Positions 1-64,000 of a stretch of DNA of 64,000 bases are shown one piece after another (position 1 is the stretch's first letter; each line of letters starts with the position of its first letter). Origin of the DNA: Sporosarcina sp. Marseille-Q4063 (GTDB lineage: Bacteria; Bacillota; Bacilli; Bacillales_A; Planococcaceae); NCBI RefSeq assembly GCF_018309085.1, contig NZ_CP070502.1, positions 3,529,001 through 3,593,000 of the forward strand. Direction: 5' to 3'. A model generated the notes under the pieces. That model was not told the DNA's origin. It saw nothing but the letters and a program-made list of their open reading frames with translations, and did no database searches. The translations under genes and the position numbers were made by a program.

Positions 1-40
1 AGTCTTGGTAAACAATCAAATAGCTTATGTCATTTTTTAG

Positions 41-70
41 TTGACACGGGACGCAAAAAAAAATTACAAT
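41..70 (+). promoter_or_regulatory. Sigma-A type promoter of nagB
   Basis: TTGACA (41-46) and TACAAT (65-70) are separated by 18 bp and lie about 30 bp ahead of the nagB start. The TAG at 38-40 closes a short open frame running in from the left edge, which may be the tail of an upstream gene, perhaps nagA; too little is visible to say. Confidence 0.75.
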
Positions 71-101
71 TGGTACAACAAAAAATTTAAGCGAAGGTCG
101 G

Positions 102-812
102 ATGAAAAAAGTGGAAAATGTAAAATTTAGTAAAGTCGATAATGCAGAACAAGGTTCAGTAGCGCTTTTTCAGATAATCAAAGAGGAACTCGAAAAAGAC
201 CGTCTTCATTCAATCGGTCTTGCGACTGGAAACACAATGATTCCGGTTTATGAAAAGTGGGTGAATTCAGATCTTGATTTTTCAAACGTGACTACGTTTA
301 ATTTAGATGAGTATGTCGGAATTTCTGCGGATAGCCCGAACAGTTATGCTTATTTCATGCATGAACATCTTTTCGATAAAAAACAATTTAAAGAAACATT
401 CTTGCTAAATGGTTTAGCCAAGGATTTAGAAGAAGAGTGTAGAAGATACGAAGATTTACTTGAAGAACATGGTCTTGACTTACAATTACTTGGCGTTGGT
501 GAAAATGGCCATATCGCATTTAATGAACCGGGAACATCATTTGATTCAGTGACGCATGTCGCGAAATTGACTGATTCCACATTGAGTGTGAATAGCCAAT
601 TATTTGCGAACGATGAAAAAATTCCTGACACTGCATTATCTTTGGGAATCGGCTCCATCTTGCGTGCGAAAAAAATTGTACTGCTAGCGTTCGGTGAAAG
701 AAAACGTGCAGCACTTGAAAAGTTACTAGAAGGTCATGTGACTGCCGAATGGCCGATTACAAAACTTCTTCATCACGATGATGTTACGATCATTACGGAT
801 CTTGAACTTTAA
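102..812 (+). CDS. nagB: Glucosamine-6-phosphate deaminase NagB
   Basis: NagB converts glucosamine 6-phosphate to fructose 6-phosphate and ammonia in the cytoplasm, feeding amino sugars into glycolysis. The 236-residue product has the NagB/SugarP isomerase fold signature: ATGNTMIP at 41-48 (phosphate loop), NLDEY at 67-71 with the general-base Asp69, and GVGENGHIAFNEPG at 131-144 with His137 and Glu142. Length is close to B. subtilis NagB (242). The start is preceded by GAAGG about 5 bp away. It has its own promoter and a strong terminator, so it looks monocistronic. A GntR-type NagR operator would be expected, but only a poor half-site match (TGGTACAAC, about 71-79) is visible. Confidence 0.96.
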   Translation: MKKVENVKFSKVDNAEQGSVALFQIIKEELEKDRLHSIGLATGNTMIPVYEKWVNSDLDFSNVTTFNLDEYVGISADSPNSYAYFMHEHLFDKKQFKETFLLNGLAKDLEEECRRYEDLLEEHGLDLQLLGVGENGHIAFNEPGTSFDSVTHVAKLTDSTLSVNSQLFANDEKIPDTALSLGIGSILRAKKIVLLAFGERKRAALEKLLEGHVTAEWPITKLLHHDDVTIITDLEL

Positions 813-825
813 TTAATCGAATAGA

Positions 826-863
826 AAAATGCCACACCGTCATTATGAGGTGTGGCATTTTTT
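826..863. terminator. Rho-independent terminator after nagB (bidirectional)
   Basis: GCCACACC (831-838) pairs with GGTGTGGC (849-856), flanked by an A-run on the left and a T-run on the right. It can serve nagB and the convergent gene at 880-1272. Confidence 0.88.
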
Positions 864-879
864 CTCGATTATATAATTA

Positions 880-1272
880 TCAACGTTTGTCACCGATATG
901 TCCTCTATATTCAGACCGTATATCCTCGATGTCTTCCATACGTTCTTCATTTTCCAATAAAATACGATTTTCTTCATCGATTTGAGCATCTATGTCATTT
1001 TCATGTGCGGGTTCTGAATGACGGTCTTTTGAGTCATCTTGCTCTTTTAGCGTGCTGAAAGCGTGTGTATTTCTTTCTTGTAATGGTTCATATTCGCCTG
1101 CTGCATGATCTCGCTGTGAATTCGAATTCCACTCAACATCCGCTGGTTCTTCGCTATTGGCCATCTGAGCATCATTATTGTCCACCCATTTTTCAACGTT
1201 ATTTTTTACAGAACCCTTTGCATTATGAAAAATTCTTATCACGTCGTCCGACAAATGATCTTTTCGTTGCAT
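880..1272 (-). CDS. Small hydrophilic protein of unknown function
   Basis: A 130-residue, very polar, acidic protein with no membrane segment, no cysteine and no recognised motif. Residues 1-30 are mixed (start MQRKDHLSDDVIRIFHNAKG). The rest is rich in Glu, Asp, Asn and Gln, with a likely helical acidic stretch at about 95-125, and is probably largely disordered. The gene is supported by a perfect AAGGAGG 11 bp before the ATG and by the terminator shared with nagB. I do not recognise a family. The composition would fit a stress- or spore-associated hydrophilic protein, but that is only inference. Confidence 0.7.
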   Translation of the reverse strand: MQRKDHLSDDVIRIFHNAKGSVKNNVEKWVDNNDAQMANSEEPADVEWNSNSQRDHAAGEYEPLQERNTHAFSTLKEQDDSKDRHSEPAHENDIDAQIDEENRILLENEERMEDIEDIRSEYRGHIGDKR

Positions 1273-1535
1273 AATAATAACCCCTCCTTATTTTGTTGTA
1301 TATATTCCATAGTACCGTGTCGTAAAAGTCCGATTGGTTCAACTAACAATCAATAAGAAAGAATTGAACTGTATTCTACCTTATTGTTTGAAGTTTCACT
1401 TTACATTGATATACCCAAATCAACAGTTTTTAAACGGAATAAACTTGTATATGGAAATGTGAAATATGAGTGAAGCTATTAGCTGGTTTACTTTTTTGAG
1501 TACAGTAGAGTGGAAGTGCATTTTCTCTTTATTTG

Positions 1536-1544
1536 TGTTATAAT
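1536..1544 (+). promoter_or_regulatory. Extended -10 promoter of tagO
   Basis: TG-T-TATAAT at 1536-1544 is an extended -10 element; the -35 region is poor. It lies about 40 bp before the tagO start. The rest of the 1273-1584 intergenic stretch is AT-rich; I see no hairpin, gene or repeat in it. Confidence 0.6.
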
Positions 1545-1584
1545 AGTAAAGATTTTAGACTAGATTTTTTTTAGGAGGAAGGAC

Positions 1585-2628
1585 ATGTTATTTCTTGCAA
1601 TCGCTGTTGCGTTTGTAGCATCCATAATACTGACTCCGCTTGTGAGAAAATTAGCATTCCGTATCGGAGCGGTTGACCGCCCGAATTATCGGAAGGTACA
1701 TGTGTCTGTTATGCCTCGTATTGGCGGTCTTGCCATAATTGGCGGTTTTCTAGTTGGTTATCTATTACTAACGCCAGCAGATGAACATGCCACTGGAATT
1801 CTCATAGGAGCCCTCATTATTGTTATTACTGGGTTTCTCGATGATATGCTCGAAATTACCGCAAAGGCGAAAATTGTTGGTCAATTAGCAGCAGCTATCG
1901 TTGTAGTGACATGGGGCGGTTTACAAATTGAATTTATTAATTTACCGTTTGGTGGAATAATTGAATTTGGATTTTTAAGTATACCAGTAACAATACTTTG
2001 GATAGTAGGTATTACGAATGCTATAAATTTACTTGATGGTTTGGATGGATTGGCAGCAGGTGTTTCAACAATTGCGCTCATATCGCTTTCTGTTATGGCG
2101 ATGCTGATGGGTGACATGTTCGTTGTAGCAACCACCGCAATTTTAGCAGCTAGTTCTCTAGGTTTCTTATTTTATAATTTTTATCCAGCCAAGATATTCA
2201 TGGGCGATACCGGTGCATTGTTTCTCGGTTTTATGATATCGGTTCTCGCTTTGCTAGGTTTTAAAAATGTGACATTTATTTCGTTAGTTATCCCAGTTAT
2301 TATACTCGGTGTTCCAATTTCCGATACATTTTTCACGATTGTTCGTCGCGTACGGATGAAACAGCCAATTTCAAAACCTGATAAATCCCATTTGCATCAC
2401 AGCTTGCTAAATGCTGGATTTTCACATAGACAATCGGTATTAATCATTTATGCATTCGCTGCGCTATTTGGCGGCGGGGCGATCTTGTTTTCACAAGCAA
2501 CCCAATGGGGCGCGCTATTGCTCGTCTTTATCATGCTCATCGCGATTGAGCTGTTTGTTGAAATCATTGGACTCGCAGGTTCCAACTACAGACCGATCTT
2601 GAATCTGGTACGCATGATAGGGAAATAA
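1585..2628 (+). CDS. tagO: Undecaprenyl-phosphate GlcNAc-1-phosphate transferase TagO
   Basis: This polytopic enzyme transfers GlcNAc-1-phosphate from UDP-GlcNAc to undecaprenyl phosphate, the first step of wall teichoic acid linkage-unit synthesis. The 347-residue protein has about ten hydrophobic segments and the MraY/WecA family motifs on its cytoplasmic loops: the acidic pair Asp86-Asp87, NAINLLDGLDGLAAG at 145-159, MGDTG at 206-210, and the HLHH histidine motif at 269-272. AGGAGGAAGG precedes the ATG. The convergent LCP gene next door (ligation of teichoic acid to the wall) fits the pathway, and the same neighbours occur in B. subtilis. Confidence 0.93.
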   Translation: MLFLAIAVAFVASIILTPLVRKLAFRIGAVDRPNYRKVHVSVMPRIGGLAIIGGFLVGYLLLTPADEHATGILIGALIIVITGFLDDMLEITAKAKIVGQLAAAIVVVTWGGLQIEFINLPFGGIIEFGFLSIPVTILWIVGITNAINLLDGLDGLAAGVSTIALISLSVMAMLMGDMFVVATTAILAASSLGFLFYNFYPAKIFMGDTGALFLGFMISVLALLGFKNVTFISLVIPVIILGVPISDTFFTIVRRVRMKQPISKPDKSHLHHSLLNAGFSHRQSVLIIYAFAALFGGGAILFSQATQWGALLLVFIMLIAIELFVEIIGLAGSNYRPILNLVRMIGK

Positions 2629-2642
2629 TTATAGAATCTACA

Positions 2643-2672
2643 AACGATTAGACAATCTCTAATCGTTTTTTT
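2643..2672 (+). terminator. Terminator of tagO
   Basis: Ten-base stem AACGATTAGA (2643-2652) / TCTAATCGTT (2658-2667), five-base loop, followed by T-residues. Confidence 0.85.
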
Positions 2673-2688
2673 GTTGGGGAAAATGGGG

Positions 2689-2760
2689 AAACGACTAATG
2701 CGGCAGCTCAAACGACTATAGTCGCCTCTGAAACGACTAAAGCCACAGGCCATGCGACCA
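2689..2760. repeat. Degenerate 21-bp tandem repeat
   Basis: AAACGACTA recurs at 2689, 2710 and 2731, exactly 21 bp apart, with a decayed fourth unit (ATGCGACCA) at 2752. The remainder of each unit is less conserved. It lies between the convergent tagO and LCP terminators. No reading frame is supported across it. Confidence 0.6.
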
Positions 2761-2810
2761 AACCCCATCCCCGATCAATCAAGCCACCCCTAAAAATCCA
2801 TTCTAAAACA

Positions 2811-2842
2811 ACAAAAAAAGCCCGATAGTATTTATCGGGCTT
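2811..2842 (-). terminator. Terminator of the LCP gene
   Basis: AAGCCCGATA (2818-2827) pairs with TATCGGGCTT (2833-2842). On the minus strand the stem is followed by a run of seven T. Confidence 0.85.
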
Positions 2843-2854
2843 CATTCAATATCA

Positions 2855-3919
2855 TTATCTCGAAAAAATTGCATCGTCCGCAGATTCGTTAATGTCGGTA
2901 TTGCTTTTGATTCCTGAATTCTCATTTACTAGTGATGAACTTGGGGAAACTTCCAAATGGTTTTGAAGGTCAATTTTTAGTTGTTCAAGTCCTTCTTCAT
3001 CAGGCAACCAATAATAAACACCTGTTGACATATCATCCAATCCGCTAATGTTGATTGTTTCAACGTCTGGCATGCCGCCTTTTGCATACTCGAAAAATGA
3101 TTTCATTTCACTGAACGTCATGTTGGTTTTCATGTTATCGCCAACTGCGTCAATTAAGTCACCATACTTCGTTATTGATTTAATCGAAGTAGCTTGACTC
3201 ATAATCGATTTTAAAATCATTTGCTGTCGCTTACCGCGTTCAATGTCGCTGTCTAGTTTACGCGTTCTTGCAAGTGCAAGTGCTTGCTTTCCGTTTAACT
3301 CCTGTAAACCTGGTTCCAAGTGAACTGTGCGTTTATCATTTTCGTCTAATTCCGTTAGTTCATACGGAACTTCAGCTTCAATTCCGCCCAGCGCATCAAC
3401 GACTTCAATAAATGCGTTGAAATTCATTTTTACATAATAGTCAATCGGGATATCTAGCATCCCTTCAACTGTTTCGATTGTGCTTGGTATTCCGCCAAAA
3501 GCATGCGCATGCGTTATTTTGTCATTGCGTCCTCTACTAGGAACATATACGTAAGAATCACGCGGGATACTGACGAGTTTTATTGATTTATCTTTGTTGT
3601 TTAGTGTGGCAACGAGAAGCGCATCAGAGCGGCTATTGCTATCTCCTTGGCCGCGTTTTTCACTTTCATCGACACCGACAAAGAGAATGGACACATTATC
3701 TTTCAAAGGCTCAACAACTTCATCGCGCAAATCGGACTTGATTCGATCGTCCAACGCCTGATAGGCACGGTCAGCCGCGTCAACAGCCTTCTTTTTCAAG
3801 ACTACCGCGTATACGCCAACGACTAAAACCGTTGACAATGTAACGATAAGCGCTATTTTAATCGCAAGTCTTTTGCGGCTGCTTTGCTTTTTCTCCTGTA
3901 TATACTTACTTCTATTCAT
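2855..3919 (-). CDS. tagV: LytR-CpsA-Psr (LCP) family wall-polymer ligase, TagV-like
   Basis: LCP enzymes transfer undecaprenyl-linked teichoic acid or other anionic polymers to peptidoglycan on the outer face of the membrane. The 354-residue protein has a short basic cytoplasmic head, one membrane anchor at about 19-41, and an extracellular LCP domain from about 75 to 230, including RSDALLVA (97-104), LVSIPRDSYV (115-124) and ALARTRK further on. These carry the Arg/Asp residues that hold the pyrophosphate lipid. The C-terminal tail (about 320-354) is Ser/Asn-rich and probably disordered. GGAGG precedes the ATG. Its position between tagO and yvyE matches B. subtilis yvhJ/tagV, hence the symbol; the exact paralogue is inferred from context. 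Confidence 0.88.
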   Translation of the reverse strand: MNRSKYIQEKKQSSRKRLAIKIALIVTLSTVLVVGVYAVVLKKKAVDAADRAYQALDDRIKSDLRDEVVEPLKDNVSILFVGVDESEKRGQGDSNSRSDALLVATLNNKDKSIKLVSIPRDSYVYVPSRGRNDKITHAHAFGGIPSTIETVEGMLDIPIDYYVKMNFNAFIEVVDALGGIEAEVPYELTELDENDKRTVHLEPGLQELNGKQALALARTRKLDSDIERGKRQQMILKSIMSQATSIKSITKYGDLIDAVGDNMKTNMTFSEMKSFFEYAKGGMPDVETINISGLDDMSTGVYYWLPDEEGLEQLKIDLQNHLEVSPSSSLVNENSGIKSNTDINESADDAIFSR

Positions 3920-4088
3920 CCTTATGTCCTCCGAACTTATTATGTGATGGTATCTAGTATATTAAATAAATATAGCAGACAATTAATTTACCTCTAATAA
4001 TCTGACGTTTATCTTGAAAGAAAGTTTCATGTCTATAAATTTGCATTTCAAATTATTATACTCTTTTTTTGTCTTATATACAATTTAA

Positions 4089-4721
4089 TTATACATTAAA
4101 TTCTAGGAACTTAGTAGAAACTGATGAAATCTTGGCTTGACCATTCGTCATTTCGTTCATCCATTCTAAAAACTCATCTTCATCTTCAATTGGAACATAT
4201 AAAAGTATATCCACATCTTCCATATAGTTAATAGCGTCAAGGATGTAGGGTGATTGTCTGACTTCGTTTTCAACTTTACCCAACCAAGTGTAATCAACAG
4301 TGACCTTCATTAAAAAGTGAAGTCTGCATTCCACAGTGCCTGCAGCGGCTATACCATCAGAAGCCGCCCGACCATACGCACGGATGAGACCGCCGCCCCC
4401 AAGTTTTATGCCGCCATAATAGCGAGTCACAACAATTGCGGTATCTTTCAACTTTTGCTTTTTCAATACTTCGAGTATAGGAACTCCGGCAGTCCCAGAT
4501 GGTTCACCGTCATCGTTCGCTTTTTGTATGTCATCATGTTCACCTATCATGTATGCCGAACAGTTATGAGTTGCGGTATGATGCATTTTCTTTATGTTAT
4601 TAATGAAGTCTAGTGCTTCTTCTTCAGTTTCAACTCGCATAACGAAAGTAATGAACCGTGACCTTTGTATAACGTATTCGCTTTCGCCATAGCCTTTTAC
4701 AGTGCGATAATTTGCACGCAT
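4089..4721 (-). CDS. yvyE: YigZ/IMPACT family protein YvyE
   Basis: A 210-residue cytoplasmic protein of the YigZ/UPF0029 (IMPACT) family. The N-terminal domain has the family signature HTATHNCSAYMIG (about 50-62) and DDGEPSGTAGVPIL; the C-terminal half is the DUF1949 ferredoxin-like domain. Distant eukaryotic IMPACT proteins modulate translation control, but the bacterial role is unsettled. AGGAGG lies 8 bp before the ATG. The gene is divergent from degS with about 145 bp between them, the arrangement known from B. subtilis. Confidence 0.9.
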   Translation of the reverse strand: MRANYRTVKGYGESEYVIQRSRFITFVMRVETEEEALDFINNIKKMHHTATHNCSAYMIGEHDDIQKANDDGEPSGTAGVPILEVLKKQKLKDTAIVVTRYYGGIKLGGGGLIRAYGRAASDGIAAAGTVECRLHFLMKVTVDYTWLGKVENEVRQSPYILDAINYMEDVDILLYVPIEDEDEFLEWMNEMTNGQAKISSVSTKFLEFNV

Positions 4722-4866
4722 CTTTAAAACCTCCTAACTTGTAATACAAACTTAATATTCATTTCGTTGTATAATGATATAATAAATGAAGTGCGTAAGG
4801 AATTGATAGCACCTTTGGCACTCTACATAAAGCGCAATGTTTATTTTCTGAGTGGGGGGGAACCTA

Positions 4867-6030
4867 TTGGCAGACCAAAGAGTCGATATAAAAGCGTTAG
4901 ACACCATCTTTTCTAGTATGCTACGCGCGATGGATCAATCCAAGAACGATATATTCATTATAAGTGAACGGAGTCGTAAAAGCTTTGATGATATGAAAGC
5001 AGAGCTTGAAATGGTGGAAAATACGATTACTCGTTTGCTGACAGAAAATAGCCAGTTAGAAGAAAAAAGTCGCAGTTCACGTAAACGGCTCGCAGAAGTT
5101 TCAAAAAACTTTGCGAGTTATTCAGAGTCTGAAATACGCGAGGCATATGAAGCTGCCAATAAGTTGCTTATTGATTTATCAGTCAATGAGATGGAAGAAA
5201 AACAAATGCAACAAAAACGTTTCGAACTCGAAAAGCGTATGAGTGAACTTCTGGAAACGATGGAAAGAGCCGATCAGCTCGTGAATCGAGTTTCATCGGT
5301 TGTGAATTACTTGATGTCTGACTTGCAAAATGTCGGGGAAGCACTACAAGATGCAAGACTTAAACAGAATTTCGCGATAAGTATAATCGAAGCGCAAGAA
5401 GAAGAACGGAAAAGGCTATCTCGGGATATTCATGACGGACCAGCACAAATGTTGGCCAATGTCTTACTAAGATCTGGCCTAATCGAAAAAGTGTATGCTG
5501 AAAAAGGCGCAGATTTAGCATTTCAAGAACTTAACGAATTAAAAGAGACGGTGCGTGACGCACTTTCTGAAGTGAGACGAATTATTTACAACTTACGACC
5601 AATGGCGCTTGATGATTTGGGCTTAGTTCCTACGTTGGAAAAGTACCTATCAAGCACTGAGAATTTTGAAAGAGCGACTAAAATTCATTTCTTTAGTATT
5701 GGAGAACCATTGCGTCTTCCAACGAATATAGAGATATCCGTATTCAGATTGGTGCAAGAATCAGTGACAAACGCAATAAAACACGGCAATTCCAAGGATG
5801 TTTGGGTGAAAATTGAATGGCTTCGCGATATACTAAACATAGAAGTTAAAGACAATGGAAAAGGCTTCGAATTAAAAGAAGTACGAGATAAATCTTTCGG
5901 ATTAATTGGAATGAGAGAACGTGTCGAATTACTGAAAGGTGAAATGAAAATTAGTTCAACTCCAGGAAAATGGACGAAAGTAACATTTGGAGTGCCGCTA
6001 AAAAGCGCTGTAATTGACACTTTAACCTAA
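4867..6030 (+). CDS. degS: Sensor histidine kinase DegS
   Basis: DegS is a soluble histidine kinase/phosphatase that phosphorylates DegU. The TTG at 4867 is preferred: it follows the G-rich stretch 4854-4860, whereas the in-frame GTG at 4852 has nothing before it. The protein is then 387 residues. A long coiled-coil sensor region fills about residues 10-175, with no membrane segment. RLSRDIHDGPAQML carries the phospho-accepting His189, the same number as in B. subtilis. DNGKGFEL and a later FGLIGMRERV form the HATPase_c nucleotide site (HisKA_3 class). degU follows 28 bp downstream. Two TATAAT-like hexamers (4770-4775, 4778-4783) lie upstream without a convincing -35. Confidence 0.94.
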   Translation: MADQRVDIKALDTIFSSMLRAMDQSKNDIFIISERSRKSFDDMKAELEMVENTITRLLTENSQLEEKSRSSRKRLAEVSKNFASYSESEIREAYEAANKLLIDLSVNEMEEKQMQQKRFELEKRMSELLETMERADQLVNRVSSVVNYLMSDLQNVGEALQDARLKQNFAISIIEAQEEERKRLSRDIHDGPAQMLANVLLRSGLIEKVYAEKGADLAFQELNELKETVRDALSEVRRIIYNLRPMALDDLGLVPTLEKYLSSTENFERATKIHFFSIGEPLRLPTNIEISVFRLVQESVTNAIKHGNSKDVWVKIEWLRDILNIEVKDNGKGFELKEVRDKSFGLIGMRERVELLKGEMKISSTPGKWTKVTFGVPLKSAVIDTLT

Positions 6031-6058
6031 GAATTAGAATTATTGGGAGGAAATGCTA

Positions 6059-6739
6059 ATGACGACGATAAAAATTGTAATTGTAGATGATCACCAACTG
6101 TTTCGTGAGGGCGTAAAACGAATTCTGGATTTTGAGGATTCGTTCGAAGTAGTTGCTGAAGGTAATGATGGAAGTGAAGTAGTTGAACTGTATGAAAAAC
6201 ATAAACCCGACGTTATTCTAATGGATATTAATATGCCGCGAGTTAGCGGTGTGGAAGCAACAGAAGCGCTTCTTAAGGACTACCCGGAAGCAAAAGTTAT
6301 TATCCTATCCATTCACGATGATGGCTCATATGTCACACATGCGCTTAAAACGGGTGCTCTTGGCTATATGTTGAAGGAAATGGATGCGGATGCAATTGTT
6401 GAAGCGATTAAAGTTGTTTCATCAGGCGGATCCTATTTACATCCAAAAGTGACGCATAATCTTGTAACAGAGTTCCGCAGACTAAGCGAACGTGAACATA
6501 AAGGCGCGTTTCAACAAAACGACATTCGACGTCCATATCATTTATTGACAAAGCGTGAATGCGAAGTGTTACAATTGTTAACGGATGGACAAAGTAACCG
6601 TACAATTGGCGAGACATTGTTTATTTCTGAAAAAACGGTAAAAAATCACGTATCCAGCATATTACAAAAAATGGCTGTTAACGATAGAACTCAAGCGGTT
6701 GTTTCGGCAATTAAAAATGGTTGGGTTGAAGTAAAGTAA
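6059..6739 (+). CDS. degU: Response regulator DegU
   Basis: DegU is the DegS partner and controls secreted enzymes, motility and, in B. subtilis, priming of comK transcription. GGGAGG (6045-6050) ends 8 bp before the ATG at 6059; the ATG at 6053 is too close. The 226-residue protein has a receiver domain with the acidic pocket Asp10-Asp11 and phospho-acceptor Asp56 (LMDINMP), the switch Lys in [10 protein letters not shown], and a NarL/LuxR-type HTH at about 160-222 ([24 protein letters not shown]). It is almost collinear with B. subtilis DegU. comK lies about 1.7 kb away here, which is not the B. subtilis arrangement. Confidence 0.96.
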
Positions 6740-6756
6740 GGAATTATAATAGAAGA

Positions 6757-6785
6757 GGGCCATCCGATCTTGGAATGGCCCTTTT
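6757..6785 (+). terminator. Weak terminator after degU
   Basis: GGGCCAT (6757-6763) pairs with ATGGCCC (6775-6781), followed by only four T. The next gene starts about 20 bp later with no clear promoter, so partial readthrough is plausible. Confidence 0.6.
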
Positions 6786-6806
6786 CAGCACGCAGGAGGA
6801 AAAATA

Positions 6807-7382
6807 ATGAAAAAGTTTTACATTGCAATCGTGGTAGGAATTTTGTTCGTGCTTGGTGCATGTAGCGCAGATAAAAATAATTCATCAGAGCATGGTTCAG
6901 TCGAAGACGGTGAAACGACCACGAATAACGGCGCGATTGATCACGGAGTAGACGATAAACAAGTCGGATTCAATATGTCTGGTGGAAAGATTGAAGAAGC
7001 CGCAGACGTACCGGATGCTGAAAAAGAGCAGATTTTAGAAGCGTTCACGATTTATATCGATGCGTTTAACGAAAAGGATATCGATAAGTATATGGAGACT
7101 CTTTCGAAGCACTCGGAAGTGTTTGATTTGGAAGAAGAACGTTCATATATGGGAGAGCAATTTAAAGAGTACGATTTGAACCGCGAAGTATCTGATACGA
7201 CAATCGTTAAGTACTCTGAAAAGGAAGCTCAAGTATTTGCAACGTTAAAGACAACTGTTAAACAAATCTCGTCTGGCTTGGAATTCGATCAATTAGGTCG
7301 GCAAGTGACGGTATTTACAAAAGACGACGGCAACTGGAAAGTATCAGCCATTCATTATATTGGTGATGAAAAAAGTAAATAA
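6807..7382 (+). CDS. Lipoprotein with NTF2/SnoaL-like domain, function unknown
   Basis: A 191-residue secreted lipoprotein. The signal peptide at 1-18 ends in the lipobox VLGAC with Cys19 as the lipidation site. A low-complexity acidic linker follows (about 20-60), then a domain at about 70-190 whose pattern (ILEAFTIYIDAFNEKDIDKYM..., and a C-terminal VFTKDDGNWKVSAIHYIG) resembles the cystatin/NTF2-like fold of SnoaL proteins, often a ligand-binding or scaffold module. GGAGG lies 9 bp before the ATG. It follows degU across a weak terminator, so it may be cotranscribed. I cannot name a substrate. Confidence 0.8.
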   Translation: MKKFYIAIVVGILFVLGACSADKNNSSEHGSVEDGETTTNNGAIDHGVDDKQVGFNMSGGKIEEAADVPDAEKEQILEAFTIYIDAFNEKDIDKYMETLSKHSEVFDLEEERSYMGEQFKEYDLNREVSDTTIVKYSEKEAQVFATLKTTVKQISSGLEFDQLGRQVTVFTKDDGNWKVSAIHYIGDEKSK

Positions 7383-7390
7383 AAAGTTCG

Positions 7391-7427
7391 AAAAACTTCT
7401 TGCTCATTGCGGCAAGAAGTTTTTTTA
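7391..7427 (+). terminator. Terminator after the NTF2-like lipoprotein gene
   Basis: ACTTCTTGC (7395-7403) / GCAAGAAGT (7412-7420), followed by seven T. Confidence 0.9.
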
Positions 7428-7507
7428 TTGAACCATCTTTTACAAGTTGATATTTATCTGTAAAAAGCATATACTAGAACAAATGTTCCGTAACGGAGGG
7501 AAAAGGT

Positions 7508-7867
7508 ATGGCTCTAATTCCAGTGGAGTCTTTGCAGTACTTCGAAAATATGATTTACTTGCCGATGGTCCTTATTGTTTTAGAACGGGATCGGCAAGAA
7601 TTTGAAAAAGGTTCATTTAAATTAAAAAGACCGTATGTCAATCTGGTTGAGGAAGCGCTAAAAATTGCACGGGCCGAACTGAAACAAACATCGATTTATT
7701 TGCGGCGAAACAATATGAAAGTCATACGCGGAAAAACGGATGATACTTTCACTGAGTATCTCTTTTTACACGGCGGCTATGAAGAGCGCCGCCGCTATCT
7801 GAATGTTCGCCTGCGCAATCGGACCGAAGAGCTCATTACTGTTTACTTAGCCATGACAGGCACTTGA
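7508..7867 (+). CDS. YhjD-like conserved protein
   Basis: A 119-residue cytoplasmic protein, basic and mostly helical (MIYLPMVLIVLERDRQEFEKG near 15-35, then a KLKRPYVNLVEEALK stretch). It resembles the small conserved Bacillales family typified by B. subtilis YhjD, from memory of its length and opening pattern; function unknown. CGGAGG lies 8 bp before the ATG. It converges on comK with an 18-bp gap. In B. subtilis yhjD also lies near comK, which supports the family call. Confidence 0.75.
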   Translation: MALIPVESLQYFENMIYLPMVLIVLERDRQEFEKGSFKLKRPYVNLVEEALKIARAELKQTSIYLRRNNMKVIRGKTDDTFTEYLFLHGGYEERRRYLNVRLRNRTEELITVYLAMTGT

Positions 7868-7885
7868 TAGAAAAATGAATTAAGA

Positions 7886-8377
7886 TTAAGACCTGGAAAG
7901 TTCTTTGTATTTTCTGATGCGTTCTTTTTCTAAAAGATTACCTAATGCAACTTGACGACATATTGTTGAAGCAGAGACATTAACCTTGATTTGTTTGCCG
8001 TTGATCAAATGGATGATACATGCGTTTTTCAATCGCTGGATATTGAGAACCGCATTTAAAGCAATCCAAACGTTATCAGGGGCACTTGGCGATAAGGTCG
8101 GAAAAAATGTGATTGGACTTCCATAGTCGAAAGCGATAACGATAGGCGGTTTATGCACTTTTTTCAAAAACTTTTTAGAACTTTCCATTGCGTTTTCTAA
8201 TGAGTGACCATAATGCCGACATGAATTTCTGATACTATGTAGCGGTGTTAGCGTATAAGTGAGTTCTTTATCCATTTCGATGATCCGGTACACCTTTCCG
8301 GATTCCGTCATCATCGGTTCTAGTACGAGTGTTTTTAAAGAAACAATATACGGCGAGCTGCGACTATTCACGTGCAT
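7886..8377 (-). CDS. comK: Competence transcription factor ComK
   Basis: ComK is the master activator of late competence genes; it binds pairs of AT-boxes as a tetramer. From the ATG at 8377 the protein is 163 residues. Recognisable ComK segments are NSCRHYGHSL (about 49-58), HKPPIVI (about 75-81), the FFPTLS strand and SPSAPDNVWIALN. The last corresponds to the FPTLSS...WI stretch of B. subtilis ComK. It is shorter at the C-terminus than B. subtilis ComK (192), which lacks part of the ClpC/MecA-binding tail. An in-frame ATG at 8413 has no ribosome site and lies at or before the likely transcription start. GGGAGAGG at 8390-8397 serves 8377. Confidence 0.85.
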   Translation of the reverse strand: MHVNSRSSPYIVSLKTLVLEPMMTESGKVYRIIEMDKELTYTLTPLHSIRNSCRHYGHSLENAMESSKKFLKKVHKPPIVIAFDYGSPITFFPTLSPSAPDNVWIALNAVLNIQRLKNACIIHLINGKQIKVNVSASTICRQVALGNLLEKERIRKYKELSRS

Positions 8378-8413
8378 ATTAAACAACTTCCTCTCCCATT
8401 GGTATATGCTCAT

Positions 8414-8440
8414 ATTATATAAAATAATTTAATATATCAA
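8414..8440 (-). promoter_or_regulatory. Possible comK promoter with an upstream AT-box-like motif
   Basis: On the minus strand TTGATA (8440-8435) and TATAAT (8419-8414) are 15 bp apart, shorter than ideal. Further upstream, 8472-8485 reads AAAA-N6-TTTT, one base longer than the ComK AT-box consensus (AAAA-N5-TTTT), so autoregulation is only suggested. Confidence 0.35.
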
Positions 8441-8550
8441 CATATTATATGAACAATTCTAAAGATTGTTTAAAATGAGTCTTTTAACCTATCCCTTATT
8501 AAATAAATACAGGTGTATGAAGGGTTTATGTTCGATGAATTGCTATGCAG

Positions 8551-8584
8551 GAAAAAAGCCCACACCGCCTTTGCGGAGTGGGCT
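8551..8584 (-). terminator. Terminator of the M20 amidohydrolase gene
   Basis: AGCCCAC-A-CCGC (8557-8568) pairs with GCGG-A-GTGGGCT (8573-8584); on the minus strand it is followed by six T. Confidence 0.85.
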
Positions 8585-8640
8585 ATTAGTTCTTTTGAAT
8601 TACGGGAATAAATAACTAACGAAGGGAATAAATCCCATAA

Positions 8641-9816
8641 TCAATGAAAAATTATTGTTTGGTAATCCAACGCCGCCGCACCTAAAACTTTCGCCGCTAC
8701 CAGCATTGCATTTTCATCGAAGTCGAATTTTGGATGATGATGTGGAAATGTATTATCGGGTCTTGCGCCTGTAAAGAAAAATGTGCCCGGTACTTTTTCG
8801 AGGTAGTAAGCGAAATCTTCGCCGCCCATATGCGGCTCTGTTTCAATGACGTTTTCAACACCCGGAATTTTTTCTGCTACCGATTTCAAAAACTCAGTTT
8901 CATCCTCATGATTGACGACGGCAGGATAGCCGCGTTCATAAACACAGTCTATTTCACAGTCATTTGAAAGCGCAGTACCTTCAACGATACGTTTCATTTC
9001 GCGTTCCATTAAATCTCGGATTTCGGGATTGAAAGTTCGAACCGTACCTCCGATTTTTGCTGAATCTGCAATGACGTTGAACGCATTTTCAGCAACAAAA
9101 GAGCCGACAGATAAAACGGCTGATTCGGTCGGATTCACACGACGCGATACGATTTGTTGCAAGTTTGTGACGAGCTGCGCGCCGATTGCGATCGCATCTT
9201 TTGTTTGATGCGGCGCGGCACCATGTCCGCCGGCGCCTTGAACCGTAATGTCGAATTTATCGGCAGCTGCCATAGTAGGTCCTGTGCGATATTCAATCGT
9301 GCCCGCATCCGTGAGCGACCAAAGATGCGTTCCGAAGATAACATCAACACCATCGAGACAACCGTCTTCAATCATCGGTTTCGCACCGCCCGGGGCATAT
9401 TCTTCGGCATGTTGATGAATAAATACATATTCACCCGCTAGTTCTTCTTGCATCTCATGAATTGCTTTCGCGAGTTGAAGAAGTGTAGCTGTGTGACCAT
9501 CGTGACCGCAAGCATGCATCACGCCAGGAACAGTAGATTTATAGGGAACATCTTTTTCATCTTGAATCGGAAGCGCATCAAAGTCAGCCCGAAGTGCCAC
9601 TGTTTTACCGGGTCTTCCGCCTTTAATACGCGCAACGACACCGTTACCGCCTACCCCGGATCGAACGTCAACGCCGAGATCCGCATAGAAATTAACAATA
9701 TATTTAGCGGTTTTTTCCTCTTTGAACGATAATTCGGGATTCATATGTAAATATCGGCGCATAACAACCATATCCTCATATGAGTTTGTCAGTTTTTCAA
9801 ATAACTTTTCTTTCAC
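8641..9816 (-). CDS. M20 family amidohydrolase (N-acyl-amino acid / hippurate hydrolase type)
   Basis: A metal-dependent amidase that removes acyl groups from N-acyl amino acids. The GTG at 9816 is chosen because GAGGGGG lies just ahead of it; upstream codons in frame are the ribosome site itself. The 391-residue protein has the M20D catalytic domain split by a dimerisation domain: MHACGHDGHTA with the first metal ligands, HAEEYAPGG with the Glu pair, GTHLW, a lid domain starting near KFDITVQG, and FPHHHPKFDFDE at the C-terminus. It resembles B. subtilis YxeP/AmhX/YkuR class enzymes; the exact acyl substrate cannot be read. It stands alone between two terminators on its own strand. Confidence 0.85.
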   Translation of the reverse strand: MKEKLFEKLTNSYEDMVVMRRYLHMNPELSFKEEKTAKYIVNFYADLGVDVRSGVGGNGVVARIKGGRPGKTVALRADFDALPIQDEKDVPYKSTVPGVMHACGHDGHTATLLQLAKAIHEMQEELAGEYVFIHQHAEEYAPGGAKPMIEDGCLDGVDVIFGTHLWSLTDAGTIEYRTGPTMAAADKFDITVQGAGGHGAAPHQTKDAIAIGAQLVTNLQQIVSRRVNPTESAVLSVGSFVAENAFNVIADSAKIGGTVRTFNPEIRDLMEREMKRIVEGTALSNDCEIDCVYERGYPAVVNHEDETEFLKSVAEKIPGVENVIETEPHMGGEDFAYYLEKVPGTFFFTGARPDNTFPHHHPKFDFDENAMLVAAKVLGAAALDYQTIIFH

Positions 9817-9900
9817 TAGTTTTCCCCCTCGAGTACGAAATAGTTTGAAAGTTAATTGTACCAATGATAGATAGTTGCTTCAATAAAAACAGAAGAACGT

Positions 9901-9936
9901 AAAAAAATATAGGAAGAATTTCAACTCTTCCTATAC
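9901..9936 (-). terminator. Terminator of hmoB
   Basis: TATAGGAAGA and TCTTCCTATA form a ten-base stem on the minus strand, followed by seven T. Confidence 0.9.
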
Positions 9937-9952
9937 TTTATGGATTTCATTA

Positions 9953-10477
9953 TTATTCTTCGTTGTTTTCTTTCTCCGCTTTCGTTTTATAAGTCGTAAC
10001 ATACGGAGCGCTTAAGAAGATATGCTGCATCTTATCCAATCCAACTTCATGTTCGATCGTTTCATGCATCTTTTTGTAAGTAGGGGAATCGAGCCAAAGG
10101 TTTAAAAATACTTTACTCGTCCACTGTGTTAAGACGATATACGTTTCTGAATTTAACGGGCGAAGCAGACGGTAAGCAACAAATCCAGCTTCCCCGGCGA
10201 TATCATCTATACGACTTTGGAAGCGATGTTCGAAAATCGGCCGGCCTTCATCTGTGATAGGAATATTATTGAAAGCAAAGAATCCATCTTCTGTAAGTGT
10301 GCCGGAAGCGCTAATCACTTCATACCGCCGCGGTGTTTGAAAAACAGTTTTTCCTTCTGTTTCATGCAGGAGAACAGAATTACCCCCGCCGTGCATAACA
10401 ACCATCGTTTCATTTGGATAACGTTTTCTAATGGTGTTCATAAAATCCATTGTTCCCGATGTTAAAAAAATGTTCAT
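9953..10477 (-). CDS. hmoB: Heme-degrading monooxygenase HmoB
   Basis: A 174-residue protein of the antibiotic-biosynthesis-monooxygenase (ABM) fold, matching B. subtilis HmoB (YhgC), which opens the heme ring to release iron. The C-terminal ABM domain spans about 68-150, with FEHRFQSRIDDIAGEAGF, YIVLTQWTSKVFLNLWLDS and a following helix. The N-terminal ~65 residues are a variable domain, as in YhgC. GGGAGG lies 9 bp before the ATG. It is divergent from hemE-hemH-hemY with a 199-bp gap; hmoB sits beside the hem genes in B. subtilis as well, placing heme synthesis and breakdown side by side. Confidence 0.88.
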   Translation of the reverse strand: MNIFLTSGTMDFMNTIRKRYPNETMVVMHGGGNSVLLHETEGKTVFQTPRRYEVISASGTLTEDGFFAFNNIPITDEGRPIFEHRFQSRIDDIAGEAGFVAYRLLRPLNSETYIVLTQWTSKVFLNLWLDSPTYKKMHETIEHEVGLDKMQHIFLSAPYVTTYKTKAEKENNEE

Positions 10478-10676
10478 AATTATAACCTCCCCATACTACT
10501 TCATATTTTCCCTTATCTCAGGGTTTAAAACAATGATTGACGATTATGTGGCGAAAAATAAAGACAATTGTATGACAATGAGGACGTTCAACTATACAAA
10601 ATGTCCGGAAAGCTCTACTATTTAAAGGAGTCATACTATACGAACGATAATATAAATGAAAGTGGGAATAAAATTT

Positions 10677-11729
10677 ATGACTAAATTTAACGACACACTT
10701 TTGCGTGCAGCACGCGGAGAAAAAATTGACCATACGCCAGTATGGTATATGAGACAAGCAGGACGTTCACAGCCTGAGTATTTAAAAATTAAAGAAGAAC
10801 ATGGTTCGTTGGAAGATATTGTACGAAACCCGGAACTTTGCGCATACGTTACAAAACTTCCTGTCGATCAATATAACGTAGACGCAGCGATTTTATATAA
10901 AGACATTGTGACACCACTTCCAGCAATTGGAATCGATGTGAAAATCAAGGCTGGCGTTGGTCCAGTCATTAGCAATCCAGTTCGTTCAGTGCAAGACGTA
11001 CATAATCTGGGTGAAATTGCACCGGAAGACGATGTACCATATGTTTTAGAAACGATTAAAATGTTAACGCAAGAACAATTGAATGTTCCGCTAATTGGAT
11101 TCGCGGGCGCACCGTTTACACTTGCGAGCTATATGATTGAAGGCGGTCCATCAAGAACGTACAACTTAACGAAATCATTCATGGTGTCAGAACCAGAAGC
11201 ATGGTTTGCGCTCATGGACAAACTAGCAGATATGACGATTACGTATGTGACAGCGCAAGTAAACGCTGGCGCGAAAGCAATTCAAGTATTTGATTCGTGG
11301 GTTGGCGCATTGAGCGTTTCAGACTACAGAATCTTCATTAAACCTGTTATGGAACGTATTTTCACAGAACTACGTGAACTAAATGTTCCACTCATTACAT
11401 TTGGCGTAGGTGCTAGCCATCTTGCAAATGAATGGCATGACCTTCCGGTAGATGTTGTTGGCCTTGACTGGCGCTTGCCGATTAAAGAAGCGGGCGAACG
11501 CGGTCTAACAAAAACACTTCAAGGGAACTTAGATCCAACATTACTCATTGCGGATTGGAAAGTTATCGAAGAACGTGCAAAAGTGATTATCGAACAAGGG
11601 GTAGAACACGGCAACCATATCTTTAACCTTGGACACGGTGTATTCCCAGATGTGAAACCTGCAACATTGAAAAAACTAACAGAATTAGTTCACACGTACA
11701 GTGCTGAATTACGAAAAGCACGTAGCTAA
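10677..11729 (+). CDS. hemE: Uroporphyrinogen decarboxylase HemE
   Basis: HemE removes four carboxyl groups from uroporphyrinogen III to give coproporphyrinogen III. The ATG at 10677 matches the N-terminus of B. subtilis HemE and has AGTGGGA upstream; the ATG at 10656 lacks any ribosome site. The 350-residue enzyme shows [16 protein letters not shown] near 20-35 (the tetrapyrrole-binding arginine loop), [10 protein letters not shown] with the catalytic Asp, [11 protein letters not shown], and the C-terminal [11 protein letters not shown]. It is the first gene of hemE-hemH-hemY, with 21 bp to hemH. Confidence 0.96.
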
Positions 11730-11750
11730 TTAACAAATAGAGGTGACAAC

Positions 11751-12686
11751 ATGACAAAGAAAAAAATGGGTTTATTAGTAATGGCGTACGGAACTCCGTA
11801 CAAGGAAGAGGATATTGAACCGTATTACACGCATATCCGACGCGGTCGTCCGCCAGCACCAGAACAATTGGAAGATCTTCAAAACCGCTATGCGGCAATC
11901 GGCGGAATTTCTCCGCTTGCTAGAATTACCGAAGACCAAGCGAACGCGTTATGCAATCGTTTGAATGAAGTACAAGACGACATCGAGTTCAAAGTATATA
12001 TCGGATTAAAACATATTACGCCATTCATCGAAGAAGCAGTCGAGCAAATGCATAATGACGGCATTAAAGAAGCGGCTTCAATCGTTCTTGCACCACATTT
12101 TTCAACGTTTTCCGTTAAATCGTACAATGGACGTGCGAAAGAAGAAGCCGAGAAATACGGCATTCAAATTACATCCGTTGAAAGCTGGTACAAAGAGCCG
12201 AAATTCATCGAATACTGGGCAGATAAAATCCGCGGAACGTATGAGAGCATGAGCGAAGAAGAACGCGAGAATGCATGTCTAATCGTTTCAGCTCACTCAC
12301 TTCCTGAGAAAATTGTCGCAAACGGCGATCCGTATGTAGAACAATTACAAGAGACAGCAGACTTAATCGCTGAGGCAGCTGGAGTCGAAAATTACGAAGT
12401 CGGTTGGCAAAGTGAAGGACAAACGCCAGAGCCATGGTTAGGTCCTGATGTTCAAGATATGACACGTGATTTGCATAATGAAAAAGGATACACGACGTTT
12501 GTTTACACGCCAGTTGGATTCGTATCGGATCACCTGGAAGTTCTTTTTGACAATGACTACGAGTGCAAGGTTGTGTGTGACGAAGTCGGCGCTTCTTATT
12601 ACCGTCCGGCAATGCCGAACACCAATCCGCTCTTTGTAGATGCAATGGTGGATGCTGTATTCGGGAAACTCGAAGAACAGAAATAA
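11751..12686 (+). CDS. hemH: Coproporphyrin III ferrochelatase HemH (CpfC)
   Basis: In Firmicutes this enzyme inserts ferrous iron into coproporphyrin III. The 311-residue protein matches B. subtilis HemH in length. [16 protein letters not shown] is at the N-terminus, the metal-site histidine lies in [14 protein letters not shown] (about residues 102-116), AHSLPEKIV follows, and a Glu-containing [16 protein letters not shown] segment forms the opposite face of the cleft. AGAGGTGA precedes the ATG. It is 21 bp after hemE and about 15 bp before hemY, so the three are one operon. Confidence 0.95.
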
Positions 12687-12701
12687 TAGTGAAAGAACGT
12701 G

Positions 12702-14126
12702 ATGATGGACATGAACGAACAACGTAAAAAAGTCGTCATTGTCGGTGGAGGGATTACAGGACTTTCCGCAGCTTATTATATGCAAAAAGAAGCGCGAGAA
12801 AAAGGGCTTGCACTCGATGTACTCCTCGTTGAAGCGTCGAACCGTCTTGGTGGAAAAATCCAAACAGTTCGGCGTGACGGTTTTATTATTGAGCGCGGTC
12901 CTGATTCATTCCTAATACGCAAGAAAAGTATCGGAATTTTGGCAGAAGATCTAGGCATTGAAGATGAACTCGTTAAAAATGCAACAGGGCAAGCTTATAT
13001 TTACGTCAATGGGAAACTCCATCCGATTCCAGCAGGATCCGTTATGGGAATCCCTACGCAAATAGGTCCATTTTTTAAAACAGAGTTATTTTCATTGACT
13101 GGAAAACTTCGCGCTGCGGGCGATCTAATAATGCCCCGTTCCTCCAATTCTGATGATCAATCGCTTGGTAGTTTTTTCCGCAGACGGTTGGGCGGCGAGG
13201 TTGTTGAAAACTTGATTGAACCGCTTTTGTCAGGCGTTTATTCAGGGGATATCGACCAAATGAGTTTGAAATCTACTTATCCGCAGTTCTTTGAAGTGGA
13301 GAAAAAGCACAGAAGTTTAATTCTCGGAATGAAAAAATCAAGACCCCAACCAGTGCCTGCGAAAGATGGACTTCCTGCAAAGCGGGAAGGAGTCTTTCAC
13401 ACATTCAAAAATGGTCTTGAAACATTAGTGGAAGCAATCGAAGAAAAACTCAACCCGAATTCAGTTTTGAAAGGCGTTCGCGTCGATTCAATTAAGCGGT
13501 TGGAAAATAAAAATGTACTTCAATTGAACGATGGGCAAATCATTGAGGCAGATGCAGTTATCTTGACCACAGGGCATAAAATGGCGAGTGATTTATTCGC
13601 TCCGCATGGCTTGTTGCAAGATTTGGGCGGAATTCCGACTACATCCGTTGCGACAGTTGCGCTGGCATTTCCTGAAGAGGCTGTTGTGCAAGATGAAGAA
13701 GGTACAGGGTTTCTCGTTTCGAGAACGGGTGATTTTTCCATTACGGCATGTACGTGGACGCATCGCAAATGGCCAACGTCAACGCCAAAAGGAAAAGTGC
13801 TGATTCGTGCATTCGTGGGCCGAATAGGTGACGAGACAATTGTCGACTTGCCCGATGCTGAAATTGAAAAAATTGTGCTGTCAGATTTGAAAAGAATTAT
13901 CGACATTAAAGGAAAACCGGATTTTACCGTGATTACTCGTTGGAAAAATGATCGCCCGCAATATAGGGTAGGTCATCAAGAACGAATCGAAGCCGCACGC
14001 GCTGAGATTCAGAACCAATTTCCACTCGTGAAATTAGTAGGTGCTTCTTATGATGGCGTCGGATTACCCGATTGTGTCGATCAAGGAAAAGCTGCTGTAC
14101 AAGAAATAATTGAAGAGTTATTTTAA
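12702..14126 (+). CDS. hemY: Coproporphyrinogen III oxidase HemY (CgoX)
   Basis: A FAD-dependent oxidase that converts coproporphyrinogen III to coproporphyrin III, the step before HemH in the Gram-positive heme route. The ~474-residue protein has the dinucleotide fold VVIVGGGITGLSAAYYM at the N-terminus, the LVEASNRLGGKIQTV and RGPDSFL segments, and the C-terminal FAD closure (VKLVGASYDGVGLPDCVDQG). Several starts are possible (GTG 12699, ATG 12702, 12705, 12711), and GAAAG at about 12690 favours 12702 or 12705. It is the last gene of the operon and is followed by a strong terminator. Confidence 0.93.
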   Translation: MMDMNEQRKKVVIVGGGITGLSAAYYMQKEAREKGLALDVLLVEASNRLGGKIQTVRRDGFIIERGPDSFLIRKKSIGILAEDLGIEDELVKNATGQAYIYVNGKLHPIPAGSVMGIPTQIGPFFKTELFSLTGKLRAAGDLIMPRSSNSDDQSLGSFFRRRLGGEVVENLIEPLLSGVYSGDIDQMSLKSTYPQFFEVEKKHRSLILGMKKSRPQPVPAKDGLPAKREGVFHTFKNGLETLVEAIEEKLNPNSVLKGVRVDSIKRLENKNVLQLNDGQIIEADAVILTTGHKMASDLFAPHGLLQDLGGIPTTSVATVALAFPEEAVVQDEEGTGFLVSRTGDFSITACTWTHRKWPTSTPKGKVLIRAFVGRIGDETIVDLPDAEIEKIVLSDLKRIIDIKGKPDFTVITRWKNDRPQYRVGHQERIEAARAEIQNQFPLVKLVGASYDGVGLPDCVDQGKAAVQEIIEELF

Positions 14127-14134
14127 TAGTAACC

Positions 14135-14183
14135 AAATCCACCTATTGCTTGCCTTCTCGGCTGGCAACAGGTGGATTTTTTT
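14135..14183 (+). terminator. Terminator of the hemEHY operon
   Basis: AAATCCACCT (14135-14144) pairs with AGGTGGATTT (14170-14179), with inner TTGC.../...GCAA pairing, followed by a T-run. Confidence 0.88.
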
Positions 14184-14240
14184 GTGAAGTTTCTTTTGGT
14201 ACAGAAGGGGGATATAGATGAGAAAGGAGAGACGATTTTA

Positions 14241-15098
14241 TTGAATAGAATAATCATTGGAATCATTTCCATCGTATTCTTGTTGGCGGGATGCGGCCAA
14301 GATAAGACTGATACGGAAGTAACGCCGGATGAAGACTTTCAAATTATTGCGCACCGAGGGGCATCAGCTTATGCGCCCGAAAATACGCTTGCATCTTTCA
14401 ACCTCGCAAAAGAAATGAATGTCGATTACATAGAACTGGACATACATTTAACAAAAGACAATGAAATAGTCGTCATGCATGATGAAGATGTAACGAAAAC
14501 GACAGAAGGAAGCGGAGACATCGGTAACTATACGCTCGACCAACTGAAAAAGTTGTCTGTGAACTACGGAAATGAGGGCAAGAAGAAACATGCAGAGACG
14601 GAGGCCTATAAAGTACCCACATTACGAGAAGTATTCGAAGAGTTTGGGAATGAAGTTAATTTCATGATTGAATTAAAAAAGTCCAAAACAAACCGTGGCA
14701 TTGAAGAAAAGCTTGTCGACCTGTTGATAGAATTCGAAATGATAAACACTGCTGATCAAGACGAAAAACCAAAAGTGGTTGTCCATTCGTTTTATGAAAA
14801 AATACTAAAGCGCATGGATGAATTGAATAAGGATGTTCTATTGGTGAAATTAATTACATTCGAGGAAGATGAAACTGCGGAACTTTCAGAGGAAGAAATA
14901 GCAGAATTAGTAAATTACAGTTCCGGAGTAGGCGTCGGCTATAAGTTGCTGAATTCGAATTTCATTCAAAAAATGCATGAGGAAGGTTTGCTCGTATTTG
15001 CAGCGGATGTGCAAGAAGCAGATGTTGCACAGGACATGAAGAAAATCGGAGCGAGAGGAATTTTTACCGATCGACCTGATTTGTTGGAAAAAGAATAA
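14241..15098 (+). CDS. Glycerophosphodiester phosphodiesterase lipoprotein
   Basis: Hydrolyses glycerophosphodiesters to glycerol 3-phosphate outside the cell. The TTG at 14241 gives a classical lipoprotein signal peptide ending LLAGC, with AAGGAGA upstream; starts further upstream would put charged residues before the signal. The 285-residue protein has the GDPD signature: AHRGASAYAPENT (His-Arg and Glu), YIELDIHLTKDNEIVVMHD (metal-binding Glu/Asp and catalytic His), then MIELKKS and FTDRPDLL at the C-terminus of the barrel. An eight-codon open frame with its own ribosome site (14218-14244) ends in a TGA that overlaps the TTG, suggesting translational coupling. Confidence 0.87.
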   Translation: MNRIIIGIISIVFLLAGCGQDKTDTEVTPDEDFQIIAHRGASAYAPENTLASFNLAKEMNVDYIELDIHLTKDNEIVVMHDEDVTKTTEGSGDIGNYTLDQLKKLSVNYGNEGKKKHAETEAYKVPTLREVFEEFGNEVNFMIELKKSKTNRGIEEKLVDLLIEFEMINTADQDEKPKVVVHSFYEKILKRMDELNKDVLLVKLITFEEDETAELSEEEIAELVNYSSGVGVGYKLLNSNFIQKMHEEGLLVFAADVQEADVAQDMKKIGARGIFTDRPDLLEKE

Positions 15099-15111
15099 AT
15101 ATAATTCAACA

Positions 15112-15151
15112 AAAAAAGCAGCTATCGGAATTTTACTAGTTCCATAGCTGC
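15112..15151 (-). terminator. Terminator between the GDPD gene and the YhfH-like genes
   Basis: AGCAGCTAT (15118-15126) pairs with ATAGCTGCT (15143-15151). The T-run is best on the minus strand (seven T), with a weaker one on the plus strand. Confidence 0.75.
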
Positions 15152-15166
15152 TAATTATTTTTATCT

Positions 15167-15292
15167 CTATAAAGCGTTACACGAATCGCATGTATTTCCG
15201 TAGCATTCATGTTGTTCAACAATTTCTTCACCGCAATTCGTACATTTTTTTGGAGGCAAGTTTTTAAAGAACTCTATAATGTTTTCAATCAT
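15167..15292 (-). CDS. YhfH-like 41-residue zinc-ribbon protein (copy 1)
   Basis: A 41-residue protein opening MIENIIEFFKNLPPKKCTNC, followed by an acidic EQHECYG segment and a second CxxC pair near the C-terminus. The CxxC...CxxC layout is that of a minimal zinc ribbon. It matches the small YhfH family, whose B. subtilis gene lies beside lplJ as here. AAAGGAGA lies 8 bp before the ATG. Function unknown. A near-identical paralogue lies immediately upstream (15344-15469). Confidence 0.82.
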   Translation of the reverse strand: MIENIIEFFKNLPPKKCTNCGEEIVEQHECYGNTCDSCNAL

Positions 15293-15343
15293 CTAGTTCA
15301 TCTCCTTTGCTAGTAATGGTAAAAGGGTAGTGGTCTATGTCTT

Positions 15344-15469
15344 TTATAATACGTTGCATTTATCGCATTTGTTCGTGTAGCAATCATGTTGCTCTGCAAT
15401 ATCTTCTTTACAGTTAACGCATACTTTCGCAGGTAGGTTTTTAAAAAATTCGATAACATTTACTAACAT
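15344..15469 (-). CDS. YhfH-like 41-residue zinc-ribbon protein (copy 2)
   Basis: This second copy has the same length and layout: MLVNVIEFFKNLPAKVCVNC, then EQHDCYT and a C-terminal CxxC. AAAGGAG lies 10 bp before the ATG. The two proteins are roughly two-thirds identical, so the pair arose by tandem duplication and both have kept all four cysteines. Each keeps its own ribosome site, with a 51-bp gap between them. lplJ is divergent 134 bp away. Confidence 0.82.
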   Translation of the reverse strand: MLVNVIEFFKNLPAKVCVNCKEDIAEQHDCYTNKCDKCNVL

Positions 15470-15603
15470 CAGCCATCAACTCCTTTCTGTACTAGCACTG
15501 AAGCTATTAATAGTAGTGTATTATAACAGTGAATCAAATGTCAATACATTTCTTTAGTTTTCAGATAAAATAGAAGTGAATCATTAGAGAAGGGGCGATT
15601 GCT

Positions 15604-16596
15604 ATGCATTTCATTGACAATAAAGGAATTACAGATCCGCAAATTAATCTCGCGATAGAGGAGTACGTGCTTCGAACGATGGATATAAATGAAGACTCAT
15701 TTCTTCTGTTCTACATCAACGAGCCATCCATCATCATTGGGAAAAATCAAAACACGATTGAAGAAATTGACACTGATTTTGTCGAAGAAAATGGCATCAA
15801 AATTGTTCGTCGTCTTTCTGGCGGCGGCGCTGTCTACCATGATTTAGGCAACTTGAATTATAGTTTCATCACGAAAGATGATGGAGAATCATTCCGTAAC
15901 TTTAAAAAGTTCACCGAACCAGTCGTAGAAGCGCTAGAAAAGATGGGCGTTAAAGCAGAATTGATTGGACGCAACGATCTTCTTGTAGAAGGACGTAAGA
16001 TTTCCGGAAACGCACAGTTCGCAACGCAAGGCCGTATGTTCAGCCACGGGACTTTAATGTTTGACACGGAAATCGATACGGTTGTATCTGCTTTAAAAGT
16101 TCGGAAAGATAAGATTGAATCGAAAGGCATCAAATCAATTCGAAGCCGTGTCGCAAACATATCTGAATTTCTTGAAGAACCGATGACGATTGAACAGTTC
16201 CGCCAAGAAATCTTGAATTCAATTTTCGGCGGCGAGGAAAATATTAAGTACCGCGAATTAACAGAAGAAGATTGGAAAAATATTCATGAGTTATCAAAAG
16301 AACGTTATGCGAACTGGGATTGGAACTTCGGAAAATCGCCTAAATTCAACATGCAGCACTCCCACCGTTTCCCAGTGGGAAGCATAGATGTAAGACTTCA
16401 AGTGAATAAAGGAATCATTAAAGACGTAGTCATTTTCGGAGACTTTTTCGGCGTAGGAGAAGTCGGCGTCATTACTGAAAAATTAAAAGGCATTCAATAC
16501 AACCGCGAATCAATCAGCGAAGCGGTTTCTGATCTGGATATTTCTACATATCTTGGCGGAATAACGAGAGAAGAGTTTTTACAGCTGATTTATTGA
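15604..16596 (+). CDS. lplJ: Lipoate-protein ligase LplJ
   Basis: Activates free lipoate with ATP and transfers it to the E2/GcvH subunits of 2-oxo acid dehydrogenases and the glycine cleavage system. The 330-residue cytoplasmic protein has the LplA/LipB biotinyl-ligase-like fold: SIIIGKNQNTIEEI, RRLSGGGAVYHDLGNLNYSF (lipoyl-adenylate loop), and GNAQFATQGRMFSHGTLMFD with the catalytic lysine/glycine region just before. The C-terminal accessory domain is present. A GA/G-rich ribosome site precedes the ATG by 8 bp. It is monocistronic by context and adjacent to the yhfH-like genes, as in B. subtilis. Confidence 0.93.
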   Translation: MHFIDNKGITDPQINLAIEEYVLRTMDINEDSFLLFYINEPSIIIGKNQNTIEEIDTDFVEENGIKIVRRLSGGGAVYHDLGNLNYSFITKDDGESFRNFKKFTEPVVEALEKMGVKAELIGRNDLLVEGRKISGNAQFATQGRMFSHGTLMFDTEIDTVVSALKVRKDKIESKGIKSIRSRVANISEFLEEPMTIEQFRQEILNSIFGGEENIKYRELTEEDWKNIHELSKERYANWDWNFGKSPKFNMQHSHRFPVGSIDVRLQVNKGIIKDVVIFGDFFGVGEVGVITEKLKGIQYNRESISEAVSDLDISTYLGGITREEFLQLIY

Positions 16597-16683
16597 TGAC
16601 TGAATATAAGTGTTAAAGATAGTTCTCTTTGAAATACGCTACGGCTGATGGGTGCCTCCCGCGATAAGCCCGGTAGGCGATCA

Positions 16684-16765
16684 CTACCTCAAGATAACCT
16701 GTTTAATTTCAGCAAAGTGCGCAGAAATTAAACAAACCGAACCCTTCGCTGGTTTGTCTTGGTAG
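16684..16765. other. Predicted three-way-junction structured element
   Basis: Three compatible helices are visible by eye: an outer stem CTACC(TC)AAGA (16684-16694) with TCTTGGTAG (16757-16765), hairpin 1 GTTTAATTTC (16701-16710) with GAAATTAAAC (16724-16733), and hairpin 2 AAACC (16734-16738) with GGTTT (16751-16755). A weaker hairpin (GCCT/AGGC, around 16653-16678) lies just before. No reading frame with a ribosome site covers it. It may be an RNA, a cruciform or a remnant element; the strand is undetermined. Confidence 0.5.
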
Positions 16766-16827
16766 GTCGTTGACGTTTCTATTATCGGAGAATGTTTGTA
16801 AATAACTTTCCCTATATAGTAAAAGTA

Positions 16828-16953
16828 GTTGATTGGAGTGGAGGGCAGCGACTCCCGCGGAATCAGCGAGACAGCCAAGACCCTGCAGGAGCGTAGCGAC
16901 GAAGCGGCTTGGCGCTCGCCCGCAGGAAAGCGCTGCCCGCAACGGAAATCAAC
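16828..16953. repeat. Intergenic repeat with terminal inverted ends (copy 1, intact)
   Basis: A 126-bp G+C-rich element. GTTGATT (16828-16834) and AATCAAC (16947-16953) are its tips, and GGGCAGCG pairs with CGCTGCCC further in. The interior has CCTGCAGG-type and GCGTAGCGACGAAGCGGC stretches. A second copy, interrupted by an insertion sequence, starts at 59804. No open frame is supported. Confidence 0.8.
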
Positions 16954-17111
16954 GCATTGTATGAAAGAAGTACCCTAATACTGGATTTTTCATATATTCC
17001 CAAATAAGTACAGAAGGTTTTCCCTTCTGTACTTTTCTTTTCATCTCTTTATAAGCTCACTTTTCTGTTCCTTTAATTATATTACACATGTTAAATCCAT
17101 ATTATAGGTGA

Positions 17112-17149
17112 AAGCGAAGCAGGCATTCATCGCTTATCTAGGTTATAAT
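17112..17149 (+). promoter_or_regulatory. Promoter region of the Bce-type operon with an inverted repeat
   Basis: TATAAT at 17144-17149 has no good -35. In its place sits an inverted repeat, AAGCGA (17112-17117) / TCGCTT (17130-17135). A weak -35 with an upstream palindrome would fit activation by the operon's own response regulator; this is inference. Confidence 0.45.
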
Positions 17150-17178
17150 AAGAATACTGCTGAAAGGAGAATGAACCC

Positions 17179-17883
17179 ATGGAGAAACACCGTATATTCA
17201 TCGTTGAAGACGACCGTAAAATTGCCCAGCTACTCGCAGAAACACTGCGCAAGTATCAATATGACGTAGCTATTATCGACGACTTTGACCGCGTAACGGA
17301 AGAATGCCTCGCATTTGATCCGCATCTAATCCTTCTCGACATAAATTTACCTTCATACGACGGTTATTATTGGTGCCGTCAATTACGCACGCACACCACA
17401 TGCCCAATCATATTTATATCCGCACGTTCAGGCGACATGGACCAAGTCTTCGCCCTAGAAAACGGCGGTGACGACTTTATCACAAAGCCATTTCACTATG
17501 AAATTGTCCTCGCAAAAATCAGAAGTCACTTGCGCAGATCGTTTGGCGAATACGCGTCGGGGCAATCCGAACGAACCATCAAGCTCGGCGCACTCAATTT
17601 ATATATCGAACGAATGGAGCTTCATGTCGGCGATGAAATTGTTCCACTGCAAAAAAAAGAATGCGTCATATTAGAACTATTGCTAGAAGCCTCCCCGAAA
17701 GTGATTTCACGCGAAATCCTGCTCGAGGAACTATGGGACGATCAATCATTCGTCGATGAAAATACGCTCAACGTCAATATGACAAGAGTTCGGAAAAAAC
17801 TCGCGGATTACAACGTCCAGTCGACCATAGAAACTGTGCGGGGAGCTGGGTACCGCTTCATTCCAGCGCAGGAAGAGCTATGA
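17179..17883 (+). CDS. BceR-type response regulator
   Basis: An OmpR-family regulator, first gene of a peptide-antibiotic resistance operon. The 234-residue protein has a receiver domain with acidic residues Glu10-Asp11-Asp12, phospho-acceptor Asp54 (LLDINLPSYDGYYWC), the Ser/Thr and Lys switch positions (FISARSGDMD; FITKPF), and a winged-helix DNA-binding domain from about 135 (LLEELWDDQSFVDENTL; VRGAGYRF). AAAGGAGA precedes the ATG. Its stop overlaps the kinase start (ATGA). It belongs with the next three genes; the inducing peptide cannot be read from sequence. Confidence 0.9.
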   Translation: MEKHRIFIVEDDRKIAQLLAETLRKYQYDVAIIDDFDRVTEECLAFDPHLILLDINLPSYDGYYWCRQLRTHTTCPIIFISARSGDMDQVFALENGGDDFITKPFHYEIVLAKIRSHLRRSFGEYASGQSERTIKLGALNLYIERMELHVGDEIVPLQKKECVILELLLEASPKVISREILLEELWDDQSFVDENTLNVNMTRVRKKLADYNVQSTIETVRGAGYRFIPAQEEL

Positions 17884-18929
17884 CAGCAATCCGCCTTTTT
17901 TTGAAAGACCATTTATCGTTTATCATTTTTCAAGTTGCACTCATATTATTTCTTCTTTTATTATTTTGGTTAGACGGCTTTAGAAATTATGACACAGCAA
18001 TCTATTCGATAATTATTAGTCTATTACTGACATTCGGTTATCTAAGTGGAAAATATGTCATTCGGCGATTCTTTTATAAAGCAATCGTCTTGACGCCGGA
18101 AAAGATGGAAGATGCGTTACTTCGCCACACACAAGGTCCGGAGCATATTCGAACCGCGGCTTATACACGGGCTTTATATAAGATTTATCAAGATGAAGTG
18201 CAATCGCTATATTCAGCTCAAAGTCGGCAAACTGAATTTATGAACCATTGGGTGCATCAAATGAAAACACCGATATCCGTTATTAATCTTTTATTGGAAG
18301 AAGAGGAAATCGACCGTGATAGCATAAAGGAAGAAATTGAACGCTTACATTTCGGTCTTGATACTGTGCTCGTCAATGCTAGACTGGAAACATTTGAACG
18401 AGACATGACGATTGAACGCGTGAACTTAAAACAACTCGTTCAAGAAGTGGTCACTGAACATAAAAGATTATTGATTACGAACGGGGTTTTTCCCTTGGTT
18501 TCTATCGATGAAAACTTTGTGGTGATTACGGATCGTAAATGGATTAAAATTGTCGTCGGGCAATTTATAACAAATGCTGTGAAATATACATTTGAAAAAA
18601 ACAAGAAATTATTTTTGACAGCAGAAAATATGGGAGAAAAGATTTCTCTTTTGATTCGCGATGAAGGTGTCGGAATTCCTGCATCGGACTTAAATCGTGT
18701 CACACAGGCATTTTTCACAGGAGAGAATGGGAGACTGACAGGCGAATCGACCGGAATGGGATTGTATATCGCGTCAGAGGTTTGCCATAAACTTGGACAC
18801 CCGATGAAAATCGAATCTGAATTGGGCGCGGGGACAACCGTATCCTTAATATTTGAGAACGTTGAAGTGAAGGAGGAATCGCGCAGTGAAACCAATCGTG
18901 ACATTGAAGGAAGTAACGAAGATTTATGA
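17880..18929 (+). CDS. BceS-type intramembrane-sensing histidine kinase
   Basis: A 349-residue kinase with two closely spaced membrane helices (about 13-31 and 38-58) and almost no extracellular loop, the hallmark of Bce-type kinases that sense through their partner permease. The H-box HWVHQMKTPISVI places the phospho-accepting histidine at 126. The HATPase domain has NAVKYTFEKN (N-box), IRDEGVGIP (G1) and GMGLYIASEV (G2). The start overlaps the regulator's stop by 4 bp, and the 3' end overlaps the ATPase gene by 44 bp. Confidence 0.9.
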   Translation: MTAIRLFLKDHLSFIIFQVALILFLLLLFWLDGFRNYDTAIYSIIISLLLTFGYLSGKYVIRRFFYKAIVLTPEKMEDALLRHTQGPEHIRTAAYTRALYKIYQDEVQSLYSAQSRQTEFMNHWVHQMKTPISVINLLLEEEEIDRDSIKEEIERLHFGLDTVLVNARLETFERDMTIERVNLKQLVQEVVTEHKRLLITNGVFPLVSIDENFVVITDRKWIKIVVGQFITNAVKYTFEKNKKLFLTAENMGEKISLLIRDEGVGIPASDLNRVTQAFFTGENGRLTGESTGMGLYIASEVCHKLGHPMKIESELGAGTTVSLIFENVEVKEESRSETNRDIEGSNEDL

Positions 18930-19662
18930 AGGGAAAGTGATGCACCGAGCATTAAATCAACTGAGTTTTGAAGCGTTAGAAGGGGAATTTGTCGCCGTCA
19001 TGGGACCGTCCGGAAGTGGAAAGACAACACTGCTGAACTTGATTTCTTCAATTGATTTGCCGACATATGGCCGTGTTTTAATCGATAATATTGAACCTGA
19101 AAAGTTATCGGAAAACAATTTGGCGCTTTTTCGAAGAAGCAATCTTGGCTTTGTATTCCAAGAAATTAACCTGTTAAATATGTTGACGGTCGAGGAAAAT
19201 ATTGTTTTGCCATTAACCTTGGATGGATTTTCAGTTGAAGAAATGGAAAAACGCGTATCGTTGTTATCAAATCGGCTGGGATTGACCGAAATTCTTGATA
19301 AAAGGCCCGATGAACTCTCAGGCGGTCAAGCACAACGAACAGCGATCGGACGAGCCCTTGTACATAAACCGAAGATTATTTTGGCGGATGAACCAACTGG
19401 AAATCTCGATTCGGCTTCTGCGAAAGAAGTTCTTGAATTATTAAGCGAGGTAAATCAAATAGAAGGAACAACAATCATTATGGTGACTCATGATCCAATC
19501 GCGGCTAGTTATTGTGATCGAGTGGTATTCATCAAAGATGGCGAATTCTTCAATGAAATCTATAAAGATGAGCGCAGACAAACTTTTTTTCAACGGATTT
19601 TAAACGTGCTATCGCTTTTGGGAGGGCACTCGAATGACCTTTCGTCAGTTCGCTTACCGTAA
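18886..19662 (+). CDS. BceA-type ABC transporter ATPase
   Basis: A 258-residue nucleotide-binding subunit of the MacB/BceA class. Walker A is GPSGSGKTT (40-48), the Q-loop follows in FVFQEINLLN, the signature is LSGGQAQRTAIGRAL, Walker B is IILADEPTGNLDS, and the H-loop is MVTHDP. The GTG start is preceded by AAGGAGG inside the 3' end of the kinase gene. It powers the permease, whose start it overlaps by 29 bp. Such modules free membrane targets from bacitracin-like or lantibiotic peptides and also signal to the kinase. Confidence 0.92.
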   Translation: MKPIVTLKEVTKIYEGKVMHRALNQLSFEALEGEFVAVMGPSGSGKTTLLNLISSIDLPTYGRVLIDNIEPEKLSENNLALFRRSNLGFVFQEINLLNMLTVEENIVLPLTLDGFSVEEMEKRVSLLSNRLGLTEILDKRPDELSGGQAQRTAIGRALVHKPKIILADEPTGNLDSASAKEVLELLSEVNQIEGTTIIMVTHDPIAASYCDRVVFIKDGEFFNEIYKDERRQTFFQRILNVLSLLGGHSNDLSSVRLP

Positions 19663-21568
19663 TGTAGTTCGAAATCGTCGTATTTATGCCGCTTTTTTTA
19701 TGGCAAGTGTTTTTTCAGTAATGGTGTTTTTTCTATATTCGATGTTGTTATTTCATCCGACGATTGAAGATCGTTTTATCCAGGAAATCGCGATTATGGG
19801 GATGGGCATTGCAGAAATTGTATTGTTTGTCTTTACGGCATTCTTTTTATTTTATTCCATGCGCGCTTTTCTGCAAGCGCGCTCCAAAGAGTTTGGAATC
19901 CTTCTTCATCTTGGGATGGAAAAACGGCAAATCAATCGACTGATTTTTATTGAAACGCTATTAATCGGCATTACGTCGATTGGAATCGGTATTATTTTAG
20001 GATTCACTTTTTCAAAGTTCTTTTTCATGATTGTGAAAGAAATCGTATTATTGCCTGCGTTGCCGCTCTATTTATCCTGGAAACCATTTGTGCTTACGAT
20101 TGGCGCTTTTTTAAGTTTATTTATTCTTATCTCATTTATCGCACCGGTATTTATCAAATCGGGAAAAATTGCAGATCTTATCCGCGGTGACGGAAACGAA
20201 AAAGAACTCCATGCCTATTCTAAGGTTAAAGGTTATATCGGTATTATTTTTCTAGTCGTATCTTATGTAATGGCTGCATCGACCTCGAACTCGATTGTTC
20301 TTGTGCTTCTTTATTTCTTGCCGCCACTTGCCACGATTGGCACATTTTACTTTTTCACGGATTCGGTTCCGATGTTTTTACATAAGCTAAGAAGTTCTCG
20401 AAGATTTTATTGGCGAAATTTCCGTTTACTGTCGATTTCAGAGGGAATCGTACGGTTGCGCGAAAACGCACGCATGTTTTTCATAGTGACGATTGTTTCA
20501 ACCGTCGCATTTATGTCAGTCGGAACGTTGGCATCGCTAGCTTCTTTCGCTTCTCAATACCGTGCAATGAATCCGCTTGGTCTAGTTTATATAAGTTATG
20601 AAGGAAACGAGCTTGAAGAAGAACATACGAGTATGCTAAACAGAGAACTCGATGAACGGACGATTCAATTTGCCCGTAAAAAAATACCTGTATTGGAGCA
20701 GCGTTCATCTTATACGGGAAGTTCAGTCGATATAATTAGTGTCTCGCATATAAATGACCTAGCGAATACGTTTGATCATTTGTCAATCCAACTTAATAAG
20801 GGACAGGCACTATTTTTACCACCATCTCCGTCTTCATATGATAGCTTAAATAGTCGAACTGTAGAAACTACGCTTCAGGATAGTGATATCGCAATTAAGA
20901 TTGACGGCGCATACCCGTATCAATTATTTCCATCGTATTCGATTTCTACTAATGCTATTATTTTGAATGACGAAGACTTTTCAACTGTTTATGCGAAAGG
21001 AACAATTTATGAAGCACCGTCGTTTACGTACTATGCATATTACATTCCTGATTGGCAAAAAACAAAAGACATTGGCCTTTCTATAAATGACACGATAAAT
21101 GATACCTTCATTACTGGAGCGGCTAGTTCACTGCAGTATTCTTTCGATAACCCGGGACTTAATTATTCGATAATCCGTACAACATTTTCACTTCTTCTAT
21201 TCATCGGGCTATTATTAGCAGCTGTATTTCTACTGGCAGCAGGAAGTTTCATCTATTTCCGATTGTATACGCGGCTTGAACAAGACAAAAAACAATTTGA
21301 TGTGTTAAAGCGATTAGGCTTAACGGATAGGGAATTCAAAAAGATCGTCAACCGGCAACTAATCCCGCAATTTTTCTTTCCATGGGGAGTGGCTATGCTG
21401 CATAGTTCATTCGCATTTTTATCCCTACAAGTAGTCTGGGATGCACTTGCAGAAATTTCAATCGTGAAGGAATTAGTTTTGGTATTAATCGGTTTTACTA
21501 TTTTGCAAATCGGTTATTTCTATTTAATTCGTTGGCGTTATCTTGCTCATATTAAAGCACCGGGATAA
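19634..21568 (+). CDS. BceB-type ABC transporter permease
   Basis: A 644-residue FtsX-like permease with the Bce layout: ten predicted membrane segments and one large extracellular domain (about residues 305-505) between segments 7 and 8, the region that decides peptide specificity. Segments near 20-40, 57-77, 110-135, 155-175, 200-220, 225-245 and 283-303 precede the domain, and three follow (about 520-545, 575-600, 615-635). GGGAGG precedes the ATG. No bacteriocin or immunity gene lies nearby, so defence against foreign or wall-targeting peptides is the likely role. Confidence 0.9.
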   Translation: MTFRQFAYRNVVRNRRIYAAFFMASVFSVMVFFLYSMLLFHPTIEDRFIQEIAIMGMGIAEIVLFVFTAFFLFYSMRAFLQARSKEFGILLHLGMEKRQINRLIFIETLLIGITSIGIGIILGFTFSKFFFMIVKEIVLLPALPLYLSWKPFVLTIGAFLSLFILISFIAPVFIKSGKIADLIRGDGNEKELHAYSKVKGYIGIIFLVVSYVMAASTSNSIVLVLLYFLPPLATIGTFYFFTDSVPMFLHKLRSSRRFYWRNFRLLSISEGIVRLRENARMFFIVTIVSTVAFMSVGTLASLASFASQYRAMNPLGLVYISYEGNELEEEHTSMLNRELDERTIQFARKKIPVLEQRSSYTGSSVDIISVSHINDLANTFDHLSIQLNKGQALFLPPSPSSYDSLNSRTVETTLQDSDIAIKIDGAYPYQLFPSYSISTNAIILNDEDFSTVYAKGTIYEAPSFTYYAYYIPDWQKTKDIGLSINDTINDTFITGAASSLQYSFDNPGLNYSIIRTTFSLLLFIGLLLAAVFLLAAGSFIYFRLYTRLEQDKKQFDVLKRLGLTDREFKKIVNRQLIPQFFFPWGVAMLHSSFAFLSLQVVWDALAEISIVKELVLVLIGFTILQIGYFYLIRWRYLAHIKAPG

Positions 21569-21590
21569 GTTCTCGGTGCCTTTATTTCTA
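21556..21590 (+). terminator. Possible terminator of the Bce-type operon
   Basis: GCACCG (21557-21562) pairs with CGGTGC (21574-21579), with the stop codon in the loop, followed by an imperfect T-tract. Confidence 0.5.
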
Positions 21591-21598
21591 ATACAGGA

Positions 21599-21627
21599 TT
21601 GTATTATTTTAACTATTCTTATATAAT
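21599..21627 (+). promoter_or_regulatory. Sigma-A type promoter of lcfB
   Basis: TTGTAT (21599-21604), 17-bp spacer, TATAAT (21622-21627). Confidence 0.72.
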
Positions 21628-21644
21628 GATAATTGTATAGTTTC

Positions 21645-21662
21645 TGAATGAATGCTCATTCG
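21645..21662. promoter_or_regulatory. FadR-like operator
   Basis: TGAATGA-ATGC-TCATTCG is a near-perfect palindrome matching the B. subtilis FadR consensus (TGAATGA-N4-TCATTCA). It sits about 10-28 bp after the expected transcription start of lcfB, so bound FadR would block RNA polymerase until long-chain acyl-CoA releases it. Confidence 0.78.
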
Positions 21663-21685
21663 GGCGGAAAAGGGGATGCGAGAAA

Positions 21686-23239
21686 ATGAATCTAGTTTCA
21701 CGAGTTCACGAAACAGCGACGACACAACCGGAAAAGATTGCTTATCATTTCATGGGGCAAGATACGTCTTATGCGGAATTTGATGTGTCAGTTTCAAAAT
21801 TTGCTTCAGCACTTCAAGACTTGGGAATTGAAAAAGGGGATCATGTAGCATTTTTACTTGGAAACACACCACATTTCCTAATTTCGCTTTATGCGACAAT
21901 GCGAATTGGGGCAACGGCAATTCCGGTGAATCCGATTTATACGCCGGATGAAATTTCTTATATCATCCAAAATAGCGATGCGAAAGCAGTGATTGCGCTA
22001 GACCAGCTATTGCCGCTTGTCGAACAAGCAGCCGAGGCATTTCCAACAGTAGAGCATTATATTATTTGCGAGACAGACCCATCGACACCGGAAAAAATTG
22101 CCGCATTGCCGGTTAACGTAAAAAGTAAAGTGCGTTCTTTCACACAACTCATCGGGATAGGAAAAACTGATGTAGACCCAGTTCATGTTGATGAAAATGA
22201 AACCGCTATCATTTTATATACGTCTGGAACGACAGGAAGACCGAAGGGGGCCATGTTGACGCATAAAAATATTTATTCAAATGCGCGTGATGTGGCGGAC
22301 TATCTCGGATTTTCCGAAAATGACCGCGTTATCGCGACATTACCTGTGTTCCATGTTTTTGCGCTCACTGTCGTTGTCAATGCACCGCTCTTAAGAGGCG
22401 CAACGATATTACTGATCCCGCGATTTAGCCCAGGGGATGTATTCAAAATTGCAAGGGAAAAAGAAGCCACGGTATTTGCCGGGGTTCCAACGATGTACAA
22501 TTTCTTGTATCAATTTCCCGAAGGCAAAAAAGAAGACTTCGAATCCATTCGGCTGTCTATTTCAGGCGGGTCTTCATTGCCGGTTGCACTCCTTCATAAC
22601 TTTGAAGAAAAATTTGATGTAAGAGTTTCGGAAGGGTACGGCTTGTCTGAATCATCACCGGTCACATGTTTCAATCCATCGGACCGTGAACGAATACCTG
22701 GATCGATTGGAACGAATATTACCAATGTCGTTAATAAAGTCGTCGACGAGCTTGGCAATGAAGTGCCGGACGGAGAAGTCGGCGAACTAATCGTACGCGG
22801 ACCGAACGTCATGAAAGGCTACTACAAAATGCCGGAAGAAACAGCGGCGGCACTACGTGATGGCTGGCTTTATACGGGCGATTTGGCACGGCGCGACGAA
22901 GATGGTTATTTCTATATCGTCGACCGCAAAAAAGACTTGGTTATTGTCGGGGGCTATAACGTTTATCCTCGCGAAGTTGAAGAAGTATTATTTGAACATA
23001 GAGATGTAGTCGAAGCCGCGGTCATAGGGGTCCCGGATCCCGATTTCGGCGAAGAAGTCCACGCATTTGTCGTTTTGAAGGACGGCGTGAAAGAAGACGT
23101 GGAGTCACTTAAAAGCTATTGCAGAAAGAGACTGGCAAAATACAAAGTGCCAAAGCATATCGAGCTTTTGGAAGAATTACCGAAAAACACAACCGGAAAA
23201 ATATTAAGACGTACCTTGAAAAATCACGTCACAATCTAA
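21686..23239 (+). CDS. lcfB: Long-chain acyl-CoA synthetase LcfB
   Basis: Activates long-chain fatty acids to acyl-CoA for beta-oxidation. The 517-residue protein is a complete ANL-family enzyme: [13 protein letters not shown] (P-loop-like A3 motif), [10 protein letters not shown] (A5), [14 protein letters not shown] (A7), [20 protein letters not shown] (A8 hinge) and the catalytic C-terminal Lys in [15 protein letters not shown] about 10 bp before the ATG is the ribosome site. The FadR-like operator and the position after lplJ (with the Bce module between) support lcfB (yhfL) rather than lcfA. A strong terminator follows. Confidence 0.9.
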
Positions 23240-23244
23240 TTAGT

Positions 23245-23275
23245 AAACCCCTTTCCATATCGGAAAGGGGTTTTT
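23245..23275 (+). terminator. Terminator of lcfB
   Basis: AAACCCCTTTCC (23245-23256) / GGAAAGGGGTTT (23262-23273) with following T residues. The A-run on the left could also help end the minus-strand cotG-like gene. Confidence 0.9.
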
Positions 23276-23288
23276 GTTTGCAAACATT

Positions 23289-23846
23289 TTAAAACAAAAA
23301 TTTGTTCCAATTCATTGATTTCCGGCCAGTTCGCTTTTGATTATAAGAGGTTTGTCTTCTTCTACCTGTTAGTCTTTGGTTATTGAAATTGCGTCGATTT
23401 CTACTTGTGTGCTTTGGGTTACGCGAAGTGCGACGGATTCTACTTGTGCGCCGAATGTTACGTGAAGTACGTTTTTTTCGACTCGTACGTTGCTGGTTTT
23501 CACTAATTTCCGGACACCATGGACGACTGATTCCTGAACGCCTTACTTTACTTGTACTCCATACATTTCTTGAAGTCTGTCGCACTTTGTTCGTGGTCCA
23601 TAGATTTTTTGAAGTTCCTTGAACTCTGCTTGTGCGCTTAATATTTCTTGAAGTTCCTCGAACTCTACTTGTGCGACGAATATTTTTTGAAGTCCCTCGC
23701 ACCCTGCTTGTACCCTGTATATTTCTTGAAGTGCGTTTAACTCTCCGTTCGTTACTGAATGGATCTTGGTGCATAAAATCTCCTAATCCAGATCTATTAA
23801 CACTTTCAACCGCTTTTCTAATATGATCTATAGAAAAACCTGACAT
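23289..23846 (-). CDS. CotG-like spore coat protein with 13-residue Arg/Ser/Thr repeats
   Basis: From the ATG at 23846 (GGAGGT ends 6 bp before it) the protein is 185 residues. Residues 1-35 (MSGFSIDHIRKAVESV... DFMHQDPF) resemble the conserved N-terminus of B. subtilis CotG, with the same spacing of the AV-S helix and the D-[FY]-x-x-Q-[DE]-P motif. Residues 36-100 are five unbroken 13-residue units of the form VxGTSxNIxxTSR, followed by a 19-residue interruption and about four looser units to 175. The protein is extremely basic and rich in Ser/Thr, like CotG, which is phosphorylated by CotH in B. subtilis. cotH lies divergently 198 bp away, as expected for this pair. Sequence identity to CotG is low outside the N-terminus, so the call rests on layout, composition and locus. 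Confidence 0.75.
   Translation of the reverse strand: MSGFSIDHIRKAVESVNRSGLGDFMHQDPFSNERRVKRTSRNIQGTSRVRGTSKNIRRTSRVRGTSRNIKRTSRVQGTSKNLWTTNKVRQTSRNVWSTSKVRRSGISRPWCPEISENQQRTSRKKRTSRNIRRTSRIRRTSRNPKHTSRNRRNFNNQRLTGRRRQTSYNQKRTGRKSMNWNKFLF
23322..23741 (-). repeat. 39-bp tandem coding repeats of the cotG-like gene
   Basis: The region encodes residues 36-175. Units of 39 bp (13 codons) encode VxGTSxNIxxTSR-type blocks: five regular units, then an interruption (residues 101-119), then degenerate ones. Length variation between strains would be expected. Confidence 0.75.
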
Positions 23847-24044
23847 ATCCATACCTCCATACTTTTTTGAATTAGGACAATAAGTGGACGAAAATTCCAC
23901 CCCCGTCCTATTAAGGTACGTAACTATTCGCTCGGTGTCGGAGACAAATGCATACTTTTATTAAATAAATAATAACTATCATGTAGAGACAAGAAATGTT
24001 TTTAGGCAATAGCTATACAATAAAACAAAGGGAGTGGGAATAGC

Positions 24045-25124
24045 GTGGTGATACCCGAATATAAACTTTTCATTCATCCGATAGATGTTAATGAACTTAG
24101 AAAAGATATTTGGCGTGATGATCCGGTTTCAGCAAAATTAACGATTAACCAAAAAAAGTTGGATGTCGATATCGCTTATCGTGGTTCTCATATTCGGGAT
24201 TTCAAGAAAAAATCTTATCACCTTTCTTTCTACAAACCGATAACATTTAGAAAGGCAAAAGAAATTCATCTTAACGCGGAATATAAAGATCCATCATTAC
24301 TAAGAAATAAATTGTCATTTGATTTTTTTAATGATATTGGCTGTTTATCGCCTAAATCACAGTTTGTATTTTTAAAACTTAACGGTAAAAATGAAGGGAT
24401 TTATTTAGAAATAGAGTCAGTAGATGAATATTTCCTATCGAATCGGCAATTGCCAAAAGGGTCGATATTTTATGCGGTTGACGGGGATGCTAATTTTTCA
24501 TTGATGAGCGACCTCGATAAAGACGTCAAGAAATCCCTTGAATTTGGTTATGAATTCAAATTTGGGACAGAAGAAGATGAGTACCATTTACAAGAAATGA
24601 TATTGAATATTAATACGTTTTCTCTTAATGAATTTGAAAATGAAATCGTTAACTATGTAAATGTTGATAAATACTTTCGTTGGCTCGCTGGCGTTATTTT
24701 CACGCAAAACTTTGATGGATTTGTTCATAACTATGCATTGTATCGAAACGCGACAACAGGGTTAGTCGAAGTCATCCCGTGGGATTACGACGCGACATGG
24801 GGAAGAGACGTGAATGGAAAAGTTATGCGAGAAGATTATTTGCGCATTCAAGGCTTTAATACGCTGACTGCTAGGTTGTTGAATGTAACAAGATTTCGCC
24901 TTCAATACAAAAAAATGTTGGAAGATATTTTAACTAGCAAATTCAATGTGGATTATATGAAACCTAAAATACAAGATTTATATGATTTAATCAGACCCTA
25001 TATTCTAAAAGATCCATATGAGATGGACAATGTCCACGAATTCGATCAAGAACCAGATTATATATGCAATTATATTAAAGCGCGTGGAGAATATATAAGA
25101 AAGCAGTTATATACACTTGATTAA
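24045..25124 (+). CDS. cotH: Spore coat protein kinase CotH
   Basis: CotH is an atypical protein kinase of the spore coat that phosphorylates CotB and CotG in B. subtilis and directs outer-coat assembly. The 359-residue protein is close to the usual length (362) and carries the family landmarks: [20 protein letters not shown] (about 46-65, with ATP-site basic residues), [49 protein letters not shown] and the metal-binding [17 protein letters not shown] at 24045 follows GGGAG by about 10 bp. Possible sporulation -10 sequences upstream (TATACAAT, 24013-24020, near the sigma-E form CATACAAT) lack a clear -35. Its partner is the divergent cotG-like gene. Confidence 0.93.
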
Positions 25125-25257
25125 CTGGGCAATACACTGATAAGTTGGTAGAATAGACTGATATATACTACTTAACTGTTTTTTATTCAAGAAATAAAGG
25201 GAAATTGTTCCGAGTGTCGAAATAAGTAGGTATCGAAAGAATTAGGGGGAATCAGTG

Positions 25258-27234
25258 TTGGGTAAACGAAATTTAAAAGTGAATGACTTATTCAAATTAA
25301 CATCTGTAACAAATCCACAAGTTTCGCCGGATGGTAAAGAGGCGGTATTTATTCAGACGCATATTGACGAAGAAGAAAATAAATATGTCTCGAATTTATT
25401 TCACATAGATTTGGAGTTAAGTGCAGTAACTCAGTGGACGCACGGTCAAGAAAGAGTCTCTTCACCTTCTTGGTCATCTGACGGGAAGCAAATTGCTTTT
25501 TTGTCGAACCGTGAAGAGAAGAATCAAGTCTACATCTTGTCTGCTAGAGGTGGAGAAGCTAAGAAGCTGACAGCATTTGAAAATGGCGTGACAAGTTTTC
25601 TTTGGTCGCCGTGCGGAAAAAAAGTATGGGTCAATGCGATCGTAAAAGAAGGCAAGACCTTCACGGATAAAGAAGAAAAAGATGAAAAGAAAAAGCCGGA
25701 ACCATATCGCGTGACAAAAATGAAATATCAAATGGACGGCATCGGACTACTCCCCGGGGATGCATATCGCCAAATTGGTGTTGTGGATATTGAGTCGGGT
25801 GAAGTCACTCAGTTCACAGAAGGAAATCATCAATACGCGCTTCAAGCGATTTCACATGACGGGAAGAAACTTGTAATGGGCGTAAATCGCAATGAAAATC
25901 AAGACTTTGAATTCCGTCAGCCATTATACATAGTTGATGTCGAATCAAAAGAAGAAACAGTGTTAGTTGATGAAAATGGTTATTTCCACGGTGCAGCATT
26001 TGCACATGATGATCGCTATATTGCTTATACAGGTTCCGATAATACTTTCAAAAACGCGACGCATGCCAAATTATATGTCTATGACATTGAAGATGGAAGC
26101 ACAGTTTGCTTGACTGAAAGCATTGATGCGCCGGTTGGGGATTATGCGGTTGCGGATCACCAGCAAGGGGCAAGCGCACCCGCGGCAGTCTGGACGAAAG
26201 ACAATCAGTTGTATTTCCAATTGACGACAATGGGCGATGTACGACTCTATTTCGCCTCGCTTGATGGTGCGGTGTATCCAGCATCCCCTGAAAATGAACA
26301 TATTTACGGCTATGACGTATCGACTGACGGCGAGTTTGCACTTGTAACGGTCAGCGACTCAGTAAATCCTGGCGAATTGTATAAACAAACAATCGCGACG
26401 GGGGAACGTGTCGCGTTAACTTCTGTGAACGAATCATATTTGGAAGAAGTTGAACTTGTAGAACCGGAAGCGAATGTCTATAAAGGGGCAAAAGATTGGG
26501 ATGTACATGGTTGGCTGATGAAACCGACGGGCTTCGAAGAAGGACAAAAATATCCATTGATCGTTGAAATTCACGGAGGCCCGGCTGCGATGTATGCAAA
26601 TTCATTTTTCCATGAAATGCAAGTGTTAGCGGCTCAAGGATACGGAGTATTATACGTAAATCCTCGTGGAAGTCATGGCTACAGTCAGGAGTTTGTTGAT
26701 GCAGTTCGCGGTGATTACGGCGGCGGTGACTATGAAGACATCATGGCTGGACTCGAATTCGTTCTCAGCGAAAACGACTGGATTGATACCGACCGACTTG
26801 GTGTGACCGGTGGAAGTTACGGCGGTTTCATGACGAACTGGATTGTCGGACACACGAATAAGTTTAAAGCGGCTGTTACACAACGCTCAATCTCAAACTG
26901 GATTAGTTTCTATGGAGTATCTGATATCGGGTATTACTTTAATGACTGGCAGCATGGTGCCGATATGAATGATGTGGAAAAACTATGGGATATCTCCCCA
27001 TTGAAATACGCGAAGAATGTTGAAACCCCGTTGTTGATTTTGCATAGTGAAAAAGATTTCCGTTGCCCGATCGAACAAGCCGAGCAGTTATACATTACGT
27101 TGAAAAGCATGGGGAAAGAAACAGAATTTGTTCGTTTCCCGGACGCAGATCATAACTTATCACGTACAGGGACTCCGAACTTGCGCATAGCAAGATTAGA
27201 CGAAATTACGGATTGGTTCGCAAAATATCTATAA
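25258..27234 (+). CDS. S9 family (prolyl oligopeptidase-type) peptidase
   Basis: A 658-residue cytoplasmic serine peptidase of the acylaminoacyl-peptidase/YuxL type. The N-terminal ~390 residues form a WD40-like beta-propeller (repeated sSPSWSSDGKQIAFLS-type strands). The C-terminal alpha/beta-hydrolase has the nucleophile in TGGSYGGFMTNW, Asp in LILHSEKDFRCP and His in PDADHNLSRTG, so the triad is complete. AGGGGGA (25244-25250) is 7 bp before the TTG at 25258 and 4 bp before the GTG at 25255; the first is preferred. It likely trims short peptides. It is monocistronic, with its own terminator. Confidence 0.88.
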   Translation: MGKRNLKVNDLFKLTSVTNPQVSPDGKEAVFIQTHIDEEENKYVSNLFHIDLELSAVTQWTHGQERVSSPSWSSDGKQIAFLSNREEKNQVYILSARGGEAKKLTAFENGVTSFLWSPCGKKVWVNAIVKEGKTFTDKEEKDEKKKPEPYRVTKMKYQMDGIGLLPGDAYRQIGVVDIESGEVTQFTEGNHQYALQAISHDGKKLVMGVNRNENQDFEFRQPLYIVDVESKEETVLVDENGYFHGAAFAHDDRYIAYTGSDNTFKNATHAKLYVYDIEDGSTVCLTESIDAPVGDYAVADHQQGASAPAAVWTKDNQLYFQLTTMGDVRLYFASLDGAVYPASPENEHIYGYDVSTDGEFALVTVSDSVNPGELYKQTIATGERVALTSVNESYLEEVELVEPEANVYKGAKDWDVHGWLMKPTGFEEGQKYPLIVEIHGGPAAMYANSFFHEMQVLAAQGYGVLYVNPRGSHGYSQEFVDAVRGDYGGGDYEDIMAGLEFVLSENDWIDTDRLGVTGGSYGGFMTNWIVGHTNKFKAAVTQRSISNWISFYGVSDIGYYFNDWQHGADMNDVEKLWDISPLKYAKNVETPLLILHSEKDFRCPIEQAEQLYITLKSMGKETEFVRFPDADHNLSRTGTPNLRIARLDEITDWFAKYL

Positions 27235-27246
27235 GTATCAAAAAGA

Positions 27247-27273
27247 GGAGAGGGGATTACCCCCTCTCCTTTT
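27247..27273 (+). terminator. Terminator of the S9 peptidase gene
   Basis: GGAGAGGGG (27247-27255) / CCCCTCTCC (27261-27269) followed by TTTT. Confidence 0.82.
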
Positions 27274-27340
27274 GCTTGTCCACCCAAGAAATATATTGGG
27301 CTTAAAAACATTAATCGCTCATTAACACTGTCTTACAATC

Positions 27341-27374
27341 AGCGGCTGAACACGTCTGTTCAGATTACGCCGCT
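27341..27374. other. Nested inverted repeat at the 3' end of the small minus-strand gene
   Basis: AGCGGC-TGAAC (27341-27351) faces GTTCA...GCCGCT (27358-27362, 27369-27374). It overlaps the last codons of the gene at 27365-27676. There is no T-run, so I do not call it an intrinsic terminator. Confidence 0.4.
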
Positions 27375-27676
27375 CCATATCCATTGCCATTTCTAAGGTC
27401 GATACCTAGCTCGATTTTTTCAACGACTCGTTTTTCGATACAACAGATTTGGTCTAGTACTCTTGCAACAGCATTATTAATCTCAGCTAATTGGGCAGGA
27501 CTTGCTGTATCAATCGCAGCTCTAATTTTGTCTCCCTCTGCGAAAAGAATGTCTGCAAGTGCGAATTCCGTGAATACAGCGGAAAAGATAACTAATCCAC
27601 CCAAGAAATCGTCTCCATTGTCACCATTTAAACTCATTAAATTTTGCATTTGTGCAAATGCTTGTTTTTGGTCCAT
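27365..27676 (-). CDS. Small protein, probably sporulation-expressed, function unknown
   Basis: From the ATG at 27676 (GGAGGTGA 7 bp upstream) the product is 103 residues, beginning MDQKQAFAQMQNLMSL. It is largely helical and amphipathic: a hydrophobic middle (FLGGLVIFSAVFTEFALADI), then a helix (AQLAEINNAVARVLDQICCIEKRVVEKIEL) and a short glycine-rich tail ending NGNGYGAA. The hydrophobic stretch is too polar for a confident membrane segment. I do not recognise the family. A sporulation-type -10 box 45 bp upstream and coat genes 3 kb away suggest a spore protein; that is inference. Confidence 0.7.
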   Translation of the reverse strand: MDQKQAFAQMQNLMSLNGDNGDDFLGGLVIFSAVFTEFALADILFAEGDKIRAAIDTASPAQLAEINNAVARVLDQICCIEKRVVEKIELGIDLRNGNGYGAA

Positions 27677-27720
27677 TAATATCACCTCCTATCTGGTCTT
27701 TCTACTTGTCCGAACATACT

Positions 27721-27729
27721 TACTATATG
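27721..27729 (-). promoter_or_regulatory. Sigma-K/sigma-E-like -10 element
   Basis: On the minus strand the sequence reads CATATAGTA, a perfect match to the sigma-K -10 form CATA-N3-TA (it also shares six of eight bases with the sigma-E form). The predicted start of transcription leaves a ~38-nt leader. No matching -35 at the ideal distance. Confidence 0.5.
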
Positions 27730-27787
27730 TGATTTGATTCATAGGACTTGTACTAATAACCCTATTTGAAAAATACTATAAAAATTA

Positions 27788-27846
27788 AGTGAATAGTCAC
27801 TTTGCAAATGTGCGAGAGTTTGCTATATTAACAGTGAGTACTCACT
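27788..27846 (+). promoter_or_regulatory. Promoter flanked by two TetR-type operators
   Basis: AGTGA-ATAG-TCACT (27788-27801) and AGTGA-GTAC-TCACT (27833-27846) share the same arms and are centred 45 bp apart. Between them lie TTGCAA (27802-27807) and TATATT (27824-27829) with a 16-bp spacer. The second operator covers the expected transcription start. The TetR protein at 29639-30280, last gene of this operon, is the likely ligand, giving negative autoregulation. Confidence 0.75.
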
Positions 27847-27870
27847 CATTATCGGGAAGGGGTAAGATAA

Positions 27871-28596
27871 ATGCAAGAGGCAGAGGAATGCATTTCTATT
27901 AATCACGTATCAAGAAGTTTTGGTAAGCAGCAAGTACTTGAAGACATTAACTTGAAAATTTTTGAAGGAGAAATTTTTGGATTACTCGGACCATCGGGGG
28001 CTGGTAAAACTACTCTAGTAAAACAATTGACCGGCTTAGACCTCCCAACATCAGGTGAAGTCTATTTATTTCAAAAGAAAATGCCTACTTTACAATTAAT
28101 TAACAGCATTGGATACATGGCGCAGTCTGATGCATTGTACGAAGACCTCACCGCAAAAGAGAACTTGCTATTCTTCTCGGAACTATATGGTTTAAAAGGG
28201 AAGAAGCAGACGCGCAGAATTTTAGAAGTGATGGATCTCGTTCGACTATCAGATGATCTAACGAAATTGGTTTCCAATTATTCTGGCGGCATGAAAAGAA
28301 GACTGTCATTAGCCATTGCCATGCTTCATGAACCTTCGATTTTAATTCTCGATGAACCAACTGTTGGAATCGATCCTGTGTTAAGGCAAAGCATTTGGGA
28401 AGCTTTTGATACATTAAAACAAAACGGAATTACGATTATTGTCACCACCCATGTTATGGACGAAGCCGAAAAATGTGACCGGCTCGGAATGATTCGCGAT
28501 GGCCGCCTGATCGCGGTTGGCACAACCGAAGAATTAAAAGAACAGACAAATTCAAAAACGATTGAAGAAGCCTTTCTCGTTTATGGAGGTGCATAA
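27871..28596 (+). CDS. ABC-2 type exporter, ATP-binding subunit
   Basis: A 241-residue ATPase with Walker A GPSGAGKTT (about 37-45), signature NYSGGMKRRLSLAIAML, Walker B ILILDEPTVGIDP and H-loop VTTHVMDEAE. This pattern is the DrrA/NodI-like subclass that works with ABC-2 permeases to export drugs or lipophilic compounds. AAGGGG precedes the ATG. The permease starts 1 bp after its stop. Expression is probably induced when a ligand releases the TetR regulator. Confidence 0.9.
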   Translation: MQEAEECISINHVSRSFGKQQVLEDINLKIFEGEIFGLLGPSGAGKTTLVKQLTGLDLPTSGEVYLFQKKMPTLQLINSIGYMAQSDALYEDLTAKENLLFFSELYGLKGKKQTRRILEVMDLVRLSDDLTKLVSNYSGGMKRRLSLAIAMLHEPSILILDEPTVGIDPVLRQSIWEAFDTLKQNGITIIVTTHVMDEAEKCDRLGMIRDGRLIAVGTTEELKEQTNSKTIEEAFLVYGGA

Positions 28597-28597
28597 T

Positions 28598-29626
28598 ATG
28601 AGAATTATCGCCTTAACAAAAAGGATATTACGGCAAATTGTTCGCGATAAACGGACAATGGGATTACTCATCGTTGCACCGATTTTCGTCCTAACGATGC
28701 TTCACTTCGTGTTTGGCAATGAAGAGTATACGCCGAAAATTGGATTTGTGGATGTACCTGACATGATTGTCCAACAAATGGATGTAGACGATGCCAAAAT
28801 AACCACTTTCACTGATGAAAAAACAGCGAAAGATGATTTAGCTGCACGAACGATTGACGGCTATTTAGTATTCGAAGGGAATAAGCCGACAATTGTTCTT
28901 GAGGGAAGTGATCCGAGTGTTTCCGGTGCGACGATGAAATGGCTTCAAAATGCAATGCCGTCAGATCAAGGACATGATAATGAGCAAGTGATGGAAATCG
29001 AATATTTCCACGGCTCAAGTGATATGGGTATGTTCGATTATTTCGGTCCGGTTCTGGTCGGATTTTTCGTCTTTTTCTTTGTTTTTTTAATTGCTGGCGT
29101 TTCGTTTTTACGGGAACGTACAACAGGCACGTTGGAAAGATTGCTTGCTAGTCCGCTTCGCCGCTGGGAAATTGTCATCGGCTATGTAATGGGATTCGGA
29201 CTATTTACAATGATTGAATCGACGATTATTGTCGCTTATGCAATATATGTTCTCGGAATGGTCATGGAGGGCGATTTTGGTTATGTGTTACTCATTACAT
29301 TACTTCTTGCCTTAACAGCGCTGACGCTCGGTATCTTACTGTCATCTTTTGCGAATAATGAACTGCAAATGATGCAATTTATTCCCATAATCGTGATTCC
29401 GCAAGTGTTCTTTTCAGGATTATTTAATTTAGAGACAATATCTGATTGGTTAAGTTGGATTGGTTATATCACACCGCTTTACTATGCTGCCGAAGCGTTA
29501 CGAAATGTGATGGTTAGAGGATATGGTTGGGAAGCCATCTATTTGGACCTGGCATTCTTAGTCGGTTTTTCTCTACTCTTTATCAGCATCAACATCGTTG
29601 CACTTCGTAAGTACAGAAAAATATAA
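28598..29626 (+). CDS. ABC-2 type exporter, permease subunit
   Basis: The ATG at 28598 follows GGAGGTG, giving 342 residues; the in-frame sequence before it overlaps the ATPase gene. One N-terminal membrane helix (about 25-45) is followed by a ~130-residue extracellular domain (about 46-165), then five helices in the C-terminal half (ABC-2 fold), including the conserved block FLRERTTGTLERLLASPLRRWE. It resembles YhgE/LinearmycinC-type exporters. Substrate unknown. Confidence 0.88.
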   Translation: MRIIALTKRILRQIVRDKRTMGLLIVAPIFVLTMLHFVFGNEEYTPKIGFVDVPDMIVQQMDVDDAKITTFTDEKTAKDDLAARTIDGYLVFEGNKPTIVLEGSDPSVSGATMKWLQNAMPSDQGHDNEQVMEIEYFHGSSDMGMFDYFGPVLVGFFVFFFVFLIAGVSFLRERTTGTLERLLASPLRRWEIVIGYVMGFGLFTMIESTIIVAYAIYVLGMVMEGDFGYVLLITLLLALTALTLGILLSSFANNELQMMQFIPIIVIPQVFFSGLFNLETISDWLSWIGYITPLYYAAEALRNVMVRGYGWEAIYLDLAFLVGFSLLFISINIVALRKYRKI

Positions 29627-29638
29627 AGGGAGAACATC

Positions 29639-30280
29639 ATGGAAGACAACAATATGTTAGATGAAATACTACAAACTGAAGCTGGATTAACGGAAAGACA
29701 AAAAAAGATAATTGTAGCGGCAACAGAAATATTTGCAGAAAAAGGATTTGCCGCGACCTCTACTAGGGAAATTGCGCAACAAGCGGGAGTTGCTGAAGGG
29801 ACAATTTTCAGGCATTATCGAACAAAAAAAGATTTATTATTATCGATTGTGACGCCAACAATGATTCGCTTGATGGCTCCCCTCATAATTAAGGATATTA
29901 ACAAGGTTTTGAATGATGACTATGAAAAATTCGAAGACTTTTTGCGTGCAATGATTGAAAACCGGGATAGGTTTTTAAAGAAAAACATGCAAACGATAAA
30001 GATATTTGTTCAAGAAATTCCATTCCATCCGGAACTAAAAGAACAGTTTATCAAGCATGTCGCGAATAAAGTACTTGCACGCTTACAAGAAATTGTTAAG
30101 CATTACCAAACAAACGGTCAACTCATCAATTTGCCGACCACGACAATTATTCGTCTAATAGGGTCTTCAATTATTGGAGCATTCACAGCTAAGTATGTAA
30201 TTGGAGATCAAGGGGAATGGAACGACGATGTGGAAATGGAACATACGATTCAGTTTTTGTTGAAGGGGCTCACTCCATAA
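29639..30280 (+). CDS. TetR family transcriptional regulator
   Basis: A 213-residue repressor. The N-terminal HTH is typical: AATEIFAEKGFAATSTREIA followed by QAGVAEGTIFRHYRTKKDLL (about residues 28-68). The C-terminal ligand domain is all-helical and unclassified. AGGGAGA is 7 bp before the ATG, and it is 12 bp after the permease gene. It most likely binds the AGTGA-N4-TCACT pair in front of the operon. A strong terminator ends the unit. Confidence 0.9.
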   Translation: MEDNNMLDEILQTEAGLTERQKKIIVAATEIFAEKGFAATSTREIAQQAGVAEGTIFRHYRTKKDLLLSIVTPTMIRLMAPLIIKDINKVLNDDYEKFEDFLRAMIENRDRFLKKNMQTIKIFVQEIPFHPELKEQFIKHVANKVLARLQEIVKHYQTNGQLINLPTTTIIRLIGSSIIGAFTAKYVIGDQGEWNDDVEMEHTIQFLLKGLTP

Positions 30281-30287
30281 AGTAATG

Positions 30288-30327
30288 AAAAGCGGTCACT
30301 TCAAGAGGTTATGAAGTGACCGCTTTT
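30288..30327. terminator. Bidirectional terminator between tetR-type gene and pseudouridine synthase gene
   Basis: AAAAGCGGTCACTTCA pairs with TGAAGTGACCGCTTTT; A-run and T-run on either side serve both strands. Confidence 0.9.
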
Positions 30328-30328
30328 A

Positions 30329-31201
30329 TTACTTATTAAACGGTCGCGTAAAGGAAGTCGGCGTTTTAGATTCGAATCGCATTGATTCACCGGTTGTTGG
30401 ATGTTTCAATTCAATGGCATTTGCATGAAGCCCGAGTCGGCCGATTGTATTATTACGGGAACCGTATTTTTTATCGCCGACAACAGGATGACCTATGTCT
30501 TGCATATGAACACGGATTTGATTTTTTCGTCCTGTATCCAAATTCACTTGCAGCAACGAGAAATTCCTGTTGGACTGCAGTACTTTGTAATGGGTGATGG
30601 CTTTTTTCCCATCATTCGGTCTTGGACTTGAGTAAACCATGAACATTTTATTTTCAGTTAACCAAGAAGTAACTGTCCCATCTTTTTTCACAGCGCCTTC
30701 AACGAGCGCGATATAAGCGCGTTCACGAACAGATTCTTGCCATGAATTTTGAAGAGTTTGTTGAGCTTCTTTATTTTTTGCAAACACCATGACCCCAGAA
30801 GTGTCTCGATCTAACCGATGAACAACAAAAATACGGTTTTTCGGACTAACACTCCGAACATATTCTGTGAGCTGGCGATATGCAGTGAGATGTTTTTCAT
30901 CTTCAGATGCAATCGACAACAAGCCTGGTTCTTTTTCGATAACAATCAAATCATTATCTTCATGCAAAATCGTAACACCAGTCATTTTCACTTCATTAGT
31001 AGCCACGCGTGCATGAATTTGAACCTGGTCTCCGGGATTTAAAGGGTCATTAAATTGAGTCGACACTTTGCCGTTCACCAAAACTTGTCCACGGGCTAAA
31101 ATGCCTTTAACCGAATTTCGACTTCGATTCGACAAGACTTCATACAAGTACTTCAATAGTTCAGTCTGTTCTTTAACAATCCATTCGTCATTTCTATTCA
31201 T
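30329..31201 (-). CDS. RluA family 23S rRNA/tRNA pseudouridine synthase
   Basis: Isomerises specific uridines in structured RNA. The 290-residue protein has an N-terminal S4 RNA-binding domain (about 15-70, NSVKGILARGQVLVNG) and a catalytic domain with the invariant Asp in HRLDRDTSGVMVFAK, the later HYKVLQ strand, and the GRKNQIRVHMQDIGHPVVGD motif. AAAAGGATG lies before the ATG. It is similar to B. subtilis YjbO/YhcT/YlyB; which target it modifies cannot be told from sequence. Stand-alone gene. Confidence 0.88.
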   Translation of the reverse strand: MNRNDEWIVKEQTELLKYLYEVLSNRSRNSVKGILARGQVLVNGKVSTQFNDPLNPGDQVQIHARVATNEVKMTGVTILHEDNDLIVIEKEPGLLSIASEDEKHLTAYRQLTEYVRSVSPKNRIFVVHRLDRDTSGVMVFAKNKEAQQTLQNSWQESVRERAYIALVEGAVKKDGTVTSWLTENKMFMVYSSPRPNDGKKAITHYKVLQSNRNFSLLQVNLDTGRKNQIRVHMQDIGHPVVGDKKYGSRNNTIGRLGLHANAIELKHPTTGESMRFESKTPTSFTRPFNK

Positions 31202-31356
31202 ATATATAACATCCTTTTATTTTTTGATAAAACCACTCAAGAGCCTACTCGTGTATAACAAATGGTATAGTGCTTGAAGGAATAATACAAATCATCAATA
31301 CAACAATATATTATGCTATAATTTACCTATAAAATCGTTTGCTAAGGGGGAAAAGA

Positions 31357-31770
31357 ATGGACTTATCACAACTAAGTATTTTTGCAATTATACTAGCTGT
31401 CATCGCCAATATGATCATCGGCGCTTTATGGTATTCACCGGTACTATTTGCGAACATATGGATGAAAAGCCTTGGGAAAAGCATGGAAGAACTTCAATCA
31501 TCTAATGCAAATATCGGTTACGGGCTCACGACGCTTGCTGGCATCATTTCTGCCATCGTTTTATCACTATTTATATCGATGCTAGATTCGGTGACCATCG
31601 GCGGGGGTGCGTTAATTGGATTTTTAGCTGGTGTAGGAATAGCGAGCGCGCGCGAATTATCGCCAACCTTTTTTGAAGGAAGAAAGTACACGCTGTTTTT
31701 GATAAGTGCGGGCTATCATACCGTTTCACTTACCGTAATGGGAATTATTATTGCATTTTTTGTAAAGTAA
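31357..31770 (+). CDS. DUF1761 family small membrane protein
   Basis: The ATG at 31357 follows AAGGGGG by 7 bp, giving 137 residues. Four hydrophobic segments are visible (about 5-25, 50-72, 78-98, 112-134). The N-terminal IIGALWYSPVLFANIWMK and the central block around GFLAGVGIASARELSPTFFEGRKYTLFLI are typical of DUF1761. Function unknown. It ends in a strong hairpin shared with the convergent enoyl-CoA hydratase gene. Confidence 0.82.
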   Translation: MDLSQLSIFAIILAVIANMIIGALWYSPVLFANIWMKSLGKSMEELQSSNANIGYGLTTLAGIISAIVLSLFISMLDSVTIGGGALIGFLAGVGIASARELSPTFFEGRKYTLFLISAGYHTVSLTVMGIIIAFFVK

Positions 31771-31799
31771 GGGAAAGGGGAATCAAACCCCTTTCCCTT
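31769..31799. terminator. Hairpin terminator between DUF1761 and enoyl-CoA hydratase genes
   Basis: AAGGGAAAGGGG (31769-31780) pairs with CCCCTTTCCCTT (31788-31799). The T-tract is short on either side. Confidence 0.7.
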
Positions 31800-31802
31800 A
31801 TT

Positions 31803-32579
31803 TCATTTTCCTTCAAATTGAGGTTTTCGTTTTTCACTAAATGCAGCTAATGCTTCTAATCGATCTTCAGTTGGAATTGTAATTTCATAGGCTTTCCGTT
31901 CAATCGCAAGACCAGTATGTAAGTCTGCATTCATTCCTTGCTTGATCGCGAATTTTGCTTGTTGCAAGGCGATTGGTCCATTCGCCAACATCGACTCCGC
32001 GAATTCCGTAGTTTCTTTTATTAGGTTTTCCGGTGAAGAAACTTTCGTGACCATTCCATAATCCAAAGCTTCCGCCGATTTCAGTCGACGGGCTGTTAAA
32101 ATAAGTTCTAACGCTTTCGTTTCCCCGATTAATCTCGGAAGACGTTGCGTGCCGCCAGCTCCCGGAATAATAGCTAAACTGGTTTCTGTTAATCCCATCA
32201 AGGTGTCATCAGATGCAATACGGAAATCGCAAGCGAGTGCAAGTTCCATACCGCCGCCAAACGCATAACCGTTCATCATGGCAATTGTCGGTTGCGGCAA
32301 TGAGGCTACCGATGAAAAAACTTCGCCGATTTTAAAGACATTTCGTTTAACTTGTATGTCAGTTAACGTTTTTCTTTCTTTCAAGTCAGCGCCGACACTA
32401 AAAGCACGGTCCCCAGATCCCGTAAAAATAACGACGCGAATATCCGGATTTATGCGGATTGCTTCGGTGATTTGACCTAATTCTACCAACATGTCATAAT
32501 TAAATGCATTCATTGCTTCCGGTCGGTTTAATGTGACGTAAGCAAGATTCCCTTTTTGTTCATAACGAATAAGTTCCAT
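31803..32579 (-). CDS. Enoyl-CoA hydratase/isomerase family protein
   Basis: A 258-residue crotonase-fold enzyme, probably hydrating 2-enoyl-CoA in fatty-acid breakdown. The CoA-site oxyanion loops are present: DRAFSVGADLKE and MNGYAFGGGMELALACDFRI. Both acid-base glutamates of true hydratases are kept (Glu in GGGMEL and in GLTETSLAIIPGAGGTQRL). GGGGGAT lies about 10 bp before the ATG. It is a single gene with no beta-oxidation partner next to it. Substrate chain length is unknown. Confidence 0.88.
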   Translation of the reverse strand: MELIRYEQKGNLAYVTLNRPEAMNAFNYDMLVELGQITEAIRINPDIRVVIFTGSGDRAFSVGADLKERKTLTDIQVKRNVFKIGEVFSSVASLPQPTIAMMNGYAFGGGMELALACDFRIASDDTLMGLTETSLAIIPGAGGTQRLPRLIGETKALELILTARRLKSAEALDYGMVTKVSSPENLIKETTEFAESMLANGPIALQQAKFAIKQGMNADLHTGLAIERKAYEITIPTEDRLEALAAFSEKRKPQFEGK

Positions 32580-32696
32580 TTGTAAATCCCCCTTTTATTG
32601 TCATTTTCCTTATGTAAAACATACCATGTTTCTATTATTTCTACCATAACGATTGTATATAAGATTCCTTCACAGCCAAGAAAGAGAGTGATTTCC

Positions 32697-34076
32697 TTGG
32701 CTACCTCTGTTGATTTTGACGTTCAAAGTTTTCTGATGGGTCGTATATGGCTTCGCGACCACATTCCGTTTAATTCAAAAATTATTGATGCGCAGATCGC
32801 AAATGGATTTGTTAAAACTATTTCTGGCATTAATAAAAGGAATTCCCTTTTTAATAAGACTCAATTCCAATGTAATCGTTGTGAAAACAATACCCAATCA
32901 AGATTTACAATTTTCGAATGCGCAAAATGTGAAAGACCTTGTGTGTATTGCAGGCATTGTCTCAAAATGGGTAGAGTTTCTTCTTGTACGGCGCTCGTTA
33001 CGTGGAATGGACCTGAACCAGTTTATCCGAAGAATCATTTATTGGCGTGGGAAGGCAAACTTACGCCACTTCAACAGCTAGCATCTAATGAGTTATTTGA
33101 AAGCACAGCTCGAAATCGTCCCCATCTGATTCATGCCGTTTGCGGGGCAGGGAAGACTGAAATTCTATTTGAACCGATTTATAAACTGCTGCAAGAGGGT
33201 AAACGTGTGTGTATTGCAGCCCCGAGAGTCGATGTCATCCTGGAACTAGAACCTCGACTTCGTGCCGCTTTTCCTGCTACGAAAATCGCGGCTTTATACG
33301 GCGGGGCGACAGTTGGAAATGAGCTAAGCCAACTAATTCTTGCGACAACCCACCAACTATACCGGTTTCAAGCAGCATTTGATGTCATTTTTGTGGATGA
33401 AGCGGATGCTTTTCCTTACACGGCTGACGAAACGCTTCGGCGGGCCGTTAAAAAGGCGGCAAAAGAAAACGCCCCCATTCACTCAGTGACAGCTACGCCG
33501 TCAAAGAAACTAATCTTTCAAATAGAGCGAGAAGGTGCGGTTTCAACCATCAATCGACGTTATCACGGATACTCGCTACCGGTGCCGCGTTATGAATCCT
33601 TATGGAATTACGCATCGAAAATTAAAAAGAAAAAACTTCCTGCGAAACTTATTAAGTGGACTGAACAAAGGTTAAATAAAAAAGAACCCTTTCTAATTTT
33701 CTTCCACAACATTATTTTAATGGAAGAAGCTGAGCCTTTATTTCAAACCCTGGATAGTCGCATTAAATCCGTTCATGCTTCCAATGAAAAACGGAAAGAA
33801 TTTGTACAAAAACTTCGTGATAATGAACTTCCTGGTTTGCTAACAACAACTATTTTGGAGCGCGGCATCACAATTCCTGATGTACAAGTGGCGGTCGTAG
33901 GCTCCGAGCATTCTATCTTCACAAGCGGTGCACTCGTTCAAATCGGAGGGCGAGTGGGCAGATCGTCAGCTTATCCCTCAGGCGATTTTGTTCTTTTCCA
34001 CCATGGAATCTCGCACGCGATGGATGATGCTAAACGAGAAATACTTCGTTTGAATAAAGGCGGTGCCTCTTTGTGA
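32697..34076 (+). CDS. comFA: Competence DNA-uptake helicase ComFA
   Basis: ComFA is a membrane-associated DEAD-type ATPase that helps pull single-stranded DNA through ComEC. The TTG at 32697, 5 bp after GAGAGTGA, gives 459 residues (B. subtilis ComFA: 463); in-frame codons further upstream lack a ribosome site. An N-terminal four-cysteine zinc finger (CNRC ... CAKC, plus CVYC/CRHC) precedes motif I AVCGAGKTE, motif II VDEADAF, motif III SVTATPSKK and motif VI QIGGRVGRSS. It overlaps comFC by 4 bp; comFB is absent. No clear pair of ComK AT-boxes is visible upstream. Confidence 0.92.
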   Translation: MATSVDFDVQSFLMGRIWLRDHIPFNSKIIDAQIANGFVKTISGINKRNSLFNKTQFQCNRCENNTQSRFTIFECAKCERPCVYCRHCLKMGRVSSCTALVTWNGPEPVYPKNHLLAWEGKLTPLQQLASNELFESTARNRPHLIHAVCGAGKTEILFEPIYKLLQEGKRVCIAAPRVDVILELEPRLRAAFPATKIAALYGGATVGNELSQLILATTHQLYRFQAAFDVIFVDEADAFPYTADETLRRAVKKAAKENAPIHSVTATPSKKLIFQIEREGAVSTINRRYHGYSLPVPRYESLWNYASKIKKKKLPAKLIKWTEQRLNKKEPFLIFFHNIILMEEAEPLFQTLDSRIKSVHASNEKRKEFVQKLRDNELPGLLTTTILERGITIPDVQVAVVGSEHSIFTSGALVQIGGRVGRSSAYPSGDFVLFHHGISHAMDDAKREILRLNKGGASL

Positions 34077-34687
34077 CGGAATGTCTTTTATGCGACGTTG
34101 AACTCTTAACTAGACCATCATGGAAATCTCTATTGGCATTGGATGATGAAATGGTCATCTGCTTTGACTGTTCATCAGAATTTAAAAGGTCCAGCCAAGA
34201 AATTGAAGATACTACATTAAAAAATGTTACATCCCTTTTTGAATATAATGACGCGATGAGGGATTACTTGCATCAATATAAGTTTTTACAAGATATCGCT
34301 CTTGCAAAGGTATTTAAAAATGATTTGCACAATTTATTAAAATCAAAAGTAAATATTATTCCGATACCGATGCATCCTAAGAGAAAAGTTGTGCGCACGT
34401 TTTCGCATGTTGAAGAATTACTAAAACGTGCGCGTATCTCGTATAGTGATGTACTAGAGAAAAAAGACGATGAGACGATGGGGGAGAAATCTAAAAAAGA
34501 ACGGCTTGCACTTTCTCCTTTATTCAAACTAAAACCGAATACAATAATAAAATATGAACCCTATATGTTAATCGATGATATTTATACAACAGGAACGACA
34601 CTTCGTCATGCAGCAGCTCTTTTAATCGAAGCGGGGGCAAAGGAAGTTGAAGCGGTAACCTTAATTCGAGCTAAACTAAACGACTAA
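34073..34687 (+). CDS. comFC: Competence protein ComFC (phosphoribosyltransferase-like)
   Basis: A 204-residue protein starting at a GTG that overlaps the comFA stop. The N-terminal CLLC ... CFDC pairs form a zinc ribbon, and the C-terminal half has the PRPP-binding motif MLIDDIYTTGTTL of type I phosphoribosyltransferases. ComFC/GntX proteins are needed for natural transformation and interact with ComFA; a reaction is not established. The pair is translationally coupled. Confidence 0.9.
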   Translation: MTECLLCDVELLTRPSWKSLLALDDEMVICFDCSSEFKRSSQEIEDTTLKNVTSLFEYNDAMRDYLHQYKFLQDIALAKVFKNDLHNLLKSKVNIIPIPMHPKRKVVRTFSHVEELLKRARISYSDVLEKKDDETMGEKSKKERLALSPLFKLKPNTIIKYEPYMLIDDIYTTGTTLRHAAALLIEAGAKEVEAVTLIRAKLND

Positions 34688-35025
34688 TTTTTCAAACAAT
34701 TGGGGCATCTAACTATTCAAATAGTCCGAAGTGTGGTAATTTTAAATTACGGATGGTGTATCTTTTTTAAAAATCCGCTATTCAGGAATGAATACTGAAA
34801 AAACATTACTAGCCACTTCGCAAAAGAAGACCTTGCGAATATTGTCGAAGATTCATTGATTAGTCATACTTGAGATTGTAGAAAAAGTGGGTACCATCGC
34901 TGTGGATTGGAGGGGTGGGGAAAGCTTAATCGATAAATAAGTAATTGAATCAAGATTGACGAGTTTTTGAACCTTGGCTTGTCAATGTTTCGACATATTT
35001 CGTTAAAAAATTTATTTATTTAATG

Positions 35026-35050
35026 GTTTTAAAAGGACTTTTGGGGGAAC
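35026..35050 (+). promoter_or_regulatory. Sigma-B-like promoter of hpf
   Basis: GTTTTA (35026-35031), 13 bp, GGGAAC (35045-35050), close to the sigma-B form GTTTAA-N13/14-GGGWAW. B. subtilis hpf (yvyD) is sigma-B/sigma-H controlled. The rest of the 34688-35093 intergenic stretch holds palindromes at 34712-34725 (ACTATT/AATAGT), 34736-34750 (GTAATTT/AAATTAC) and 34817-34839 (TTCGCAA/TTGCGAA), of unknown role. Confidence 0.55.
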
Positions 35051-35093
35051 GTATAGAAGTGTACAGTAGTGGTTAAATAAAGGAGGAGTTCAT

Positions 35094-35660
35094 ATGCTAG
35101 ATTTTAACATTCGCGGCGAGAACATAGAGGTGACTCCAGCGATTCGCGATCATGTAGAAAACAAAGTAACAAAGCTCGAAAGGTATTTTACAAATGGTGC
35201 GAACGCGACTGCAAACGTAAACTTGAAAGTGTACAATGACAAACAAACAAAAGTGGAAATAACAATTCCGATGAAAAACTTAACACTGCGGGCTGAAGAA
35301 AGACATGATGATTTATATGCAGCCGTCGATTTAATCGTCGATAAACTTGAACGTCAAATTCGAAAATATAAAACAAGAGTTAATCGTAAATTCCGTGAGC
35401 GTGAAGGCGTAGCAGCGTTCTTCGCATCAGTTAATAAGAGTAAAGCGAATGATAACTCGCAATATGATGAAGATGACGATGAGTTTTCTGTAGTCAGAAC
35501 AAAACGGTTCGACTTGAAACCGATGGACGAAGAAGAAGCAATCCTACAAATGAACATGCTTGGACATAACTTCTTTATCTTTACTGACGCTGAATCAGAT
35601 GAAACAAATATCGTTTATAAGAGAAAAGATGGAAAGTACGGTTTAATCGAAACAAATTAA
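35094..35660 (+). CDS. hpf: Long-form ribosome hibernation promoting factor Hpf
   Basis: Hpf joins two 70S ribosomes into inactive 100S dimers in stationary phase or stress. The 188-residue protein is the long form: an N-terminal ribosome-binding domain (1-~100, opening MLDFNIRGENIEVTPAIRDH), a variable acidic linker (about 118-132), and the C-terminal dimerisation domain (from about 133, MDEEEAILQMNMLGHNFFIF and YKRKDGKYGLIE). AGGAGG is 8 bp before the ATG. It sits just before secA, as in B. subtilis, with a strong terminator. Confidence 0.95.
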   Translation: MLDFNIRGENIEVTPAIRDHVENKVTKLERYFTNGANATANVNLKVYNDKQTKVEITIPMKNLTLRAEERHDDLYAAVDLIVDKLERQIRKYKTRVNRKFREREGVAAFFASVNKSKANDNSQYDEDDDEFSVVRTKRFDLKPMDEEEAILQMNMLGHNFFIFTDAESDETNIVYKRKDGKYGLIETN

Positions 35661-35675
35661 ATAAGTAAATATTAC

Positions 35676-35713
35676 AATCCTCCAAGTGTGAGCGTACACT
35701 TGGAGGATTTTTG
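35676..35713 (+). terminator. Terminator of hpf
   Basis: AATCCTCCAAGTGT (35676-35689) pairs with ACACTTGGAGGATT (35696-35709), followed by T residues. Confidence 0.92.
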
Positions 35714-35719
35714 TTAAGG

Positions 35720-35830
35720 CTTACGTCTAGCTACAGGCGCCAGCCCCTCGAGTCGCTTCTGACTTTAAGATGAGGGAAGAATTGAACTTCATTCTTCCCT
35801 TCGGGGCTAGACGGGCGCCTTGCGCTTTTG
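35720..35830. repeat. Nested palindromic intergenic element
   Basis: GGCGCC-AGCCCC (35736-35747) faces GGGGCT...GGCGCC (35803-35808, 35814-35819), enclosing an inner hairpin GGGAAGAAT (35774-35782) / ATTCTTCCC (35791-35799). It resembles the G+C-rich GGCGCC-AGCCCC intergenic repeats common in Bacillus-group genomes; only one copy is in this window. Confidence 0.6.
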
Positions 35831-35862
35831 TTAATCAATTAATAAAATAATTAGTGGTACAT

Positions 35863-35891
35863 TTGCACAGGGCATTTCGCAATGGTAAAAT
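35863..35891 (+). promoter_or_regulatory. Sigma-A type promoter of secA
   Basis: TTGCAC (35863-35868), 17-bp spacer, TAAAAT (35886-35891), about 31 bp before the secA start. Confidence 0.65.
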
Positions 35892-35922
35892 AAAGAGTGA
35901 ACAAAATGAGGATGTGACCTAA

Positions 35923-38430
35923 ATGCTGGGCGTATTAAGTAAAATATTTGATTCGAATAAAAGAGATTTAAAAAGACTTGAAAGAATTGCTGATCAAGTC
36001 GAAGCTTTGGCTACTGAAATGGAACAGTTATCTGATGAAGATTTAACTGCAAAAACCGAAGTGTTTAAGGAAAGAGTCGCCAAAGGCGAGACACTTGATG
36101 ATATACAAGTAGAAGCGTTTGCTGTTGTTCGCGAAGCGTCACGACGAGTACTTGGCATGTATCCATTCCGCGTGCAACTTATCGGTGCAGCTGCCTTACA
36201 TGAAGGTAATATCGCAGAGATGAAAACCGGTGAAGGAAAAACATTGACTTCTACTCTTGCGGTTTATTTAAATGCGCTTGAAGGCAAGGGCGTGCATGTC
36301 GTCACGGTCAACGAATACCTTGCGAGTCGTGATGCCGAGGAAATGGGCCAACTTTATGAGTATCTTGGCTTATCCGTGGGCTTGAACTTAAATAGCATGT
36401 CTAAAGAAGAAAAGCGTGAAGCTTATGAAGCAGACGTGACTTATAGTACGAATAATGAACTCGGTTTTGATTATTTACGGGACAATATGGTGCTTTACAG
36501 CAACCAAAGAGTACAACGTCCGCTCAATTTTGGCGTCATTGATGAGGTCGACTCCATCTTAATTGACGAGGCGCGAACACCGCTTATTATTTCAGGACAA
36601 GCCGCAAAGGCGGCCGACTTATACAGATTGGCAAACATGTTTGTCACGACGTTGAAAGTCGATGAAGATTATTCTTTTGATGAATCAACAAAAGGCGTCG
36701 TTTTGACTGAAAAAGGTGTTGAAAAGTCTGAAGCGGCGTTCAGCATCAATAATTTATTTGACTTGGAACATGTGACCCTTCTTCATGGGATAAACCAAGC
36801 ACTTAAAGCACATGTTAGTATGCATATTGACATTGATTACGTTATCGAAGAAGACAGCGTTGTTATTGTCGATTCATTTACAGGACGTCTAATGAAAGGA
36901 CGTCGTTATAGCGATGGACTTCACCAAGCCATTGAGGCAAAAGAAGGCATGGAAATACAAAATGAATCAATGACATTAGCAACGATAACATTCCAAAACT
37001 TCTTCAGAATGTACGAGAAGCTTTCTGGAATGACGGGTACAGCGAAAACGGAAGAAGAAGAGTTCCGTAATATTTACAATATGAATGTTATTGAAATTCC
37101 GACAAACCGTCCGATAATCCGTGATGACCGTGCTGACTTGATATATTCAACGATGGATGGAAAGTTTAAAGCGGTGGCGGAAGACATTAAGGTTCGTCAT
37201 GAAAAAGGCCAGCCAGTATTAGTTGGAACGGTCGCAATTGAAACATCGGAAATCATTTCTGATTATCTGAAAAAACTCGGTGTAAAACATAATGTATTAA
37301 ACGCGAAGAATCATGGCCGTGAAGCAGAAATAATTCAAGAGGCAGGTCATAAAGGATCTGTTACGATTGCAACGAATATGGCCGGACGTGGTACAGATAT
37401 TAAACTCGGCGAAGGTGTTATCGAAGTAGGCGGCCTAGCAGTTCTCGGTACTGAAAGACATGAATCCCGTCGAATTGACAACCAGTTACGTGGACGTTCC
37501 GGTCGTCAAGGAGATCCTGGGGTTACTCAGTTCTATTTATCGCTCGAAGATGAATTGATGCGACGTTTCGGATCAGATCAGATGAAGGCGATGATGACGA
37601 GACTTGGAATGGATGATACAACACCAATTCAGTCGAAAATGGTATCCCGTTCCGTTGAATCGGCGCAAAGACGTGTCGAGGGGAATAACTTCGATGCGCG
37701 GAAGCGTCTACTCCAATACGATGATGTTCTTCGTCAACAACGTGAAATTATTTATAAAGAACGTAATGAAGTTTTGGAGACCGAAAACATTCGCGGCATT
37801 GTTGAAAAAATGCTAATCGATGTTATTGATCGTACTGTTGATGCTTACACATCAGCAGAAGATTCAGCTGAATGGAACTTGAAAGGTTTTGAAGACTTTA
37901 TTGGCGCGAATTTACTTCCGGAAGGTCAGATTAAGAAAACTGATTTGGAAGGTAAAACAGCTGAGGAGATAAAAACATTTATTCAAGAAGCCGTTTTTGC
38001 TCGTTATGACGAGAAAGAAGAAGAAATGTCTGAAGAACGAATGCGTGAATTCGAGAAAGTTATTTTACTCCGTGCAATCGACACGAAGTGGATGGATCAT
38101 ATTGACGCAATGGAGCAACTCAGACATGGAATTCACTTACGTGCATATGGACAGACAGATCCTTTACGCGAATATCAAAGTGAAGGATTCGCGATGTTTG
38201 AAGATATGGTTTTAGCCATCGAAAACGACGCAGCAAGATTTGCGATGAAAGCGGAAATCCGCAATAACCTAGAGCGTGAAGAAGTTGTCAAAGGGCATGC
38301 AGTTAAACCAGAAGACGACGGCGAACCAGTGAAGAAAAAGCCGGTGCGTCGCACAGTGAATGTTGGACGTAACGAACCATGCCCATGCGGCAGCGGTAAG
38401 AAATTTAAACAGTGTCACGGTCGAAACTAA
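35923..38430 (+). CDS. secA: Preprotein translocase ATPase SecA
   Basis: SecA drives secretion through SecYEG. The 835-residue protein is full length (B. subtilis 841). Landmarks are [12 protein letters not shown] (Walker A), [17 protein letters not shown] (DEAD box within NBD1), [10 protein letters not shown] and [11 protein letters not shown] in NBD2, the helical scaffold and wing, the IRA1 region near [12 protein letters not shown], and a C-terminal zinc-binding [14 protein letters not shown] motif used for SecB/ribosome contact. GAGGATGTGA precedes the ATG. prfB follows 31 bp later with its own ribosome site, the usual secA-prfB pair. Confidence 0.97.
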
Positions 38431-38461
38431 ACGACACTACCCATTCCAGGAGGAACTTATT

Positions 38462-39566
38462 ATGATTGAATTATCAGATGTACGCAACGAGCTCGACAAT
38501 ACAGCTAAGAAATTAGTGGACTTCAGGGGGTCTCTTTGACTTAGAAAACAAAGAGGCTCGAATACAAGAACTTGATGAAATGATGGCGGAGCCTGGATTC
38601 TGGGATAATCAAGAATCAGCTCAAAAAGTTATTTCTGAATCCAATGGGTTGAAAGACGTTGTTGGCGACTATAAAGAATTGACGGATGAACAAGAAAATC
38701 TAGAAATGACGCATGATTTATTGCGCGAAGAGTTTGACGCAGAGCTTCAAGAAGAGCTGGGCAGTGAATTAAAAGCGTTCAAGAAAAAATTAGAAGCATT
38801 TGAATTACATATGCTTCTCAGCGGTGAATTCGACCGACATAATGCGGTTCTTGAATTGCATTCGGGTGCAGGCGGCACTGAATCCCAGGACTGGGCTTCA
38901 ATGATTTTACGGATGTATACGCGTTGGGCGGAACAACATAATTTCAAAGTTGAAACGCTTGATTATCAAGCAGGGGACGAAGCTGGCGTAAAATCTGTAA
39001 CATTATCAATAAAAGGCCATAATGCGTACGGCTATTTGAAAGCAGAAAAAGGTGTTCATCGACTTGTTCGGATTTCACCTTTTGATTCTTCAGGACGGCG
39101 TCATACATCATTCGTGTCATGTGAAGTCATGCCTGAGTTTGATGGAAATATTGATATCGAGATTCGTACAGAGGATTTGAAAATTGATACGTACCGTTCT
39201 AGCGGCGCAGGCGGACAGCACGTTAACGTAACGGATTCTGCTGTTCGGATTACCCATTTACCGACTGGAGCAATTGTGACGTGTCAAACCGAGCGTTCGC
39301 AGATAAAAAACCGTGAACGTGCGATGAACCTTCTAAAATCGAAATTGTACCAAATTAAAGTTGAAGAAGAACAAGCGCGTCTTCTTGAAATCCGTGGCGA
39401 GCAAAAAGAAATCGGCTGGGGAAGTCAAATCCGTTCTTATGTATTCCACCCGTACTCTATGGTGAAAGATCACCGGACAGATATGGAAACTGGAAACGTT
39501 GGCGCTGTCATGGACGGCGAACTTGATCCGTTCATAAATGCTTATTTACGCTCTCAAATATCTTGA
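38462..39566 (+). CDS. prfB: Peptide chain release factor 2 (programmed +1 frameshift)
   Basis: RF2 releases peptides at UAA and UGA. The gene starts at the ATG 38462 (AGGAGG upstream). The first 25 codons end at an in-frame TGA (38537-38539), after which reading continues in the +1 frame from GAC (38538); the full product is 367 residues. The shift site AGG-GGG-TCT-CTT-TGA-C has the internal Shine-Dalgarno-like AGGGGG and CTT slippery codon of the known autoregulatory switch. Downstream are the SPF tripeptide ([12 protein letters not shown]) that reads stop codons and the GGQ loop ([13 protein letters not shown]). An ATG at 38580 is internal and not the true start. Confidence 0.96.
38525..38540 (+). 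promoter_or_regulatory. RF2 +1 frameshift signal
   Basis: AGGGGG (38525-38530), CTT (38534-38536) and the TGA stop followed by C. When RF2 is scarce, the ribosome slips one base on CTT and reads GAC, so RF2 level sets its own synthesis. Confidence 0.95.
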
Positions 39567-39841
39567 AAATGTTTATAAAATGACAAATAGGTATATATAA
39601 GTATCATAGATGAAATAACAGCAAGGTTTTTATTGGAAAAACAGAAAAGTATCAAAAATCCTTGTTCACAGAAATGTGACATGTCTTGGTAAATGTTGCC
39701 ACGTCGATGTTCAGGTAGTTTTTCAGGAATTAAGATTTTGTATGAAAAGGTTGAATGCTCCGTGTTTTTGGTATACTGAAATAGAGGAATGTATATTTTT
39801 ATTCCTTTGTAACAAACTACAAAATCAAGGGAGGAAACAAT

Positions 39842-40198
39842 GTGAAGAAAAAACTTTTAGCGGCAATTTTTGCATCACTTCTTGTTCTCGGCGCATGTGG
39901 TGGCGGCGGGGATAAGACAAATGATGACGGCGCGACTACAGGCGGAGATACAAGCGGAGATACAAGCGGTGATACAGCAAGCCTAGATGTTGAGAAAATC
40001 GTCAACAATAAATGTATCGCGTGTCATGGTAACAACCTGGAGGGCGGCAGTGCACCTGGATTAACAGATGTCGGCTCGACCCATTCAGAATCTGAAATCC
40101 ACGATATTATTATCAACGGTCAAGGCGGAATGCCAGGCGGACTCATCAAAGGTGAAGAAGCAGACGCAGTTGCAAAGTGGCTTGCAGAGAAGAAATAA
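39842..40198 (+). CDS. cccB: Cytochrome c-551 lipoprotein CccB
   Basis: A 118-residue membrane-anchored cytochrome c that carries electrons outside the membrane. The GTG at 39842 follows GGGAGG by 7 bp; the ATG two bases earlier is out of frame and meets a stop at once. The signal peptide ends in the lipobox VLGAC (Cys19). A Gly/Asp/Thr-rich linker with a repeated [12 protein letters not shown] stretch leads to the heme domain (about 50-118) with CIACHG and the distal Met in GGMPGG. Its position after prfB matches B. subtilis. Upstream, TATACT (39772-39777) has a TTGAAT only 15 bp away. Confidence 0.93.
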
Positions 40199-40208
40199 GT
40201 AACAAATA

Positions 40209-40248
40209 AAAATCACTAGCGGAGAAATTCCGCTAGTGATTTTTTTTT
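40209..40248 (+). terminator. Terminator of cccB
   Basis: AATCACTAGCGGA (40211-40223) / TCCGCTAGTGATT (40229-40241) followed by eight T. Confidence 0.93.
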
Positions 40249-40277
40249 GTTGCTTAAGAAACTAAAATATTTAATCT

Positions 40278-40377
40278 CGTATCGGAACGATTCCATTTTA
40301 TAATTTCGTTGCTCTGTGGGTTGCTCTCGTTGAGATTCTCGTTGCTCGAGCATTTATTCCCGTATCGAACCAATCCC
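40278..40377. repeat. Short imperfect direct repeats in the cccB-ftsE gap
   Basis: CGTATCGGAACGATTCC (40278-40294) and CGTATCGAACCAATCCC (40361-40377) bracket three GTTGCTC heptamers at 40308, 40320 and 40341. Nothing else is evident in the 40199-40549 gap apart from the cccB terminator and the ftsE -10 region. Confidence 0.4.
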
Positions 40378-40489
40378 GTATTTTATTGTAGAAAAATGCG
40401 ATTTTTTCTCGATTGGAAAATATTGCTACCCAAATAACTTCCATTTAAACAAATGAAATATAACTGTAATAATTAGAGCGAAAGAAACA

Positions 40490-40498
40490 TGCTATACT
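40490..40498 (+). promoter_or_regulatory. Extended -10 promoter of ftsEX
   Basis: TG-C-TATACT at 40490-40498, with no good -35, about 52 bp before ftsE. Confidence 0.5.
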
Positions 40499-40549
40499 AT
40501 TGTTGTTGTTGAATAAAATCTATTTATTAGAGATTCAGGTGGTTTTAGT

Positions 40550-41236
40550 ATGATTGTGATGAAAGATGTCTATAAAAAGTATGCAAATGGTGTCGTTGCA
40601 TCGAACGGCATTAATATAGAAATAGGTCGCGGCGAGTTTGTTTACGTTGTTGGTCCAAGTGGTGCAGGAAAATCTACATTCATTAAAATGATGTATCGCG
40701 AGGAAACACCAACTAGCGGAGAAATATACATAGATGGTATTAATCTAGCGACATTGAAAAGAAGAAAAGTTCCTTATTTACGAAGGCGAATCGGTGTCGT
40801 ATTTCAGGATTTCAAGTTATTACCGAAGCTTAACGTATATGAAAATGTCGCATTTGCCCTTGAAGTAATCGAAGAAACACCCGCTAGAATCAGGAAAAAA
40901 GTTACAGATGTACTTGAATTAGTCGGACTAGCACAGAAAGCGCGAATGTTTCCCAATGAATTATCCGGCGGGGAACAACAACGAGTAGCGATTGCCAGAT
41001 CAATAGTGAACGTTCCTCAATTAGTCATTGCGGACGAGCCTACAGGAAACCTTGATCCAGAAACGTCTTATGAAATAATGGATATATTTGAACGAATTAA
41101 TGCTAGAGGTACAACGATAATAATGGCTACTCATAACAAAGAAATCGTCAATACGTTGAAACATAGAGTGATCGCAGTTGAAGGCGGGCTTATCGTACGC
41201 GATGAACACGGAGGTGCATACGGCTATGAAGTTTAG
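40550..41236 (+). CDS. ftsE: Cell division ABC ATPase FtsE
   Basis: FtsE with FtsX forms an ABC complex that turns ATP hydrolysis into activation of peptidoglycan hydrolases. The 228-residue protein has Walker A GPSGAGKST, the Q-loop VFQDFKLLPKLNVYENV, signature LSGGEQQRVAIARS, Walker B VIADEPTGNLDPE and H-loop MATHNKEIV, and is almost collinear with B. subtilis FtsE. AGGTGG precedes the ATG. It overlaps ftsX by 11 bp. Confidence 0.96.
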   Translation: MIVMKDVYKKYANGVVASNGINIEIGRGEFVYVVGPSGAGKSTFIKMMYREETPTSGEIYIDGINLATLKRRKVPYLRRRIGVVFQDFKLLPKLNVYENVAFALEVIEETPARIRKKVTDVLELVGLAQKARMFPNELSGGEQQRVAIARSIVNVPQLVIADEPTGNLDPETSYEIMDIFERINARGTTIIMATHNKEIVNTLKHRVIAVEGGLIVRDEHGGAYGYEV

Positions 41237-42110
41237 AACATTTAGCCGACACTTAAGTGGAAGCTTCAAAAGCCTTGGACGGAATGCGTGGATGACATTT
41301 GCCTCAGTAAGTGCAGTAACAGTAACACTCTTACTTGTCGGTGTCTTTATCGTCATCATGATGAATTTAAATAAAATTGCAGATAACATCGAAAAAGATG
41401 TTGAAATAAAGGTTATCGTCGATTTAGCGGCAGATGACGAAGCAATCACCGATTTAGAAAAAGAAATAAATGAAATAAAAGGCATACAAGATTTGAAGTT
41501 TTCTTCGAATGAACAAGAATTGAGTAAAATGATTAAAGGTTTTGGAGACGAACTTGGTTTATATAAACAAGATAATCCTCTCCGACATGCCTTTTATCTG
41601 AAAGCAGCCGATCCCCATCAGACAGCTGAAATCGCAAAAAAAATTGATACATTCGAATATACTTACGAAGTGATTTACGGGGCAGGAAAAGTTGAGAAAT
41701 TATTCGGTTTTCTTGATTCGGGTCGAAATGTTGGACTTGGTTTAATCATTGCATTATTATTCACTGCGATGTTCTTAATCTCCAATACGATAAGAGTCAC
41801 GATTAATGCAAGAAGAAACGAAATTGAAATCATGAAACTTGTTGGTGCTACAAATAACTTCGTTAGAATTCCCTTCATATTAGAAGGAATTTGGCTTGGA
41901 ATTCTAGGCGCGCTTCTACCGATGATTCTTCTGACAGTCGCTTACTTTAATTTATACGACATCATCGAGCCTAAAATCGAAGGAGATCTATTTAAACTAC
42001 TTGAGGTAACACCGTTTATCTACCAATTAAATGCCCTGATTCTTGGTTTAGGAATCTTCATCGGTATTTGGGGTAGTTTTATGTCAGTTAGGAAGTTTTT
42101 GAGAGTTTGA
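41226..42110 (+). CDS. ftsX: Cell division permease-like protein FtsX
   Basis: The ATG at 41226 has GGAGGTG 10 bp upstream inside the ftsE 3' end and gives 294 residues, the usual length. One helix at about 22-45 precedes an extracellular domain (about 46-170) that contacts the hydrolase partner; three helices follow near 175-198, 222-248 and 265-288. In B. subtilis FtsEX activates the D,L-endopeptidase CwlO. Here the next gene encodes a coiled-coil LytM protein rather than a NlpC/P60 enzyme, which suggests the FtsX partner. Confidence 0.95.
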   Translation: MKFRTFSRHLSGSFKSLGRNAWMTFASVSAVTVTLLLVGVFIVIMMNLNKIADNIEKDVEIKVIVDLAADDEAITDLEKEINEIKGIQDLKFSSNEQELSKMIKGFGDELGLYKQDNPLRHAFYLKAADPHQTAEIAKKIDTFEYTYEVIYGAGKVEKLFGFLDSGRNVGLGLIIALLFTAMFLISNTIRVTINARRNEIEIMKLVGATNNFVRIPFILEGIWLGILGALLPMILLTVAYFNLYDIIEPKIEGDLFKLLEVTPFIYQLNALILGLGIFIGIWGSFMSVRKFLRV

Positions 42111-42150
42111 TAGATAAAGAGATAGAGGAATTGAAAGGGGAAATTATCAG

Positions 42151-43515
42151 TTGAGAATGTCGAAATGGATGCTGCCGTTTTTGGTTGCAATATTATTTTT
42201 AACAACCACAATAGAAAATCCTACAGCTTTTGCTAGCTCTTTGAACGATATGAAAGAAGAAAAACAAAATTTAGACAAGAAAAAAGAGGAACTAAACTCA
42301 GGTATTAAAGTGAAAGACTCTGAAATTAATAAAGTTGAATCAAAAGTCGAAGCAATTCGCAGTCAAATTAATGAGTTGACGAATAAAGTGAATAAAACGA
42401 ATGCCGATATCGAACGTGTCGAAGAAGATATTGCTCAGACTACGGAAGAAATCAAAAAACTGCAAGAATCCATTGCACAACTTGAAAAAAGAATTGAAGA
42501 GCGCGACGTTGTTTTGCGCGACCGAATTCGTGCCATGCAAGTAACGGGCGGACAAGTAAACTATTTGGATGTACTCCTTGGCGCAAATAGCTTCTCTGAT
42601 TTTATCGATCGTTTTTCTGCTGTTAGCACATTAATGGAAGCGGATCGCGGCATTATGAAGCAGCAAACAGAAGATAAAGAACAGTTAGAAGTAGAGAAAA
42701 AGTTAGTTGAACAGAAACTTAGCGAACAAGAAAAGAAAAAAGATGAACTTACAAGATTAAAAGCATCACTCGATTCTCAGAAAAAAGAAAAGGCTCAACT
42801 TGTGAGTGAATTAGAAGCAGAACAAAAGAAGTTGGGGCAAGAAAAGCAAAAGTTAGAAAAAGAATATCACGAAGCACATGAAATCAGTAAAGAAGTTGAA
42901 CAAGCAATTGTTGCTGAAGAGGCACGTATAGCAGAACTTGCTCGTCAAGCAGAGATTGCTAGAAAGAAAGCAGAAGAGGCAGAGCGTAAAAAAGCAGCAG
43001 CGGCAGCCGAGGCGGCACAAAAGGCTTCCGCAAGTAAAAGCGGCGGAAAAAGTAGCGGGAAATCTACTAATCCTGTCCCAGCGGCACCTGCACCGTCTGT
43101 ATCAACTGGAGATTGGACAAGACCAGCTTCAGGTCGTATTTCTTCTGAATATGGATACCGCGACATTGGTTTTGCATCGTCTAATCACCGTGGAATTGAT
43201 ATTGCAAATTCTCCTGGAACGCCAATACTAGCTGCAGGACATGGCGTTGTTCAGCGTACTGGTGTACTTGGTACATACGGAAATATAATTATGATTAAGC
43301 ATTCAGTTAACGGAAAAATTTACACAACCTTATATGCACATCTTTCAAGCGTAAATGTCAGCTCTGGTCAAGTTGTTACAAAAGGCCAAGTTATTGGCGG
43401 CATGGGAAATACTGGCAGATCATCCGGACCGCATCTTCATTTTGAATTCCATGTTGGCGGATGGACTGGTTATGGAAACTCAGCAGTAAACCCAAGAAGT
43501 TACGTACCATTTTAA
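42151..43515 (+). CDS. Coiled-coil peptidoglycan hydrolase/activator with M23 (LytM) domain
   Basis: The TTG at 42151 follows AAAGGGG by 10 bp; the in-frame ATG at 42157 is spaced too far. The 454-residue exported protein has a signal peptide (about 1-27, ending AFA), a long coiled coil (about 30-275) rich in Glu/Lys/Gln, an Ala/Lys and Ser/Gly/Pro linker (about 275-325), and an M23 domain (about 330-454). The zinc ligands of active M23 peptidases are kept: HRGIDIA and HLHFEFH. It could therefore cut peptidoglycan itself, unlike dead EnvC. Its place directly after ftsX, with the EnvC/PcsB layout, makes it the probable FtsEX effector. Confidence 0.9.
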   Translation: MRMSKWMLPFLVAILFLTTTIENPTAFASSLNDMKEEKQNLDKKKEELNSGIKVKDSEINKVESKVEAIRSQINELTNKVNKTNADIERVEEDIAQTTEEIKKLQESIAQLEKRIEERDVVLRDRIRAMQVTGGQVNYLDVLLGANSFSDFIDRFSAVSTLMEADRGIMKQQTEDKEQLEVEKKLVEQKLSEQEKKKDELTRLKASLDSQKKEKAQLVSELEAEQKKLGQEKQKLEKEYHEAHEISKEVEQAIVAEEARIAELARQAEIARKKAEEAERKKAAAAAEAAQKASASKSGGKSSGKSTNPVPAAPAPSVSTGDWTRPASGRISSEYGYRDIGFASSNHRGIDIANSPGTPILAAGHGVVQRTGVLGTYGNIIMIKHSVNGKIYTTLYAHLSSVNVSSGQVVTKGQVIGGMGNTGRSSGPHLHFEFHVGGWTGYGNSAVNPRSYVPF

Positions 43516-43523
43516 TAAACGAC

Positions 43524-43547
43524 AAACCCTCCTAGTGAGGGTTTTTT
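43524..43547 (+). terminator. Terminator after the M23 gene
   Basis: AAACCCTC (43524-43531) / GAGGGTTT (43537-43544) with T-run. Confidence 0.82.
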
Positions 43548-43625
43548 CTTGGGCAAAAATATCGCCAAGTAATTGTTTTTTCGATAAGCTATATAAGTAC
43601 ATTGTATACTGAGGAGATAATATTA

Positions 43626-44276
43626 ATGGCTGTAACGAAATTATTTTTAATTGGCAACACAACAGTACCATCCTCGTGGGTTGCCCTAGTGCTAGCCTTC
43701 GCTTTAACCTATTTAGTGATTCGATTTCGTTATGGAAAACGCATTTCAGGCGTTTTGGCCGATTCGATGTTTTATTTTGTCATCGTATGGAAATTAAGCG
43801 TGATTCTAACTGATTTTGAAAACGTCATTAAATCGCCATTATCCATAATTTATTTCAACGGGGGCCAAATCGGAATTTATTTAGGACTCTTAGCCGGAAT
43901 GATTACTATCGGAATTGAATTAAAAAAGAATGGCATGCATACGCTCGAAAAACAAGCATTGTTTTTGGGATTCATAACAATTCAATCAATCTTTCAACTA
44001 GCTATGGTATTAATGAATGAAGGACCGAAATCTGCTGAATTAGTTACAATCCTCATGTTCTCGCCAGTCGCTATTTTCATATGGATTAGTATTCATAAAA
44101 TGGAAAATGCACTCATCCAGTTAGCATTATTATTTACGGCTAGTCATTTTTTCACAACTTTATTTCAGCCTTCAAGTTATATAAACAATTCATTCTTTAC
44201 CACAATACTAGTAACGATTTTCATTATAATTTTCTTAGGCCAAAATGAAAGCAATAAAACGGAGGGACGTTTATGA
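43626..44276 (+). CDS. Polytopic membrane protein of unknown function
   Basis: The ATG at 43626 follows GAGGAG by 9 bp, giving 216 residues with about six or seven membrane segments. A loop between the first segments contains RFRYGKRISGVLADSMFYF, and GGQIGIYLGLLAGM follows; the pattern is faintly like prolipoprotein diacylglyceryl transferase (Lgt), but the conserved Lgt arginine and histidine signature is not evident, so I do not call it that. The stop overlaps the start of a membrane-anchored thioredoxin-like protein by 4 bp. The two are translationally coupled, so a role in extracytoplasmic redox or lipoprotein handling is possible. Confidence 0.75.
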   Translation: MAVTKLFLIGNTTVPSSWVALVLAFALTYLVIRFRYGKRISGVLADSMFYFVIVWKLSVILTDFENVIKSPLSIIYFNGGQIGIYLGLLAGMITIGIELKKNGMHTLEKQALFLGFITIQSIFQLAMVLMNEGPKSAELVTILMFSPVAIFIWISIHKMENALIQLALLFTASHFFTTLFQPSSYINNSFFTTILVTIFIIIFLGQNESNKTEGRL

Positions 44277-44851
44277 ATAAAAAGATGATCGGTTATCTAA
44301 TCGCTGTCTTAGTTATCGGATCAATGATTGTCATAACAGTAAAATCTAATATGGAAAAAAATGCGCCAACTGATCAAGTTGCATCTGTCGATGAATCAGG
44401 TGGAGAAAAAACTGTGGGACTAGAACATGGGAATTTGCCGCCGGATTTTGACCTTACGACTATATCGGGCGACCAGGTAAACTTAGCAGACTTGAAAGGA
44501 AAGAAAGTTATTCTTAACTTTTGGGCTTCCTGGTGCGGTCCGTGTAAAGCTGAGATGCCTCATATGGAAAAGTATTATGAAAAGAATAAAGAGGACGCAA
44601 ACGTTGAAATTATAGCGGTCAATATGACAAATACTGAAAGAAGAGGACTAAAAGGCGTCGAGGAATTTATAGATGATTACGGTTTAACTTTTCCAATTCC
44701 TTTGGATAAAGACGGAAAGGTAGAAAGAATGTATGAAATCGTATCTATCCCCACGACATTCATGCTTGGAACTAATGGAGAGATTGTCCATAAAATAATC
44801 GGTCCGATGGATGAAAAAATGATGGAAGATCTTGTAAATAACTTAAAATGA
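44273..44851 (+). CDS. Membrane-anchored thiol-disulfide oxidoreductase (ResA/TlpA type)
   Basis: A 192-residue protein with an N-terminal anchor (about 6-24) and an extracytoplasmic thioredoxin fold. The active site NFWASWCGPCKAEMP contains the CxxC pair, and the cis-Pro loop is SIPTTFML. ResA-type proteins reduce apocytochrome c cysteines, which would suit CccB encoded 4 kb upstream, but no ccs genes are near, so this link is inference. It is coupled to the preceding membrane protein gene. Confidence 0.85.
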   Translation: MNKKMIGYLIAVLVIGSMIVITVKSNMEKNAPTDQVASVDESGGEKTVGLEHGNLPPDFDLTTISGDQVNLADLKGKKVILNFWASWCGPCKAEMPHMEKYYEKNKEDANVEIIAVNMTNTERRGLKGVEEFIDDYGLTFPIPLDKDGKVERMYEIVSIPTTFMLGTNGEIVHKIIGPMDEKMMEDLVNNLK

Positions 44852-44918
44852 ATTTAACCAGTTTCTGTAGTTGTAATGTTTATTTTCCGTTCATATAGTA
44901 AACGGAGGAGGGAGCATT

Positions 44919-46349
44919 CTGCGAAGAAGCTGGTTTTTACTTTTTGTCATACTTGCAGTGGTAGCAACATCGATATTTTTATACTCAAATAAAGGGAAAG
45001 GTGATAAAAATGTTGCAAATAGCTCGTTTGACGTAATCGATGATGCGTTTGCAATTATTAAGGAAGAAGGTGTCTATCCTGTAGAAGGAGAGCTTCTCAT
45101 TGAAGGCGCACTGAGAGGGATGACTGAAGTGATAGGTGATCCATACTCAACCTATTTATCGAAAGAAGAAGCTGCTGCTCATGAAGAGTCACTTGCGGGT
45201 GAAAGGATTGGAATCGGTGCAGAAATTACCAGATCAAATGGTAAGTTTATAATTGTCGCTCCGTTAAAATCATCTCCTGCCGATAAAGCTGGGTTACGTC
45301 CATACGATGAAATAATTCGTATTGATGGAAAACCTTTAGACGGTGGAACATTACAAGATGTTGTCCAAAAAATTCGGGGGAAAAAAGGGACAGCTGTTAC
45401 GATGACGATTTATAGACCGGAGTTAAATAAACATCTTGAAATTTCAATTATTCGCGATATTATACCAGTAACGACAGTGAGTAGTAAGATAATTGAAGAG
45501 AAGGAACGAAAAGTCGGTTACATATCGATTACGACCTTCGGAAGTGAAACTGCTAAGGAATGGGCAATCGCAACTGAGAACTTGATTGGCGATGGCGCTG
45601 AGGCTATTGTAATCGATGTCCGTGGCAACCCGGGCGGTTATTTACACAGTGTCGGAACAATTTTATCGAGTCTCCTTCAGGAAGACACGGTATATGCTTA
45701 TTTACAAGATGCGACTGGTGCATTAACTCCGCTACTGGCAGCTAAAGATGAAAAAATTAAATTTAACAGCCAATTGAAAATGGTTCCGCTTGTTTTACTG
45801 CAAGATAAAGGAAGTGCATCGGCTAGTGAAATGTTAAGTGGTGCACTAAAAGATTTACGAAGAGCATCCATTGCGGGAACTGAAAGTTTTGGGAAAGGGA
45901 CTGTTCAAGATACAAAGGATTTGGCAAACGGCGGTAAAGTGAAGTTATCAACTGCAAAGTGGCTGACGCCGAAAGAAAAATGGATACACGGAAAAGGCGT
46001 AGAAGCTGATCTTAAAATAGATCAAAATGAATTGTTGGAAGAGCATGTTCGGTTAGTCTCAGATGAATATAATGAAGGCGATTTTGCTGACGATATTGCC
46101 TATAGTCAAAGATTACTTGCCGGACTTGGATATAGTACAGGGCGCGACGACGGATATTTTGATGAAGGCACAACAGAAGCAGTCAAAGAGTTTCAAGTGT
46201 TTTCCAAAGTGAAAGAATCAGGAAAAATGGATCGACAATTTTTCACGGCATTACAAAAAGAAATTGTAACCTATCGGGAAAATAAAGAAAATGACGTTCA
46301 ATTACAAATGGGGCTAGATTATTTGCTGCATCTTCTAAAAGAAAACTAA
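44919..46349 (+). CDS. ctpB: C-terminal processing protease CtpB (S41), apparent CTG start
   Basis: An exported serine protease; in B. subtilis CtpB cuts SpoIVFA/SpoIVFB partners and triggers sigma-K activation. GGAGGAGG (44904-44911) is 7 bp before CTG at 44919, and reading from there gives a complete signal anchor (Arg-Arg-Ser-Trp then a hydrophobic run); the first in-frame GTG (44958) lies inside that run and has no ribosome site. No in-frame ATG exists upstream. The 476-residue protein has a PDZ domain (about 95-180), the S41 core with catalytic Ser in GSASASEML and Lys in FGKGTVQD, and a C-terminal peptidoglycan-binding domain (about 395-455). Confidence 0.88.
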   Translation: MRRSWFLLFVILAVVATSIFLYSNKGKGDKNVANSSFDVIDDAFAIIKEEGVYPVEGELLIEGALRGMTEVIGDPYSTYLSKEEAAAHEESLAGERIGIGAEITRSNGKFIIVAPLKSSPADKAGLRPYDEIIRIDGKPLDGGTLQDVVQKIRGKKGTAVTMTIYRPELNKHLEISIIRDIIPVTTVSSKIIEEKERKVGYISITTFGSETAKEWAIATENLIGDGAEAIVIDVRGNPGGYLHSVGTILSSLLQEDTVYAYLQDATGALTPLLAAKDEKIKFNSQLKMVPLVLLQDKGSASASEMLSGALKDLRRASIAGTESFGKGTVQDTKDLANGGKVKLSTAKWLTPKEKWIHGKGVEADLKIDQNELLEEHVRLVSDEYNEGDFADDIAYSQRLLAGLGYSTGRDDGYFDEGTTEAVKEFQVFSKVKESGKMDRQFFTALQKEIVTYRENKENDVQLQMGLDYLLHLLKEN

Positions 46350-46362
46350 CCATAGAGAAAAA

Positions 46363-46418
46363 AGGCTGTTGGCTGATTGAATTTAATTTTAATCAGTTAG
46401 CAGCTTATTTCAATTTTT
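46363..46418 (+). terminator. Terminator of ctpB
   Basis: GCTGTTGGCTGATT (46365-46378) pairs with AATCAGTTAGCAGC (46391-46404), allowing G-U pairs, then a T-rich tail. Confidence 0.7.
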
Positions 46419-46474
46419 CACAAAAGAAGTTTCTGAAAATAGTCAGCGAGTATTCGCCTAAAGTGCCATTCATT

Positions 46475-46483
46475 TGTTACAAT
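46475..46483 (+). promoter_or_regulatory. Extended -10 promoter of minJ
   Basis: TG-T-TACAAT at 46475-46483, with no good -35. Confidence 0.45.
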
Positions 46484-46524
46484 AGATAGAAATAGTGTAG
46501 TAATGAATAGGATGGTGTCGATTC

Positions 46525-47694
46525 ATGGTGAAAGATGTGTTACTAGAAGTACTTACAGCTGCATCGCTATTTTTTCTGAATCCACTATTTGTGGCCACAC
46601 TAATCGCGGCGGTGTTTTTAGGCTATTTTCGTGTGAAGCGAGAGCGACGTAGTTTCAGAGTTCGCTTGATGCCCGGGTTTACCGAGTTAAAACGACTCTT
46701 CTCTGAATCATGGCCTTATGCGATTATTTTATCGATAATTATATCGGGTGTTGGTTTAGTAGTAGATTCAGGTTGGCTAGTTTTATTTTGCATTGCGGCG
46801 TTTGTTGGACTTCTTTTTTTTAATTATAAAATAATGTCGCCAATTTATTTTGTCACAATGGCTTATTTTACAATCTTTTTCATGGAACGTTATTTGAGCG
46901 ATTTTGTTTATCGTGGGTGGTCGCCGACAAACGTTGATTTGTTTGGTGATTTAGCTGTAACAGCAGCGATCATTGCGGGATTATTATTGGTCGTTGAAGG
47001 CGTTCTAGTTAGCCGGTATGGAGACCGAGATACGTCGCCATTTTTGAAAAAGACGAAAAGAGGGCTTTACGCTACAGTTTTTAAGACGAAGCGACTTTGG
47101 CTTTTGCCGGTTTTATTTATCATTCCGGGTGATTTAATTCCGGTTTATTTACCGTATTGGCCGCAGTTTACGCTTGGTGAAGCTGCATTTACTTTTATAC
47201 CTATTCCACTAATCATTGGATTTTCTCAAGTGATTCGCTCATCGTATCCTAATATCGCATTTCCGAAAATTGGACGTAGCGTTTTAACTATAGGAGTCAT
47301 TGTGTTAGCACTTGGCGTTAGTTCAATCTGGTTGCCTATTTTGGGCGTAACGGCCCTACTAATCGGCGTGGTAGGACGTTTAGTACTCTCGATTGTTGTA
47401 TCGATTCGAGAACGCGGTAGCGTATTTATCGTAGCTCCAAAATCGACTGGTGTTGTTATCGCGGGGATATTACCCGATTCGCCGGGTGATAAAATGGGTT
47501 TACTTCCCGGAGAATGTATCCGCTCTGTCAATGGTCTGGAAGTTACGAACGAAAAAGAATTATACGATGCGATTCAAATTAATGCCGCGCACTGCCGATT
47601 GCAGGTCCTTGGGCGTGACGGTGAAGTACGACTTATGCAACAAGTTATTTATCGTCATGATCATCATCGTCTAGGAATATTGGTTATACGGTGA
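46525..47694 (+). CDS. minJ: Division-site topology protein MinJ
   Basis: MinJ bridges DivIVA and MinD to restrict cell division to midcell. The 389-residue membrane protein has about eight hydrophobic segments between residues 10 and 290 and a cytoplasmic/peripheral PDZ domain at about 300-385 (VVIAGILPDSPGDKMGLLPGE, with NGLEVTNEKELYDAI after it). AGGATGGTG precedes the ATG. It lies directly after ctpB as in B. subtilis (yvjD). Confidence 0.9.
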   Translation: MVKDVLLEVLTAASLFFLNPLFVATLIAAVFLGYFRVKRERRSFRVRLMPGFTELKRLFSESWPYAIILSIIISGVGLVVDSGWLVLFCIAAFVGLLFFNYKIMSPIYFVTMAYFTIFFMERYLSDFVYRGWSPTNVDLFGDLAVTAAIIAGLLLVVEGVLVSRYGDRDTSPFLKKTKRGLYATVFKTKRLWLLPVLFIIPGDLIPVYLPYWPQFTLGEAAFTFIPIPLIIGFSQVIRSSYPNIAFPKIGRSVLTIGVIVLALGVSSIWLPILGVTALLIGVVGRLVLSIVVSIRERGSVFIVAPKSTGVVIAGILPDSPGDKMGLLPGECIRSVNGLEVTNEKELYDAIQINAAHCRLQVLGRDGEVRLMQQVIYRHDHHRLGILVIR

Positions 47695-47728
47695 TAGGGT
47701 ACCGTTCGTTTGGGAAGGTTGTTGCTAA

Positions 47729-47980
47729 ATGGATTCATTCGTAACGAAATTCATACTTGCGGCTATCATGCCTGCTTTATTAGTCGTATTGTTTACACGC
47801 ATTACATTTCATCATGTAGTGGGTCTTTTATTAACGGCAGGGTTAATAGCGGCTTCAGTTTACGCGGGATATACACATAACTGGGTTTTGTATACGGTGG
47901 ATGCCATATCGTTAACGGTTGGCTTTTGGTATGCAAGCCGAATGGTAAAGCGAGCGCGTGAACATTTGGATATAGAATAG
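47729..47980 (+). CDS. csbA: CsbA family small membrane protein
   Basis: An 83-residue protein with three hydrophobic stretches (about 5-23, 28-46, 52-70) and a charged C-terminus. LVVLFTRITFHH and the following segment match B. subtilis CsbA in order and spacing; csbA is a sigma-B gene there and lies before uvrBA. No sigma-B promoter is evident here, and it probably follows minJ transcription (34-bp gap, GGAAGG ribosome site). Function unknown. Confidence 0.8.
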   Translation: MDSFVTKFILAAIMPALLVVLFTRITFHHVVGLLLTAGLIAASVYAGYTHNWVLYTVDAISLTVGFWYASRMVKRAREHLDIE

Positions 47981-47987
47981 TACAATC

Positions 47988-48019
47988 AAAAACCAGACTG
48001 CAAACGCAGTCTGGTTTTT
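47988..48019. terminator. Bidirectional terminator between csbA and azlD
   Basis: AAAAACCAGACTGC (47988-48001) / GCAGTCTGGTTTTT (48006-48019). Confidence 0.92.
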
Positions 48020-48326
48020 ATATAAATAAACTATAAACAGCAAGTACCCCGATTGTACCTAACACGACAGACATGACGCCGCCGCCTACTATTGCGATTA
48101 AAAATGCTGCGCCAGCTCCGATAATGCCGAAAAGAATATTACCTTCTTGTACGAATAAAATGCCGGGAAAAATAAGAGCCCCGAGTACCGCGTATGGAAT
48201 GTTTCGAAGAACACCGGATACGATAGGCGGTAATTCTTTACCGTCTAAAAAAGTCAGGGGAATCATTCTAGGAATATATGTAACTAGCGCCATTCCAAAT
48301 AGCATCCACCAATAAGTCGGTCCCAA
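48018..48326 (-). CDS. azlD: Branched-chain amino acid exporter small subunit AzlD
   Basis: The TTG at 48326 has GGGAGGGGGAG just upstream and lies 1 bp after the azlC stop codon; the upstream in-frame ATG falls inside azlC with no ribosome site. The 102-residue protein has four hydrophobic helices and the family block ALVTYIPRMIPLTFLDGKEL. AzlD is the small partner of AzlC in efflux of branched-chain amino acids or analogues. Confidence 0.85.
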   Translation of the reverse strand: MGPTYWWMLFGMALVTYIPRMIPLTFLDGKELPPIVSGVLRNIPYAVLGALIFPGILFVQEGNILFGIIGAGAAFLIAIVGGGVMSVVLGTIGVLAVYSLFI

Positions 48327-48327
48327 T

Positions 48328-49050
48328 TTACTCCCCCTCCCTTGAATAAACCATCTCTGATTTTTTACGATGGTTCGCATAAATAACTTCAACGAAAACC
48401 GATGAGATTAATGTTGCGACGAGGATTGCCCAGCCGGTTGATAGAAGTCCTGTGAAATAAAAAAAACAATGAATAACGGCAGCTATACTTGCTAACATGA
48501 CAACTTTTCGGTTTCCTTTCATGGACGGTACAAGAAGTCCGACGAACATTGCAAAAAGAGCGATTGACATTGCGGCTTGCAAAAAGAGTGGCAAATTTGC
48601 GCCGACAACATGTCCGATGGCAGTGAAAATAACCCAACTTCCATATGCAATCAAAGTAACTCCAAAGGTAAACGCAGTTGTTATTTTTTTGTTTTTACTT
48701 GTGGCGAGCATTGAAAATGATTCATCGGTGATCCCGAACGAATAAATGGCTTTAATCCATCGTTTTTCAGGCTTCAACTTTTCATTTAATGAGGCAGTCA
48801 TAAGAAAATGTCGAATGTTCACGACGAACGTATTCATGACGATTAATAAAGGATTGACTGCATCAGCGATTAGGCTTAAAGCTATGTATTGTGAAGCACC
48901 CGCATAAACGAAAATACTCATTGCTGTCGCTTCCATCATTGAGAGACCGGCAGTTTTTGCGAGCAGTCCAAATGTGAGCGCAACGGGAAAATAGCCAATT
49001 GCAATGCTCATTCCGGCTTTTAAACCAGAAAAAAACGTGTTATTCTCCAT
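48328..49050 (-). CDS. azlC: Branched-chain amino acid exporter large subunit AzlC
   Basis: A 240-residue inner-membrane protein with about six to eight helices and AzlC landmarks: GYFPVALTFGLLAK (about 19-32), IFVYAGASQYIALSL, NIRHFLMTASL and FGITDESFSML. AAAGATGTGA precedes the ATG. In B. subtilis azlCD exports leucine analogues and is repressed by AzlB; no regulator gene lies next to this pair, so control is unknown. Confidence 0.88.
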   Translation of the reverse strand: MENNTFFSGLKAGMSIAIGYFPVALTFGLLAKTAGLSMMEATAMSIFVYAGASQYIALSLIADAVNPLLIVMNTFVVNIRHFLMTASLNEKLKPEKRWIKAIYSFGITDESFSMLATSKNKKITTAFTFGVTLIAYGSWVIFTAIGHVVGANLPLFLQAAMSIALFAMFVGLLVPSMKGNRKVVMLASIAAVIHCFFYFTGLLSTGWAILVATLISSVFVEVIYANHRKKSEMVYSREGE

Positions 49051-49182
49051 TTTGTCACATCTTTCTATTTGTTTTTCTGATTATACTATACTTTCGTATA
49101 AAAATGATAAAATAGGTGATAAAATTGATTTGTTGGGTATACTTGTAAATATAAGTCTCTAGATGCTGCGAGGGTGATTTGG

Positions 49183-49815
49183 GTGAATGAATGGTTAGAT
49201 GTAGATAAAATTATAGAATTGTCACAACAATATAGAGCATTTGGACCATTAATCGGAATCCTGTTACCATTTATCGAATCGTTTCTCCCTTTCTTACCTT
49301 TATTTGTATTTGTTTTTGCGAATGCGAGTGCTTTTGGATTAGGGTATGGCATTCTATTATCATGGGCAGGCACGACCGCCGGTTCATATGCTGTGTTTAT
49401 ATTGATTCGAAAATATGGTGAAAATCGGGTATTTCGCTTTTTAACAAAAAGCTCACGTGTACAAAAACTGATCAAATGGGTAGACCGCAATGGATTCGGG
49501 CCATTATTCTTATTCATCTGCTTTCCTTTTACGCCATCTGCCTTAGTAAACTTGGTGGCTGGTTTATCGGGTATAAGGAAAACGCATTACCTATTCACGT
49601 TAATGGCTGGAAAACTCGTAATGATTTGTACTGTGAGTTTTATAGGATATGATTTAAAGGCACTGCTTACACAACCGATTCGAACTGCGATTGTTGCAGT
49701 CGTTGTTGTTTTGCTTTGGTTGATTGGAAAAAGACTGGAGCATCGTTTAACTAAAAAAGTAGAGGCAGATTATCATCAAGTGAAAGACGGACGTGAAAAA
49801 AAGGAAACCTACTAA
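49183..49815 (+). CDS. VTT-domain (TVP38/DedA-type) membrane protein
   Basis: From the GTG at 49183 (AGGGTGA upstream) the protein is 210 residues. It has the SNARE-associated/VTT fold: a re-entrant loop FIESFLPFLPLFVFVFANAS, a later GRLFLFICFPFTPSALVNLVAG-like segment (residues about 108-130), several membrane helices and a basic C-terminal tail. Such proteins are linked to lipid scrambling or membrane stress; the substrate is unknown. B. subtilis YhjE has the same type and lies near comK. A GTG at 49174 is the alternative start. Confidence 0.8.
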   Translation: MNEWLDVDKIIELSQQYRAFGPLIGILLPFIESFLPFLPLFVFVFANASAFGLGYGILLSWAGTTAGSYAVFILIRKYGENRVFRFLTKSSRVQKLIKWVDRNGFGPLFLFICFPFTPSALVNLVAGLSGIRKTHYLFTLMAGKLVMICTVSFIGYDLKALLTQPIRTAIVAVVVVLLWLIGKRLEHRLTKKVEADYHQVKDGREKKETY

Positions 49816-49821
49816 AATAGT

Positions 49822-49872
49822 ACCTGCAGCCCCTTTCCTGTACAATGGAGAGAAAGGATTGCAGGTTTTTTT
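49822..49872 (+). terminator. Terminator before addB
   Basis: ACCTGCA (49822-49828) pairs with TGCAGGT (49860-49866), with inner CCTTTC/GAAAGG pairing and seven T. Confidence 0.85.
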
Positions 49873-49895
49873 ACGTTTTAAAGGAGGGGAATTGT

Positions 49896-52800
49896 GTGTC
49901 ATTACGTTTTATTACTGGAAGATCAGGTTCTGGAAAAACGACGCGGATTCAAAGAGAAATTGCCGAAGAACTTAAGCGGGATCCACTAGGGGCTCCTATA
50001 TTTATAATCGTTCCAGACCAAATGTCTTTTTCGGTCGAACATAGTTTATCCGTCAATTACGGATTGAATGGAATCATTCGTGCACAAGTTGTCACGTTTA
50101 AACGATTAGCTTGGCGGATTCTTCAAGAAGTCGGCGGGATTACTCGCAAAGAAGTAAATGGTTTTGGATACCGCATGCTTGTCCGAAGTGTCTTGGAAGA
50201 GCATCATGATGAGTTTAAGTTATTTCGTCAAGCGGCGAACAAACGAGGTTTTACGGAGCAGATTGGTACCTTATTACAAGAGTTCGGTCGCTACGCTGTT
50301 GATTTTACTACGATGCATGAACTGCACGACCAACTGCTCGATGCAAATGCACCGCGAACATTAATCGATAAAGCAAGTGATTTATCACTTCTGCTTGCAA
50401 AAATTGAAGAAAAGCTTGGCACATCTTATGTAGACAGTGAAGGTCATTTGGCGCTTCTTGCCATGCAAATTCCACATGCGGACATATTAAAAGGAGCCGA
50501 CATTTATATTGACGGCTTCGAAAGCTTCACGAAGAGAGAATACGAAATTATTACGGAACTTCTGAAATATGGAAATCGCGTTACAGTGGCATTGCCCATG
50601 GAGTCTGACTTAACGGGCTCGGCGGATCATGAATTATTTTTCAATCCAGTGCGGACTTCTTTACGTTTGCGTGGCATCGCTTATTTGGAATCTATTGACG
50701 TTGAAGAGGATTTTCATATGGATGAAGTCATGCGCTTTGAAAATGATGATTTGAAACATCTTGAGGCATCATTCGATCAGTATCCGACTAGTTCAAAACC
50801 GTCGAATGGCCACGTCACGTTTATTGAAGCGGCTGATCGACGCGCTGAAGTTCATGCAGTGGCAAGAAAGATTCGTGAATTGATGTTGTTAGGAAAACGG
50901 TATAAAGATCTTGCCATATTGTATCGACAACCGGAAAAATACGATGAATTAATCGAAACGATTTTTCCGCATTATGAAATTCCGGTCTTCATCAGTCGGA
51001 AAAAACCGATGTTGCACCATCCGCTCATTGAATTATCGCGTTCCGTATTGGAAGCGGTCACTTCTGGTTGGTCTTATGAATCGATATTTCGCGCAGTGAA
51101 GACAGATTTATTTTTCCCGCATGGAGAAGATTTGACTCTATGGCGTGAACGAGCAGACCGCCTTGAAAATTATATCCTTGCAAGGGGCATTTACGGGTCT
51201 CGTTGGTTTGATGATTCGCGTTGGATAGTGAAGCGATATCGCGGTCTTGAATTGCATTCAGACGTGCAAACCGATGAAGAACTTGCGATGCAAGAAGACT
51301 TGCATCGTATTCGTGATTTAATCAGAGAACCACTTCAAAAGTTTGAAAAGCAAATGAAGAAATCCAAGAACGGCAAAGAAGTAGCAGAAGCATTATTTAT
51401 ATTCATCGAGCAACTTCGAGCTTATGATAAAGTTATTGACCTGCGAGCGGAAGAAGAGCGTGCGGGACGACTTCTCGGCGCAACTGAACATGAACAAGCG
51501 TGGAACGGATGGATTGACGTTCTTGATCAGTTTGTGTTGATGTTCGGAGATAAAGAGTTGAAACCGAGTGACGCGGCCCGCATTTTAGATGAGGGATTCG
51601 ACTCGTTGGAATTTACTCGAATTCCGCCTTCGTTGGACCAAGTAACTGTGTCGTCGATTGAAGTTTCTAGTTTAATGAATATCGACGCGGTCTTTATCTT
51701 AGGTGTAAATGACGGTGTGCTCCCAAAAAGAATCGATAATGAAGGAATTTTATCGGATGTCGATCGGGAATGGTTTTCTCAAGTTGGTTTTGAACTTGCG
51801 CCGACATCGAAAATGAAATTAATGGACGAGACATTCATCGCATACCGCGCATTTACTGCGCCGCGAGAAAAGTTATATATTTCATACCCAGTCGCAGATG
51901 AAGAAGGGAAAGCGCTTCTCCCGTCCTTATATATTGCAAGGATCTCGCAACTTCTACCGGGAATCAAAGTAGAATCCGCAGTCATGGATCCGTCCGAATT
52001 GGCGGGAGATGAAGACCGGTTTGCGTATATTAGCCATCCTAGGGCGGCATTGCCGTTTGCAGCGATGAAACTTAAAGAGGCGGCACATACGCAGAAAATT
52101 GCGCCGGAATGGCTGGCTGTGCTGGCCTATTATGAAAGAGATGTCTATTGGTCTTCCGTTCTCGGTCGTATTCGTCGACCGTTGGAAGTCGGCAATACAA
52201 CCGATAAACTGACGATTGATTTGACGAAAGGTTTATACGGCGATTCTTTCGTATCTAGTGTTTCGCGAATAGAATCCTATTATAGTTGCCCGTTTCAACA
52301 TTACGCTTCTTTCGGACTTGGTTTGCAAGATCGATCGGAGTATACGCTTGAAGCACCTGCTATTGGTGATTTATTCCACGCGGCACTTAAATGGATTTCG
52401 GACGAAACAATGCGGCTCGGCAAGTCCTGGGCTGAATTGACAAAAGAAGAATGCTGGCGATTAGCCTCCGATGCAGTGGATGATATTACGCCGTATTTTT
52501 TCAACAGGATCCTGTCATCAACGAACCGTTACGTATACATTAAGCGGAAATTAGTGCAAGTTATTCAACGGACGATTTATTCGCTTAGTACACAAGCTAA
52601 ATCGACAAACTTTAAGCCGATTGCAATCGAGGCGGGGTTTGGACCGGGCGAGAAGTTGCCTTCATTGGAAATTCCTCTCCGAATGGGGAAACCATTGCAA
52701 CTGCGCGGCCGAATTGACCGAATCGATGCATCTGAGATTAAAGGGAAAAACTATATTCGCGTTATTGATTATAAATCTTCAGCAAGAGAACTTAACTTGG

Positions 52801-53396
52801 CCGAAGTGTATTATGGATTGTCTTTGCAAATGATGACGTACCTCGACGTGGCGCTTGAGCATGTTGACGAATTGCTCGGTTTCCATGCGGATCCGGCAGG
52901 TTTACTGTATGTCCACGTTCATAATCCGATGATTCGTCCAGTCGATGAACTTTCTGCTCAACTTTTGGAGGATGAAATTGCCAAGTCTTATAAAATGCGC
53001 GGCTTTTTACTAGAGCATCCTGAGGTGGCAGAAGCGATGGATGTTGAAATTGGCAGTTCGTCAAGGATTATTCCGGCAGCATTCAGAAAAGATGGATCTT
53101 TTACAAAGAGATCGAAAGTTTTGGCATCGGAAGATTTAGAAATGATGCGTTCTTATGTAAGAACGCGACATCAAATGGCTGGAAATGCAATGTTGGCGGG
53201 AGATACGCGTGTATATCCGTATAAGTTAAAAGATAAAATGCCTTGCCAATTTTGTTCATACCGTTCCGTTTGTCAATTTGATCAAACTGATCCGGCACAA
53301 CAATATCGAAATTACGAAATGTTAGATGCAGATACATCACTTGCAAAAATGCGTGAGGAGGTGCTTGGTGATGATGAACATACCCGTGAAACCTGA
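49896..53396 (+). CDS. addB: ATP-dependent helicase/nuclease subunit AddB
   Basis: AddB with AddA forms the Gram-positive counterpart of RecBCD, resecting double-strand breaks up to a Chi site. The GTG at 49896 follows AAAGGAGGGG and yields 1166 residues, the B. subtilis length. The N-terminus has the Walker A ITGRSGSGKTT, and the C-terminal nuclease domain has VIDYKSSARELNL. The Fe-S cluster cysteines are split between CPFQHYASFG (about residue 797) and CQFCSYRSVC near the end. addA starts 26 bp before its stop codon. Confidence 0.95.
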   Translation: MSLRFITGRSGSGKTTRIQREIAEELKRDPLGAPIFIIVPDQMSFSVEHSLSVNYGLNGIIRAQVVTFKRLAWRILQEVGGITRKEVNGFGYRMLVRSVLEEHHDEFKLFRQAANKRGFTEQIGTLLQEFGRYAVDFTTMHELHDQLLDANAPRTLIDKASDLSLLLAKIEEKLGTSYVDSEGHLALLAMQIPHADILKGADIYIDGFESFTKREYEIITELLKYGNRVTVALPMESDLTGSADHELFFNPVRTSLRLRGIAYLESIDVEEDFHMDEVMRFENDDLKHLEASFDQYPTSSKPSNGHVTFIEAADRRAEVHAVARKIRELMLLGKRYKDLAILYRQPEKYDELIETIFPHYEIPVFISRKKPMLHHPLIELSRSVLEAVTSGWSYESIFRAVKTDLFFPHGEDLTLWRERADRLENYILARGIYGSRWFDDSRWIVKRYRGLELHSDVQTDEELAMQEDLHRIRDLIREPLQKFEKQMKKSKNGKEVAEALFIFIEQLRAYDKVIDLRAEEERAGRLLGATEHEQAWNGWIDVLDQFVLMFGDKELKPSDAARILDEGFDSLEFTRIPPSLDQVTVSSIEVSSLMNIDAVFILGVNDGVLPKRIDNEGILSDVDREWFSQVGFELAPTSKMKLMDETFIAYRAFTAPREKLYISYPVADEEGKALLPSLYIARISQLLPGIKVESAVMDPSELAGDEDRFAYISHPRAALPFAAMKLKEAAHTQKIAPEWLAVLAYYERDVYWSSVLGRIRRPLEVGNTTDKLTIDLTKGLYGDSFVSSVSRIESYYSCPFQHYASFGLGLQDRSEYTLEAPAIGDLFHAALKWISDETMRLGKSWAELTKEECWRLASDAVDDITPYFFNRILSSTNRYVYIKRKLVQVIQRTIYSLSTQAKSTNFKPIAIEAGFGPGEKLPSLEIPLRMGKPLQLRGRIDRIDASEIKGKNYIRVIDYKSSARELNLAEVYYGLSLQMMTYLDVALEHVDELLGFHADPAGLLYVHVHNPMIRPVDELSAQLLEDEIAKSYKMRGFLLEHPEVAEAMDVEIGSSSRIIPAAFRKDGSFTKRSKVLASEDLEMMRSYVRTRHQMAGNAMLAGDTRVYPYKLKDKMPCQFCSYRSVCQFDQTDPAQQYRNYEMLDADTSLAKMREEVLGDDEHTRET

Positions 53397-56300
53397 TGGA
53401 CTTACGTTTACTGATGAGCAATGGAAAGCGATATGGGCTTCCGGCAGAGATGTTCTGGTTTCTGCTGCCGCCGGTTCGGGGAAAACCAAAGTACTCATAT
53501 CGAGGATGATTGAAAAAGTCGTCGATGTGAATAACCCAATCGACGTGGATGAATTACTCGTTGTTACGTTTACAAATGCAGCAGCTGCTGAAATGCGTCA
53601 TCGAATGGCAGAGGCGCTTGAAGAAGCCATTGCAGAAAAACCTGAATCTGTTCATTTGCGCAGACAATTGAGTTTGTTGAATAAAGCGCAGATATCTACG
53701 CTTCACTCGTTTTGCCAAAATGTCGTTCGGCAGTACGCTTATTTACTCGATATCGATCCAGGTTTTAGAATCGCTGACAGCACAGAAGTCGCTCTACTTC
53801 GCGATGATACGATTAGTGAAGTGCTCGAAACCGCGTACAGTTCAGAAAACCCGGAGTCGATTTATAGACTGGCAGATAGTTTTACTTCGGATAGAGACGA
53901 CCAAATGATTGAGACGCTTATTAGTCGTTTATACGATTATTCGCGGGTGCATCCGTCTCCGGAGAAGTGGTTGCGCCTTATCCCGGACCAATATGAAATC
54001 GAGAAAATCAGCTCAGTCGATGAACTTAAATTTATCGAACCTTTAAAAACTGCGATTCGCCATACACTTGAAGAAGCGGCTGCGTTAACAGGCGATTTAA
54101 GACGCATCGCTTTAATGCCTGAAGGACCCGCGGCACTTGCTGGAACTGCAGAAACCGATTTAATGTGGATTGATGAAGCCATCAGACGCATTACAGTTGG
54201 AACTTGGGAAGAAACATACGCGTTTTTCGGAACGCTAAAATGGGTTAGGGCAGGAGCAATAAAAAAAGATTCCTGCGATGAGGGGCTTGCGGACCGTGCG
54301 AAAAAAATACGAGATGTCGTTAAAAAGATTATCAATGATCTTAAAGAAAAGTATTTTATTCGAACACCAAACCGGCTTCTTGATGAAATTAAATTAATGG
54401 CACCGGCAATGCATACGTTAATCGACTTGGTGATTGAGTTTGGAAGACGTTATGAAACCGTGAAAATTGACCGAGGAATTGTAGATTTTTCGGATTTAGA
54501 ACATTATGCTTTACGGATTTTGTCCGTTGAAATTGATGGCAAACTGCTGCCGTCTGATATCGCCATTGATTACCGCAAACGATTTTCCGAAGTACTTGTT
54601 GATGAATATCAAGATACCAATCTACTGCAAGAAACCATCGTGAATTTGGTGAAAAACGGCGATGAAAAAGACGGGAATCTATTTATGGTAGGGGATGTCA
54701 AACAGTCTATTTATGGTTTTCGACTTGCTGAACCAAATCTTTTTCTTGGGAAGTATAAAAACTTTACCACAACCGGCGAAAAATCTGGCTTGAAAATCGA
54801 TTTGAACGCGAATTTTAGAAGCCGCAAAGAAGTGTTGGATTCGACGAATTTCATCTTTTCCCAAGTGATGGGCGCTCGTGTCGGAGATATCGATTACGAT
54901 GAGGCGGCTGCGCTTAAATACGGCGCACAGTACCCGGTTAAAGAAGTACCCGCTGAACTGACGGTACTTTATGAAGACGATGAAGCAGATATGGTTGAAG
55001 ACGATCAAGGCGAACAAAGTATTAAAAGTTCTCAAGCAGAAGCACGTTTTATCAGTAATCGCATTAAAGAATTAATGGCGTCAGGGGCTGAAGTAACAGA
55101 TGCATTTTCCGATAAAAAACGCCCGCTCGAGTACCGAGATATCGTCATTTTAATGCGGTCGATGACTTGGTCTGCTGAATTTGTTGAAGAATTCAAGCTG
55201 GCTGGCATTCCAATCCATGCAAACTTGTCTCGCGGTTATTTCGAAGCGCTCGAAGTGATGATCATGTTAAATACATTACGTGTCATTGATAATCCATATC
55301 AGGATATCCCGCTGGCATCTGTTCTTCGTTCGCCGTTTATCGGCATGACTGAAAATGAGTTGGCCAAGATTCGGTTAGCTGATAAAAATGCTCCGTTTTA
55401 TGATGCCTTAAAGTCATTTATGGCAACAGGCGGTGCTGGTATCGAACCAAGAACACAAGAGAAATTGCAACGATTTATCGGGCAATTTAAAGACTGGAGA
55501 AACTTGGCGCGCCGGGGATCATTATCCGAACTGATTTGGCAAGTTTATACGGATACGCATTATTACGAAATGGTTGGCGCCATGCCGAATGGACAACAGC
55601 GACAGGCAAATCTTCGCGCGCTTCATGATCGTGCCATTGATTATGAAAAAACATCTTTCCGCGGCCTATTCCGCTTTCTTCGATTTATCGACCGGATGAG
55701 AAAACGGGGCGATGATGTAGGCGAAGCCAGGTCACTTACTGAAACAGAAGATGTTGTTCGATTAATGACCATTCATTCATCAAAAGGTCTTGAGTTTCCA
55801 TATGTTTTCATTTCGGGTATTGCTCGGCAGTTCAATAAAATGGATTTCAACGAAGCTTATTTATTCGACCAACATTTTGGATTAGCAGTAAAAGCAATCG
55901 ATCCGGATAATCGAATTACGTATACATCTTTGCCGTTTTTGGCGATGAAAGAGAAAAAGGAACTCGAAATGCGCGCCGAAGAAATGCGTATATTATATGT
56001 CGCGATGACAAGAGCAAAAGAATATCTCGAGCTGATCGCTTCTGTTAAAGATATTGAAAGAGAGATTGGGAAGTGGCAAGACGCTCAACTGGTCGATCCT
56101 TCATTGATGTTGCCTGAATATACGCGTTCTAGGGCAAATAGTTATCTCGATTGGATTGGTCCCGCAGTCGCGAGACATCCAGACTTCGGTAAATTTGACG
56201 TGCTTCCTGGTGGACAGTTCGTTGCCGATTCGTCGAAGTGGAAGATAGATGCACTGCCGTTTTCATCGGTCATGAATGTCCATTTACAGCAAGAAGGTGC

Positions 56301-57096
56301 CATGGAAGACGAAGCTTTAATTCCTGACGATGATGATGGTACATCAGATGAAGTTGATGAACAGCTTTATGATGAAGTGAAAAGACGTTTTGATTGGTCA
56401 TACGAGTTTAGCAATTCGGTTGTAAAACGGTCGAAACAAACAGTTAGCGAATTGAAAAGACTTTCGATTCTTGCACAACAGGAAGAAGAGGATCCATTTA
56501 TGGAAAAAGGGGATGAAGTAAGTACGGCATATCTCCATGCACGACCTAACTTCATGCAAACTCGGACGCTAACGCCTGCAGAAATCGGTACGGCGATGCA
56601 TACAATCATGCAGCATATTGATTTTAAAATCGAGCAAAACTCGGAGACTATCGGGCAATTAATTACTTCGCTTCAAACGCGTCAATTATTAACGCAAGAA
56701 GAGGCGAACGCAGTGCATGTCAATCAAGTCACTCAGTTTTTCAAATCAAATATGGCGAAAAGGGTGAAACGATCAGCACAAGTATTGCGTGAATTGCCGT
56801 TTACGTATGCGCATGACGGCGATGACGGAGATTATCAAATTATCCAAGGAATCGCGGATTGTTTATTCGAAGAAGAAGATGGTTGGGTTTTACTGGATTA
56901 CAAAACCGACCGTGTTCAGGGAAGATTCGATTCATCTGGCGAAATTGAAAATGAAATGCAAGACCGTTACGGAATTCAGCTGAATTTGTATAGGCGTGCA
57001 ATCGAATCGATTATCAATGTCGAAACTAAAGAAATGGCGCTTTACCTTTTTGATGGGGAAAGTACCGTGCTTATTCAGGGGGACGAAGAAAAGTGA
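53371..57096 (+). CDS. addA: ATP-dependent helicase/nuclease subunit AddA
   Basis: A UvrD-type helicase with C-terminal RecB-type nuclease. The ATG at 53371 follows AGGAGGTG by 7 bp, giving 1241 residues. Helicase motifs are SAAAGSGKTKVL (I), LVDEYQDTN (II), GDVKQSIYGFRLAEP (III), MTIHSSKGLEFPYVF (V) and RILYVAMTRAKEYLE (VI), with the nuclease motif WVLLDYKTDRV near the C-terminus. Its start overlaps addB and its stop overlaps the next gene by 4 bp, so all three are coupled. Confidence 0.96.
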   Translation: MMNIPVKPDGLTFTDEQWKAIWASGRDVLVSAAAGSGKTKVLISRMIEKVVDVNNPIDVDELLVVTFTNAAAAEMRHRMAEALEEAIAEKPESVHLRRQLSLLNKAQISTLHSFCQNVVRQYAYLLDIDPGFRIADSTEVALLRDDTISEVLETAYSSENPESIYRLADSFTSDRDDQMIETLISRLYDYSRVHPSPEKWLRLIPDQYEIEKISSVDELKFIEPLKTAIRHTLEEAAALTGDLRRIALMPEGPAALAGTAETDLMWIDEAIRRITVGTWEETYAFFGTLKWVRAGAIKKDSCDEGLADRAKKIRDVVKKIINDLKEKYFIRTPNRLLDEIKLMAPAMHTLIDLVIEFGRRYETVKIDRGIVDFSDLEHYALRILSVEIDGKLLPSDIAIDYRKRFSEVLVDEYQDTNLLQETIVNLVKNGDEKDGNLFMVGDVKQSIYGFRLAEPNLFLGKYKNFTTTGEKSGLKIDLNANFRSRKEVLDSTNFIFSQVMGARVGDIDYDEAAALKYGAQYPVKEVPAELTVLYEDDEADMVEDDQGEQSIKSSQAEARFISNRIKELMASGAEVTDAFSDKKRPLEYRDIVILMRSMTWSAEFVEEFKLAGIPIHANLSRGYFEALEVMIMLNTLRVIDNPYQDIPLASVLRSPFIGMTENELAKIRLADKNAPFYDALKSFMATGGAGIEPRTQEKLQRFIGQFKDWRNLARRGSLSELIWQVYTDTHYYEMVGAMPNGQQRQANLRALHDRAIDYEKTSFRGLFRFLRFIDRMRKRGDDVGEARSLTETEDVVRLMTIHSSKGLEFPYVFISGIARQFNKMDFNEAYLFDQHFGLAVKAIDPDNRITYTSLPFLAMKEKKELEMRAEEMRILYVAMTRAKEYLELIASVKDIEREIGKWQDAQLVDPSLMLPEYTRSRANSYLDWIGPAVARHPDFGKFDVLPGGQFVADSSKWKIDALPFSSVMNVHLQQEGAMEDEALIPDDDDGTSDEVDEQLYDEVKRRFDWSYEFSNSVVKRSKQTVSELKRLSILAQQEEEDPFMEKGDEVSTAYLHARPNFMQTRTLTPAEIGTAMHTIMQHIDFKIEQNSETIGQLITSLQTRQLLTQEEANAVHVNQVTQFFKSNMAKRVKRSAQVLRELPFTYAHDGDDGDYQIIQGIADCLFEEEDGWVLLDYKTDRVQGRFDSSGEIENEMQDRYGIQLNLYRRAIESIINVETKEMALYLFDGESTVLIQGDEEK

Positions 57097-58268
57097 GGTT
57101 GTCACCAACGACTGTAGAAAATCGAATCGAAGCGCTTGATATAACGCGGGGATTTGCCCTTTTGGGGATTTTCATCGCGAATATGTTGCTTTTTCATACG
57201 CCTTATTTACATGTGGACCCATACTCATGGTTCATAAATGGGGATGCGGCAACTTTCAAGTGGATCGATATTTTTGTGCAAGGTAGTTTTTATCCGATAT
57301 TCGCTTTGTTATTCGGCTACGGCATTAACATGCAATATGAAAAATCAATCCAACGAAACACCCCGTTCGTCCCTATTATGGCAAGGCGATTATGGATATT
57401 GCTCGGCATTGGCTTATTGCACGGCCTCTTCATCTGGTCCGGCGATGTATTGTTCACGTATGCGGTCATGGGCTTTTTGCTACTAATATTTGTACGGATT
57501 CCTGCAAAATGGCTTGCCTTATTTGCAGGAGTTCTATACATTATTCCGGCTGCTTTCATGTACATCGTGACGAAATTATTAATGAAAGCGAATTCGAATC
57601 TATTAATGAGTGATTACGTTGATACGCACCAGATTGAACGTTCGATTGAAGCATTTGGATCTGGTTCTTTCGGGAACATTTTTGTTTTCAGGTTTTTCGA
57701 GTGGCTACTCATTGGACTCGGCGGGACATTTATGGGATTTTTCATCGTATTACCGATTATCATGTTTGGGGCGGCTTTATCTAAATGGAAAGTTATTGAA
57801 CGCGCGAAAGAATTTAAAATTCGATTGGTCGTAATAGCGGTATTATCATTGGCTGCGGGAATTTGGATTAAATTACTTCCGCATTTGAAGAAACCGACAT
57901 TAGATTTAATTCAACTCCAGGATACGATTGGAAATGTCATATTAGCCGCTGGTTATGTAAGTTTGCTTTTACTATTATGTACCATCCCATTATTTCGCGT
58001 TGTTTTTAGACCTATTGGAAAAGCGGGGCGCATGTCTTTAACGACCTATATCATGCAATCAGTTGTCGCGACGCTTATTTTTTATTCGTATGGTTTTGGA
58101 TTGTACGGCAAGGTAGATCTAGGGACGGGTACGTGGATTGCACTTGGTGTCTTTGCGGTTCAAGTTATGTTCGCAGAGCTATGGCTTTCGAAATTTCGGA
58201 TGGGTCCACTTGAATGGTTTTGGAGAAAAGGGACTTACGGAAGAAATTTGACGAAAAAAGAGGAATAG
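57093..58268 (+). CDS. DUF418 family membrane protein
   Basis: A 391-residue membrane protein with about nine to ten helices. Family landmarks are RIEALDITRGFALLGIFIANM at the N-terminus (a motif shared with acyltransferase-like YeiB proteins), GSFYPIFALLFGYG, and the C-terminal DUF418 domain (about 230-385, GKAGRMSLTTYIMQS). The GTG start overlaps the addA stop. Function unknown; B. subtilis YxaH/YrkO are similar. The coupling to addAB is probably positional rather than functional. Confidence 0.85.
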   Translation: MRLSPTTVENRIEALDITRGFALLGIFIANMLLFHTPYLHVDPYSWFINGDAATFKWIDIFVQGSFYPIFALLFGYGINMQYEKSIQRNTPFVPIMARRLWILLGIGLLHGLFIWSGDVLFTYAVMGFLLLIFVRIPAKWLALFAGVLYIIPAAFMYIVTKLLMKANSNLLMSDYVDTHQIERSIEAFGSGSFGNIFVFRFFEWLLIGLGGTFMGFFIVLPIIMFGAALSKWKVIERAKEFKIRLVVIAVLSLAAGIWIKLLPHLKKPTLDLIQLQDTIGNVILAAGYVSLLLLLCTIPLFRVVFRPIGKAGRMSLTTYIMQSVVATLIFYSYGFGLYGKVDLGTGTWIALGVFAVQVMFAELWLSKFRMGPLEWFWRKGTYGRNLTKKEE

Positions 58269-58333
58269 ACACGCCTATTGTCGAAATAGAATCATAACAA
58301 GGGAATTACTTTATTGGGAGGATGGGTAAAAAG

Positions 58334-59233
58334 ATGAAATTGTTATCGTTTCAATTGGAAGGTCAGACATTGTACGGTCCGAAAGTAAAAAGGGAAGAAG
58401 CGGTATGGGATGCGTTGGCTTTAGCAACCCATTACGGGGACACTAGTTTACCGAAGACAATCATCGAAGGTGTTGCATTGGGGCTGGATTTTGTCGAATC
58501 AATCCGTAAACTTGTTAACCGGGCAGAAAAAGACGGGGATGCAAACGAGTATAAATATTCATTCTCTACTATTGATTGGCTTGCGCCGATTCCTAGAACG
58601 CCGAAGAATATTATTTGCGTGGGGAAAAACTATTTTGATCATGCAACTGAAATGGGTGACGAAGCAGCGCCTGAAAAGTTAATGATATTCACAAAGTCGC
58701 CAACAACAATTGCCGCGGATGAACAACAATTACCCATCCATTCTGAAGTGACGGACAACCTTGATTATGAAGGGGAACTAGCGGTTGTCATTTGTAAGCA
58801 GGGACATAACATTCCTAAACAATTGGCGTATGATTATATTTTCGGATATACAATTGCGAACGATATTACCGCGCGTGATATTCAAACAGCGCACGGGCAA
58901 TTTTTTCTTGGGAAGAGTTTAAATGGGAGCTGTCCTATGGGACCATATTTGGTCACCAAAGATGAACTTCCAAACCCTAATAATTTATCAATTGTTACGA
59001 AAGTCAATGATGAAATACGACAAAATAGCAATACTGAAGTAATGATATTTAAAATCGATCAAATTATTGCCGAAGTTTCACGATTTGTAACATTGGAGCC
59101 GGGCGATGTCATTTTGACAGGTACGCCGTCCGGTGTTGGAAAAGGGATGAATCCGCCTGTTTTCTTGAAAGAAGAGGATACGGTTAATATTTCAATTGAA
59201 GGAATCGGCACACTTTCAAATCGTTTTGTGTAA
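58334..59233 (+). CDS. yisK: Fumarylacetoacetate hydrolase family protein YisK
   Basis: From the ATG at 58334 (GGGAGG 12 bp upstream; the ATG at 58322 abuts it) the protein is 299 residues. The FAH core begins near ICVGKNYFDHATEMG and has the metal-binding LDYEGELAVV (two Glu) and the NDITARDIQ Asp, then GKSLNGSCPMGPYLV and the TGTPSGVG loop. Members cleave C-C bonds or decarboxylate oxaloacetate; B. subtilis YisK acts on oxaloacetate and interacts with Mbl. It pairs with yisL downstream, as in B. subtilis. Confidence 0.88.
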   Translation: MKLLSFQLEGQTLYGPKVKREEAVWDALALATHYGDTSLPKTIIEGVALGLDFVESIRKLVNRAEKDGDANEYKYSFSTIDWLAPIPRTPKNIICVGKNYFDHATEMGDEAAPEKLMIFTKSPTTIAADEQQLPIHSEVTDNLDYEGELAVVICKQGHNIPKQLAYDYIFGYTIANDITARDIQTAHGQFFLGKSLNGSCPMGPYLVTKDELPNPNNLSIVTKVNDEIRQNSNTEVMIFKIDQIIAEVSRFVTLEPGDVILTGTPSGVGKGMNPPVFLKEEDTVNISIEGIGTLSNRFV

Positions 59234-59307
59234 GCGTGTTTGCTTAATCCTTATTCCAATCTATGGTAGGATAGATAAGTAAACAAATTTTTTATGAGGT
59301 GAAGTTG

Positions 59308-59670
59308 ATGATACATTTTCATATTTTTACATGGGTCGTTGGAATTATTTTATTCCTTGTAGCTGCCGTAATGGCGAATGGCTCAAAGGGACGAAAAATT
59401 GTTCATATGAGCAGTAGATTATTTTATGTGCTGATTTTATTGTCGGGTGTAATGTTGTTCATGGAATCCTCCAGCCTGGGACTGGATCCAGCCCTATACG
59501 GAGTTAAATTCTTATTAGGATTTGTTACAATCGGTCTAATGGAAATGGTGCTAGTTCGTTCGAGCAAAGAGAAAAACGTTACGACATTATGGATTTTCTT
59601 TTTCATCTTTCTATTCGCAACCATGTTCCTCGGATTCAAACTACCGATGGGGATTACCTGGTTCGCTTAA
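59308..59670 (+). CDS. yisL: YisL family (UPF0344) membrane protein
   Basis: The ATG at 59308 follows GAGGTGA by 7 bp, giving 120 residues with four helices (about 5-22, 36-53, 62-80, 92-112). HFHIFTWVVGIILF, HMSSRLFYVLILLSG and LGFVTIGLMEMVLVR match the YisL family. Function unknown. Its position after yisK agrees with B. subtilis. Confidence 0.88.
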   Translation: MIHFHIFTWVVGIILFLVAAVMANGSKGRKIVHMSSRLFYVLILLSGVMLFMESSSLGLDPALYGVKFLLGFVTIGLMEMVLVRSSKEKNVTTLWIFFFIFLFATMFLGFKLPMGITWFA

Positions 59671-59708
59671 TTAAGAAAGAATGCTGGACTATTTAATAAT
59701 TAAAAAAT

Positions 59709-59748
59709 AAAAGCATGGTGGGAAGTTTTATATTCCTGCCATGCTTTT
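59709..59748 (+). terminator. Terminator of yisL
   Basis: AAAAGCATGG (59709-59718) / CCATGCTTTT (59739-59748) with an inner GGAA/TTCC match and T-tail. Confidence 0.88.
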
Positions 59749-59803
59749 TAATTTACGAATTTTTTGTAGCTTTCTATATAACAGTATCACTTTATTGAAA
59801 GTA

Positions 59804-59873
59804 GTTGATTGGAGTGGAGGGGGGCGACTCCCGTGGGATTAGCGGATCAGGTGAGACCCCACAGGTAGCACAT
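59804..59873. repeat. Left part of intergenic repeat copy 2, interrupted by an IS
   Basis: GTTGATTGGAGTGGAGG then GGGGCGACTCCCG matches the left end of the repeat at 16828-16953. The copy continues at 61320. Its last three bases (CAT, 59871-59873) are the target duplication. Confidence 0.82.
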
Positions 59874-59928
59874 TGCGCTGCCCCCCTAATATTGGACACG
59901 CCATCTAATATTAGGAGGCCCAAAAAGA

Positions 59929-60447
59929 ATGTCCAAGTATACAAAAGAATTTAAACTTCTAGTAGCCAAACGTTATGAACATGAAAATATTAGTTACCGA
60001 GACCTGGCAGAAAAGGTCGGAGTCGACAACTCTGTAATTCGTTACTGGGTGCTACTGTTTCGACATCATGGTGATAATGCATTCGATTTTCCCTATACAA
60101 ACTATCCAGGAGCCTTTAAACTAAGGGTAATTCAATTTATCAATGAAACGGATTACTCTATTCGAGAGGCATCGGCTATTTTCCATATCCCGGATCCTAG
60201 TATGGTTCGTAGGTGGAAGAAAAGGTGGGAGACAGCTGGTGAAGGTGCCCTTGAAATAAAAGAAAAGGGGCCTTCTACAATGAAATCTCGCAATCAAAAG
60301 AAAAGCACTTCCAAAGATCTTGTCGACCAATCAAGAGAAGCCATGGAAAAAGAACTCGAATATCTTCGTATGGAGAATGCCTATCTAAAAAAGCTGGAAG
60401 CCTTAGTTCAGGAAGAAAGATCACCAAAAAGATTAAAACGAAAGTAA
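59929..60447 (+). CDS. IS150-type transposase OrfA
   Basis: A 172-residue DNA-binding half of the transposase. Two helix-turn-helix units are visible (about 5-45 with SYRDLAEKVGVDNSVIRYW, and about 65-105 with SIREASAIFHIPDPSMVRRW). A leucine-zipper-like helix (MEKELEYLRMENAYLKKL, about 139-156) serves OrfA/OrfAB dimerisation. AGGAGG lies 12 bp before the ATG. The frame ends A-AAG-TAA (60441-60447), a plausible -1 slippage site that would fuse it to OrfB. Confidence 0.92.
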   Translation: MSKYTKEFKLLVAKRYEHENISYRDLAEKVGVDNSVIRYWVLLFRHHGDNAFDFPYTNYPGAFKLRVIQFINETDYSIREASAIFHIPDPSMVRRWKKRWETAGEGALEIKEKGPSTMKSRNQKKSTSKDLVDQSREAMEKELEYLRMENAYLKKLEALVQEERSPKRLKRK

Positions 60448-60473
60448 TATTTCTACTAAGGCATGAATTCCCA

Positions 60474-61286
60474 GTGAACAAGATGGTAAAGATAGCCGGT
60501 ATTGCAAGAAGCACCTACTACAACATCGTAAATAGTTTCAAGCAGCCAGACCCCGACCGGAAGTGGAAGAGAAGAATCAACTTCATCTACCACCGACACA
60601 AAGGGCGCCTTGGGTATCGACGCATCACCGACGTCCTGAACGAAAAAGGACACACGATAAACAAGAAGAAAGTTCTTCGGATTATGCGAGACCTGGGGCT
60701 TCAATGTATTGTCCGAATGAAGAAGTACAAATCCTATAAAGGTGCATTCGGGAAAGCAGCCCCAAATATCTTGAACCGCAATTTCAAAGCGGAAAAACCC
60801 AACGAAAAATGGGTTACAGACGTTACAGAATTTAAATTATTTGGACAGAAATTATATCTCTCTCCTATTTTAGACCTGTTCAACGGCGAAATCATTACCT
60901 ATACGCTTCAATCGAGGCCTACGTTTGATTTAGTGGAAACAATGTTAAAGCAGTCACTTGAATACGTAAAAGAAGACGATGAGCTCTTGATCCACTCAGA
61001 TCAAGGCTGGCATTATCGAATGCCACAATATTGTCAGATACTAAAGGAATACAACATCACACAGAGCATGTCGCGAAAAGGAAACTGTTACGACAATGCC
61101 GTCATCGAGAACTTTTTCGGAATCCTTAAATATGAATTCCTGTTCCTGCAGGAGTTCGATGATCTTGAACACTTTAAAGAGGAACTAGAACAGTATATCT
61201 ATTATTATAATCATTTAAGAATCAAGTCCAGATTAGAGCGGAAAAGCCCAATGGGCTATCGGAAAAAATACGAACTCGCTGCTTAG
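60474..61286 (+). CDS. IS150-type transposase OrfB (DDE integrase)
   Basis: The -1 frame is open from before the OrfA stop, so the active protein is most likely the OrfAB fusion; the listed GTG is the first standard start in this frame. The integrase core has the catalytic triad: NEKWVTDVTEF (first Asp), LLIHSDQGWHYR (second Asp) and NCYDNAVIENFFG (Glu). An HTH_21 region (IARSTYYNIVNSF; RRITDVLNEKGHTI) precedes it. Confidence 0.92.
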   Translation: MNKMVKIAGIARSTYYNIVNSFKQPDPDRKWKRRINFIYHRHKGRLGYRRITDVLNEKGHTINKKKVLRIMRDLGLQCIVRMKKYKSYKGAFGKAAPNILNRNFKAEKPNEKWVTDVTEFKLFGQKLYLSPILDLFNGEIITYTLQSRPTFDLVETMLKQSLEYVKEDDELLIHSDQGWHYRMPQYCQILKEYNITQSMSRKGNCYDNAVIENFFGILKYEFLFLQEFDDLEHFKEELEQYIYYYNHLRIKSRLERKSPMGYRKKYELAA

Positions 61287-61319
61287 AAAAATAGTGTCCA
61301 ATTTTAAGGGTCCAGTGCA

Positions 61320-61362
61320 CATCCGCCCCACAGGAAAGCGCCCCCCCGGAACGGAAATCAAC
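61320..61362. repeat. Right part of intergenic repeat copy 2
   Basis: CATCCGCCCCACAGGAAAGCG and then CCCCCCCGGAACGG up to AATCAAC (61356-61362) completes the copy begun at 59804. Without the IS it would be a 110-bp element, shorter inside than copy 1. Confidence 0.82.
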
Positions 61363-61542
61363 GGTTCTTATATAAAATGATACTTGAATGTCTTTTTTAA
61401 ATGGAAATCAACTAGCACGTGTATTTCACATATCCGCCCCATTTCAACAATCAACCGTCGATTTAATGGTGAAAGAATAGCCACTCCTCATTTCATTTGT
61501 TAAAATGAAGAGTGATAGTTCGTTAATTAGGAGGCTTTATTT

Positions 61543-62988
61543 GTGAAAAGTAATAGATGGTTTGGGCTACTTTTATCAATGACTTTGATTTTATCTATAA
61601 TTTATCCAACAGGGGTATTCGCAAAAAATGATCGAACGCTTCAAGATGAAAGCATATACGACTTACTAGTCGACCGATTTAATGACGGGAATTACGACAA
61701 TAATGAAGGCGTTGATCCTCGAGACATGAACGCATTCAGCGGCGGAGACTTCGCGGGGATTACTGACAAATTGGATTATATTGTTCAAATGGGCTTTACA
61801 TTAGTTTCAATTGGTCCCGTATTTAGCACAGCAACCTATGACGGAAATGAAGTGCTCGATTACGAAAAGCTTGAACCGTATTTCGGAACAGATGAAGAAT
61901 TCACTAATATGATTGACTCCTTGAAGAAAGAAAAGATTGGCGTTGTTGCTGATTTTCCATTAAGCGAGGTCAGCGAGAATCATACATGGGTAAAGAATGA
62001 TCTTGTACCTACTATACCAGCAGGCGATGGAACTGTTAACTGGGATAGCTCGAATCCAGCGACCAAAGAAATGATAATCGATGCAGTTGTTTCATTCGTG
62101 GACAAGTACAAGTTAGCTGGAATTCGTTTAACAAAATTAGGCGATTTCGATGAAGACTTTTTAAATGAAGTAATCGCTGAAATAAAAAAAGCAGATGACA
62201 CAATTTATGTAATGTCGACAGAAGAATCCGCTGCTAATTTTGACACGGTACCTAATATCGAAAAAATGGAAGCGCTAAAGCAATCGTATGTACAGGTAAA
62301 TCCTGATTCATCTCCTCTTCAATTATTTGAGGATAACAAAGGAACGGAATTAATCCAATTCGATGAATTAACGGGGCCGCGTTTTACATATGAAATGTTT
62401 TCTTTGAGGATGTTTCCGCCTACAAGATGGAAAATAGCGGCGACTGCATTATTCACGTTACCTGGTGTACCTGTGGTGCCTTATGGATCTGAAATTGCGG
62501 TAAACGGGAAAGAAGCACCCGAAAGCCATCCGATTTCAAACTTTAAAACAGATATGGAGTTACAAGAGTATATCGGAGATTTAAACTCTTTACGAAACAA
62601 GTCAGACACAATTCGTAATGGGGACTTCGAGATGCTGCATAACAAAGATGGCTTTACAATTTTTAAACGTTCATCAGATGAAGAGACGTGGATTGTTGCA
62701 CTGAACAATACATCTAAAACCGAGAATTTTGTAATCGATGAGGACGTTATCGGTGAAAATAAAAGAATGCGCGGCGTTGTCGGCGGCGATATGATTAAAC
62801 AATCAAAAGACGGGAAGTACCGGGTTGTTCTCGAACGAGAATTGGCTGAAGTATATATCGTAGATAAAGACAAAGGCTTTAACACCCCTTATTTAATTGC
62901 CTCAATTCTTGTTTATGTATTGTTCCTAGGATTCCTTTGGTCAGTATGGAGAAGAGGGAAGAAAAATAAAGCAGAAGAACTGGAATAA
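61543..62988 (+). CDS. Membrane-anchored GH13 (alpha-amylase-like) protein lacking catalytic residues
   Basis: A 481-residue extracytoplasmic protein with a signal peptide (1-27, VFA), a GH13 barrel (about 35-400) and a C-terminal anchor (about 452-472) followed by a basic tail. The fold is clear from SIYDLLVDRFNDGN (about 37-50), SGGDFAGITDKLDYI and TLPGVPVVPYGSEIAV. The active-site regions have decayed: region II reads GIRLTKLGD (193-201), with Thr197 where the nucleophile Asp belongs; region IV reads FDELTGPRF (273-281) in place of the usual x-DNHD-x-x-RF, losing the stabilising Asp and its His. A Glu remains near region III (Glu227). AGGAGG lies before the start. Sugar binding or a structural role is more likely than hydrolysis. 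Confidence 0.85.
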   Translation: MKSNRWFGLLLSMTLILSIIYPTGVFAKNDRTLQDESIYDLLVDRFNDGNYDNNEGVDPRDMNAFSGGDFAGITDKLDYIVQMGFTLVSIGPVFSTATYDGNEVLDYEKLEPYFGTDEEFTNMIDSLKKEKIGVVADFPLSEVSENHTWVKNDLVPTIPAGDGTVNWDSSNPATKEMIIDAVVSFVDKYKLAGIRLTKLGDFDEDFLNEVIAEIKKADDTIYVMSTEESAANFDTVPNIEKMEALKQSYVQVNPDSSPLQLFEDNKGTELIQFDELTGPRFTYEMFSLRMFPPTRWKIAATALFTLPGVPVVPYGSEIAVNGKEAPESHPISNFKTDMELQEYIGDLNSLRNKSDTIRNGDFEMLHNKDGFTIFKRSSDEETWIVALNNTSKTENFVIDEDVIGENKRMRGVVGGDMIKQSKDGKYRVVLERELAEVYIVDKDKGFNTPYLIASILVYVLFLGFLWSVWRRGKKNKAEELE

Positions 62989-62990
62989 GT

Positions 62991-63033
62991 AAAATCCCAA
63001 GATGGCAACATTCGCCGTCTTGGGATTTTTTAT
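62991..63033 (+). terminator. Terminator of the GH13-like gene
   Basis: AAAATCCCAAGA-x-GGC (62991-63006) pairs with GCC-x-TCTTGGGATTTT (63014-63028) followed by T. Confidence 0.85.
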
Positions 63034-64000
63034 TTCGCTTTATAACCAAGCATATTCACCGGATCTTTCGGTGAGGAATATGGGGGAGAGTAACTAAGTT
63101 CGAGTGCGGCTAAATCATCGACAGTCATATTGCCCATCATTGCAGTTGCAATTACGTCAATGCGCTTATCGACGCCTTTATCGCCAACAGCTTGTCCGCC
63201 TAACAATAAACGTGAATTACGATCATAATGGACGCGTAAGTCAATTGTTCCGTGATCCGGGTAATAGCCCGCATTGGTTCGGCCTTGATAGGTAACCGTT
63301 TCAAATTCGATGCCTTCATCAGTCAGGCTTTGTTCAGAGTGACCTGTCATTCCCGCTGTTAGTGAAAATAGTTTTGTTATTGTCGAGCCGAGAAATCCAT
63401 TGATTTTTACAGGGTTTTCACTGAGATGACTTGCTACAATATAAGCTTGACGATGGGCATGCCAAGCAAGCTGAACTCTTTTAGGCTTACCTGTATGCCA
63501 ATCAGAAGTTTCCGCGACATCGCCAATCGCATAGATATCAGGGTCATTCGTTTGCATATAGTCATTTACAACAATACCTTTTGTTTCACCAATTGTTAAT
63601 CCAATGCTTTCAGCAAGCGATGTATTCGGAATGATACCAATACTTGCCGCGATAAAATCGACTTCAAAATTCATCCCGTTTTTCATAATCAATTTCGTAT
63701 CTTCAACGCGCTCGATCCCATCATTAAAATAAAATTCGACGCCATTATCTACCATTTCCTTGTATAGGATATCCGATATATCTTTATCCATCGCTTTCAT
63801 GACCCGATCATTTCGTTCGATAATCGCAGTTTTAAGACCTAAACGCCTGAAGTTCTCGGCAAGTTCGATACCAATAAAGCCGCCGCCGATAATCGCGCAT
63901 GATTTCGGCTTTTCTCGTTCGATAAACTTCAGGATATATTCCATATCGGTATAGCTTTTCAAAGTGATCAAAGGCAACTTTCCTAGCCCTTTAATTTCTG
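63030..64000 (-). CDS. FAD-dependent pyridine nucleotide-disulfide oxidoreductase (CoA-disulfide reductase/NADH oxidase type), 5' end outside window
   Basis: The last ~323 residues are present; the frame is open to the window edge, and the TTG at 63977 is internal. The NAD(P)H-binding fold CAIIGGGFIGIELAENFRRLG is followed by AIIERNDRVM, the DVAETSDWHTG-type FAD segment (YAIGDVAET), HRQAYIVASHL, and the dimerisation domain with GLTIGETKGI and AALELSYSPPYSSPKDPVN. The PPYSSPKDP ending is typical of CoA-disulfide reductase/Nox enzymes, in which an N-terminal cysteine (outside this window) is redox-active. The terminator of the preceding gene overlaps its 3' end. Confidence 0.85.
   Translation of the reverse strand, partial: EIKGLGKLPLITLKSYTDMEYILKFIEREKPKSCAIIGGGFIGIELAENFRRLGLKTAIIERNDRVMKAMDKDISDILYKEMVDNGVEFYFNDGIERVEDTKLIMKNGMNFEVDFIAASIGIIPNTSLAESIGLTIGETKGIVVNDYMQTNDPDIYAIGDVAETSDWHTGKPKRVQLAWHAHRQAYIVASHLSENPVKINGFLGSTITKLFSLTAGMTGHSEQSLTDEGIEFETVTYQGRTNAGYYPDHGTIDLRVHYDRNSRLLLGGQAVGDKGVDKRIDVIATAMMGNMTVDDLAALELSYSPPYSSPKDPVNMLGYKAK

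Follow-up and report, generated by a model that had tools for sequence, protein, structure and literature searches.

A probable Sporosarcina form of the CotG-CotH spore coat module, with rewritten 13-residue repeats beside a conserved kinase gene

In Bacillus subtilis, the spore coat kinase CotH phosphorylates serines in the repeats of CotG and CotB, and unphosphorylated CotG aggregates (PMC7821199, PMC9765600). Deletion of the CotG repeats lowers permeability; repeats taken from another species are for the most part accepted in their place; and the CotG termini have been proposed to bind CotB (PMC7821199, PMC9765600). Ser15 is a reported phosphosite of B. subtilis CotG (PMC4130616). In ExsB of the Bacillus cereus group, a protein with a role in exosporium attachment, Thr residues of the central repeats are phosphorylated (PMC7821199). 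The rewriting of CotG repeats from species to species has already been described in general, and the Ser-His-Lys-Lys repeat is not, in the account of PMC9765600, general in the wider CotG-like family. That source also relates that the CotG-like proteins of other Bacilli are called non-homologous in primary sequence (Saggese et al. 2016, via PMC9765600).

The window analyzed here is a stretch of 64,000 nucleotides of the Sporosarcina sp. Marseille-Q4063 genome (G000:C1:3529001-3593000), a genome of one 3.98 Mb contig. The original prediction placed in it a cotH kinase gene and, divergent from this, a gene for a 185-residue product with a CotG-like N-terminus, and both identifications held. The two genes are on opposite strands with their starts ~200 bp apart (Table 1). 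The cotH product matches PF08757 at 295.1 bits against a cut-off of 23.8 (E 1e-87) and the solved structure 5jd9 (spore coat protein H) at E 9.9e-148, with all of residues 1-358 of 358 covered. The loose motif DG..HN...PWDYD is present in 57 of 57 CotH proteins, a stricter first pattern in 39, and from a spacing of 23 residues alone we infer that Asp 223 and Asp 246 (numbering from 24048) are the equivalents of D228 and D251 of B. subtilis CotH, as numbered in PMC7821199.

In the divergent gene, NCBIfam NF047410 (CotG_ExsB_Nterm) matches residues 5-29 along profile positions 2-26 of 26. At 40.9 bits (E 1.3e-10) this match clears the curated threshold of 28 bits and supplies the kinship with CotG for which the original prediction had proposed a profile search. 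The cotG-like gene is the only NF047410 match in the source genome at E up to 1, and a Pfam search of its product gave no match. A search of 1479 candidates with the full-length protein retrieved 7 proteins at E up to 1, all of them unnamed; because composition-rich repeats blunt such full-length searches, genomes were searched with the domain. The N-terminus aligns without gaps with that of Bacillus CotG, and a Ser occupies the Ser15-equivalent place in the window's protein, all 11 Bacillus proteins and two others (14 of 56 CotG-like proteins). An N-terminal profile made from Bacillus only matches 45 of 45 outside proteins, 11 with E < 0.01 and 7 with E > 1, and none of 900 shuffles at E up to 10. 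AlphaFold2 (13 sequences) predicts helices at residues 6-19 and 21-25 (block-mean pLDDT 74-76 for residues 1-20). What follows these helices is predicted to lack secondary structure (mean 50.2), and CotG repeats have likewise been reported as disordered (PMC7821199). An alternative GTG upstream of the ATG would add 18 residues.

Table 1. Features of the cotG-like/cotH locus (window coordinates)
Feature	Position	Strand	Basis
CotG-like coat protein gene	23289..23846	-	185 aa, ATG 23846; open frame, NF047410 match over cut-off, coding-frame pN/pS 0.45
N-terminal anchor, residues 5-29 (CotG_ExsB_Nterm)	23760..23834 (G000:C1:3552760-3552834)	-	NF047410, E 1.6e-10 in genome search
13-residue (7+6) TSR repeat region, residues 39-152	23391..23732	-	lag-13 autocorrelation, seven units, pLDDT block means 39-50
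C-terminal WNKFLF, counterpart of relatives' WNDLLF	23292..23309	-	alignment and relatives
Shine-Dalgarno GGAGG	23854..23858	-	7 bases ahead of cotG-like ATG; read from sequence
Sigma-K-like promoter of cotG-like gene, GACA-N15-CGTACCTTA	23912..23939	-	one mismatch against CATANNNTA; pattern search
cotH kinase gene	GTG 24045 or 24048 to 25124	+	PF08757, 5jd9, kinase motif
Terminator-like stem	23245..23273	+	between upstream AMP-binding ligase gene and cotG-like 3' end; 3 sites in region vs 1.4 expected

The tandem 13-residue units, also part of the original prediction, are confirmed. The unit has 7+6 residues (TSRNIKR+TSRVQG), and seven copies are clean, in two runs separated by the irregular residues 104-126. 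Identity at lag 13 past residue 30 is 0.42, a value equaled in none of 10,000 residue shuffles (highest 0.22). In the DNA, Tandem Repeats Finder detects a 39-bp repeat with no more than 3.3 copies at 81%, so the repeat is, as had been supposed, highly diverged. Between the seven aligned units the coding frame gives pS 0.58, pN 0.26 and pN/pS 0.45, against 0.59-1.37 in the other five registers, ratios that are descriptive only and carry no probability because unit pairs are interdependent. Residues 31-185 are basic, with 50 K/R/H, 3 D/E and 40 S/T.

The window's protein thus resembles CotG of the Bacillus subtilis group in being encoded divergently from cotH, in a homologous N-terminal domain, in a basic Ser/Thr repeat of 7+6 residues, in a Trp near the C-terminus, and in a predicted helix followed by disorder. 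It differs in the letters of the repeat, which is of the TSR type (TSRNIxR/TSRVxG) and lacks the Ser-His-Lys-Lys of B. subtilis CotG (SHKKSYC/SHKKSR in the group), so that here two hydroxyl residues are adjacent and Arg and Asn are found instead of Lys and His. Moreover, the window's pair shows no adjoining cotB-like gene and no distal sigma-K-like cotH promoter. ExsB, known here by description, is named by the same NCBIfam domain, and the repeats of the window's protein likewise offer Ser/Thr-based candidate phosphosites; exosporium attachment is the role that sets ExsB apart.

The cotG-like and cotH genes occur together with great regularity. In the genus, NF047410 is found at E up to 0.001 in 27 of 68 genomes and a CotH of at least 65% identity in 28 of 68; in the family the figures are 40 and 41 of 261, and all 40 fall within the 41. 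The 41st genome (G004) has a cotG-like gene that scores below threshold and was recovered by reading the DNA. None of the 220 family genomes without a close CotH has an NF047410 match, including 18 that have only a more distant CotH. CotH is on the opposite strand inside the fetched flank at 39 of the 40 NF047410 loci, and at the 40th (G020) it lies just beyond the flank with a short CotG-like gene in between. Seven loci have a wider cotG-cotH spacing (G020, G021, G022, G035, G036a, G037 and G038). Among the six whose gaps were read (all except G021), a short CotG-like gene lies in those of G020, G035 and G038 and one of 137 residues in that of G036; no CotG-like gene of at least 70 residues is present in those of G022 and G037. 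An exception to the pairing is one of three copies in G144 (on C4), for which no CotH is listed on its contig. At the class level, NF047410 occurs in 13 of 398 genomes, and in 12 of the 13 a copy adjoins and opposes CotH; G324 and G410 have an extra copy that is not beside CotH, and in the one remaining genome (G272) the domain match is weak and partial and CotH gave no match. As the original prediction required, relatives have the cotG-like gene beside cotH, with no internal stops among the NF047410 matches listed. At three loci (L087, L088 and L091), a natural repeat-poor version lies between cotH and the repeat-rich CotG-like gene, a short gene of ~70 residues from a Met-Ser start that keeps the anchor and has hardly any repeats. 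A second cotG/cotH pair in G010 (L117, contig 25) has internal stops in the kinase copy and an open cotG-like frame.

Across these relatives the letters of the repeat change and its period is largely kept. The strongest lag is 13, 26 or 39 in 47 of 56 CotG-like proteins (paralogues included), in SHKK and TSR types alike, and most Bacillus SHKK repeats are also in a 13-residue register. The exceptions are G027 (no clear repeat), G057, G035, B. siamensis and B. velezensis (lag 6), L007 (7), G127 (24), G221 (14) and G139 (9). Within the close-CotH group the 13-residue register thus mostly outlasts the change of letters. By thresholds that we set ourselves, 52 cotG/cotH pairs were typed as TSR (27), Cys-rich (12), SHKK (10, all Bacillus) or other (3), five of the 57 CotH rows (Salirhabdus, G217b and three CotH2) being omitted. 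The repeat type changes at least seven times on the CotH tree, a quick tree in which 18 of 53 inner branches are open. The original prediction took the locus for a rewritten kinase-substrate pair. A CotG with TSR repeats is what the sequence supports; the rewriting is, however, no oddity of this genome, since TSR is the commonest type in the clade, accounting for 27 of the 42 typed pairs outside Bacillus. We conclude that the gene encodes a new CotG whose repeats are rewritten in a way typical of its clade.

The promoter of the cotG-like gene was scored against CATANNNTA of the sigma-K consensus. A relaxed sigma-K-like pattern (C[AG]TA), picked only after the sites were seen, occurs upstream of the cotG-like gene at 24 of 40 loci (L060 having been dropped from 41) against 0.3 expected from shuffles, and a strict pattern at 7 of 40 against 0.2, the window's site not among them. 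No cotH-proximal site was found at any of the 40 loci, and the window's cotH has no sigma-K-like site within 1500 nt. Relaxed matches in the 1500 nt of cotH at 12 of 40 loci, against 3.9 expected (60 shuffles, maximum 11), are too weak for use. As a positive control, the relaxed pattern recovers a distal cotH site for 8 of the 9 Bacillus loci scanned, consistent with a published distance of 812 nt (PMC3785510), and finds a cotG-side site in none of the 9. Elsewhere in the window, a 106-aa frame (27365-27685, minus strand) is without Pfam or NCBIfam match.

At this locus a CotG-type anchor precedes a basic, predicted-disordered Thr/Ser/Arg repeat that keeps the 13-residue period of CotG; the divergent CotH is intact and has its motif residues, and the two genes co-occur strictly. 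Very probably they make up the CotG-CotH phosphorylation module in its Sporosarcina form, phosphorylation being assigned by analogy with B. subtilis. This reading draws on the NF047410 match, the full-length CotH with its motif, the co-occurrence, the opposite-strand CotH and the shared lag, as well as on the coding-frame constraint, the sigma-K-like sites (24 of 40), a helix followed by no confident structure, the B. subtilis precedent, and the position of a second CotH of the same genome, also beside a Ser/Thr repeat gene. By that analogy, the components that the B. subtilis mechanism requires are present in the window's pair. The mother cell would make both proteins late in sporulation, the short N-terminal helix and the C-terminus would dock the CotG-like protein to coat partners, and CotH would phosphorylate Ser/Thr of the TSR units and so offset their positive charge; the phosphorylated protein would then not aggregate and would assemble as an outer-coat spacer. 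The repeat letters may drift or be replaced because little beyond regularly spaced Ser/Thr among basic residues would be needed.

An alternative that we consider unlikely makes the product a passive basic spacer, or a coat protein that binds polyanions, encoded next to cotH but not a substrate of CotH: strict co-occurrence with a close CotH over 261 genomes, the retention of Ser/Thr in the repeat types seen and the phosphorylation of B. subtilis CotG by CotH (PMC7821199) speak against it, even though B. subtilis CotG with less charged swapped repeats assembles without needing phosphorylation (PMC9765600), so that such a repeat protein can work unphosphorylated. Much less probable again is convergence, whereby a repeat gene newly arisen beside cotH would merely resemble CotG; the NF047410 match, the reach of the Bacillus-only profile to every outside protein and no shuffle, and the common gene position and 13-residue register largely refute this for the gene in hand. 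A spurious open frame or decaying gene, to which the repeats' lower regularity than in many relatives (lag-13 identity 0.42 vs up to 0.84) might point, is refuted by a pN/pS that is lowest in the coding frame, the ribosome site ahead of the ATG and the lack of internal stops among the NF047410 matches listed.

As a CotG-CotH phosphorylation module, the pair would add Sporosarcina and its family to the range of the best-studied kinase-substrate module of bacterial spore coats. It would also provide a natural series of rewritten substrates, each next to the one conserved kinase, bearing on what CotH recognizes (spacing, charge or sequence) and on whether the N-terminal anchor, not the repeats, defines the family, and it may allow the naming of cotH-adjacent repeat genes missed by family libraries.

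The anchor appears to extend beyond the reach of NF047410. A strongly periodic, hydrophilic frame lies beside cotH at 14 of 25 class-search CotH loci, compared with 0 of 14 control segments of the window, and eight of these 14 loci, whose CotH is more distant and which were selected solely by their repeats, are in genomes without an NF047410 match. All eight genes have the N-terminal pattern [FYLIMW][LMIF]xx[DEN]P, which was drafted after the sequences were seen, against 7 of 116 control frames. Profile-profile comparison of the 8-gene alignment, in which L144 was hand-trimmed to an inner start, with 18 CotG-like N-termini gave 93.7% probability (E 1.8e-7, 30 columns), and the best of 100 column shuffles gave 4.7%. 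None of seven of these genes (L143 left out) exceeded the NF047410 cut-off in NCBIfam and Pfam searches; L148 reached 13.2 bits and had repeat-driven matches over cut-off to HxsA4 and collagen. In single-sequence profile searches of 14 proteins without the NCBIfam domain using CotG N-termini, four exceeded all 200 shuffles and four had no score, a weak signal, and for the putative kinship of the genes without NF047410 we find the profile-profile comparison alone convincing.

In a survey of divergent frames at 45 CotH loci, the pattern was found at 19, of which 13 (including L016 of Salirhabdus) are without an NF047410 match. Among the other 26, L153 and L155 have NF047410 and L141 and L161 resemble near misses; the remainder show none, including all 14 with the most distant CotH (L164-L177). 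Because the pattern is missing from many surveyed loci, the claim of a shared anchor covers part of the CotH loci. A divergent gene beside cotH at L163 has an anchor-like start and a Ser-Gly-Asp repeat that is acidic, the opposite of the basic CotG.

The CotG-like modular proteins of other Bacilli share with the window's protein a place beside cotH, a modular build and species-specific rewriting of repeats. Their description as non-homologous in primary sequence (Saggese et al. 2016, via PMC9765600) contrasts with the anchor that eight such genes seem to have in common, which argues otherwise for the N-terminus only; the repeats look replaceable and the anchor conserved. We somewhat favor a common origin for divergent repeat genes beside cotH in Bacilli, the supposedly non-homologous CotG-like genes included. 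One ancestral protein would have kept, along with its kinase, a ~30-residue N-terminal anchor for docking the kinase substrate, made of a helix followed by [FY][LM]xx[DEN]P, and would repeatedly have swapped its Ser/Thr repeat cassette (TSR, SHKK, TGRR, KSSGKH, GSGRKG, SKG, even acidic). Among the titles and opening lines of abstracts listed for CotG and CotG-like proteins, none describes a shared anchor; the primary paper, Saggese et al. 2016, may discuss N-termini. This wider anchor result is the part of the work with most novelty.

The source genome has a second cotH (49% identical) outside the window, at about G000:C1 1813500-1818500 (L094:1509-6463), downstream of a small gene (MPKKGKKAR...) that encodes pentamer repeats of Thr/Ser-Gly. 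The genes opposite the small gene are presumably CotB-like, by a motif; one of them has a 33% match beside B. siamensis cotH and no counterpart at two other Bacillus loci. The small gene matched no family above cut-off, and a protein search with this TTG-repeat gene returned nothing at E up to 0.01. The composition filter yields no such gene at the CotH2 locus of G053, and G029 has two Ser-rich genes instead. The small repeat gene is present at 8 of 10 CotH2 loci of the genus and is a candidate for a second kinase substrate.
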